The notes under the pieces are model-generated. The model saw nothing but the letters and a program-made list of their open reading frames with translations. It made no database searches and was not told the origin of the DNA. From the NCBI GenBank assembly GCA_036496425.1, contig DASXLG010000145.1, positions 1 to 36,948 of the forward strand: DNA of 36,948 bases, read 5' to 3'. Positions 1 through 36,948 of the stretch are shown one piece after another; the first letter of the stretch is position 1; every line of letters begins with the position of its first letter. This DNA is from Terriglobia bacterium (GTDB lineage Bacteria > Acidobacteriota > Terriglobia > 20CM-2-55-15). The position numbers and the translations under genes are program-made.

Positions 1-1
1 A

Positions 2-874
2 CAAGTCGAGGCCGTCCTCAAGAAACTTCGCGGCGAAGCGGACGCGGATGCCCTTCTGTCCGAACTGGGGAGCGTACTGATCGAGCCGGTTTCGAATTTG
101 CTCGATCCCAACCGTACGCTCGTGATCATCCCGGATCGCGCCCTGCACGGCCTGCCCTTCAGCGCGCTCCGCCGGCCCGGCGACGGCAGGTACCTCATTC
201 AGGAATTTCCGGTCGTTGTCAGCCCGAGCCTGACGCATTTTCTCGCCGCCAATGAACGGATCCCAGACACCCCTCGAAATGCGATCGTGGAATTCGGTTC
301 TCAGAATGGCGGCGCTTCGGAGTTGAAAGAGCTGAACGCGCTCGCGATGCTTTACAAGAGCTCGACATTGTATTCCGGCCAGCAGGTCAATAAAGCGACG
401 TTTCTGGGCGCGATGAACAAAGCCGAGATCTTCCACTATGCGGGCCATTCGGCTACGGACGCCATCGATCCCCTGCGCTCCTCCATTCTCCTGGACGGCA
501 ATCGGTCAGGACCAAACAGCGTGACGGCTGTCGATATTTCCCGACAGCGGCTGCCCGGCAATGCGGTCGTCATCCTGTCGTCCTGTGATTCATCCGTAGG
601 CAACTCGAGGGACGGCATCGGCGTACGCGGCCTGACTTCGGCTTTTCTGATCGGCGGCGCCGGATCGGTCGTCGGTTCGTTGTGGCCTGTCGAAGGATCG
701 AGTACCGCCGATCTCATGATCCAATTCCATCGCGCGTTCGCACTTGACCACATGCCGGTCGCCCAGGCGTTGCGCACGGCGCAACTGAGTTTCCTGCAAT
801 CCACGCCGGAACGCGCCCATCCGTATTACTGGTCCGGTTTCGTCGTGACGGGTAACTTCAGCGCCCTGCGCTAA
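2..874 (+). CDS. CHAT-domain (caspase-like) protein, C-terminal part
   Basis: The reading frame is already open at the left edge, so the start lies outside the window; about 290 residues are visible. They form a CHAT domain, a clan CD cysteine-peptidase fold usually found behind TPR repeats. The putative catalytic His sits in the HYAGH motif (second His codon at 446-448) and the Cys in LSSCDS (codon 584-586). Family landmarks around them include IIPDRALHGLPF near the domain start, GVRGLTSAFLIGGAGSVVGSLWPV after the Cys, and HPYYWSGFVVTG near the end. Both catalytic residues are kept, so an active peptidase is plausible. No signal peptide or TPR can be judged because the N-terminus is missing. 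A cyclic-nucleotide-binding gene starts 16 nt after the stop, suggesting co-transcription. The substrate is unknown. Confidence 0.9.
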   Translation, partial: QVEAVLKKLRGEADADALLSELGSVLIEPVSNLLDPNRTLVIIPDRALHGLPFSALRRPGDGRYLIQEFPVVVSPSLTHFLAANERIPDTPRNAIVEFGSQNGGASELKELNALAMLYKSSTLYSGQQVNKATFLGAMNKAEIFHYAGHSATDAIDPLRSSILLDGNRSGPNSVTAVDISRQRLPGNAVVILSSCDSSVGNSRDGIGVRGLTSAFLIGGAGSVVGSLWPVEGSSTADLMIQFHRAFALDHMPVAQALRTAQLSFLQSTPERAHPYYWSGFVVTGNFSALR

Positions 875-890
875 CAGCCCTTATGCTAGG

Positions 891-1433
891 ATGCGCAAGC
901 GAATGAAGGCAGACGGCATCTGGGGCAACATTTTCAACTGGGGGACACGCAAGGAGTCGCTCGCGGAAACCCTTCAAAACGTCCCGCTGTTTCACGATCT
1001 GACACCAAAAGAACTGAGGATTCTCGATCGAGTCGTGCATGTTCGAATGTATGAGGCCGGTGAGCCCGTTTTTGTGGAAACCGAGCCCGGCGCCGGGATG
1101 TATGTGATCCGTTCGGGCCGGATCGATATCGTGCTCCAGCATCGAAGTGAAAACCGGCTCATTCTGGCGGAACTCGGGACCGGCGATTTTTTCGGGGAAA
1201 TGGCGCTGCTCGGGGATACGTCGAGGTCCGCGACTGCCGTTGCGCGTGAGCGCTCGGAATTGATCGGATTCTTTCATCCGGATCTCATCGAAATCATCAA
1301 TCTGCATCCTGGCATGGGCGCCAAGATCAGCTTAGGGCTGGCACAAACCCTCGCCGAGCGTTTGCGCTACACCAATGCCCAGCTGCGCGATATCTGGCAA
1401 ATCCGGGGACCCAATGAAGAATCTGTTCGGTGA
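891..1433 (+). CDS. Cyclic nucleotide-binding domain protein
   Basis: This 180-residue protein is essentially one cNMP-binding beta-barrel of the Crp/CAP type. The phosphate-binding cassette reads GDFFGEMALLGDTSRSATA, containing the Glu and Arg that contact cAMP or cGMP in the family. A C-terminal helix follows, but there is no recognisable helix-turn-helix, so it is a sensor or adaptor module rather than a transcription factor. The chosen ATG at 891 has only a weak, too-close AGG; a second in-frame ATG at 903 is an alternative start. Its end overlaps the start of the downstream permease (ATG at 1414) by 20 nt, which indicates translational coupling. It may confer nucleotide control on the permease or on the upstream CHAT protein; that is inference. 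Confidence 0.85.
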   Translation: MRKRMKADGIWGNIFNWGTRKESLAETLQNVPLFHDLTPKELRILDRVVHVRMYEAGEPVFVETEPGAGMYVIRSGRIDIVLQHRSENRLILAELGTGDFFGEMALLGDTSRSATAVARERSELIGFFHPDLIEIINLHPGMGAKISLGLAQTLAERLRYTNAQLRDIWQIRGPNEESVR

Positions 1434-2463
1434 AGGGCCTGTCCGTCTGCTCGCTTTCGCAGGACTGATCGTCGCCCTCGTCCTGGCTTTCTTCGCTGTC
1501 AAGGTCCTGCTGGTGCCGTTCGTGGCTGCTTTGTTTGCCGCCTACCTGTTCGATCCGATCATTGTGATTCTGCAGCGCCGCGGAATGGATCGGGGAAAAG
1601 CCTTTCTCCTGCTGCTCGGCATTACATTCGCGGGTGTCATTACGCTGCTTGCGCTGATGCCGCAATGGCTGCGGCTGGAAGCCGTCAACAGCTCCAGCAC
1701 GACCTTTGCGAACCGGCTCTCCCAGCAACTCGGTGAAGTGGAGAACAAAGTCGACAGCAAGCTGCCGATGTTGCAATCGGTTCACATCGGCGACCAGGTC
1801 ACCGCAAAAGCGACAGCGGTGGGAAGCCGCTTGTTCGAACAGTTGCCCGGGCTCGTCACAAGTTTTCTCCTCAACCTCATCCTGGTGCCGTTTATCGCGT
1901 ATTTCATGGTCCGGGATGGAAAGACCCTCAAGCGGCATGTCGTCGAGCTGGTGCCCAACCGCTATTTTGAAATGTCGCTGATCATGTTCAACCGCATCGA
2001 TGAACAGATCGGCGGCTACCTGCGCGGACGCCTGATCGAATGCATTCTCGTCGGAGTAACGCAGGCCCTCTGCATGGGTATTGCGAGTGTCTTTGTGGAC
2101 CAGCGCTACATCCTGCTGATTTCCGCCGTGTGCGGAATCACGAACATGATTCCTTACCTCGGTCCGGTCATGGGAACCGTTTTCGGCGCGTTTCTTTACC
2201 TGGGAACCGGCTTGCCCCTGAACAGCATTTACGGGCTGGTTGCGGCCGCGGCCGGCGCGCACGTCATGGACAACATCTTCATCGCGCCGGCTGTGCTCTC
2301 GCACAATGTCGACCTGCATCCGTTGACGGTCGCACTGGTCCTGGTGATCGGCGGCGAATTGCTCGGAACCCTGGGTCTGCTCATTGCGATTCCGGTCGCA
2401 TCGACCATCAAGGTGATTGGCCAGGAGTTTTATGCGAATTACCAGTTGCAGGTTCGGACGTAA
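1414..2463 (+). CDS. AI-2E family transporter (permease)
   Basis: The 349-residue membrane protein belongs to the AI-2E/PerM/YdiK/TqsA family. The start at 1414 (MKNLFGEG) is preferred over upstream in-frame codons because the first membrane segment follows directly. Two hydrophobic segments at the N-terminus are followed by a soluble stretch (roughly residues 70-140, rich in charged residues) and a cluster of about five more segments. Family hallmarks seen are LLVPFVAALFAAYLFDPII near the start, a GGYLRGRLIE segment, ITNMIPYLGPVMG, and LGTLGLLIAIPVAS at the end. Members have been assigned quorum-signal export, Na+/H+ antiport or unknown roles, so the substrate cannot be named. The gene overlaps the preceding cNMP-binding gene and ends in front of a palindrome shared with the convergent downstream gene. 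Confidence 0.88.
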   Translation: MKNLFGEGPVRLLAFAGLIVALVLAFFAVKVLLVPFVAALFAAYLFDPIIVILQRRGMDRGKAFLLLLGITFAGVITLLALMPQWLRLEAVNSSSTTFANRLSQQLGEVENKVDSKLPMLQSVHIGDQVTAKATAVGSRLFEQLPGLVTSFLLNLILVPFIAYFMVRDGKTLKRHVVELVPNRYFEMSLIMFNRIDEQIGGYLRGRLIECILVGVTQALCMGIASVFVDQRYILLISAVCGITNMIPYLGPVMGTVFGAFLYLGTGLPLNSIYGLVAAAAGAHVMDNIFIAPAVLSHNVDLHPLTVALVLVIGGELLGTLGLLIAIPVASTIKVIGQEFYANYQLQVRT

Positions 2464-2471
2464 GGGAAAAA

Positions 2472-2559
2472 ACTTATTGGCAGTTGCAACATTGGAGGTT
2501 TCTGAATTTCTTTATATGAAGAAATGCAGAAACGTCGGATGATACAACTTCCAATAAGT
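2472..2559. repeat. Palindromic element A, nested hairpin
   Basis: Outer arms at 2472-2486 and 2545-2559 pair at 14 of 15 positions (ACTTATTGGCAGTTG against CAACTTCCAATAAGT). Inner arms at 2498-2512 and 2519-2533 also pair at 14 of 15 (GTTTCTGAATTTCTT against AAGAAATGCAGAAAC) around a 6-nt loop. It fills the gap between two convergent genes and could act as a two-way terminator. It shares TTGCAACATTGGA and GAAATGCAG blocks with the palindrome at 28440-28520, so the two look like copies of one dispersed family. Confidence 0.85.
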
Positions 2560-2561
2560 CT

Positions 2562-3512
2562 TTACCTTTCCCACAACTGCGTACTCATGTACCGTTCACC
2601 GATATCATTCAGCAGCGTAACAATGACGCCTTTCCGAATCCGCCGGGCGGTCTCATAGACGCCGTGGAGATATGCCCCTGACGACTGGCCTGCAAAAAAC
2701 CCGTGGCGTGCAAGCAATGCGCACATCTTTGCGGCATCGGTGCTGGACACCTTGACCTTTTCGTCGATGACGGACTTGTCGAGAATCTTCGGAATGATGT
2801 CGCCGGGATTTTCCAGCGGTTTCAGGCCTTCGATACCGGGGAAATCTTCAGGGACGATCTGGACAATTTCAACGCCGGGCAAATCTTTCTTCAGGCGCCG
2901 GCCGACTCCGGTAATGGTTCCGCCTGTGCCGATGCCGGCGACGAAGTGCGTCAGCTGTCCGCCGGTTTGCGCGAGGATTTCCGGCGCGGTTGTCTCGAAG
3001 TGCGACATCCAGTTGTTGTCGTTGGCGTATTGATCGCAGTGAAAGTATTTGCCGGGTTCGTGTTCGGCAATGCGATGTCCTTCACGGAGCGCTTCATCAT
3101 AGCCTTCCAGCGGATCGGTCTGAATCAGCTTCGCGCCGTGCGCCTGAATTCTCAGTTTTCGTTCCTTACTTGCGTTTCCAGGCACCACGATCGTGATAGG
3201 AAGATTCATCATGGCGCCGAGCATGGCGTACGCTATTCCCGCGTTGCCGGAGCTGGAATCCAGCACCACCTGTCCTTTGCCGACCTTTCCTTCGATTAAC
3301 GCTTCGAGCAGCATCCGGCGGACGGGCCGGTCCTTGAGACTTCCTCCCGGATTTGCGTACTCCGCTTTCGCATAGATGCGGACCTCGGGCAGTTCTTCTT
3401 TGAAACACAGGATCTCGACCATCCTGGTGTTTCCGATCAAGTTGAGCGCCGGATAACGCTCGTGAAACCCGGCATAACGTTGTTCGATCGGTATCATTGC
3501 AAATGGATTCAT
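2562..3512 (-). CDS. PLP-dependent cysteine synthase-like enzyme
   Basis: This 316-residue protein (from ATG at 3512; a second Met at 3497 is possible) belongs to fold-type II PLP enzymes of the cysteine synthase/cystathionine beta-synthase group. The Schiff-base lysine is in GGSLKDR (about residue 60), the substrate loop is SSSGNAG (86-92), and the phosphate-binding loop is GIGTGGTITG. A late GQSSGAYL segment also matches the family. It lacks CBS domains, so it is single-domain like CysK/CysM. The usual T/SGNTG loop is SGNAG here, a change that argues against assigning a precise acceptor or donor. It likely makes cysteine, or a related amino acid, from an activated serine and a sulfur nucleophile in the cytoplasm. 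The start is 53 nt from the divergent channel gene. Confidence 0.9.
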   Translation of the reverse strand: MNPFAMIPIEQRYAGFHERYPALNLIGNTRMVEILCFKEELPEVRIYAKAEYANPGGSLKDRPVRRMLLEALIEGKVGKGQVVLDSSSGNAGIAYAMLGAMMNLPITIVVPGNASKERKLRIQAHGAKLIQTDPLEGYDEALREGHRIAEHEPGKYFHCDQYANDNNWMSHFETTAPEILAQTGGQLTHFVAGIGTGGTITGVGRRLKKDLPGVEIVQIVPEDFPGIEGLKPLENPGDIIPKILDKSVIDEKVKVSSTDAAKMCALLARHGFFAGQSSGAYLHGVYETARRIRKGVIVTLLNDIGERYMSTQLWER

Positions 3513-3565
3513 AAGGATCAGTTGTACCACAACCGTTATATGCTGATTTGCGGTCATTGGGGATC

Positions 3566-4666
3566 ATGCGCATTCTTGCGGTTCTGGGCAGCATCAGCAT
3601 CATCGTTATCATTCTGTGGGACGCTTTCGAGGTCATCATCCTGCCCCGGCGCGTCACTCGAAAGTTCCGCTTGGCCCGATTCTTTTATCGCGGCACGTGG
3701 GTGCCGTGGAAATGGTGGGCGGAGCGGATGACGAAGCGGCCGCGGCGGGAGGTTTTCCTCAGTTTCTATGGTCCGGTTTCCCTGGTCTTTCTTCTGATCG
3801 TGTGGGCGTCAGGCCTCATCCTGGGCTTTGCTCTTCTGCATCGATCCCTCGATACGCCGATGAAAATCGAAGATGGCAGCCGCGGCTTTCTCACGGATCT
3901 CTATTTCAGTGGATCGACATTTTTTACTCTCGGCGTTGGGGATGTGCTGGTTAAGGGTTGGACGGGCCGTGCGCTGACCATCCTGCAGGCCGGCCTTGGA
4001 CTCGGATTTCTGGCGATCGTGATCGGTTACCTGCCTGTCCTGTATCAGGCGTTCTCGCGACGGGAATTGAACATCTCGCTGCTGGATGCGCGCGCCGGAT
4101 CGCCATCCACGGCCGCCGAATTGCTGCTCCGTCACTTCGACGGCAATGCGTTCGTGGAACTGTCCGCCTTCCTTCGCGATTGGGAGCGATGGGCGGCGGA
4201 ACTGCTCGAAAGCCACCTGTCCTATCCCGTGCTGGCCTATTACCGGTCGCAACACAGCAATCAGTCATGGCTGGCGGCTCTGACCACCGTCCTGGATGTC
4301 AGCGCTCTCGTGATGGTCGGCATCGACGGCGTGCCCGCGCACCAGGCGAAGCTGACGTTCGCGATGGCCCGGCACGCCGTCGTGGATATTGCTCACGTAT
4401 TCAACACCAGCCCGCATGACCCGCCGCTGGACCGGCTTCCGCCGCATGAGCTCGCGCGGCTGCGGGCAAACTTGAGCTCTCATGGAATCTCGGCGCAGGA
4501 CGGAAGCAACGACGACGAAAAGCTTCTCGCCCTCCGCCGTATGTACGAACCTTATGTTCATGCGCTCTCGATTTATCTGCTGATGCCTCTTCCGGGCTGG
4601 CAGCTGGCGGCCCAATCGGCGGACAACTGGCAGACGAGCGCCTGGGGACGCGTCACTCATGCCTGA
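3566..4666 (+). CDS. Two-TM ion channel (K+ channel-like) with cytosolic domain
   Basis: The 366-residue protein has a hydrophobic N-terminal segment (residues 4-26), a second segment (about 66-92), a re-entrant pore segment with the filter TLGVGD (121-126), and a third segment (about 136-160), then about 200 soluble residues of no recognised family. This resembles the bacterial ion-channel family with the classic filter TVGYGD, but the Tyr/Phe position is Val, so strict K+ selectivity is uncertain. The start chosen is ATG 3566 (MRILAVLG) because the membrane segment begins at once; an upstream TTG at 3548 is less likely. The stop overlaps the start of the glucose-6-phosphate dehydrogenase gene by 8 nt, so the two are translationally coupled. 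Confidence 0.8.
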   Translation: MRILAVLGSISIIVIILWDAFEVIILPRRVTRKFRLARFFYRGTWVPWKWWAERMTKRPRREVFLSFYGPVSLVFLLIVWASGLILGFALLHRSLDTPMKIEDGSRGFLTDLYFSGSTFFTLGVGDVLVKGWTGRALTILQAGLGLGFLAIVIGYLPVLYQAFSRRELNISLLDARAGSPSTAAELLLRHFDGNAFVELSAFLRDWERWAAELLESHLSYPVLAYYRSQHSNQSWLAALTTVLDVSALVMVGIDGVPAHQAKLTFAMARHAVVDIAHVFNTSPHDPPLDRLPPHELARLRANLSSHGISAQDGSNDDEKLLALRRMYEPYVHALSIYLLMPLPGWQLAAQSADNWQTSAWGRVTHA

Positions 4667-6095
4667 AGAACTTAAAGATCGATTTGCATTCGTCATCTTC
4701 GGAGGCTCCGGGGACCTCAGTCAGAAGAAGCTGATTCCCGCATTGTGCCGCCTCGCGTCGATGGGATACATGCCGGATCAATATGCAGTACTGGGAACAT
4801 CCCGCTCCGCAATGACGGACGATGCGTACCGTGACCTGGTCCGCCGCTGGGTTCAGGACCAGGAGGTGGAAAGGCTCCTTCCGTTCGTCTATTACCAGGC
4901 AGGCGATACAACCAAACCTGAGAGTTTTGCAGCCGTCAAGGCCAGGCTCGAACAACTCGACAGCCAGCTCGCGCTCGGCGGCAACAGGCTCTTCTATCTG
5001 GCGGTCGCGCCCGACCTCGTTCCATCGATCGTCGAACGCCTGCACGAATCCCGGCTGCTGCACGCCGGCCAGAAGTCATGGGTTCGCGTTGTTTTCGAAA
5101 AACCGTTCGGCCATGACCTTAAAAGCGCGCAAGATCTGAACGCGGAAATCAAAAAGATGTTGCGCGAAGATCAGATCTTCCGGATCGATCACTATCTGGG
5201 CAAGGAAACCGTTCAGAACATTCTGACGTTCCGCTTCGGCAATTCCATTTTCGAGCCGGTTTTCAATCGCACCCACGTCAACAACATTCGGATTACGGTT
5301 GCAGAGTCCATCGGCATGGAAGGAAAGCGCGGCGCATATTACGACACCGCCGGCGCGCTGCGGGACATCGTGCAGAATCATGCGCTCCAGCTGTTATGCC
5401 TCACGACCATGGAACCGCCGGCAACATTCGATGCGGAAGCCATCCGTGATGAAAAGGTGAAGGTGCTTCGTACACTGCCGGTGATGAGCGCAAACGCCGT
5501 TGCGTCGCACACCGTCCGCGGCCAATATAACGGTTATCGCAACGAAGAAGGCGTGAATCCGGAATCGACCACGGAAACCTACGCCGCAATACAGACAACG
5601 ATTGATAACTGGCGCTGGTCTGGAGTTCCCATCATCATCCAGGCTGGTAAGAAGTTGCCGGCGCGCGTTACCGACATTGAAATTGAATTCAACCAGCCGC
5701 CTCTTTGCCTCTTCCGCGAGTTCGCCGAATGTCCGCCGAATCCGAATTCGCTTCTTATCCGGATTCAGCCCAACGAAGGTATCAGCCTTTCCTTCGTATG
5801 CAAGCAGCCCGGAACCCGCTTTGCGGTTCAGGATGTGAAGATGGATTTTTCGTACGGCAGCGCCTTTCGGCAGCGATCGCCGGAGGCCTATGAGCGCCTG
5901 CTTCTGGACGCATTGCGCGGCGATCCTTCCCTCTTTACGCGGTCCGATGAAGTTGAAGCAGCGTGGCGATTCGTGTCGGCGATTCTCGAAGGCTGGGCCA
6001 AGCTCCCAGCGCCTCGATTTCCCAATTATGCCGGCGGCACTTACCCGGCGGAAGCGAACCGTCTCCTGATGCCGGTCCACAGCCTGCGCCAGTAA
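4659..6095 (+). CDS. zwf: Glucose-6-phosphate 1-dehydrogenase
   Basis: This 478-residue cytoplasmic enzyme oxidises glucose 6-phosphate to 6-phosphogluconolactone with NADP(+) and feeds the oxidative pentose phosphate or Entner-Doudoroff route. The nucleotide-binding start shows GGSGDLSQKKL (residues 15-25), the EKPFG motif is at 147-151, and the active-site signature RIDHYLGKE, with the catalytic His, is at 175-183. Length is normal for the family. The ATG at 4659 overlaps the channel gene stop, giving a two-gene unit; no genes for 6-phosphogluconolactonase or 6-phosphogluconate dehydrogenase follow. Its last 55 nt overlap a small convergent gene on the other strand. Confidence 0.97.
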   Translation: MPEELKDRFAFVIFGGSGDLSQKKLIPALCRLASMGYMPDQYAVLGTSRSAMTDDAYRDLVRRWVQDQEVERLLPFVYYQAGDTTKPESFAAVKARLEQLDSQLALGGNRLFYLAVAPDLVPSIVERLHESRLLHAGQKSWVRVVFEKPFGHDLKSAQDLNAEIKKMLREDQIFRIDHYLGKETVQNILTFRFGNSIFEPVFNRTHVNNIRITVAESIGMEGKRGAYYDTAGALRDIVQNHALQLLCLTTMEPPATFDAEAIRDEKVKVLRTLPVMSANAVASHTVRGQYNGYRNEEGVNPESTTETYAAIQTTIDNWRWSGVPIIIQAGKKLPARVTDIEIEFNQPPLCLFREFAECPPNPNSLLIRIQPNEGISLSFVCKQPGTRFAVQDVKMDFSYGSAFRQRSPEAYERLLLDALRGDPSLFTRSDEVEAAWRFVSAILEGWAKLPAPRFPNYAGGTYPAEANRLLMPVHSLRQ

Positions 6096-6280
6096 GGAAC
6101 GGCCACCGGCAACACCGGTTCATCATCGAGCGCCTTGTAGCTGCGGTTTTTTGCCAGTTGCTTGACCGTGTCGTGGTAGGCGAAGACATTGCAGTGGATG
6201 CATCGGTAAAGGGGGACGGAAACTTCAAGGATCGGGACAAAAAGATGATCTGTGGAATTGCAGATCTTTTCGTCAGACAT
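6041..6280 (-). CDS. Small CxxC protein, unknown function
   Basis: A 79-residue frame starting at ATG 6280, 25 nt after the stop of the cystathionine beta-synthase gene and in the same direction, so it is the likely last gene of that operon. The sequence has one CIHC pair in a YRCIHCNVFAY context plus an earlier Cys, suggesting a small metal-binding or redox knuckle. The C-terminus is basic (WRRLWTGIRRRF). It overlaps the 3' end of zwf by 55 nt tail to tail. No clear ribosome-binding site is visible. It is not recognised as a known family; it could still be a chance frame. Confidence 0.5.
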   Translation of the reverse strand: MSDEKICNSTDHLFVPILEVSVPLYRCIHCNVFAYHDTVKQLAKNRSYKALDDEPVLPVAVPYWRRLWTGIRRRFASAG

Positions 6281-6305
6281 CGATAAATGATGTTAACACA
6301 TTTTG

Positions 6306-7688
6306 TCAGCTGCCCTTTTCGCCCTTCTGCTTGGTAAGAAAGAAGATCAGATCCGATTTCGTGATGATGTCGAATCCGGTCGAACGTTTGACCAGAATCG
6401 CCGGCGTTTGGTGGTCCATGTTATGAGCGATCTCATCGAGCGCCGTGTCCTCCGAGATCACCGGAAACGGCCGCTCCATATACTCGGCAACCGGCTTATG
6501 CTTGGCCACGGGATCGGAAACCAGGATGTCGAGAATCCGCGTCTCGCTGATACTGCCGACCACCGCCCCGCCTTCGATAATCGGCACCTGGGAGATATCG
6601 TGCTCCCGCATGAGATTCACGGCCTGCTCGATGGTAATTCCAAGCGGAACCGACACCAGTTTCTCAGCGCGCCGCTGCTTGTCCTGGACCACCTGGCCTG
6701 CGCTGACCTTGACCCTCGGCTCGATGAACTGATTCTCGCGCATCCAGTTGTCGTTGTAGATCTTGCTCAGGTAGCGCGTGCCCGAATCCGGAATGATGAT
6801 GACCATCAAATCGTTTTCAGTGAGCTTATCGGAAGATTTCAGCGCGGCGCAGAGCGCGGCGCCGGCGGACCCTCCGGCAAAGATGCCTTCGTAGCGCGCC
6901 AGCTGCCGCGTCAGCAGAAACGCGTCTTTATCGGAGACCGCATGAATCTCGTCGATGACGGAGAAATCCACATTAGCGGGAAGCTCGTCCTGACCGATGC
7001 CTTCAATCTTATATGGCTGTACCTGCGGCTTGCGGCCGGTCTTGAACATCTCTGCGAAGATGGATCCCGCCGGATCGGCGCCGATGACGCGAATCTTCGG
7101 GTTCTTTTCTTTCAGGAAGCGCGCAGTTCCGGTAATCGTGCCGCCGGTTCCGACGCCGATCACGACATGCGTCACCTTTCCTGCAGTCTGCTCCCAGATC
7201 TCGGGCCCGGTCGTCTTGTAATGGGCTTCGAGGTTGGCGGGATTCTCGTATTGATTCGGGAAAACACTGTTCGGGATTTCGCGGCTCAAACGCAGCGCAA
7301 CGGAGTGATAGCTTCGCGGATCATGATGATCGACCTGAGACGGAGTCACGATCACTTCCGCGCCCAGGGCGCGCAAGGCATCGATCTTCTCCTGGCTCAT
7401 CTTGTCCGGCATCGTAAAAATGCACTGATAACCTTTGATCGCGGCGGCCAGGGCAAGCCCCATACCGGTGTTTCCGGAAGTGCCTTCGATGATCGTCCCG
7501 CCGGGCTTGATTTCCCCGGCGCGTTCGGCGGCCTCGAGCATCGTGATTCCGATGCGGTCTTTGACGCTGCCGCCCGGGTTCATATATTCGAGCTTCGCGA
7601 GCACGGTCGCACGCACACCGCGGACCACGCGATTCAGGCGTACCAGCGGCGTGTTGCCGATCACTTCCAGAATGTTGCTGTGCCACAC
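6306..7688 (-). CDS. cbs: Cystathionine beta-synthase with CBS domain pair
   Basis: This 460-residue protein has a fold-type II PLP domain followed by two CBS domains (about residues 345-455). The PLP lysine is in GGSVKDR (K43), the substrate loop is GTSGNTGMG (about 69-77) and the phosphate loop GVGTGGTITG (about 178-187). The enzyme condenses serine or an activated serine with homocysteine to cystathionine, or makes cysteine/H2S; the CBS pair probably binds an adenosyl ligand for control. The start is GTG at 7688, with a stop codon in frame shortly upstream. The gene lies 35 nt downstream of a WYL regulator and upstream of a small CxxC gene. A paralogue without CBS domains lies at 2562-3512. 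Confidence 0.93.
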   Translation of the reverse strand: MWHSNILEVIGNTPLVRLNRVVRGVRATVLAKLEYMNPGGSVKDRIGITMLEAAERAGEIKPGGTIIEGTSGNTGMGLALAAAIKGYQCIFTMPDKMSQEKIDALRALGAEVIVTPSQVDHHDPRSYHSVALRLSREIPNSVFPNQYENPANLEAHYKTTGPEIWEQTAGKVTHVVIGVGTGGTITGTARFLKEKNPKIRVIGADPAGSIFAEMFKTGRKPQVQPYKIEGIGQDELPANVDFSVIDEIHAVSDKDAFLLTRQLARYEGIFAGGSAGAALCAALKSSDKLTENDLMVIIIPDSGTRYLSKIYNDNWMRENQFIEPRVKVSAGQVVQDKQRRAEKLVSVPLGITIEQAVNLMREHDISQVPIIEGGAVVGSISETRILDILVSDPVAKHKPVAEYMERPFPVISEDTALDEIAHNMDHQTPAILVKRSTGFDIITKSDLIFFLTKQKGEKGS

Positions 7689-7723
7689 GATATTTTTACG
7701 ATATCACAAGCGATTCTTCGGCA

Positions 7724-8779
7724 TTATCCGCGGCGGGCAGCGGCCGTAAGCGCCTTCTTGGCTTCCACTTTTTTGGCTTTCCGGGCGGGAGCAACCGTGA
7801 CTTCCTTGCGGTAATTCTCGAGCGCCCGGGCGAGTTCGGCCTCGACACGCCGGCGCAGTCGGTCCGGTGAGATGACTGTAGCGGAGGATCCAAAGCTGAG
7901 GATCCAGGAACCCAATTCGAATTCGCCTCCAACGTGCATCTTCATCGAAATGCGGCCGCCGCCGATTTCGCGCACCTGTTGCGAAGGGTGCCAGACGCGC
8001 GACCGGACATATTCGGAAATATCGGAGTTGAAAACGATCTCGACGTCGAAGGGATCTTCCTTCACCACGCCGAATGCGGATTCCAGATAGTTCTCCACCG
8101 AGAAGTCCGCGGGTTTGTCGAAAGTGTCGCGGGTCTTCTCGAGACTTTCGATGCGCTCGATGGCGAACGTGCGGATCTGTGTGTATTCCTCGACAAACGC
8201 AAACAGATAAAGGCCGCCGCGGAAATACATCAAGCGGTAGGGATGAATCGTGTAGGTTTTTTTCTGCTGGCTGTGAACGGAGTAATACTCCATCCGGACT
8301 TTGACTTCTTCTCCGATCGCTTCCATCATGACGCGAATCGTGACCTTGCGATGCTCCAGGTCCTTCGGCGCATCGGCGCGAACGCTGATCATGTTGTCCA
8401 GGCTGTCGAGAAACTTGATATTCCGGTCCGGCAAAGCGCTTTCGATTTTCTTGAAGGCGGAGGCAATGTCGTCCGAGAACGGAGGAGCAGCGAGGTTCAC
8501 CACCAGCTTCTTGCTGAAATACAAGGCAGCGGTTTCCGAAAGAGAAAGGGTGGCCAGCGGCAGACCTTTATATTCGTCGTTCAGCCGCCAATACACTTTC
8601 CCGTCGTAGCGTTCGTCGTAGAGCGGAAAGCCGGCCTCCATCAGCGCAGCCAGATCGCGCCGGATCGTTTTGGTCGAGACCACGTGATGCTCGGCCATAT
8701 CCGCTATCGTGGTCCAGCGGTTCATTTCGATCTGCTTCAACATCGCCCACTGCCGGATCAATTGCGCGTTTCGCCCCAT
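7724..8779 (-). CDS. WYL-domain transcriptional regulator (YafY/PafC type)
   Basis: The 351-residue protein has an N-terminal DeoR-like winged helix (about residues 8-55; TIADMAEHHVVSTKTIRRDLAALMEAG) and a central WYL domain with YTIHPYRLMYFRGGLYLFAF at about 176-195. This is followed by a WCX-type C-terminal region and a basic Lys/Arg/Ala tail (last ~20 residues). WYL regulators sense small ligands or nucleic acids and occur in stress, redox and defence loci. A good ribosome site (GGAGAGGGA) precedes ATG 8779. It sits between a cupin gene (32-nt gap) and cbs (35-nt gap), so it may control this sulfur-linked operon including itself; that is inference. Confidence 0.9.
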   Translation of the reverse strand: MGRNAQLIRQWAMLKQIEMNRWTTIADMAEHHVVSTKTIRRDLAALMEAGFPLYDERYDGKVYWRLNDEYKGLPLATLSLSETAALYFSKKLVVNLAAPPFSDDIASAFKKIESALPDRNIKFLDSLDNMISVRADAPKDLEHRKVTIRVMMEAIGEEVKVRMEYYSVHSQQKKTYTIHPYRLMYFRGGLYLFAFVEEYTQIRTFAIERIESLEKTRDTFDKPADFSVENYLESAFGVVKEDPFDVEIVFNSDISEYVRSRVWHPSQQVREIGGGRISMKMHVGGEFELGSWILSFGSSATVISPDRLRRRVEAELARALENYRKEVTVAPARKAKKVEAKKALTAAARRG

Positions 8780-8811
8780 TTGCTTCCCTCTCCTGCCCCG
8801 GTTCCTGCCGA

Positions 8812-9129
8812 TTATGGACGGGGTGTCATAAAAACCAGTAGTACCAAATCTTCCGCGGCGGAATTTCTCACGCCATGATCCTGACCCGGTCTCGCAATCA
8901 CCGCTTCACCCGGATTCAGCTCGCGGTCTTCGCCGGCGATGTGAAAGACTCCCTTGCCCCGCAAAACCAGATAGATCTTATCCGATTCGGCATGGCTGTG
9001 GACGCGTTGATCCTGGCCCGGTTTCAGACAATAGAGATCGCAGAAGTATTTCGCCGATTCAAACAGCGGCAGCTTCTGCATCTTCTCGTCCGAAAAACGG
9101 ACAAATTCTTCAAGGTTCCGAACTTCCAT
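8812..9129 (-). CDS. Cupin-domain protein
   Basis: A 105-residue single-domain cupin. Motif 1 is visible as CLKPGQDQRVHSHAESDKIYLVLRGKG, with two metal-binding His and a Glu/Asp position. Motif 2 is GEAVIARPGQDHGVRN, with a third His. The protein therefore most likely binds a divalent metal; whether it is an enzyme or a sensor cannot be said. It is the first gene of a four-gene reverse operon (cupin, WYL regulator, cbs, small CxxC protein). Its start is only 26 nt from the divergent tetR start, so the two promoters must overlap each other or the coding regions. Confidence 0.85.
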   Translation of the reverse strand: MEVRNLEEFVRFSDEKMQKLPLFESAKYFCDLYCLKPGQDQRVHSHAESDKIYLVLRGKGVFHIAGEDRELNPGEAVIARPGQDHGVRNSAAEDLVLLVFMTPRP

Positions 9130-9155
9130 ATCCGAGTGCCGCTATTGTATTATGA

Positions 9156-9779
9156 ATGAATATGAGGAAGGACTCGCATTTGACGGAGCTTCCTCGCCGC
9201 ACTCCGCAACAGGCTCGGGGCGAACGCCGGGTGTCCGAACTTCTGGATGCGACGGCCCACGTGATCGCTGCAGTCGGATACGACGCCGCGACAATGTCCG
9301 CGATCGCGGATCGCGCGGGCGCGCCGATCGGCTCGCTTTACCAGTTCTTTCCGAACAAGCCGTCGATTGTTCAGGCGCTCCGCACCCAGTACGTCCAGAA
9401 GTTCGAGGAGATGTGGCTGCCTCTGGAAGTCGAAGCGGCGGCGATGGACCTTCCGAATCTGGTGCGCAGGCTGATCGAATCAACCATCCGGTTCGCGGAC
9501 GAGAATCCCGCATTTCCGGCCCTGCTCGACGCGCCTTCGAGCACGCGCACTCCGGCAGCGATCCGGAAGATCATCAAAGAACGCCTTGCCGCCTGTTTGC
9601 GCGCCTGCCTGCCGAGATTGCCGCAGCGAAAAGCGCTCGAACTGGCAACCGTGACACTTCAGATGCTGAAGGCCATGAATCAGCTTTATGCCGAAGTTCC
9701 TCTACCGGAGAAGCGCGGCGTCGTTCAGGAATTCAAGATCGCGGTGCTCTCTTATCTCAACGTGAGAACGAATAAATAA
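9156..9779 (+). CDS. TetR/AcrR family transcriptional regulator
   Basis: This 207-residue protein carries the TetR helix-turn-helix at about residues 22-66 (LLDATAHVIAAVGYDAATMSAIADRAGAPIGSLYQFFPNKPSIV), matching the family pattern of helix 2-3 and the YxFFxNK signature. The C-terminal ligand domain is diverse, as usual. Start at ATG 9156 or ATG 9162; a parallel frame beginning 4 nt earlier has non-protein-like composition and was dropped. Only 1 nt separates its stop from the adaptor gene of an RND pump, so it is likely the operon's own repressor, responding to a pump substrate. Its operator should lie in the 26-nt divergent gap or within the start of the gene. Confidence 0.93.
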   Translation: MNMRKDSHLTELPRRTPQQARGERRVSELLDATAHVIAAVGYDAATMSAIADRAGAPIGSLYQFFPNKPSIVQALRTQYVQKFEEMWLPLEVEAAAMDLPNLVRRLIESTIRFADENPAFPALLDAPSSTRTPAAIRKIIKERLAACLRACLPRLPQRKALELATVTLQMLKAMNQLYAEVPLPEKRGVVQEFKIAVLSYLNVRTNK

Positions 9780-9780
9780 T

Positions 9781-10992
9781 ATGAACCCTGTCTGTAATGC
9801 TGCCCGTTCTGGTCTGCTGTTTTCAGCGTTGGTTATGCTGATTCTCGACGGCTGCTCGACAAAAGCCGCCAATTCCAGTGCTCCTCCGCCGACGAAGGTC
9901 GGCGTTGTCGAAGTCATACAGAAAGATGTTCCGGTATACGGCGACTGGGTGGCCACCCTCGATGGAAACGTCAATGCCAATATCCAACCGCAAGTGTCCG
10001 GATACCTGGTCAAGCAGGACTATGCCGAAGGTTCATTCGTCCATAAAGACGATGTGCTGTTTGAAATCGATCCGAGACCGTTCCAGGCCGCTCTCGATCA
10101 GTCGAAAGCCCAGCTCGCGCAAGCCCGCGGCCAGGTGGCGCAGGCTCAGGCAGCGCTGGCGCTGGCGGAAATCAATGTGAAGCGGGATACGCCGCTCGCT
10201 GCTGCCCGAGCGATCGCTCAAAGCCAACTGGACAATGACGTCCAGGCCAAAGCTCAGGCGGAAGCGCAGTCCAGGACGGCCGAAGGCTCCGTCCAGGCCG
10301 CGGAGGCCTCCATCGAGCAGGGCGAACTGAATCTAGGCTTTACGAGGGTGAAATCCCTGATCGATGGCATCGCCGGGATTGCGGCAACGCAGATCGGAAA
10401 CCTTGTCGGCCCGACCACGATTTTAACGACTGTTTCCCAGGTCAACCCGATCAAGGTGTACTTCCCGATCAGCGAACAGGAATATCTGCAGCTGGCGAAA
10501 GGAAACCAGGCCGGGTCCGGCCTCCTTCGACAAAATGTTCCCAGCCGGCTGCAGCTGATACTCTCCAATGGCGACACATATCCGAGCCAGGGGACCTCCG
10601 CGTTTGCAGACCGGCAGGTCGATTCACAGACCGGAACGATCCGGATGGTGGGCGTTTTTCCGAACCCCGGCAATATTCTCCGTCCTGGCCAGTTCGGCCG
10701 GATACGCTCCCTGATCGGTTTCCACAAGTCCGCGCTGCTGGTCCCGCAGCGTGCGGTGACTGAACTCCAGGGCCGCTATCAGATCGCCGTCGTCGGCCCG
10801 GAGAATAAAGTCAGCATCCGCAACGTCGGCGTCGGCGATCGGGTTGGAACTCTCTGGGTGGTTACGAGCGGGTTGATGGCCGGAGACAAGGTTGTTTCGG
10901 AAGGCACGGCGAAAGTGCGCGAAGGAATGGACGTCAATCCGGCGCCGGACACCTCGGACAGCGGTAATGCCGGCGGGGGCGGAGGCCAGTAG
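9781..10992 (+). CDS. RND efflux periplasmic adaptor (AcrA/MexA-like lipoprotein)
   Basis: The 403-residue membrane-fusion protein links the inner-membrane pump to the outer-membrane channel. The N-terminus is a lipoprotein signal with lipobox LDGC (Cys about residue 25). The biotinyl-lipoyl half-motifs (QPQVSGYLVKQDYAEGSFVHKDDVLFEIDPRPF) and the Gln/Ala-rich alpha-hairpin (KAQLAQARGQVAQAQAALALAE) follow. A second lipoyl half lies around GELNLGFTRVKSLIDGIAG, followed by beta-barrel and membrane-proximal domains. The C-terminal tail is Gly-rich. It sits between tetR (1-nt gap) and the pump gene (2-nt gap), in classic operon order. Confidence 0.95.
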   Translation: MNPVCNAARSGLLFSALVMLILDGCSTKAANSSAPPPTKVGVVEVIQKDVPVYGDWVATLDGNVNANIQPQVSGYLVKQDYAEGSFVHKDDVLFEIDPRPFQAALDQSKAQLAQARGQVAQAQAALALAEINVKRDTPLAAARAIAQSQLDNDVQAKAQAEAQSRTAEGSVQAAEASIEQGELNLGFTRVKSLIDGIAGIAATQIGNLVGPTTILTTVSQVNPIKVYFPISEQEYLQLAKGNQAGSGLLRQNVPSRLQLILSNGDTYPSQGTSAFADRQVDSQTGTIRMVGVFPNPGNILRPGQFGRIRSLIGFHKSALLVPQRAVTELQGRYQIAVVGPENKVSIRNVGVGDRVGTLWVVTSGLMAGDKVVSEGTAKVREGMDVNPAPDTSDSGNAGGGGGQ

Positions 10993-10994
10993 CC

Positions 10995-13900
10995 ATGTCC
11001 AGATTTTTCATCAACCGGCCGATCGTCGCGATGGTCATTGCCATTGTCATGCTGATCGTCGGCCTGGTCTCGATGCTTTCATTGCCGGTCGCGCAATTCC
11101 CCAGCATCGTCCCGCCCGAAATCCAGGTCAGCGCGACCTACCCCGGAGCAGACGCGCAGACGCTTGAACAATCCGTCGCGACACCGCTTGAGGCACAGAT
11201 CAGTGGCGTCGACAACATGGCGTACATGTATTCGGTCAATGCCAACAACGGGCAGACGTCCATTACGGTGGACTTCGACGTCAAGACCGACCCCAACATC
11301 GATCAGGTCCTGACGCAACTGCGCACTTCTCAGGCGCAGTCCCAGCTTCCCGCTCAAGTGAATACGGCCGGACTGGTGGTACAGAAATCGCTGTCGGCGC
11401 CGCTGATGCTCGTTGCTCTCTATTCGCCGAACAACCAATACGACAGCGTCTTTCTGGCGAACTATGCCTACATCAACCTGGTGGACGAATTAACCCGCGT
11501 CCCGGGCATCGCGCGAGTGCAGGTGTTCGGCGCGGGTCAGTACGCCATGCGGGTCTGGGTCAAGCCGGATCAGCTTGCCAAGCTGCATGTCACTGTTCCT
11601 CAAATCGTCCAGGCGTTAGGGACGCAAAACACGGTGAATCCCGCTGGACAGATCGGCGGCGAGCCGGTTCCGAAGGGCCAGCAGTTCACATATACGGTGC
11701 GCGCGCAGGGGCGGCTGGAATCGCCCGAAGAGTTCGGCGACATTATTCTGCGCTCCGATCCCGACGGCTCGACGCTCCGCTTGAAAGATGTCGCCCGCAT
11801 CGAGATGGGCGCGCAGACGTACAACCTCTCCGGACGATACAACGGCAGACCGTCGGCCATTCTCGCCATTTACCAGCTTCCGGGTTCGAACGCCGTCGAT
11901 GCGGCCAACGGTCTCCGGGCTCGTCTCGCCCAGTTGAGCCAGCGATTCCCTCAGGGCCTTTCGGACACCGTCAGTCTCGACACCACAGCGGCAGTGACCG
12001 CGGGAATGCGCGAAATCGTGTACACCCTGTTTGAGGCGCTCGCCCTGGTTGTTCTCGTGGTCTATATCTTTCTTCAGGGCTGGCGCGCGACACTCATCCC
12101 TCTGATGGCCGTGCCGGTCTCGCTCGTCGGAACATTCGCAGTGTTCCCGCTGCTCGGTTTCTCGATCAACACGCTTTCGTTGTTCGGCCTCGTCCTGGCG
12201 ATCGGCCTGGTGGTGGACGATGCCATTGTCGTCGTCGAAGCCGTCGAGCGGCATATTGAGGAGGGTCTTTCTCCTCGCGATGCGGCCCTGAAAGCGATGG
12301 AGGAAGTCTCCGGGCCCGTCATTGCCATCGCGCTGATTTTGAGCGCGGTATTCATTCCAACGGTTTTCATTCCAGGCCTGACCGGCAGGCTCTATCAGCA
12401 ATTCGCCGTCACGATCGCCATTTCCGTCATTCTTTCGGCCTTCAACGCGCTTTCTCTGAGCCCCGCAATGGCCGCGCTCCTGCTCAAACCGCGCAGCGAA
12501 AAGCGAGGGCTGCTTGGCCGCTTCTTCGACTGGTTCAACCGCGGCTTCGGACATGCGACAAACGCCTACGTCGGCCTTTCGCATTTCCTGCTTAGAAAAG
12601 CCGTGATCAGCCTCCTGCTCCTGGGTTTGATTCTGGTTGGAGCAGCCGCCATCGGCCGCAAGCTGCCGACGTCGTTTCTGCCTGAAGAAGACTTCGGTTA
12701 TGTGTACGTCAGCATGCAGCTGCCGGATGCATCGTCTCTGCAGCGGACGGCCGCAGCCGCAAGTAAAGTCGAAGACGTGATTCTTCACTCGCCCGGCGTG
12801 CAAGGCTGCACTTCGGTCATCGGTTTCAGTCTGCTGAGCCGTGTGCAGAACACCTACAGCGCATTCTTCTTTGTGACGGAAAAGCCGTGGGACGAACGGA
12901 CAAAACCTGAAGAGCAATACGACGCCATCCGCAGCCATATCACATCCGAGCTTGGCAAAGTCGAGGACGGCGTGGCCTTTTCGTTTTCGCCACCTGCCAT
13001 CCCCGGCGTCGGGACCTCCGGAGGCGTGACGTTCATGCTGGAAGACCGGTCCGGAGCGAGCCTTGGGTTCCTCAGCGATAACGTCGACAAGTTTCTTCAA
13101 GCGGCACGCAAACGCCCTGAGCTTGTCGGCGTTACGACATCCTACCTTCCGAACGTTCCCCAGGAATTCATCGACGTCGATCGCGCAAAGGTCGAACGCC
13201 AGGGCGTTAATATCGGGGATGTATACCAGACGCTCCAGGCCTTCATGGGCGGATATCTGGTGAATTACTTCAACCGTTTCGGCAGGCAGTGGCAGGTCTA
13301 CGTCGAAGCCGAAGGGCCCTACCGGACACGCGCCGAAAATCTCGGCCAGTTCTATGTGGCAAACAATCGCAACGGCATGGCGCCGCTCAGCGCGCTGACG
13401 GATTTGAAAACGATATCGGGCCCGGAATTCACCATGCGCTACAACGAGTACCACGCCGCTCAGATCAATGCGGCCGCGGCGCCGGGATACAGTTCGGGGC
13501 AGGCGATGAAGGCGCTCGAAAGCGCATTCGCGGAAAGCATGCCGCGCGAAATGGGCTTCGATTACACCGGAATCTCCTATCAGGAACAGCAGGCGGCCCG
13601 GGGCGTTTCGCCGGCGGCAATTTTCGGCCTGTCGCTGTTGTTCGTATTCCTGATCCTCGCGGCTCAATACGAAAGCTGGTCGCTGCCGTTCAGCGTGCTG
13701 CTCGGCACGCCCGTCGCGGTGCTGGGCGCATATCTGGCCCTGTGGGCGCGGCACTTCGAGAACGACATCTATGCGCAAATCGGTCTTGTGATGTTGATCG
13801 GATTGTCCGCCAAGAACGCCATTCTGATCGTGGAGTTTGCAAAACAGGAATTCGAGCGCGGCAAGAGTCTCGAGGACGCCGCGCTTACGGGCGCGCGCAT

Positions 13901-14156
13901 CCGGCTGCGGCCGATTCTCATGACGGCCTTCGCTTTCATCCTGGGCTGCGTTCCGCTGTGGGCGGCGGCAGGATCGGGAGCGGTGTCCCGCAGGATCCTT
14001 GGAACTGCCGTCATCGGGGGAATGCTGGCGGCCTCCGTGATCGCCATTTTCTTTATCCCGGTGACCTTTGAGGTGGTCGAAAAACTTTCTCACCGCATCA
14101 AGCGGACCGACGTGAGCAACGACGAATATCCCGGAAATGGGAGGGAGCCCGCATGA
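10995..14156 (+). CDS. RND multidrug efflux pump, AcrB/MexB-like
   Basis: The 1053-residue inner-membrane transporter has the usual HAE1-type layout: one TM helix at the start (FINRPIVAMVIAIVMLIVGL), a large periplasmic loop, TM2-6, TM7, a second loop, and TM8-12. The proton-relay residues are present: the Asp pair in GLVVDDAIVVVEAVERH of TM4 and the Lys in GLSAKNAILIVEFAKQE of TM10. It exports hydrophobic or amphiphilic compounds using the proton gradient, as a trimer with the adaptor and outer-membrane channel encoded on either side. Length and motifs are complete. The stop overlaps the start of the outer-membrane factor by 4 nt. Confidence 0.97.
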   Translation: MSRFFINRPIVAMVIAIVMLIVGLVSMLSLPVAQFPSIVPPEIQVSATYPGADAQTLEQSVATPLEAQISGVDNMAYMYSVNANNGQTSITVDFDVKTDPNIDQVLTQLRTSQAQSQLPAQVNTAGLVVQKSLSAPLMLVALYSPNNQYDSVFLANYAYINLVDELTRVPGIARVQVFGAGQYAMRVWVKPDQLAKLHVTVPQIVQALGTQNTVNPAGQIGGEPVPKGQQFTYTVRAQGRLESPEEFGDIILRSDPDGSTLRLKDVARIEMGAQTYNLSGRYNGRPSAILAIYQLPGSNAVDAANGLRARLAQLSQRFPQGLSDTVSLDTTAAVTAGMREIVYTLFEALALVVLVVYIFLQGWRATLIPLMAVPVSLVGTFAVFPLLGFSINTLSLFGLVLAIGLVVDDAIVVVEAVERHIEEGLSPRDAALKAMEEVSGPVIAIALILSAVFIPTVFIPGLTGRLYQQFAVTIAISVILSAFNALSLSPAMAALLLKPRSEKRGLLGRFFDWFNRGFGHATNAYVGLSHFLLRKAVISLLLLGLILVGAAAIGRKLPTSFLPEEDFGYVYVSMQLPDASSLQRTAAAASKVEDVILHSPGVQGCTSVIGFSLLSRVQNTYSAFFFVTEKPWDERTKPEEQYDAIRSHITSELGKVEDGVAFSFSPPAIPGVGTSGGVTFMLEDRSGASLGFLSDNVDKFLQAARKRPELVGVTTSYLPNVPQEFIDVDRAKVERQGVNIGDVYQTLQAFMGGYLVNYFNRFGRQWQVYVEAEGPYRTRAENLGQFYVANNRNGMAPLSALTDLKTISGPEFTMRYNEYHAAQINAAAAPGYSSGQAMKALESAFAESMPREMGFDYTGISYQEQQAARGVSPAAIFGLSLLFVFLILAAQYESWSLPFSVLLGTPVAVLGAYLALWARHFENDIYAQIGLVMLIGLSAKNAILIVEFAKQEFERGKSLEDAALTGARIRLRPILMTAFAFILGCVPLWAAAGSGAVSRRILGTAVIGGMLAASVIAIFFIPVTFEVVEKLSHRIKRTDVSNDEYPGNGREPA

Positions 14157-15526
14157 AGCGCGTCATTCATTTCGGAATTTTGGTTCTTTTGGTATCGGGC
14201 TGCACCACCGTCGGGCCGAACTACAAGCGGCCCCTCGTCGCAACGCCGGACGCGTTCCGCAATGACAGTTCGTCGCAGGCAGCACCGGCATCCACTTCGC
14301 TCGGCGACGAGAAATGGTCTGAAGTATTTCAGGATCCGGAACTGCAGAAGTTGATCCGGACCGCCCTCGATCAAAACTATGATGTGCGCATCGCTGCGAA
14401 CCATATTCTACAGACGCAACAGCAGGCCGCAATCATCCGGTCGAATGCGTATCCGACGCTCAGCGCGGGCCCCAGCTACCTGACCGAGAAGCTTCCGGGC
14501 TTCGGCTTCAACCAGTTTCAGCTGCAGGGGTTCTTCACTTGGGACGTCGATTTCTGGGGCAAATTCCGCAGAGCGGATGAAGCCGTCCGCGCGAGTTTAA
14601 TCGCGTCCGAATGGGCGCGCCGCGAAGTGGTGGCGACACTCGTTTCGAATGTCGCCACGGCTTATTTCCAGCTTCGAGAGCTCGATCTCGAACTGGATAT
14701 CGCGAAGAAAACCCTCGAGTCCCGTCAGGAATCGCTTCAGCTGACGCAAACGCTGGCAAACGGCGGCGCTGCCGGATTGCTGGATGTGAGGCAGGCGGAA
14801 CAATTGGTGGAGACCGCCGCCGAAACGATTCCCGACACCGAACGCCGGATCTCTCAGATGGAAGACCAACTCAGCATGCTTACCGGCGGCAATCCCCACG
14901 ATATTCCGCGCGGCCTCCCGCTGTCGGAACAGGCTCTGCCTGTATCGGTTCCTGCTGGAATTCCCTCCAGACTGCTGGAGCGGCGTCCGGACATTCAGGA
15001 ACTGGAACAGCAAATGGTCAGCGCCAATGCGCAAATCGGCATCGCGCGGGCGCAGATGTTTCCCGATCTGCCGTTGACAGCGTCCGGCGGCATTGCCAGC
15101 AGCGCATTGCTCAAACTGTTCGCCGGTCCGGCGGGTATATGGAATTTCGCGCCGACGCTCACACAGCCGATCTTTCAGGGAGGCAAGCTCCGCGCAAATC
15201 TGAAACTCAGCGAGGCGCAGGAGCAACAGGCCGTCCTCACGTATCAGCAAACGATTCAGCAGGCGTTCCGCCAGGTTTCCGATGCGCTGATCGACTATGG
15301 GAAGTATCGGGACTTTCGCGAGCATCAGGAATCGCTGACCACGGCAGCCCACGAATCGGCCGACCTTTCCGAACTCCGATACAAAGGCGGCGTCGCCAGC
15401 TATCTGGAAGTCCTGACCAACGAGACGAACTACTTCACTGCGCAGCTCAATCTCTCCCGCGCCGTCCTCAACGAACGCGTCTCGGTAGTCGAGCTATACA
15501 ATGCGCTGGGGGGCGGCTGGGATTAA
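14153..15526 (+). CDS. Outer-membrane efflux lipoprotein, NodT/OprM family
   Basis: This 457-residue TolC-like channel subunit begins with a lipoprotein signal (lipobox VSGC, Cys about residue 17, then TTVGPNYKRP, the family hallmark). Two repeats of coiled helices and beta strands follow. Recognised segments include FQDPELQKLIRTALDQNYDVRIAANHI, the LLERRPDIQELEQQM motif, and LSEAQEQQAVLTYQQTIQQAFRQVSDAL. It forms the outer-membrane duct of the tripartite pump. It is the last gene of the tetR-adaptor-pump-channel operon, with a 4-nt ATGA overlap at its start. No obvious strong terminator is seen after the stop. Confidence 0.95.
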   Translation: MKRVIHFGILVLLVSGCTTVGPNYKRPLVATPDAFRNDSSSQAAPASTSLGDEKWSEVFQDPELQKLIRTALDQNYDVRIAANHILQTQQQAAIIRSNAYPTLSAGPSYLTEKLPGFGFNQFQLQGFFTWDVDFWGKFRRADEAVRASLIASEWARREVVATLVSNVATAYFQLRELDLELDIAKKTLESRQESLQLTQTLANGGAAGLLDVRQAEQLVETAAETIPDTERRISQMEDQLSMLTGGNPHDIPRGLPLSEQALPVSVPAGIPSRLLERRPDIQELEQQMVSANAQIGIARAQMFPDLPLTASGGIASSALLKLFAGPAGIWNFAPTLTQPIFQGGKLRANLKLSEAQEQQAVLTYQQTIQQAFRQVSDALIDYGKYRDFREHQESLTTAAHESADLSELRYKGGVASYLEVLTNETNYFTAQLNLSRAVLNERVSVVELYNALGGGWD

Positions 15527-15693
15527 AGGTTCCTGTAAGGTGCCGGAAACACGCTCTGCCAACGTCTCGCCTTCAACCAACTAGAAGATTCTCGATGCGC
15601 GCACGATCGTCGTCAGCGACCCGGTCGGGGACAGTGAGTAATTAATTCCCAACGCGATTGTGCTCGCCGTCCGTCGTTCCATCGGAGGAATCA

Positions 15694-16023
15694 CTAAAGA
15701 CGTTGAATCGGATATAAATCGAACAACCTGTCCTCGACAACAACAGGAATACCTTCAACAATGGCCTGTGAAATGATGAGACGGTCGAAGGGATCGCGGT
15801 GATGAAACGGCAGGTTTGTCGTGTTCATCGTCTTCCGAATGCATGACGAGTTTGCCTTTTGCACTCCCAGGCTGCCGCGGCTGCTTGACGGTAATGGCTG
15901 GTCCCACGAGTTTGGCGACGGGTCTTCCGCCTGCGTAATCACGAATTCGTCGTCAGGACCTAGCTTGGCGATCAAATCTCCCAGATGCTCCTGCGCTTCC
16001 TGCAGCGTGACTGTCTCAGCCAT
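15694..16023 (-). pseudogene. Decayed Phd/VapC toxin-antitoxin module
   Basis: A strong ribosome site (GAGGAGGT) precedes ATG 16023, which opens a Phd/YefM-type antitoxin (MAETVTLQEAQEHLGDLIAKL...EFVITQAED). Near 15923-15930 the frame slips by one base: the neighbouring frame continues with RPVAKLVGPAITV and then KQPRQPGSAKGKLVMHSEDD, the expected rest of such an antitoxin. At about 15813-15822 the sequence jumps straight to LPFHHRDPFDRLIISQAIVEG and on to the stop at 15694, which is only the C-terminal end of a PIN (VapC) toxin. The toxin's N-terminal two thirds, with most of the catalytic acidic residues, is gone. One continuous frame spans the three parts but reads the middle out of phase. 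Confidence 0.8.
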
Positions 16024-16154
16024 TCTTGTCGACCTCCTCGATTTACCCCGATAGCTTATTTTCTGAAAGTTGCTCTGCACGATACACCACCATGATATCA
16101 GCTGGATCATTATTGAAATCGAAGCAATGTCCGCGCGGTTATAGACCGCGCCTT

Positions 16155-18485
16155 CTACAGTTCGGCCAGTGCGAAGATCTTTGCTTCCGGAACCGTTTCC
16201 GAAACCTGCTTCACGAGATGCGGGTGACAGGTAAAGAGAAGAACCTGATGGGTGGTGCAGAGGTCGGAAAGGGCTTTGAAGGTGGTCCGGCTGCGTTGGG
16301 GATCGAAGTTCACGAAAATGTCGTCGAAAACGACGGGCAACGCGTCGACATGGTTGGCGTATTCACGAACCAGGGCCAGCCGCATCGAAAGATACAGCTG
16401 CTCGGCCGTGCCGCGGCTCAACAATTGCGGCGCCAGCCGGATGCTGTCGGCGCGTTCGACCTGGATATCTCCGCCGTCGAGCGGAGCGATCACCCGAACA
16501 TAGCGTCCTTCGGTCATGACTCTGAAGAATCCCGAAGCCTGGCGCAAAACTTCCGGCTGCCGCTCGGTCTCGTAGACTTTCCGAGTCTCGTCGAGAAGGG
16601 CCCGGCATAGCGTGATCACGGCCCACTGCTCGGCGGCTTCATCAATTCGTGCCAGGATGGTTTCCTGGCGTGACAGCGCCCGCGAGCGTTCCTCGCTGTG
16701 TTCCATCATCGTGATGCGCTCTTCGACCCGGCCGGTTTCGTGGCGAGCCTGCACCAGCCTCTGCTCCAGTTCGGTCAGCTCGCTCTGGGCGGCCTGGAAC
16801 GCGGCTTCCTCATCGGCGCGCATGTCGAAGAGCATGCCGGGTTCGGCCGTTTCCAGTGGAATCTTCTCCAGCTCTTTCAAAAGCTGCTGCCGTTGCTTGA
16901 AGATCTCCGCCCGCTGCAGGAACTCGTCTTCCGTCTTGGCGTTTCCTTCGGCGAACAACGCGGCGATATTACTTTCGACTTCCTGGAACTGCTGGTTGAT
17001 GCGCGCCAGGTCGGCTTCGGCGTGAACGGACGCTTCCTCGAGGCTTCGCAGGCTGTCGTTCACCTTGAGCAGAAGGTCGAGATCGGCCGCCCGTTCGTCG
17101 ATGTCGGCTTGAGCGATCTCGTTTTTGCCCGTGAGCTTCCGGATTTCGGTTTCGATCTCCCAGGCTTCAATCTCGGTTTTGCGGAGCTCGCTCTCACAGG
17201 AGTCCAGACGACTGGAACAGGCAGTCACCTCTTGTTCGATGGCTCCGGCACGTTTGACGCGATCCCGGTACCAGAGCATTGCCGCCACCGAGATGGCGCC
17301 GAGGGCCGCTCCAGGGTAAGGATGGGTCGCAAGAATCAAACCGGTCACTCCCACCCACATCAGAGTGATGAAGAGAAGGAATGCGGGCCACGACGGCGGA
17401 ACGATCTGACCACGACTTGCAACGAGAGCATGCTTCTGCTGGGCGATGGCATCGCGCTGCTCGACTCCGGCGATGTAGACACGGCGGGCGGCCTCCACTC
17501 GCGGCGCGAGCGTACGCAGCGATTCCAGCACCTGGGAATGGCGGGCGCAGTCCTCCCGATCCACGTTCATCTGCAGCCGGCGGAGCCGGCGGCCTTCCGC
17601 CGCGGTCTGGTTCCTGGCGCGTTCGTCGAGCAACGACCGCTGCTGCTTTACAAGCATGTCGAGCCGCTCGATGCCGCCTTCGGGAAAAGTATCGACGACG
17701 GGAAGCTCCTTTATGCGAGCTTCGAGCTTGTTGCGGCGCTCGACGTATGGCCGATTCTTGACCCGCTTCGCATAGTGCTCGATCCTGCGGCTGACCTCCG
17801 CGACGGCTTCTTCGAGACCGGAAAGTTCGACCGCGAGCCGGGTCCGCGTTTCATGCGCCGCGAGATAGTCCTGCGGCTGATGTTCCGTGCGATCGAGATC
17901 GTCGCGGACGGATTCGAGTTCCTTGAAAGCGACGTTGATGGTGCTGTTCTGTCCGCGAGGAAGAAAGAGGGCGCCCTGCCGGTCTTCGAGATCTTTCTGG
18001 ACGGCGGTCCAGCGGGACGCCCCGATGCCGAGACCGGCGCCGGAAATGTGCGTCGCAATTTCACTTTCCTGCAGCGTATGGAACTGTTCGAGCTCTTCGA
18101 GACCAAACGCGAAGACATTGTGGTAGAGCGTTTTCGTCGTCCCGCCAAGCAGGCGTTCGAGCGCCGTCTCATCTCCCGCGGCATCGCCCGTGTAGACGGC
18201 AACGCTTCCGCGCGCGTGACGGCCGGGAGTCCGCTCAAGGCGAAGCCTCGTATCGCCCACAACAAGATCCAGTGAGCCGCCGTGCGAGCCGCCTTTTACA
18301 GGTTCATAGCGCCTGGCGCTGCCGCGCTTCTCAAAACCGAACAGCATCGCACGGATGAACGCCATCAACGTGCTCTTGCCGGTCTCATTCGGACCGTGAA
18401 AGACATTCAGGCCGGGGACCAGGGGCCCCCACGTTTTGTCATTCCAGACCCCGAAACCGTCGACGTGAATATTTTCGATCTTCAT
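16155..18485 (-). CDS. YhaN-like AAA ATPase (Rad50/SbcC-type)
   Basis: The 776-residue protein is the ATPase partner of the nuclease encoded just upstream. Walker A is GPNETGKST (residues 31-39). The ABC signature-like LLSRGTAEQLYLSMRLAL and Walker B LPVVFDDIFVNFD are near the C-terminus, followed by a CHPH switch segment. Between the two halves lie heptad-rich coiled coils. At about residues 365-406 there are two adjacent membrane segments, a feature of YhaN but not of SbcC, placing the complex at the membrane. It is shorter than the Bacillus protein, mainly in the coiled coil. It starts 3 nt after the yhaO stop. Likely role: DNA end processing or repair. Confidence 0.88.
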   Translation of the reverse strand: MKIENIHVDGFGVWNDKTWGPLVPGLNVFHGPNETGKSTLMAFIRAMLFGFEKRGSARRYEPVKGGSHGGSLDLVVGDTRLRLERTPGRHARGSVAVYTGDAAGDETALERLLGGTTKTLYHNVFAFGLEELEQFHTLQESEIATHISGAGLGIGASRWTAVQKDLEDRQGALFLPRGQNSTINVAFKELESVRDDLDRTEHQPQDYLAAHETRTRLAVELSGLEEAVAEVSRRIEHYAKRVKNRPYVERRNKLEARIKELPVVDTFPEGGIERLDMLVKQQRSLLDERARNQTAAEGRRLRRLQMNVDREDCARHSQVLESLRTLAPRVEAARRVYIAGVEQRDAIAQQKHALVASRGQIVPPSWPAFLLFITLMWVGVTGLILATHPYPGAALGAISVAAMLWYRDRVKRAGAIEQEVTACSSRLDSCESELRKTEIEAWEIETEIRKLTGKNEIAQADIDERAADLDLLLKVNDSLRSLEEASVHAEADLARINQQFQEVESNIAALFAEGNAKTEDEFLQRAEIFKQRQQLLKELEKIPLETAEPGMLFDMRADEEAAFQAAQSELTELEQRLVQARHETGRVEERITMMEHSEERSRALSRQETILARIDEAAEQWAVITLCRALLDETRKVYETERQPEVLRQASGFFRVMTEGRYVRVIAPLDGGDIQVERADSIRLAPQLLSRGTAEQLYLSMRLALVREYANHVDALPVVFDDIFVNFDPQRSRTTFKALSDLCTTHQVLLFTCHPHLVKQVSETVPEAKIFALAEL

Positions 18486-18488
18486 CAG

Positions 18489-19709
18489 CTACGAATCCAG
18501 CAACAGATCCACGCCCATCGCCGAGGCGCGCTGGATCCATTCCCGGAGCTTGCCCTCGTCGAGGGGCGGCATATCTTTCCGCCTGAACAATGGCGATAGA
18601 CTATCGGTCATGCGCCGGCGCATCTCGGGATCTTCCATCGCGCGCCCGGCGAGGTTCAGAAAGTCGCTCACCATCGTTTCGGTGTGGGCGAGTGTTTCAA
18701 GATCGAGTTCGGGCCCGGTGGCGATGCGTACCGATTCGGGAATGACCGCGGAGCCGAGAACCTCCGCCAGTTCCTCGTCCATCTCGTCGCGTTGCAGATC
18801 CCGATGCAGAGATCCATTCCCGCGGATCGTACAGCGGGCGACCATCGGTCCTTCGAACGCCGCCTTTTCCGCCCGCGCCTTGTCGAGCATCGTATCGACC
18901 AGTTGATCCATACTGTTCAGCGCGGCGATCGACAGCTCGATCTGGATCCAGCGGGCGATACTGGTATCGACGAACTCGAGATGCGCGCGGCCGAAGGTGT
19001 CCACGTCCACCTGATAACAACCGCGAGGGCCGGTCTCGCGCGGGTTTCGCCCCTGCGTATTGCCGGGATACACAACCATGGCAGGCTCCGCAGCGAGCAC
19101 CGACCGGGTATGGACGTGACCAAGCGCCCAGTAATGGAATCCCGCCGACGCGAGTTCGCCGACGGTGGCCGGCGCATAATCGGCGTGACCGCTCTGGTGG
19201 CCCACATTCGCGTGCAGAACCGCGATCGAATAAGGAGCGTCCTCGGCCGGCTTAAACGATGACGCGAGATTATCCGTCACGCGCTCCTTCATATAGCTGA
19301 CGCCGGTAACCTTTGCGGCTTCGCGTCCGCGGCGGATGAACGGCTCGGTGTCGGTGCGTCCGCCGAAGGTCACCACATTCGGCGGAAGCTGAAATCCGCT
19401 GCCCCAACCGTTCAACGGATCGTGATTGCCATGAACGATGAAAACCGGAATGTTGCGTTCGGCAAGGCGCTCCATCTCTTTCCGGAAGGAGACCAGCGCC
19501 CTGAGATTCCGGTCTTTCGAATCGTAAATGTCACCGGCAATGACCAGAAAGTCGGATTGAGACTGGATCGTGTGGTCCACGACGCGGTCAAGCGCGCCAA
19601 GGGTTGCCGCCTGCAGCTGCTCTTTCAAAGATGCGGATGCATCGCCAATACCGCGGAACGGACTGTCCAGGTGCAGGTCCGCCGCATGCACAAATCGCAA
19701 AGGCTCCAT
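18489..19709 (-). CDS. YhaO-like DNA repair metallophosphoesterase (SbcD/Mre11-type)
   Basis: This 406-residue protein has the calcineurin-like nuclease motifs in order: HAADLHLD (residues 8-15), AGDIYDS (58-64), HGNHDP (93-98), an HANVG segment, and GHVHTR (about 193-198). These are the two-metal ligands of the SbcD/Mre11 family. The length matches YhaO rather than SbcD. It precedes the YhaN ATPase gene with a 3-nt gap and is probably translated with it, forming a membrane-tethered nuclease-ATPase. No clear ribosome site precedes ATG 19709. The 134-nt gap upstream of it must hold the promoter, but I see no consensus boxes there. Confidence 0.9.
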   Translation of the reverse strand: MEPLRFVHAADLHLDSPFRGIGDASASLKEQLQAATLGALDRVVDHTIQSQSDFLVIAGDIYDSKDRNLRALVSFRKEMERLAERNIPVFIVHGNHDPLNGWGSGFQLPPNVVTFGGRTDTEPFIRRGREAAKVTGVSYMKERVTDNLASSFKPAEDAPYSIAVLHANVGHQSGHADYAPATVGELASAGFHYWALGHVHTRSVLAAEPAMVVYPGNTQGRNPRETGPRGCYQVDVDTFGRAHLEFVDTSIARWIQIELSIAALNSMDQLVDTMLDKARAEKAAFEGPMVARCTIRGNGSLHRDLQRDEMDEELAEVLGSAVIPESVRIATGPELDLETLAHTETMVSDFLNLAGRAMEDPEMRRRMTDSLSPLFRRKDMPPLDEGKLREWIQRASAMGVDLLLDS

Positions 19710-19843
19710 ATTGGCTTTTTAGAACGAATCCCGGACAAATCAGGTCTTTTGGTCTCGTTGAATCGAACGCGGGCTAAAACCAGCGACTACCTACTTTGGA
19801 TGCCGGAACCAAAACCAGGCCGCCAGGCGGCGGCGCGTTCGTG

Positions 19844-20146
19844 TCAACATGCGGGCCGGATGCCATGCGCACAGCCCCAGGCGGCTGCTTTCAGAACAAC
19901 AGGCCAATACACCGCCAATGGAAGTCCCGAGAGCAGCCAGAGCGTCTTTCTTCTGTGCCGGAATAACCCGTATATCACCGACATACCCCAGACCACAGCC
20001 AGCACGATGCTGACCCGGCGCGCCACATCGAAGGCGTCTGTCGTGACAAAAGGCACGCCACAGGCGACGGCGGCGGTTGCGGATGAAAGAACAAAAAGTG
20101 TGGAGAATTTCAAACCGGAATCAGTGGGCGAAGTGCCGCACGGCAT
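19844..20146 (-). CDS. Small membrane protein, unknown
   Basis: A 100-residue frame with about three hydrophobic segments (STLFVLSSATAAVACGVPF, VSIVLAVVWGMSVIYGLF, LWLLSGLPLAVYWPVVL) separated by a short basic loop (RHRRK). This is the pattern of a real small integral membrane protein. No family is recognised. It follows, with a 26-nt overlap, a 34-codon one-TM frame on the same strand, and lies upstream of yhaO in the same direction. The start at ATG 20146 has no clear ribosome site. Function is unknown; a spurious frame cannot be excluded. Confidence 0.45.
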   Translation of the reverse strand: MPCGTSPTDSGLKFSTLFVLSSATAAVACGVPFVTTDAFDVARRVSIVLAVVWGMSVIYGLFRHRRKTLWLLSGLPLAVYWPVVLKAAAWGCAHGIRPAC

Positions 20147-20225
20147 AAACGACGGCGATCACAACACCAGCAGAAATCCACATTAAGCTGCGAATGGTAC
20201 CGGCGAACTCTCTGTAATCTCGCAT
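20121..20225 (-). CDS. Tiny one-TM protein candidate (34 aa)
   Basis: A 34-residue frame with a charged N-terminus (MRDYREFAGTIRS), a single hydrophobic segment (LMWISAGVVIAVVYAV) and a basic/His tail (RHFAH). GGAG lies very close to the ATG at 20225. It overlaps both the end of the 97-codon frame at 20183-20476 and the start of the 100-codon membrane frame, all on the same strand but in different phases. Such tiny membrane proteins are common but hard to prove from sequence alone. Confidence 0.35.
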   Translation of the reverse strand: MRDYREFAGTIRSLMWISAGVVIAVVYAVRHFAH

Positions 20226-20476
20226 AACTCCAGTTTACCCTGCCGGAACGGTGCCTGCTCTCTCGCTTTCTTTTCCCAAATGGCTGCCCATGGCGGATCC
20301 AGAGTGATCAAGAATTTCAAACCGCCGTCGTCCGTAAGACTGACAAAATTTGGGCTTATACCGGTTCTTGATCGGTATAGGGGCGCGGTCTTCTCTGCAA
20401 CGCGAAGGCCGGCATGATCGGAGACACCGGTGTCGTATGATATTACGCCATGAATCCTGATCAAAAACTCATTCAT
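20183..20476 (-). CDS. Hypothetical protein, 97 aa
   Basis: A 97-residue frame of mixed, protein-like composition (for example GLKFLITLDPPWAAIWEKKAREQAPF), with no recognised domain, signal peptide or membrane segment. Its start overlaps, head to head, by 27 nt, the start of the forward 63-codon gene at 20450; both starts are unlikely to be correct together, and I favour the forward gene. No alternative in-frame ATG occurs within it. It is kept because nothing else occupies 20226-20449. Confidence 0.35.
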   Translation of the reverse strand: MNEFLIRIHGVISYDTGVSDHAGLRVAEKTAPLYRSRTGISPNFVSLTDDGGLKFLITLDPPWAAIWEKKAREQAPFRQGKLELCEITESSPVPFAA

Positions 20477-20641
20477 TCCGCATACGAGGACGCAATCAAG
20501 AAACTCTATGCCGCGCTTTTTGACAATTATGCACAGTCAGGTGCCGACCAGGCACAGCAGCAGCAGGCCGACCGGAATTTTACTACGGGTGTGGGGTTAG
20601 CGCGAAAATCGCGTGATCGCGCCATTGCGCTGCTCGCCTGA
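20450..20641 (+). CDS. Small hydrophilic helical protein, 63 aa
   Basis: A 63-residue frame with a convincing composition: an amphipathic helix (DQKLIHSAYEDAIKKLYAALFDNYAQ), a Gln/Ala-rich linker (GADQAQQQQ) and a second helix ending KSRDRAIALLA. No family is recognised and there are no Cys or membrane segments. A TATGAT hexamer at 20435-20440 lies 9 nt before the ATG with no Shine-Dalgarno, so a leaderless transcript is possible. It lies 89 nt upstream of the pentapeptide-repeat gene and may share its transcription. Confidence 0.55.
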   Translation: MNPDQKLIHSAYEDAIKKLYAALFDNYAQSGADQAQQQQADRNFTTGVGLARKSRDRAIALLA

Positions 20642-20730
20642 TTGGCGGACGGTGTCCGGAACTCATTCTGACGCAAACGTTTGCTCGGCGCGGTTGAAAA
20701 AAACGACCAACTCCGATAAAAGACAACACC

Positions 20731-21888
20731 ATGAGTAAGGCCGCATTCACAGAGATCACCAACTTCGACGGCAAAGACTTCAACGACGCGGATTTCAACG
20801 GCGCGGAATTTTCGGACAAAGTCACCTTCCGCAATGCCCGGTTCACCGGACGGACCAATTTCCATGGTGCCATCTTCAAGGGCGTCGCCGATTTTACCGG
20901 AGCGCGATTCCAGGGCGAAGCAGATTTTTCCGGCGCCGCTTTCAACCATGACGCGCATTTCTCAGAAATCGAGTTCTCAGGCGATTCCGATTTCTCGAAC
21001 ACCTCCTTTCATGCGTGGGCGCTCTTCAGCAAGAGCCGCTTCGGACACGGCGCGGCTTTTCGCGGCGCAAACTTCAGGGGATCGGCCCGCTTCACCGCAG
21101 TCGATTTCGCGGCGGATGCGGATTTCCGGGAGTCCCGGTTCATCGCGTATGCCGATTTTCCGGATGCGGCGTTTCACGGAAAGGCGCTTTTTGCCGGCGC
21201 AAAACTCGAATGCAAATCGATCTATAAGAACGTAACATTTGCCGGTGATGCGGACTTCTCCGGTGCCCGCTGCACGCATCCCGTCAATTTCAGCGCCGCC
21301 ACTTTCGGCGGCGCGGCGCTGTTCGAGGGCGTCGTCTTTCTTCAGTTTGTGGACTTCAAAGAGGCTCAACTGAGAAGTGTCTTTGTTCTTTCGCCTCCGG
21401 CGGGCTCGGAGGGCCTGGCGCCCGAAATCCGGTTCGAGTCGGTAACGCTGGCCCAGCCGGATAAAGTGAGGTTTTCAAACATCAGCTTTGAAAAAATCAC
21501 GTTGATGGGAACGAACGTTGCGGGCATCCACTTTGAAAATCCCAAGTGGCCGATGAAAGGGCTGCTGAACTCGACGAAAAGGTCCGTGGTGTTCGACGAG
21601 ATCCAGAAGGACACGCCCGATCCGCAGAAGCTCGCGCAACTTTACAAGGACATCCGCGCGAATCTCAAAAAGGCCGATACGACGCGGGATCTCGGAGATC
21701 TTCTCTATAGTGAAATGGAAGTCCGCCGGAAACAGCGCCGCGACGGGAACGACAGACTGTACTTCTTTCGCCGGTATTTCTCACCGTACACCCTTCTCTG
21801 GCTGACGTGCGGGTATGGAGCGCGGCCATTGCGCGCCATCGCCGCCATCACGCTGGCCGGCGCGGTATTCTGGAGCATGCAGCCATGA
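20731..21888 (+). CDS. Pentapeptide-repeat-like protein with C-terminal membrane segment
   Basis: The 385-residue protein has long runs of F-x-G-A-x-F type repeats (for example [19 protein letters not shown]), about residues 1-235, predicting a right-handed quadrilateral beta-helix. A charged helical linker follows ([42 protein letters not shown]). The C-terminus has the [24 protein letters not shown] stretch and a single hydrophobic segment before an abrupt end. Relatives usually continue into further membrane segments, so this one may be truncated. Its stop overlaps the start of the phosphoglycerate mutase gene (ATGA), giving tight coupling. No clear ribosome site precedes ATG 20731. Function is unknown; a membrane-anchored scaffold is an inference. 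Confidence 0.85.
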
Positions 21889-22631
21889 AGACGCTCGTCC
21901 TGCTACGCCACGGAGAAAGCACCTGGAACCGCGAAAATCGTTTCACGGGCTGGACCGATGTCGACCTCAGTCCGGCCGGTGTCGAAGAAGCGCATGCCGC
22001 CGGCCGGCAAATGCGGGCCGACGGCTATCTTTTCGATGTGGCATACACCTCGGTCCTGAAGCGCGCGATCCGGACGCTCTGGCTGTCGCTGGATGAAATG
22101 GATCGGATATGGATCCCGGTCGTTAAGACATGGCGTCTGAATGAGCGGCACTATGGCGCCCTTCAAGGACTGAACAAACTCGAAACCGTCGAGAAACACG
22201 GCGAAGCGCAGGTGAAGGTCTGGCGAAGAAGTTACGACATTCGTCCTCCCGCCTTGTCTCCGGACGACGAACGCGCGCCGCACCATGATCCTCGATATGC
22301 GAACCTCAAAGCGGGCGAAGCTCCGCTGACCGAGTGCCTGAAAGACACTGTCGAACGCGTGCTTCCCTACTGGCACGGAACCATCGCGCCCGCCGTGCGA
22401 ACCGGGCAGCGCGTGCTTATTGCGTCGCACGGCAACAGCCTGCGCGCGCTGGTCAAATACCTCGACGATGTTTCGGATAACGATATTGTGGGCTTGAATA
22501 TTCCGACCGGTATCCCGCTGGTCTATGAATTGAATGACGACCTGACGCCGAGCCGGCACTTCTACCTGGGCGATCCGACGGCAGTGGAAAAAGCGGCACA
22601 GAAGGTCGCGGATCAGACGAAGAAGAAATAA
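21885..22631 (+). CDS. gpmA: 2,3-bisphosphoglycerate-dependent phosphoglycerate mutase
   Basis: This 248-residue glycolytic enzyme interconverts 3- and 2-phosphoglycerate. The phosphohistidine motif [20 protein letters not shown] is at residues 4-23 (His about 10), the [13 protein letters not shown] substrate segment follows at about residue 86, and [11 protein letters not shown] holds the second catalytic His (about 184). The family's GIPLVYEL and the C-terminal helix are also present. The start is ATG 21885, overlapping the stop of the pentapeptide-repeat gene; a frame extending upstream is ruled out because the family N-terminus begins exactly here. A hairpin follows the stop at 22654-22711. 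Confidence 0.96.
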
Positions 22632-22653
22632 ACGCAACTATGGGCGCGGACTA

Positions 22654-22711
22654 TGAAGGTGTGAACGAATTAGCGCCGGAAGCGCCTCCGGCGCTTAATT
22701 CATTCACAACC
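22654..22711. terminator. Palindrome B between convergent genes, likely bidirectional terminator
   Basis: Arms 22654-22678 and 22685-22711 pair over about 25 positions with one mismatch and two single-base bulges. The core is GCGCCGGA against TCCGGCGC, with a 6-nt loop. It lies between the convergent gpmA and PEBP genes. There is no long T run, so intrinsic termination is not certain; a REP-like repeat is the alternative. Confidence 0.6.
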
Positions 22712-22737
22712 TTGCATGACCGAGCCCACAGGTACGG

Positions 22738-23385
22738 CTACTGCGTCGCGTGGAAGCGGCCGACGTAGGCGGACTTGCCGATGACGTGTCCTTCCATCGC
22801 TGTCATAACCTCCATGCGAGTCGCCGTGGCAGGTAGATTCAGCTTGGTATCCAGAGCGTAAAACTCAAATACATAGTGATGAAAAGGGCCGACGCCTGCG
22901 CCGGGGCCGAAGTAGCCGCCGCGGCCGACATTGGTGGTCGACTGCTTGGTGCCATCCGGCAGGTCGCCCATCGGAAGACCTTCGGCCAATCCTTTCGCGG
23001 ATCCCGGCACGTCCCAGATCATCCAATGCAATGTGTCCGGGCCGCCGCGGCCGGGAGGGTTCTCGATGTCGTGCATGATCAAAACGTAGCTCGCCAGATT
23101 GGCCGGCGGCATGGCCGAAGCCGTGCCGTTCATCCAGTTGAATTCGAACGCGGGCGACATGTTTCCACCGCGCCCGGCGTATTTCATCGGAACTTCGCCG
23201 CCATCCGGCCATGCCGATGACGTCACATTCAAGGCCGGTCCGCGCTGCCCGCCGCCGCGTCCGCTGCCGCTGCCTGCGCCGCGGCCACCGCCACGGCCCT
23301 GCGGCGCCTGAGCCGCAACACCGATTCCGACCACCAGGACAACGAGCATCACGATCACCAGGGATCGTAAAAGCTTCACCTTCAT
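22738..23385 (-). CDS. Secreted PEBP family protein (YbhB/YbcL-like)
   Basis: A 215-residue exported protein. A signal peptide (MKVKLLRSLVIVMLVVLVVGIGVAAQA) is followed by a Gly/Arg/Gln-rich linker (about residues 27-50). The phosphatidylethanolamine-binding domain then follows: SPAFEFNW, a DIENPPGRGG ligand-site segment, HWMIWDVPGSAKGL, GYFGPGAGVGPFHHYVFEFYALD, and a C-terminal MEGHVIGKSAYVGRF. This matches the YbhB/YbcL group, where the usual DPDAP is replaced by DIENP. A strong ribosome site (GGAGGAG) precedes ATG 23385. Its ligand is unknown. The RG-rich linker recurs in the PQQ protein at 25106. Confidence 0.92.
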   Translation of the reverse strand: MKVKLLRSLVIVMLVVLVVGIGVAAQAPQGRGGGRGAGSGSGRGGGQRGPALNVTSSAWPDGGEVPMKYAGRGGNMSPAFEFNWMNGTASAMPPANLASYVLIMHDIENPPGRGGPDTLHWMIWDVPGSAKGLAEGLPMGDLPDGTKQSTTNVGRGGYFGPGAGVGPFHHYVFEFYALDTKLNLPATATRMEVMTAMEGHVIGKSAYVGRFHATQ

Positions 23386-23411
23386 GATTTCTCCTCCCGA
23401 GGATTGAAAAA

Positions 23412-23612
23412 CTATCGCGGCAAGTTTACAGCGGTGAGCTGAAATTCGAAAATGTTCGCTTTCGAACCGTCGGAGAACTCGACCGCATATTCGTTGAAAT
23501 GTGGACGGAAAGGGTCCGGCGTCACTTCCATGACTGTGCCGGAATCTGCTGGAAACAGGTTCACAAATCGAGGCAGGACTGCTACGCGATCACCCACCTT
23601 AAACCGCTGCAT
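23412..23612 (-). CDS. Small SH3-like barrel protein, hypothetical
   Basis: A 66-residue frame with an SH3/KOW-like beta pattern: FKVGDRVAVLPRFV, DSGTVMEVTPDPF, YAVEFSDGSKANIFEFQLTAV. This layout is typical of small barrels that bind nucleic acid or protein. No catalytic residues or Cys are seen. It lies 26 nt upstream of the PEBP gene on the same strand, with AGGA about 10 nt before its ATG, and may be co-transcribed with it. Function is unknown. Confidence 0.6.
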   Translation of the reverse strand: MQRFKVGDRVAVLPRFVNLFPADSGTVMEVTPDPFRPHFNEYAVEFSDGSKANIFEFQLTAVNLPR

Positions 23613-23799
23613 CCGTTGTCGCCGACGTCCTATGAGCGAGGAGCCTCAACCGGAGCGTGGTCCCCCCATAATATTTGGACGGCCGGGAATACAATCGTGG
23701 CAGCAGCCTGCCACCTCCAGCGCCGGCCGCGTTGCGAATTGTTGCAAAGTAAGAAGAACTTTCTGGCAATGTAAATGCAGACAATCTCTGCAATTTAAC

Positions 23800-24006
23800 A
23801 TGGGGTCACAAAGCCAGCCGCCAATTCTCAACCACGTGGAAAACCGCCGCCTGCTCGGCGCCGCCACAGGCACTGTGGTCTTGCTGCCGTGGGAACGTGA
23901 GCACATCCACCGGTGCGAAACCTGCCAGGGCGTTTTTTACGTGTTTTTAAACCAGCCTTTGGATCTGCCGCCATCCCCATCCGGCCGGAAAGAGCCCGCC
24001 GCCTGA
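23800..24006 (+). CDS. Mini-protein with HxxxCxxC motif, 68 aa
   Basis: A 68-residue frame starting at ATG 23800 (MGSQSQPPIL). The notable motif is EREHIHRCETCQGVFYVFLNQ (a His three residues before a CxxC pair), like half of a zf-HC2/anti-sigma type zinc finger. The C-terminal tail is Pro-rich. No ribosome site is visible; a short TGCAGA/TCTGCA hairpin lies just before the ATG. The following gene (24075) carries a closely similar motif, so the two may be tandem relatives. Metal binding is an inference. Confidence 0.5.
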   Translation: MGSQSQPPILNHVENRRLLGAATGTVVLLPWEREHIHRCETCQGVFYVFLNQPLDLPPSPSGRKEPAA

Positions 24007-24074
24007 CCCTGGAACACTTCCACGCCCCGAGCGTCCCGCCGCGACGATTCATTGATGTTACGCGATGGGAACGC

Positions 24075-24269
24075 ATGCTGCACCTCCCCCTGTGGAGGCG
24101 CATGAAATCCGGCCATATCGACAATCGCAAACTGTACGAGGTCGTCGAGGAGAAAACGGTCCTCAAGCCCGCTGAAGTCGAACACCTGCGGGATTGCGAG
24201 GAGTGTATGGAGACCATCCGCATCCTCGTGCGCCAGAAACTGGCGAAAGGCGCCGGACACAGTTCATAG
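24075..24269 (+). CDS. Mini-protein with HLxxCxxC motif, 64 aa
   Basis: A 64-residue frame from ATG 24075 (MLHLPLWRRMKSG). The open frame extends further upstream (to a GTG at 23913), but that would overlap the preceding gene. The C-terminal part VLKPAEVEHLRDCEECMETIRILVRQ resembles the zf-HC2 half-finger and the motif of the 23800 gene (both have E-x-x-H-[IL]-x-x-C-x-x-C and a hydrophobic stretch ending in Gln). It ends 23 nt before the convergent vapC stop. Function unknown; a small metal-binding regulator is possible. Confidence 0.55.
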   Translation: MLHLPLWRRMKSGHIDNRKLYEVVEEKTVLKPAEVEHLRDCEECMETIRILVRQKLAKGAGHSS

Positions 24270-24292
24270 CCGGACCATCATCATCGGCCGGG

Positions 24293-24709
24293 TTACGATT
24301 CGAGACATGAAAAGCCGAGGGCGCGGGCGGCAGTCGCCTGCTGGCTGTCGTGCGTCGCGAAGCAAAGATCGGATGCGCGGCGATCCCGAATGGCCATCGC
24401 GCTGACAAGATGGAAAGCATCCAGCGTCTTGACGACAGTCGGCATGCTCCTGGCCGCAGCCATGATGACGGATTTCGTCACACGCACACGTGTGATTGTT
24501 TTCTCGATCTTCACGAATTCCTCGACGGTTTGAGCCAGCGCCTCGTCATCGAGCGCGCCTTCCAGGCGAAGCCGATCGATCACTCTGCGGCATTCGACGC
24601 CGAGCAGTTCGCTGGAATACGCTTTTTCCCACTCGCCCCATTGCGAGAACTGTCGCGGCTGATCCAGCAAAACGCGCAAAATGATGCTCGAATCCAGATA
24701 GATATTCAT
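24293..24709 (-). CDS. PIN-domain toxin (VapC family)
   Basis: A 138-residue PIN-domain ribonuclease. The acidic active-site residues expected in VapC are visible: Asp6 (IYLDSSIILR), Glu39 (LLGVECRR), Asp97 (TLDAFHLVSA) and Asp121 (FATHDSQQ), so it is probably active. VapC toxins cleave specific RNAs and are blocked by the partner antitoxin. The start overlaps the antitoxin's stop by 4 nt, the usual antitoxin-first order. A second, broken PIN remnant lies at 15694-16023. Confidence 0.9.
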   Translation of the reverse strand: MNIYLDSSIILRVLLDQPRQFSQWGEWEKAYSSELLGVECRRVIDRLRLEGALDDEALAQTVEEFVKIEKTITRVRVTKSVIMAAARSMPTVVKTLDAFHLVSAMAIRDRRASDLCFATHDSQQATAARALGFSCLES

Positions 24710-24963
24710 CGATCTCCCCGCGCCTCCCGAAGGATACTGTCGAGATCAATCCGCTTCCGGGGACGTACCCGCTTGATCCGCTTCAAGTCCGACGGTGAAG
24801 CGCTTGCCTCGATTACCACCAGATCATCCGGCTCATCCTCGACCGGAACCAGCCGCGCAATCGGAGTACTTCGGTCGTAAACCAGAACAGTCCCGCCCCG
24901 TCGAACCTCCGCCAGGAACGCACTCAGCTTTGCTTTTAATTCAGAGACGTTGGTGGTCTTCAT
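24706..24963 (-). CDS. Phd/YefM-type antitoxin of the PIN module
   Basis: An 85-residue antitoxin. The N-terminal part MKTTNVSELKAKLSAFLAEVRRGGTVLVYDRSTPIARLVPVE is a Phd/YefM DNA-binding fold, with the usual N-terminal helix, the GGTV strand and the PIARLVP segment. The C-terminal basic/acidic tail (VRPRKRIDLDSILREARG) would be the flexible toxin-neutralising part. The start at ATG 24963 is chosen because the family fold begins there; the frame extends upstream without such features. It couples to vapC by ATGA overlap. Autoregulation is expected; an imperfect palindrome lies across its start codon. Confidence 0.88.
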   Translation of the reverse strand: MKTTNVSELKAKLSAFLAEVRRGGTVLVYDRSTPIARLVPVEDEPDDLVVIEASASPSDLKRIKRVRPRKRIDLDSILREARGDR

Positions 24964-24992
24964 GACCTGATTATGACTATATCTGGTCACGA
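24960..24992. promoter_or_regulatory. Candidate antitoxin operator palindrome
   Basis: TCATGACC at 24960-24967 and GGTCACGA at 24985-24992 form an imperfect inverted repeat (7 of 8 positions) across the antitoxin start. Phd-type antitoxins bind such palindromes to repress their own operon. The function is inferred from position only. Confidence 0.3.
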
Positions 24993-25028
24993 CGTCAAAA
25001 AGCGGGTCAAGGTGGGAAACTTTTGCGT

Positions 25029-25040
25029 TGAACCGGTTCA
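25029..25040. promoter_or_regulatory. Perfect 12-bp palindrome upstream of PQQ-protein gene
   Basis: TGAACCGGTTCA is a perfect palindrome 65 nt before ATG 25106. A possible -35 box TTGAAC (25028-25033) overlaps it, with a poor -10 (TTTATG) 17 nt on, so a repressor bound here would block transcription. The downstream gene has a good AAGGAG ribosome site. Which factor would bind is unknown. Confidence 0.35.
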
Positions 25041-25105
25041 TGTTCCGCAATTTATGACCGGATGTGGCATGATTTCCGGCACAGGAATAGATCAAGGAGC
25101 TTGGG

Positions 25106-27028
25106 ATGACACGAAGACTGCGCCTTTCAGGAACTCTTGCTGCTTTATGGATTGCGTTCGCGACCTATGCGCTGACTGCTTATTCGCAGCGGGGTCCAGC
25201 GCCGGTTGCGCCCGGCCAGCAGGCGGCGCCGCCCGCTGGGCAAGGCCGCGGGCAGCGTGGACAGCGAGGCCAGGGAACGCCGGGAACGGAAAGCGGCTGG
25301 TCTGCATTTCAAACGCGATGCGCAATCTGCCATCTCAATCCCACCGTGGACCTGGCTACCCCGGCTGCGGAGATCCGTGAAATGACTCCGGAGCGGATCT
25401 ACGAATCGCTCATGACGGGCTCGATGAAGGATCAGTCGCAGGGACTCTCGGATGTTCAAAAGCGCCGAATCGCGGAGTTCCTCTCGGGCAGGCCGCTGGG
25501 CAGTTCAAAAGCCGGCAGTGCCAGAGACATGCCGAACAAGTGCGCCAACAATCCTGCGATGACGGATCCGGCGGCGGGCGCGGGATGGAACGGCTGGGGC
25601 AACGACAACAGCAATACCCGTTTTCAAAGCGGCGGAGCCGCGCGCCTGACGGCCTCCGATGTACCGCGGTTGAAATTGAAATGGGCGTTCGGCTTCCCTA
25701 CCGGCGAAACCTCGAACACGCAGCCGACAATCGCCGCCGGACGTGTCTTTGCAGGAAGCGATAACGGTTTCATTTATTCACTGGATGCGGCGACCGGATG
25801 CGTCTACTGGTCGTTCGAGGGTGGATCCATTGTTCGCGGCTCGCTCACCGTCGCGCCGGTCGGCGGGCAGGGCAATGCGCGCTACGCAGTTTTCTTCGGC
25901 GACGCCCACGCCAACATCTTCGCCGTGAATGCCCAGGATGGAAGAATGCTGTGGAAAACCAAGGTGGATTCGCACGTCGTCGCGCGAATCACAGCAGGCT
26001 TGCGGGTATACAACGGCAAGGTATTTGTGCCGGTCTCTTCCTCCGAAGAGTTCAGCAGCGGTACTCCGGACTACCCGTGCTGCACATCTCGAGGAAGCCT
26101 GGTTGCTCTCGATGCGAATACCGGCAAGATCTCCTGGAAGACATGGGTTGTTCCCGGCGACGTCAAGCCCGTCAAGATCCAGTCCAACGGCGTTGTCCTT
26201 TATGCGCCCGGCGGCGGCGGCGTGTGGAACTCTCCGACGATCGATCCGGTTCGCAATGCCGCGTACATCGGCACCGGTGATGCGACAACAGGTCCAGCAC
26301 CCAAGACTACCGATGGCGTGATGGCGATGGACATCAATACCGGCAAGGTCCTGTGGGCCTATCAGGCAGACCAGAACGATGTCTTCATGGGAGGATGCAA
26401 CGGGCCGGTGCACAGCGAGGCTTGTCCGAGTCCGATGGGGCCGGATCTGGATATCGGCAACTCACCGATTTTGAAAACGCTGCCGGACGGAAAGCGCGCC
26501 TTGTTCGTCGGAACCAAGCAAGGGCACATCATCGCGCTCGACCCGGACAATAACGGGGCTCTGCTCTATCGCGTTCTCGCATCGACGGGACAACCTGTGG
26601 TCGAAAGGGGAGGCACGGGCGGCAACATCGTCTGGGGCGGCGCTGCCGACGATCAGAACCTGTATTACGGTGCAGGCGGAGGCGGGCTTGTCGCGTTCCG
26701 TTTCGCGACAGGACAGAAGCTGTGGGCATTCAAGCCTCCGGCCAACGGCGGCGCGCTCGGCGCCGCACCGACCGCCATTCCGGGAGTCGTCTTTGAAGGA
26801 TCGTCCAACGGCCATCTCTATGCAGTCTCTGCGGCAGACGGAACGCAGATCTGGGAGTTCAACACGGCTCAGGAACTCGGCACCGTGAACCAGGTGCCGG
26901 CCCACGGCGGCGCGATCTCGGTGTCGGGTCCTGTCATTTCGGGAGGGATGCTGTTCGTGAGTTCGGGCTACGCCATCACGAGCGGCGCGTCGGGTGGAAA
27001 TCTGCTGCTGGCGTTTTCGGTAGAGTAG
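25106..27028 (+). CDS. Secreted cytochrome c / PQQ beta-propeller dehydrogenase-like protein
   Basis: The 640-residue exported protein has an N-terminal signal (TLAALWIAFATYALTAYS), a Pro/Gly/Gln/Arg-rich linker (about 30-62), a small cytochrome c domain with heme motif CAICH (72-76) and a possible Met ligand around MTGSMKD. An eight-bladed PQQ-type propeller follows (WNGWGNDNSNTRFQSGGAARLT onward). Repeats of the type GRVFAGSDNGFIYSLDAATG and VALDANTGKISWKT mark the blades. The order cytochrome-then-propeller resembles polyvinyl-alcohol dehydrogenase-like quinohemoproteins, which oxidise alcohols in the periplasm and pass electrons to heme. Paired Cys residues occur in CCTS. Substrate not assigned. 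AAGGAG precedes the ATG by 6 nt. Confidence 0.9.
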   Translation: MTRRLRLSGTLAALWIAFATYALTAYSQRGPAPVAPGQQAAPPAGQGRGQRGQRGQGTPGTESGWSAFQTRCAICHLNPTVDLATPAAEIREMTPERIYESLMTGSMKDQSQGLSDVQKRRIAEFLSGRPLGSSKAGSARDMPNKCANNPAMTDPAAGAGWNGWGNDNSNTRFQSGGAARLTASDVPRLKLKWAFGFPTGETSNTQPTIAAGRVFAGSDNGFIYSLDAATGCVYWSFEGGSIVRGSLTVAPVGGQGNARYAVFFGDAHANIFAVNAQDGRMLWKTKVDSHVVARITAGLRVYNGKVFVPVSSSEEFSSGTPDYPCCTSRGSLVALDANTGKISWKTWVVPGDVKPVKIQSNGVVLYAPGGGGVWNSPTIDPVRNAAYIGTGDATTGPAPKTTDGVMAMDINTGKVLWAYQADQNDVFMGGCNGPVHSEACPSPMGPDLDIGNSPILKTLPDGKRALFVGTKQGHIIALDPDNNGALLYRVLASTGQPVVERGGTGGNIVWGGAADDQNLYYGAGGGGLVAFRFATGQKLWAFKPPANGGALGAAPTAIPGVVFEGSSNGHLYAVSAADGTQIWEFNTAQELGTVNQVPAHGGAISVSGPVISGGMLFVSSGYAITSGASGGNLLLAFSVE

Positions 27029-27031
27029 GCC

Positions 27032-27127
27032 TTTAGCCGCAGATGACGCGGATGACGCAGATGGGGGCGCATCATGAAGTTCGTTTTTGCGCCCCCATCT
27101 GCGTCATCCGCGTCATCTGCGGCTAAA
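27032..27127. repeat. Palindrome C: perfect 40-bp inverted repeat
   Basis: Arms 27032-27071 and 27088-27127 are perfectly complementary over 40 bp, with a 16-nt loop. Each arm contains direct GATGACGC-type repeats (GATGACGCGGATGACGC). It lies between two convergent genes, so both transcripts would end in a very strong hairpin, and an A/T-rich run follows each arm. A single diverged arm (17 of 20 positions) recurs at 33062-33081. Terminator use is likely; a mobile or repeat origin is equally possible. Confidence 0.9.
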
Positions 27128-27143
27128 AACCGTTCCCTTCCGT

Positions 27144-27803
27144 TTACGGCTTCACTTGATAATTGATAGGGCCTCTGCGCGAGTTGAGAAGGGCGCGGCG
27201 CTGATCGGGATTCAGTAAAAGCACGACCTTTCCCAGTTGCTGGCCTTCCATTTTTGAAACCTGATCGCGATCCACATTGCCTTTCGCATCCTTGGGCAGC
27301 TGACCGATTTGCTTCGCAAGGTCAACGTATGCCGCCTGAACCTGTTTCTCCTGATCGCCCATCAACGGTACCTGCGCCGTTTCCATGATCAACTTCAAAG
27401 CCTGAAATCCGCCGCGCATCATGATCTGATCCACGCGATACCGCCGGAGCGCCGTACGCTGGTCCGCAGTCAGCGTGTCGTTGAGCTTCTTCATGTAATC
27501 CGCATTGACCCGCCGCGAGGCATCCTCGCTTCCAACATTCGCTTCGAGTGCCTTGACGGCATCATCGACGGCGACGCTCAACTCTTTTTCCTGTTTGGAC
27601 GTCAATGGCAGTCCTGCGCCGGAAAAGAAGCGCTTCAATTGCTGAACCGGCTCGTTCCCTCTCTGAATATCCACCAGGGCGAGATCGCCGATCGCATAGA
27701 CTCCGAACATACCGATATCACGAAGGGCAGCCTCCTCCGTGTCCTGAGCAAAAGCCGGAGCCGCGATCAAAACAAAAACAAGAAACCACGCGAAATGTTT
27801 CAT
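27144..27803 (-). CDS. Secreted helical protein with LTxxQ repeats, unknown
   Basis: A 219-residue exported protein. ATG 27803 is chosen because GAGGAG lies just upstream and a good signal peptide follows (MKHFAWFLVFVLIAAPAFAQ). The mature part is all-helical, with three spaced motifs: LTSKQEKEL, LTADQRTALRRY and LNPDQRRALLN. This [LP]-x-x-Q pattern is reminiscent of Spy/CpxP-type periplasmic chaperones, but the similarity is short and I would not assign that function. No Cys, no membrane anchor. It converges with the PQQ-protein gene across palindrome C. Confidence 0.75.
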   Translation of the reverse strand: MKHFAWFLVFVLIAAPAFAQDTEEAALRDIGMFGVYAIGDLALVDIQRGNEPVQQLKRFFSGAGLPLTSKQEKELSVAVDDAVKALEANVGSEDASRRVNADYMKKLNDTLTADQRTALRRYRVDQIMMRGGFQALKLIMETAQVPLMGDQEKQVQAAYVDLAKQIGQLPKDAKGNVDRDQVSKMEGQQLGKVVLLLNPDQRRALLNSRRGPINYQVKP

Positions 27804-27960
27804 TGTGAGATCTCCTCTGAGAAACCTTGTACTGCACAAAGCAGACGAAGGTCAATGTAATGATTAAATCGAGTTGCGGAGTGCGCAATGGATGTTGGTA
27901 CCGGTATTGCCTGAGCATCGGCGGATAAATGTCCCAATGATGCGAGGAACAATAGCAATC

Positions 27961-28182
27961 ATGGAGTTTTTAGCGGGTTCGATTAACGGAGAACACGGCA
28001 TCTACAAGAATTATTGCTGCGGCGACGAGCTTGTCCTGTACCGGGGAATAACCTTCCCTAACTGCAATAAGCACAAGCAGATGATTACGCGTTGGCGGCT
28101 GGTGGGAAGGATTGCCATGGGCCGCATGAGCGAGGCTCAGGGCAGCGGCCATGACCCGAACAGCGGAACGCCGGCGGCCTGA
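27961..28182 (+). CDS. Small Cys-containing protein, possible zinc-ribbon-like
   Basis: A 73-residue frame; the start at ATG 27961 has GAGGAA about 11 nt upstream, while the open frame extends further 5'. The core GIYKNYCCGDELVLYRGITFPNC followed by NKHKQMITRW resembles small bacterial proteins with a C-x-x-C-G ... G-x-x-F-P-x-C ... W layout; here the first pair is CCG instead of CxxCG, so a metal site may be altered. The C-terminal 25 residues look unstructured. Nothing in the context points to a function. Confidence 0.5.
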   Translation: MEFLAGSINGEHGIYKNYCCGDELVLYRGITFPNCNKHKQMITRWRLVGRIAMGRMSEAQGSGHDPNSGTPAA

Positions 28183-28291
28183 ATTCAGCGTTGGCCTCGT
28201 CTGATCCGTGTACGCCAAAGAACATAAGTTCCCTGTTTCATACGGTCAAATTTCCTCGAACGGCAGTGGAGTACGAGTGTCGAGTGACTGA

Positions 28292-28429
28292 ACTCCAACA
28301 ATCCTCATTTATCATCCCAATAAAATCCGGCTTCAGCGGCTCGTCCAGTTCATTCAGTCGGCGGGCTACACGGCGCTCGGCGCAAGCAGCGAATCGGAAG
28401 CGCTTGCGCTGGTCGTGGAACCGCCGTGA
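28292..28429 (+). pseudogene. Receiver-domain (response regulator) N-terminal remnant
   Basis: Forty-five codons after an in-frame stop and without ATG, GTG or TTG read TILIYHPNKIRLQRLVQ then FIQSAGYTALGASSESEALALV, ending in a TGA. This is the strand-helix-strand-helix pattern of the first half of a response-regulator receiver domain. The acidic pair after strand 1 is replaced by HP, and the phospho-acceptor Asp, strand 3 and everything after are missing. Palindrome D begins 11 nt after the stop. I read it as a decayed fragment. Confidence 0.45.
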
Positions 28430-28439
28430 GGCGTAAGCC

Positions 28440-28520
28440 TATTGCATCATTGCAGCATTAGAAGTTGCTGCATTTCAGATTTAGAACTGCAAAAACTTCC
28501 AATGTTGCAATGGTGCAATA
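28440..28520. repeat. Palindromic element D, related to element A
   Basis: Arms 28440-28472 and 28488-28520 (33 nt each) pair at 28 positions around a 15-nt loop. On the reverse strand it reads TTGCAACATTGGAAGTTT and then GAAATGCAG, matching the left and right parts of element A at 2472-2559. It lies 27 nt upstream of the amidase start and just after a truncated receiver fragment, so it is not confined to convergent gene ends. Confidence 0.85.
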
Positions 28521-28547
28521 GACTTCTGTCTAATCTCTTTGTTGAAG

Positions 28548-30197
28548 ATGAAACGATTCTTAACCTTTGTCCTTCTCCTCTCGCTTTCCGCTCTTGCGGC
28601 GCGGGCACAGAAGCGATCGTTCAGCGTCATCGAAGCCACCATTCCGGATATGCAGCGCGCAATGAAGGAGAAACGCGTGACGTCGCGCGAGATTGTGCAG
28701 CAGTATCTCGCGCGCATCGCGGCGTACGACGATAAACTGCGCGCCACGATCACTGTAAACCCCAATGCATTAAAGGAAGCCGAGGAGCTCGACCGTGAGA
28801 GGGCGCGCGGCAGACTGCGCGGGCCGCTGCATGGAATCCCGATCGCATTGAAGGACATCATTCAAACCACAAACATGCCGACGACGGGCGGCGCGCTGGC
28901 CTTCGACGGATTTACGCCGCCGTATGAAGCGACACTGACAAAACATCTGCGGGATGCCGGCGCGATCATCATCGCGAAAACCAGCCTGACGGAACTGGCA
29001 AACTGGGTGGCGGGCGCGCCGACGCCGATGCCCACGAACTACAATCCGATCTCCCGCTACGGCCTGAACCCTTATGATCCGCGACGCGATCCACGCGAAA
29101 GCAGCGACGGCCGGGCGGCGCTGTTTCCGGGCGGCTCGAGTTCCGGAATCGGGACGGCGGCAAACTTCTGGGCGGCGAATGTCGGCACTGAAACGTCCGG
29201 TTCGATCCTGACTCCCTCCAATGCGACGATGCTCGTTGGAATCAAACCAACTGTCGGCCGCATCAGCCGTTACGGCGTGATTCCGATCACTGCGGATCAG
29301 GACACACCGGGTCCGATGGCAAAGAGTGTCGCCGACGCCGCCATTCTTCTCGGCGTCCTCGAAGGAAAGTCGGCGGATCCCAACGATGCCGCGACCAACC
29401 GCTGCCCTCGCCCGCCGAACAACGACTACACGCGCTTCCTCAAACGCGGCGGATTGAAAGGCGCCCGAATCGGCATCCCGCGCGCCTCGTTCTACGATGG
29501 GCTTGCCGGAGCCCGCGCCCAGGCGATGGACGATGCGATCGACATCCTCAAACAGCAGGGCGCCGTCATCGTCGATCCGGCGGATATACCGAGCGTGATC
29601 GATCGCGACCCGCAACAGAACATCGATCTCTGGGGTATCTGTTCAGGAGCCGGCAATGCCAAAGGCAACGATGGGAATTGTTCCGTCGTCCTGAAATACG
29701 GGATGAAGCGGGATTTCAATCGCTGGCTCTCCACCCTTGAACCGGCCGCGCGCGTGAAGACATTAACGGAACTGCGCCAGTGGAATCTGAAGCACGAGCG
29801 GGGTGGCGCCATAAAATACGGCCAGTCCAATCTGGATATTTCGGATGAAATGGACCTCGAGGCGGACCGGACGCGGTACGAAGCCGACCGTGCCAGGGAT
29901 ATCGCGCTTGCCGGAACTCACGGCATCGATGAAGTCATGAAAGGACAACACCTCGATGCGCTTCTGTTTCCCGGCGCCGGCGGAGCCGCGCTCGCGGCGA
30001 GACCCGGTTATCCGACAATCATCGTGCCCTTCGCAATGGTTCCCAATGCCGGATTATTTCCTGACGGCTTCGATCCGAAGCCGTCCCCGTTCGGTGTCAG
30101 CTTCACCGGAATGGCCTGCAGCGAGCCCCGCTTGATCGAGCTGGGATATTCCTTCGAACAGGCGACGAAACGCCGTGTTCCGCCGCCCCTTCCGTAA
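28548..30197 (+). CDS. Exported amidase (amidase signature family)
   Basis: This 549-residue hydrolase belongs to the amidase signature family. ATG 28548 (MKRFLTFVLLLSLSALAARAQ) gives a clean signal peptide, so the enzyme acts in the periplasm or outside. The Ser-cisSer-Lys triad is visible: Lys102 in IALKDII, the Ser run in PGGSSSG (about 197-199) and the likely nucleophile Ser219 in GTETSGSI. The classic GTDTGGSI is thus GTETSGSI here. It would hydrolyse an amide to acid plus ammonia; the substrate is not predictable. Its TAA is immediately followed by the stop codon of the convergent gene, with no base between. Confidence 0.92.
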   Translation: MKRFLTFVLLLSLSALAARAQKRSFSVIEATIPDMQRAMKEKRVTSREIVQQYLARIAAYDDKLRATITVNPNALKEAEELDRERARGRLRGPLHGIPIALKDIIQTTNMPTTGGALAFDGFTPPYEATLTKHLRDAGAIIIAKTSLTELANWVAGAPTPMPTNYNPISRYGLNPYDPRRDPRESSDGRAALFPGGSSSGIGTAANFWAANVGTETSGSILTPSNATMLVGIKPTVGRISRYGVIPITADQDTPGPMAKSVADAAILLGVLEGKSADPNDAATNRCPRPPNNDYTRFLKRGGLKGARIGIPRASFYDGLAGARAQAMDDAIDILKQQGAVIVDPADIPSVIDRDPQQNIDLWGICSGAGNAKGNDGNCSVVLKYGMKRDFNRWLSTLEPAARVKTLTELRQWNLKHERGGAIKYGQSNLDISDEMDLEADRTRYEADRARDIALAGTHGIDEVMKGQHLDALLFPGAGGAALAARPGYPTIIVPFAMVPNAGLFPDGFDPKPSPFGVSFTGMACSEPRLIELGYSFEQATKRRVPPPLP

Positions 30198-31313
30198 CTA
30201 CTGCACAGTCGAAATGGTCGTGACGCCGCCCGGAGCAATCGCGATGTTCTGCGCGGTCGATCCGGATGGCAGCGTCAGGGGCGCGCCGTTCGGAGTGAAG
30301 AAATCGATGCGGACGACCTGCGCAACTCCCGAAAGATTGGCGATCGTAATCTGGCTCACCCAGCCGGCGCCCGTCGCCACCTGAGGCAGGAGCTGTGCGC
30401 CTGGCCCGCCGACATTCAGCATCAACTGAGGAAACGCGATAACGGAAGGCGAGAGAACCGGAATCGTCGTCGGCACTGAGGTCGCGGTAGTTGTGATTGT
30501 TCCGGTTGTTCCCGTCAGCGTTGTCGTAGTTCCCGGCACCGGGATGACCGTTATCGGCACAACTGAAGTAACAGGCGTCACACCCGTTATCGGTGCCAGT
30601 GAAGTAACGGGCGCCACTCCCGTTATCGGGGTCGTTACCGTGGTCGGCAACGGCGTCGGCTCAAGACCTGGGAACGTCGCCGGCAGCTGCGAGATCGTGG
30701 TCGGAATCGGATTGATTTGCTGTGCGATCGTCACCGGCGCCACAGCGATGCCGGTTTGAACCGTGGTCGTTCCGGTGGCCGGGACACTACCGGCCGAGAG
30801 CTGTGTTGCCACCGGCAAAGAGGTGAACGAAAACCCGGTGAACGACAGGCCAAGCACACCCACCGGAACGTTGGAGCTGATGAATACCAGTCCCGTCAAC
30901 GGCGCGGTAAGAAGAGAATTACCAGAAAACAGTTCTGTGATGAACCTGGAAATCTGCTGATGCGCCCCAAGCGTGAGGGTCCTGGTGTCCGCTGTGACTC
31001 CCTGCTCGTTTCCCAGCGTCAACGTCACCGTTGCAGGGGTGTTGTTCGGATTGACTATCGCAATTCCCGTGTTCACGCCTGTGCCGGGATTCGAGTTAAT
31101 GACGACATCGGTGAGCGTCACCAGTGGACTCGCAATCACGCTCGATTGAAAGAAATTGCCGTCGACCTGTTCGCCGAATATTTCGGATATGCTTAATCCG
31201 GCGCCGGTTCCCGACGTGGGTGTGACCACCGCAAATCCTGTCTGAATCGTTTGTCCGAATGAAAGCAGGGGAATCGAGACTGCCAATATAAATGCACACA
31301 AGAGGAGTTTCAT
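30198..31313 (-). CDS. Secreted Thr/Pro-rich repeat protein
   Basis: A 371-residue exported protein with signal peptide MKLLLCAFILAVSIPLLSFGQ. The N-terminal domain holds VNTGIAIVNPNNTPATVTLTLGNEQG, a beta-rich segment common in secreted bacterial proteins of unknown role. The middle (about 200-290) is low-complexity Thr/Pro/Val with tandem units of the type PITGVAPVTSLAPITGVTPVTS. A second beta-rich domain (GAGWVSQITIANLSGVAQVVRIDFF) resembles the first. No Cys in the mature part apart from the signal region. A GGGGAGG ribosome site precedes ATG 31313. An extracellular matrix or surface role is a guess from composition. Confidence 0.8.
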   Translation of the reverse strand: MKLLLCAFILAVSIPLLSFGQTIQTGFAVVTPTSGTGAGLSISEIFGEQVDGNFFQSSVIASPLVTLTDVVINSNPGTGVNTGIAIVNPNNTPATVTLTLGNEQGVTADTRTLTLGAHQQISRFITELFSGNSLLTAPLTGLVFISSNVPVGVLGLSFTGFSFTSLPVATQLSAGSVPATGTTTVQTGIAVAPVTIAQQINPIPTTISQLPATFPGLEPTPLPTTVTTPITGVAPVTSLAPITGVTPVTSVVPITVIPVPGTTTTLTGTTGTITTTATSVPTTIPVLSPSVIAFPQLMLNVGGPGAQLLPQVATGAGWVSQITIANLSGVAQVVRIDFFTPNGAPLTLPSGSTAQNIAIAPGGVTTISTVQ

Positions 31314-31369
31314 AGGACCTCCCCTATCCCCACTGCACGGCGGCCTCCAGCTTCGGCTAAGATAGGAGC

Positions 31370-31777
31370 GTGGAACGCCTCGAAGAACTGGCCGATCAGT
31401 TGCGGATCAACAAGATCCGCCGCCACATCTTCTTATGTGCGGATCAGACGAAGCCCGCCTGCTGCGCCAAAGAAGACGGGTTGGATTCGTGGAACTACCT
31501 GAAGAAACGTTTGGAAGAACTCGGGCTGACCCGGGCGGCGGAAAATTGTGTCTATCGCACCAAAGCCAATTGCCTGAGGGTTTGCCAGCAGGGCCCGATC
31601 GCGGTGGTATATCCCGAGGGGATCTGGTACCACTCCTGCACACCGGAGGTGCTGGAGCGGATCATTCAGGAGCACCTCGTCGGGGGGCGGCCGGTGCAGG
31701 AATACATGTTTGCAAATAGTGACACATTTGCTTCCCAGTCCTCTGATAACAAACTTCGAATAACCGATTCCCATTAA
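31370..31777 (+). CDS. Thioredoxin-like [2Fe-2S] ferredoxin
   Basis: A 135-residue protein of the thioredoxin-fold [2Fe-2S] family (Shethna-type, like the NuoE C-terminal domain). HIFLCADQTKPACCAKEDG supplies the first Cys cluster and RTKANCLRVCQQGPIAVVYPEGIWY the second pair, a layout matching the family. Electron transfer is the likely role. The start is GTG 31370; AGGAG is only 1 nt away, so TTG 31400 is an alternative. The natural domain appears to end near EYMFANSD; the last residues (about SSDNKLRITDSH) are encoded by the left arm of palindrome E, so this tail is probably repeat-derived. Confidence 0.85.
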   Translation: MERLEELADQLRINKIRRHIFLCADQTKPACCAKEDGLDSWNYLKKRLEELGLTRAAENCVYRTKANCLRVCQQGPIAVVYPEGIWYHSCTPEVLERIIQEHLVGGRPVQEYMFANSDTFASQSSDNKLRITDSH

Positions 31778-31918
31778 ACACTTCCCATTGCCCCGATCTC
31801 CCTATAACCGTTCCGGCAATGCCCTAGTCGAGTGGGCGCTGTCGATCAGGGACAAGGTGAAGAATTGGGGTAATGGGAAGTGTTTAATGGGAATCGCTTA
31901 TTCGAAGTTTGTTATCAG
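31743..31918. repeat. Palindrome E: 52-bp inverted repeat, 72-nt spacer
   Basis: Arms 31743-31794 and 31867-31918 are inverted copies matching at 50 of 52 positions. Each arm includes a short direct repeat (TTCCCATT twice). The left arm contains the ferredoxin stop codon and its last codons; the right arm ends 18 nt before the stop of the convergent GNAT gene. The 72-nt spacer has no notable frame. It could be a MITE-like insertion or a two-way transcript end. Confidence 0.92.
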
Positions 31919-31936
31919 GCAAACTCATCCCATCGC

Positions 31937-32524
31937 TCAAGCCGCATCAACCACGGACCGGCTGGTCTGATGCTGGTTCAAAACCTCCGCCGCGATCTTC
32001 TTGCTCAGGTAGACCTTGGACTCGCGATTGTCGCGCAGGTGACGCTGGAACTTCACGACGTCAAAGTTGAGATGATCGAGCGTGGCACGCATTCCATAAA
32101 AACGATTCTTCGTTTTGACGACCAATTCATGGTAGCCGTGCGCATGCGCCCATTCTTCCTGCTGCTCCGTGAGCGCGCGATATCGCCGCTGTCCGCGCCA
32201 TTCCTCGCGCGTTCCGCCGATCCAGCTATAGAAGATTTTGCGGTTCGCAAACTCGACGACATCGCTAAGCTGGCCCACAAGATCCGACAATTTGACGTTG
32301 GTCTCGTGGGCCCGCAACTCGTGGCCGATTTTATAGGCGACCGGAATCAGCACGCCCTCATCGTCTTCCGCCATCGAGAGAAGGATCAGGTGCTCGCGGT
32401 CCTTCAAGCGGCTGACGATCTCGTCCGCCGTTTTCTTGATCTTGAACTCCGTGAAATATTCTTCAATGTACTGGGCTTCGAGCGCGCCGGACTCCAGCGA
32501 ATACTGCCGAATAATATGTTCCAT
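31937..32524 (-). CDS. GNAT-type N-acetyltransferase-like protein
   Basis: A 195-residue protein. The segment VAYKIGHELRAHETNVKLSDLVG, then FYSWIGGTREEWRGQRRYRALTEQQEEWAHAHGYHELVVKTKNRF resembles the acetyl-CoA-binding core of GNAT enzymes (R/Q-x-x-G-x-G/A-type loop followed by the helix and the AHAHGYHELVVKT strand). In this protein the loop is RGQRRYR. The C-terminal part is charged and ends DAA. The substrate is unknown. It lies 9 nt downstream of the small membrane protein gene on the same strand, so the two form a pair. Confidence 0.65.
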   Translation of the reverse strand: MEHIIRQYSLESGALEAQYIEEYFTEFKIKKTADEIVSRLKDREHLILLSMAEDDEGVLIPVAYKIGHELRAHETNVKLSDLVGQLSDVVEFANRKIFYSWIGGTREEWRGQRRYRALTEQQEEWAHAHGYHELVVKTKNRFYGMRATLDHLNFDVVKFQRHLRDNRESKVYLSKKIAAEVLNQHQTSRSVVDAA

Positions 32525-32533
32525 TCACTTAGA

Positions 32534-33040
32534 TCATAACGGCGGCTTCACTCGCTCGTAAAGCATCGGAACGCAGCGGGTAGGCAAAGTGAGTGCAACA
32601 GTCAGGCCATAACTCGTCTTGACAAGCAGATGTGCCTCACCGGAAGCACGGCTGAGTTCCTCGATCTGGGTGACGTTCCGATATGCCGTTTTTCGCAGCG
32701 CCAATCCCGAGCGACCCGTGGTCACAAAGAACTCCGGATAGAGCCCGGCGAATTGCCGCAGCAGCAACACCAGACCAAACGCATACACGACCGCCTCGAT
32801 GACAAATTCCATAGCCACCCCGGCGGGATTGACGAAGCCTCGATGGTAATAGACACCATGTATGAAAGCCGTCGTCCAGGCCGTAACGGCGCCGATCACT
32901 ACGACATTCGCGGCCGTCGGCCATCGTTTATGCGACAGACCAACCGGTTTAGGAAGGCGCAGCAGAATCCTGAAGAGCAGCGTGTAAGGAATGACCACGA
33001 CGAGAAACGCAAAGACGAGCGAAGATATCCACGAAGGCAC
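32534..33040 (-). CDS. Small membrane protein, unknown
   Basis: A 168-residue protein with about three hydrophobic segments in the first 100 residues (SLVFAFLVVVIPYTLLFRILL, VVVIGAVTAWTTAFIHGVYY, FVIEAVVYAFGLVLLL) and a soluble C-terminal part. No family is recognised. The start is GTG 33040, just after an in-frame stop, so no earlier start is possible. It precedes the GNAT-like gene by 9 nt. The addA gene ends about 34 nt upstream on the same strand. Confidence 0.65.
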   Translation of the reverse strand: MPSWISSLVFAFLVVVIPYTLLFRILLRLPKPVGLSHKRWPTAANVVVIGAVTAWTTAFIHGVYYHRGFVNPAGVAMEFVIEAVVYAFGLVLLLRQFAGLYPEFFVTTGRSGLALRKTAYRNVTQIEELSRASGEAHLLVKTSYGLTVALTLPTRCVPMLYERVKPPL

Positions 33041-33061
33041 AGTCCATTATCTGTGTATTCC

Positions 33062-33081
33062 ACGTCATTCGCGGCTAAAAA
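33062..33081. repeat. Solo arm resembling palindrome C
   Basis: ACGTCATTCGCGGCTAAAAA matches the right arm of palindrome C (27110-27129) at 17 of 20 positions. It contains the addA stop codon (33075-33077). No inverse partner is nearby. Confidence 0.5.
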
Positions 33082-36000
33082 GTACCCCAGCATCGTTCAC
33101 GGAAGCCGCACTCCACGCGGTCACAATAGCTCCGGTCTGCAGCGGGCCAGTCGTCACGATCGAGCGCCTCGAAATACCGCGAGAACAGTTTCCGCAACCG
33201 GCTTTCGGCTTCGTCACGTGCATACTCGCGGCGGATGATTTTCATCGGCGCTTTCAGATACCACAATTCTGCAACGGCGCGATCGGTTCCAAGCGCCTTC
33301 ATCAAGGCCAAACCATAAGCGGTCATCTGGATCTCGTAGGCCGTCTCGCCAGGCTCATGCCAGACCGCATACTTGTAATCGATGACGCGCGGGAGGTCTC
33401 CGCCGACAGCGGCGTCCATCCGTCCTCGAACCCAGCAATCTTTGCCATTGACGGGGAGATGCATGATGAACGGCAGCTCGCGTTCCGGATCCGCGGCTGC
33501 AAGTTCAAGCCAGGCCGAACTTTCGAATACATTTTCGAGGTCCGGAACGCCTGCCTCTTTGAGCACCGCGGCCGCCGGAGGTTTCACCGCCGTTTCGAGG
33601 AAGTTGTGGGCAATCGACCCAAGCTTCATTTGCGGCGTGTCTCCCGACGGTTCGCAGCCGGGTTCCGGTAAACCGAGGATGCGCGTCCAATGGAAGAACC
33701 GGAAGCAGCCGTTCAATGCGCCGAGATCGGAAGGAGTCATGTCCAGTTCCGGAACCGGCCGCGGCCCCGGCGGCCGGGGGATATCGGGCTCGGCGACAAG
33801 AATCGCGTCCGTTGCAAACGTAAGCTGCTCCGGCACATTCAATTGAGAAGCCGGCAGAACCTTGATCCAGAATCCTTTGAATCGCACAGTCTGAGATTTG
33901 CCGGCGCGGGCCGCAGCGATGGCCGCGGAGTTCACACTCTCGAAGACCTGGCCGATCCACTGCAGCCAGGGACCTCCCTGTTTTGAAAATCCTTCACCGA
34001 GGACCAGCATTTTTCTGGCGCGGGTGACGGCGACATAGAGCAGGCGTTTTTCTTCTTCATATTGCTGGTCGTCTTCCCAGCGCTTTTCCTGAAGCACCAG
34101 CGCGTGCGGCAGCGGTTTGCGGTGCAATCCATATGCAGCGCCGGCGAGCAGCCCCCAGCGGTCACTGAAGAACGTCCGCTCGCCGGAACTCCGGCCGGTG
34201 CGGGCCGCAAGATCCGGGATGATCACAATGTCGAATTCGAGCCCCTTCGCCTGATGAATGGTCAATACGCGCACCACTTCATCCGCCTGCGAAACGATCT
34301 GCGCTTCGGACTCCCGGACGCTGGTGTCGTGCGCGCGCTCGCGGAGATAGCGCACCACGTCGTCCAGCGCCGTCGTCCCCTGCCTGCCGAGTTCACGCGT
34401 GATCTCAATCAGCTTGCCGATATTGGCGGCACGCTGCGGCCCGTTTTTCTGCCCGATCATGACGGCGTCGAAATCTGTCCTGCGGATGATGTCCTGAAGG
34501 ATCTCGGCGGCAGTGGCGGTGTCGCGTTTGCCGGACCAATGAGAAAGCAACTCTTCGAAAAGATCCGGGGGCGCAGGCGAGACGCTGCCGGCCAGTTGCT
34601 GGAAGGTCATGCCGAAGAGCGAAGAGGTGAGAACTGTCGCGCGAAGGAGCTCATCGCCGGGACGCAGAACGAGTTCCAGAAACGCGATCAGATCGGAGAT
34701 TTCGGATTTCTGGTAGAACGCTGTGCCTTGCACGACGTAGACCGGAATCTCATGAGCTTCAAGGGCGGAAAGATAAACCTCGACGTTCGTCATCGCCCGC
34801 ATCAGGAGCGCGACCTCTCTCCAGGACCGGATCCGCCCGGAGGCTTTCCATTGTTTGAGGAGCCGTGCGATCGCTTCGGCCTCCATTTCGCGGCCTTTCG
34901 CCGCCTTCGCTCCTTCTTCAGCTGCAACGTAAGTAATGCCGAGGAATTCCGCCTCCGATTTCGGTTTCAATCGGTCGGCCTCGCTAAAACGGACGCGGTA
35001 TGAAAAATCGATGCCGCCTGGATCGGCGTCCATGACCTTGCCCCTGCCATCCATCATCCGGCTGCAAAGCTGGTTCGAAAATTCCACGATCGGGGCGGCG
35101 GAACGATAGTTGTCCTGCAAATGCTGGACATCGCCGCCTTCCTCGCGAATGCGGTTCAGCATCCGGAAGAACACAGTGACACGGGCCCGCCGGAATCGAT
35201 AGATCGATTGCTTGGGGTCGCCGACGATCATCAGTTTCTGCGGACTCAGGCGGCCGGGCTGCAGCGGATCCTCCGCGAGGAGCGAGATAATGTCCGCCTG
35301 TACCTCGTCCGTGTCCTGAAACTCGTCGACCAGCAAAGCCTGAAACCGATTCTGGTAATGCCGCCGGATCGTGTCGTCGTCTTTCAGGAGATTACGGACT
35401 GCCAGCAGAAGATCGTCGAAGTCCATGGCACCGGCGGCGCGCTTCTTCGTCCGGAATCTGCCGGTGGATAAAGCCACGAGGCTGGAGAGGCGTTCCGCCG
35501 CGGCAACACCTGCGATTTGTCCGACGCGCGGAAGCAGGGCATTCGGATCGTCCCGTTTGCGCAGAGCGTGCTTTGCTTTTCTGCCTTCGAGTTCGTCCGC
35601 GAGCTCGCCGACCTTCTGAAAATCGGCGCCGCCATAAGGACGAACCTCATCCGCGATCTCTTTCTCGATCTCCGCTGCGGCGCGTCGCTGATCTTCGATA
35701 CGCGACCTCAGCCAGTCTTCGCCGGCGCCGAGGCTGTTCAGCCAGTAGCCGGCTGACACGACAGTCTCCACCAGGCCTTCGAATCCAAAGTCGCCAAAGA
35801 GCTGTTCAACATCTTCGTTGCCGGAACGGATTTCCTGGCGGATTGTTTCACGGGCCGCCTCGCGAGCCAAGTCGAGACTTCGCTGTTCATCCAAAATGGT
35901 AAATCCGGGATCGATGCCGGCCCCGAAGCCGCGCTCGCGAAGAAGAATGCCGCAGAATCCGTGGATGGTGGAGATCGGCGCGACCGGCAAAAGCGCAATC

Positions 36001-36209
36001 GTTTTCATCCAGTGACCCGGCTTTGCGTAGAGCGCCGAACGGATTCTCTCTCGCATCTCCGCAGCGGCTTTCTCCGTGAAGGTGACGGCCGCGATGCGAA
36101 GAGGATCGCTTCCGCGTTCGAGCAGTTCGAGATACACCTCGACCAGCCGCCGGGTCTTGCCTGTACCCGCGCTGGCCAGGACAACCGTGTTTTTATCGAA
36201 CGTGCTCAT
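33075..36209 (-). CDS. addA: AddA-like helicase-nuclease (UvrD family, Fe-S nuclease)
   Basis: The 1044-residue enzyme is a SF1A helicase fused to a nuclease, the AddA/RecB type that resects double-strand breaks. Helicase motifs in order: Walker A ASAGTGKTRR, motif Ia VTFTEKAAAEMRER, motif II LLVDEFQDTDEVQ, motif III VGDPKQSIYRFRRA, motif V TIHQAKGLEFDIVIIPDL, motif VI LLYVAVTRARKML. The C-terminal PD-(D/E)XK nuclease shows GRMDAAV...VIDYKYA. A Cys in LNGCFRFFHW and the late Cys trio CDRVECGFRERCW would ligate a 4Fe-4S cluster, as in Fe-S-type AddB and Cas4-like nucleases. It is shorter than Bacillus AddA. ATG 36209 is only 7 nt from palindrome F and lacks a ribosome site. Confidence 0.92.
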   Translation of the reverse strand: MSTFDKNTVVLASAGTGKTRRLVEVYLELLERGSDPLRIAAVTFTEKAAAEMRERIRSALYAKPGHWMKTIALLPVAPISTIHGFCGILLRERGFGAGIDPGFTILDEQRSLDLAREAARETIRQEIRSGNEDVEQLFGDFGFEGLVETVVSAGYWLNSLGAGEDWLRSRIEDQRRAAAEIEKEIADEVRPYGGADFQKVGELADELEGRKAKHALRKRDDPNALLPRVGQIAGVAAAERLSSLVALSTGRFRTKKRAAGAMDFDDLLLAVRNLLKDDDTIRRHYQNRFQALLVDEFQDTDEVQADIISLLAEDPLQPGRLSPQKLMIVGDPKQSIYRFRRARVTVFFRMLNRIREEGGDVQHLQDNYRSAAPIVEFSNQLCSRMMDGRGKVMDADPGGIDFSYRVRFSEADRLKPKSEAEFLGITYVAAEEGAKAAKGREMEAEAIARLLKQWKASGRIRSWREVALLMRAMTNVEVYLSALEAHEIPVYVVQGTAFYQKSEISDLIAFLELVLRPGDELLRATVLTSSLFGMTFQQLAGSVSPAPPDLFEELLSHWSGKRDTATAAEILQDIIRRTDFDAVMIGQKNGPQRAANIGKLIEITRELGRQGTTALDDVVRYLRERAHDTSVRESEAQIVSQADEVVRVLTIHQAKGLEFDIVIIPDLAARTGRSSGERTFFSDRWGLLAGAAYGLHRKPLPHALVLQEKRWEDDQQYEEEKRLLYVAVTRARKMLVLGEGFSKQGGPWLQWIGQVFESVNSAAIAAARAGKSQTVRFKGFWIKVLPASQLNVPEQLTFATDAILVAEPDIPRPPGPRPVPELDMTPSDLGALNGCFRFFHWTRILGLPEPGCEPSGDTPQMKLGSIAHNFLETAVKPPAAAVLKEAGVPDLENVFESSAWLELAAADPERELPFIMHLPVNGKDCWVRGRMDAAVGGDLPRVIDYKYAVWHEPGETAYEIQMTAYGLALMKALGTDRAVAELWYLKAPMKIIRREYARDEAESRLRKLFSRYFEALDRDDWPAADRSYCDRVECGFRERCWGTF

Positions 36210-36216
36210 GGGCGAT

Positions 36217-36419
36217 GAGATGACAATCCCCGCCTTTCAAAGGCGGGGTGGCTGCGCCATTAACAAAATGGTCCGTTCCTTAGCGGCGCAGACGGGGCGG
36301 TTAGGAACTTCAACAAAATTAGGTGCGCTTCGCGGTTCGTTGATAACCGCCCCGCCCGATCGTTCTAACGTTTGATCGCTCGGGCACCCCGCCTTGGAAA
36401 GGCGGGGAATGTCCATCTC
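36217..36419. repeat. Palindrome F: multi-hairpin element between addB and addA
   Basis: The ends (36217-36250 and 36385-36419) are inverted copies, each also a hairpin by itself: CCCCGCCTTTCAAAGGCGGGG at 36228-36248 and a near-identical one at 36387-36407. Inside, GGGGCGGTTA (36294-36303) pairs with TAACCGCCCC (36344-36353), and a TGCGCC/GGCGCA pair brackets CCATT/AATGG. About 203 nt of nested stems, in the gap between two same-strand genes; no open frame inside. No transposase is present. Confidence 0.85.
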
Positions 36420-36439
36420 ATTGACTTTTCGTACAACTC

Positions 36440-36948
36440 TCATGTTCCATACAGCCGGCAGAGCCGGCGATAGTCACAGTTACTGCAGCCTTGCCGGTCC
36501 GCCGGATCGGGGGCGAGGCGGCCCTCCGCCACTTTCTCCACTAATTCTTCGATGCGGATCCGGACGTCCTCGAAGACGGCCGTATCGATCGCGTGCGAAA
36601 CAACAGGCGTGCCCGGAGAGCGCAGCAGCAGATATCGGCCTTCGATGCGCACGGCGGAATCGGCGCCAAGGGCGTTCGCCGCGAGATAGGCATATACCGG
36701 AATCTGGAAGGATTGCTTCAGCTGCTTCGTCGTCGCACTCGAGGCGGCCGAATATTTGAAATCATCGATCCGGAGCGCATCGATTTGTCCGCCCTCGCGG
36801 TGCACGGCAACGTGATCGGGTTTTCCGGCAAGCGTGACGCGGCCAATCGCCGCCGGCGGCAGAGGCGCGTCCAGCCAGGCGGGCTCGGTCTTGAAACCGG
36901 CTGCCGCATCGCGCACGGCAAACTCCACATACCGGTTCAGAACGCTGA
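36440..36948 (-). CDS. addB: AddB-like nuclease, C-terminal part (runs off right edge)
   Basis: The frame is open to the right edge, so the N-terminal helicase-like part is outside the window; 168 residues are visible. They form a PD-(D/E)XK nuclease of the RecB/AddB type: GKPDHVAVHREGG, IDDFKYSAASS (the D-x-K core), and QIPVYAYLAAN. The last residues CSNCDYRRLCRLYG hold three Cys for a 4Fe-4S cluster; the fourth Cys would be upstream, outside the window. It precedes addA on the same strand, as expected for the AddAB complex, but with a 230-nt gap filled by palindrome F instead of the usual tight coupling. Confidence 0.85.
   Translation of the reverse strand, partial: SVLNRYVEFAVRDAAAGFKTEPAWLDAPLPPAAIGRVTLAGKPDHVAVHREGGQIDALRIDDFKYSAASSATTKQLKQSFQIPVYAYLAANALGADSAVRIEGRYLLLRSPGTPVVSHAIDTAVFEDVRIRIEELVEKVAEGRLAPDPADRQGCSNCDYRRLCRLYGT

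Follow-up and report, generated by a model that had tools for sequence, protein, structure and literature searches.

A probable MITE-like repeat with a hairpin-closed core fills the addB-addA junction of a group-5 acidobacterium

The addB-addA gap and its flanking genes

The window analysed here is the whole stretch of 36,948 nucleotides from contig DASXLG010000145.1; its source genome (G000) is a draft of 6.16 Mb. Near one end lie an addB-like and an addA-like gene, and the whole gap from the addB stop to the addA ATG is an imperfect palindrome (Table 1). The addA-like product is a UvrD/RecB-type helicase with a C-terminal PD-(D/E)XK nuclease. Its orthologues in relatives share 64-74% identity, with alignments from residue 3, and it scores below the NCBIfam equivalog cut-offs. 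ATG 36209 is the only in-frame ATG, GTG or TTG upstream of the Walker A motif, which argues against a start elsewhere with a good ribosome site. An earlier note on this DNA had seen no ribosome site before this ATG, and a Shine-Dalgarno sequence is indeed absent there. With the same loose pattern, it is also absent at 10 of the 20 other gene starts tested in the window; as about half of the other checked genes do without one, its lack at ATG 36209 is not special. The genome contains a second AddA-like gene (G000:C89:11464-13974; a 1143-aa frame, 31% identity). Close orthologues of the AddAB-like pair in the window occur in only part of the family, and the pair thus looks like an additional helicase-nuclease.

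The earlier note had described a multi-hairpin element of about 203 nt in this gap, with inverted ends that are each a hairpin and with more stems inside. Sequence inspection and folding confirm such an element: two mutually inverted terminal hairpins, CCCCGCCTT...AAGGCGGGG, enclose three arms. Its placement in the gap was right, but the limits of 36217-36419 were too narrow, since alignment to the full-length family consensus extends frame sequence to ~36439 on the addB side and places a frame remnant from ~36211-36213 on the addA side. With a frame at one end and a truncated frame at the other, the window copy thus fills the whole gap. The RNA-folding check that had been proposed gave a minimum free energy of -117.4 kcal/mol compared to -71.7 +/- 4.4 for shuffles (z -10.3; 0 of 200 as good), and DNA folding gave a z of about -11 on either strand. 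The list of open reading frames holds none of at least 100 aa within 36211-36439, the element matches no curated Rfam family, and neither promoter-like nor terminator-like sites were found at it.

Table 1. Features at the addB-addA junction (window positions)
Feature	Position	Strand	Basis
addA-like gene, 1044 aa, intact, start ATG 36209	33075..36209	-	orthologue matches
CATGAG with addA start ATG; possible target-duplication remnant	36205..36210	-	
Whole mobile element (core + frame)	36211..36439	-	alignment to full-length family consensus
Truncated frame remnant, addA side, ATTGTC-ATCTCATCG; outer terminal-repeat end missing	36211..36227	-	consensus alignment
180-bp core with three inner arms between inverted terminal hairpins	36228..36407	-	
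Terminal hairpin 2, addA side, minus strand CCCCGCCTTTGAAAGGCGGGG	36228..36248		hairpin pattern
Inner arm C, CTGCGCC...GGCGCAG; best-conserved part in other species	36252..36291		sequence and fold
Inner arm B, GGGGCGGTT...AACCGCCCC	36294..36353		sequence and fold
Inner arm A, GCCCGAGCGATC...GATCGGGC	36354..36385		sequence and fold
Terminal hairpin 1, addB side, minus strand CCCCGCCTTTCCAAGGCGGGG	36387..36407		hairpin pattern genome-wide
Frame (terminal inverted repeat), addB side, minus strand (A)GAGTTGTACGAAAAGTCAATGAGATGGACATT	36408..36439	-	27/33 match to family frame
CATGAG with addB stop TGA; possible target-duplication remnant	36439..36444	-	
addB-like gene 3' end, PD-(D/E)XK nuclease domain, stop TGA 36440-36442, cut by contig end	36440..36948	-	

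A dispersed repeat family

A whole-element search, in which 40 candidates were scored, gave at least 40 copies in the source genome with identities of 77-93%, and the terminal hairpin pattern occurs there 146 times compared to 0 for a reversed control pattern. The gene context of 50 copies was determined with a simple codon-usage gene caller, which placed no copy inside a gene. Tandem genes flank 25 of the copies, convergent genes 14 and divergent genes 8; the other 3 are at contig ends. This extragenic placement fits ordinary MITE behaviour.

Among named relatives, group-5 Acidobacteria MAGs are the closest. Eight relatives of the same family contain matches, mostly cores with arm C and one hairpin in common. 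Among the four relatives whose elements were folded (G001, G004, G002 and G008), the palindrome is always closed by two inverted terminal hairpins; the three inner arms are kept in G001 and G004, and the inner fold differs in G002 and G008. Related cores in other genera sit in different flanks, and phage, plasmid and viral-contig collections gave no match to the element. In an RNAalifold consensus of the copies, covariation was not above that of shuffles. The five local hairpins contain 11 double-change cells, whereas shuffles average 3.8 and reach at most 8; this excess is small, and it comes from a count in which the relatedness of the copies is uncontrolled and one hairpin is partly misaligned.

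Core and frame

Two parts can be distinguished within the family. In the core (~180 bp), a pair of inverted hairpins closes off three arms, and in some copies the core is flanked by a frame, a ~33-bp terminal inverted repeat GGCTTTGCACAAAAAGTCGATGAGATGGACATT. Full-length copies have the frame (GGCTTTGCACAAAAAGTC...) at both ends; the window copy is truncated at one end. We compared the immediately flanking 9-mers of 19 framed elements from the source genome and five relatives. On average, 5.05 of the 9 positions match; shuffled pairs average 2.72, with 4.0 as the highest value in 1000 shuffles, and 9 of the 19 elements match at 7 or more positions. The signal vanishes when 8 bp are compared and is weaker at 10 bp. 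A clean 9-bp duplication, CTTGCAGTG, is found on either side of the L007 copy in the source genome. Judged by established transposon biology, the 9-bp duplications suggest that the frame acts as the termini of a DDE-type element would.

Most copies (33/49) lack the frame at both ends and show no target duplication; certain others retain the frame on one side only. Among the core-only copies are some with 93-95% core identity and flanks at random identity (e.g. L009 and L006, 95% to the core consensus), and good frames surround diverged cores (72-77%) in L258 and L262. Since the window copy served as the seed for the core consensus, its own 97% identity is biased. Simple decay fails to explain the split because near-consensus cores are unframed and diverged cores are well framed; the split does fit an independent spread of the core or a frequent loss of the frame. 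Inverted repeats of 8-13 nt flank 4 of 33 core-only copies (L014, L017, L025 and L235), where about 0.44 are expected.

The frame resembles the ends of IS903-type elements (IS5 family), with a terminal repeat beginning GGCTTTG and a 9-bp duplication. In the drafts of G000 and G008, PF01609 (DDE_Tnp_1) has no match, and no member was identified. In these draft genomes, we found neither a transposase locus with the frame at both ends among the loci examined nor an autonomous element with frame ends; as the genomes are drafts, the missing transposase is weak evidence. Candidates from the DDE families PF01609, PF00872 and PF05598 were rejected since none has matching ends, and PF13737 had no matches anywhere, the controls being silent too, which makes it uninformative. 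An IS1182-like gene in G004 was dismissed as parent, as its apparent adjoining frame motif has no inverted partner. In G006, a methyltransferase-like ORF lies between two inverted frame motifs ~975 bp apart (L180:180-1140); this pair has no target duplication and is perhaps due to chance.

The junction in relatives and a model of insertion

The comparison of addB-addA junctions proposed in the earlier note revealed an empty site in four relatives. The genes overlap by 11 nt in G002, are joined directly in G008 (TAG then ATG, 0 nt, with GGAGG upstream), and are separated by 2 nt in G004 and by about 25 nt in G003; loci L080, L083, L081 and L082 appear to be these same four junctions. The suspected displacement of a normal junction is thus borne out by the overlapping or near-abutting genes of the relatives, one of them with a ribosome site. 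In G005, the junction holds an unrelated palindromic repeat of 301 nt (L079:2044-2344), which occurs at ~40 places in that genome and at none in G000, G001 or G002. The element is therefore absent from this junction in five relatives, rather than being a structure that all of them share at the same place. The junction has thus received an insert on two occasions, and the repeats of G000 and G005 are unrelated. The G005 repeat includes the motif GGAAATGTCCAAACTCCAG, which is also found next to cores in G001. In G008, a frame motif of the element's family lies ~300 bp past the 3' end of addA (G008:C222:9455-9471).

CATGAG stands on either side of the window copy; given the obligatory stop and start codons, the chance of a shared 6-mer is about 0.026. 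The copy's own putative duplication comprises 6 bp only and is not exactly at the frame ends. These motifs are suggestive of an ancestor in which stop and start overlapped as ATGA, putatively ...GGAACATGAGCACG..., and of a duplication of this overlap when the element inserted there. The pre-insertion sequence is a reconstruction because the closest empty sites belong to species whose AddA is about 73% identical. A DDE transposase supplied in trans would have acted on the frame and inserted the element, probably at this overlap. Upon its duplication, addB would keep its stop and addA its start, and both genes would stay intact because the duplicated overlap supplies the two codons.

Discussion

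We conclude that the window element is very probably a copy of a non-autonomous MITE-like family that was amplified in a group-5 soil acidobacterium. The members are short (within about 70-300 bp), multi-copy and dispersed, and the window copy has no coding capacity. Full-length copies have terminal inverted repeats, of which the window copy has lost one end, and target duplications are of 9 bp in the framed class, putatively of 6 bp (CATGAG) in the window copy and absent from core-only copies. The suggestion of a passenger in the earlier note is thus upheld by the genome copies, the terminal repeats, the family's 9-bp duplications and the four empty sites. We found no earlier description of the family in an open-access literature library; in our judgement, the family is new, and the insertion is ordinary in kind and neat in form.

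Bacterial MITEs such as NEMIS, RUP and ERIC (listed in PMC3733652) share with the element a length of 70-300 bp, terminal repeats, an extragenic position and strong folding; unlike for bacterial MITEs in general, no parent IS was identified for it among the transposase families searched in the draft genomes. It is also GC-rich, whereas MITEs are typically AT-rich according to a review (PMC10969869). As described in PMC10969869, the Chunjie MITE of Geobacter uraniireducens has about 38 full copies (178-235 bp), of which one lies in an operon and the rest are intergenic, and the entry of MITEs into operons is thus known. By that description, the element is like Chunjie in being short and non-coding with terminal repeats; it differs in being another element, in having a three-armed core that also occurs unframed and in its insertion at a stop/start junction.

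The earlier note had also considered a PATE/IS605-like passenger. It is improbable that the element belongs to the REP/REPIN or IS200/IS605 (PATE) type and owes its movement to a Y1 (HUH) transposase. Terminal hairpins, core-only copies without target duplication and one Y1_Tnp gene in the genome (L031:1341-2181) are what this explanation has in its favour, but that gene, the only one found, has 30-bp inverted repeats of its own (AGGGGGCGCACACCTGAATTCC..., with a GGGG-rich start) that are unrelated to the element's ends, and the element's hairpins are not at its flanks. This RAYT-like gene was thus rejected as the mobiliser. IS605-type elements make no 9-bp target duplications, whereas the framed class has them; the combination of a Y1 gene with matching ends and no target duplication was thus not found. 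Furthermore, the palindrome is not accompanied by a GTAG or CGTC tag (the flanks read ACATT-CCCC...GGGG-AATGT), no tyrosine transposase gene is flanked by the same palindromes, and G001 (88% complete) has many frame motifs but no Y1_Tnp match. REP repeats and TIR-associated tyrosine transposases (TIRYT) have been reported in Acidobacteria, with REP repeats also in repair genes, including recBCD (PMC3733652). The element is like these REP repeats in being palindromic, dimeric, extragenic and from the same phylum, and the Y1 gene of the source genome is like TIRYT elements in its terminal inverted repeats (PMC3733652). In contrast to REP/TIRYT systems, however, the element lacks the tag and the Y1 gene has other terminal repeats.

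We regard it as very unlikely that the element is a cis-acting RNA that evolved to control the AddA level as an attenuator, RNase-processing hairpin or translational switch; some control of AddA levels had been entertained in the earlier note. Its fold is very stable, it sits at the addA start, and that region is mostly paired in the model; however, the same sequence adjoins dozens of unrelated genes, five relatives have junctions without it, and it has neither an Rfam match nor a terminator-like site. The MITE-like element is very probably tolerated rather than recruited, as one copy of a dispersed family and not a local regulator. Its insertion may still affect addA. The mRNA model predicts pairing for most of the bases that directly precede the ATG; the insertion would put a very stable structure that pairs much of the addA start region into the operon mRNA and would uncouple AddA translation from AddB. 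A loss of translational coupling is likely in this model because no Shine-Dalgarno sequence is seen and the start region is mostly paired, and a reduced AddA level is possible. A mild effect could be tolerated, since the genome holds another AddA-like gene and the window gene is itself only AddA-like.

Only the division into core and frame might go beyond an ordinary MITE insertion. That core and frame are two separate mobile units, with the core spreading alone by an unspecified mechanism and also riding in frames, is a real possibility that falls somewhat short of probable, and it refines rather than excludes the MITE-like explanation. Unframed cores at high identity with random flanks, diverged cores inside good frames and the different flanks of related cores in other genera point to two units, whereas one-sided frames and the possibility of frame loss through end deletion speak against them. 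More specifically, and only tentatively, we propose a two-tier system in which a three-armed cruciform core has two routes: it spreads independently, perhaps as single-stranded DNA and leaving no target duplication, and it also gets into unrelated terminal-repeat frames, whose movement by a DDE transposase makes 9-bp duplications. If confirmed, the split would be an unusual route of spread for a bacterial repeat.

The locus provides an example of a non-coding mobile repeat that enters a tight operon junction with neither gene broken, where both ends would come from duplication of the overlap. Unrelated repeats occupy this same junction in two sister species; the site thus tolerates insertion repeatedly.
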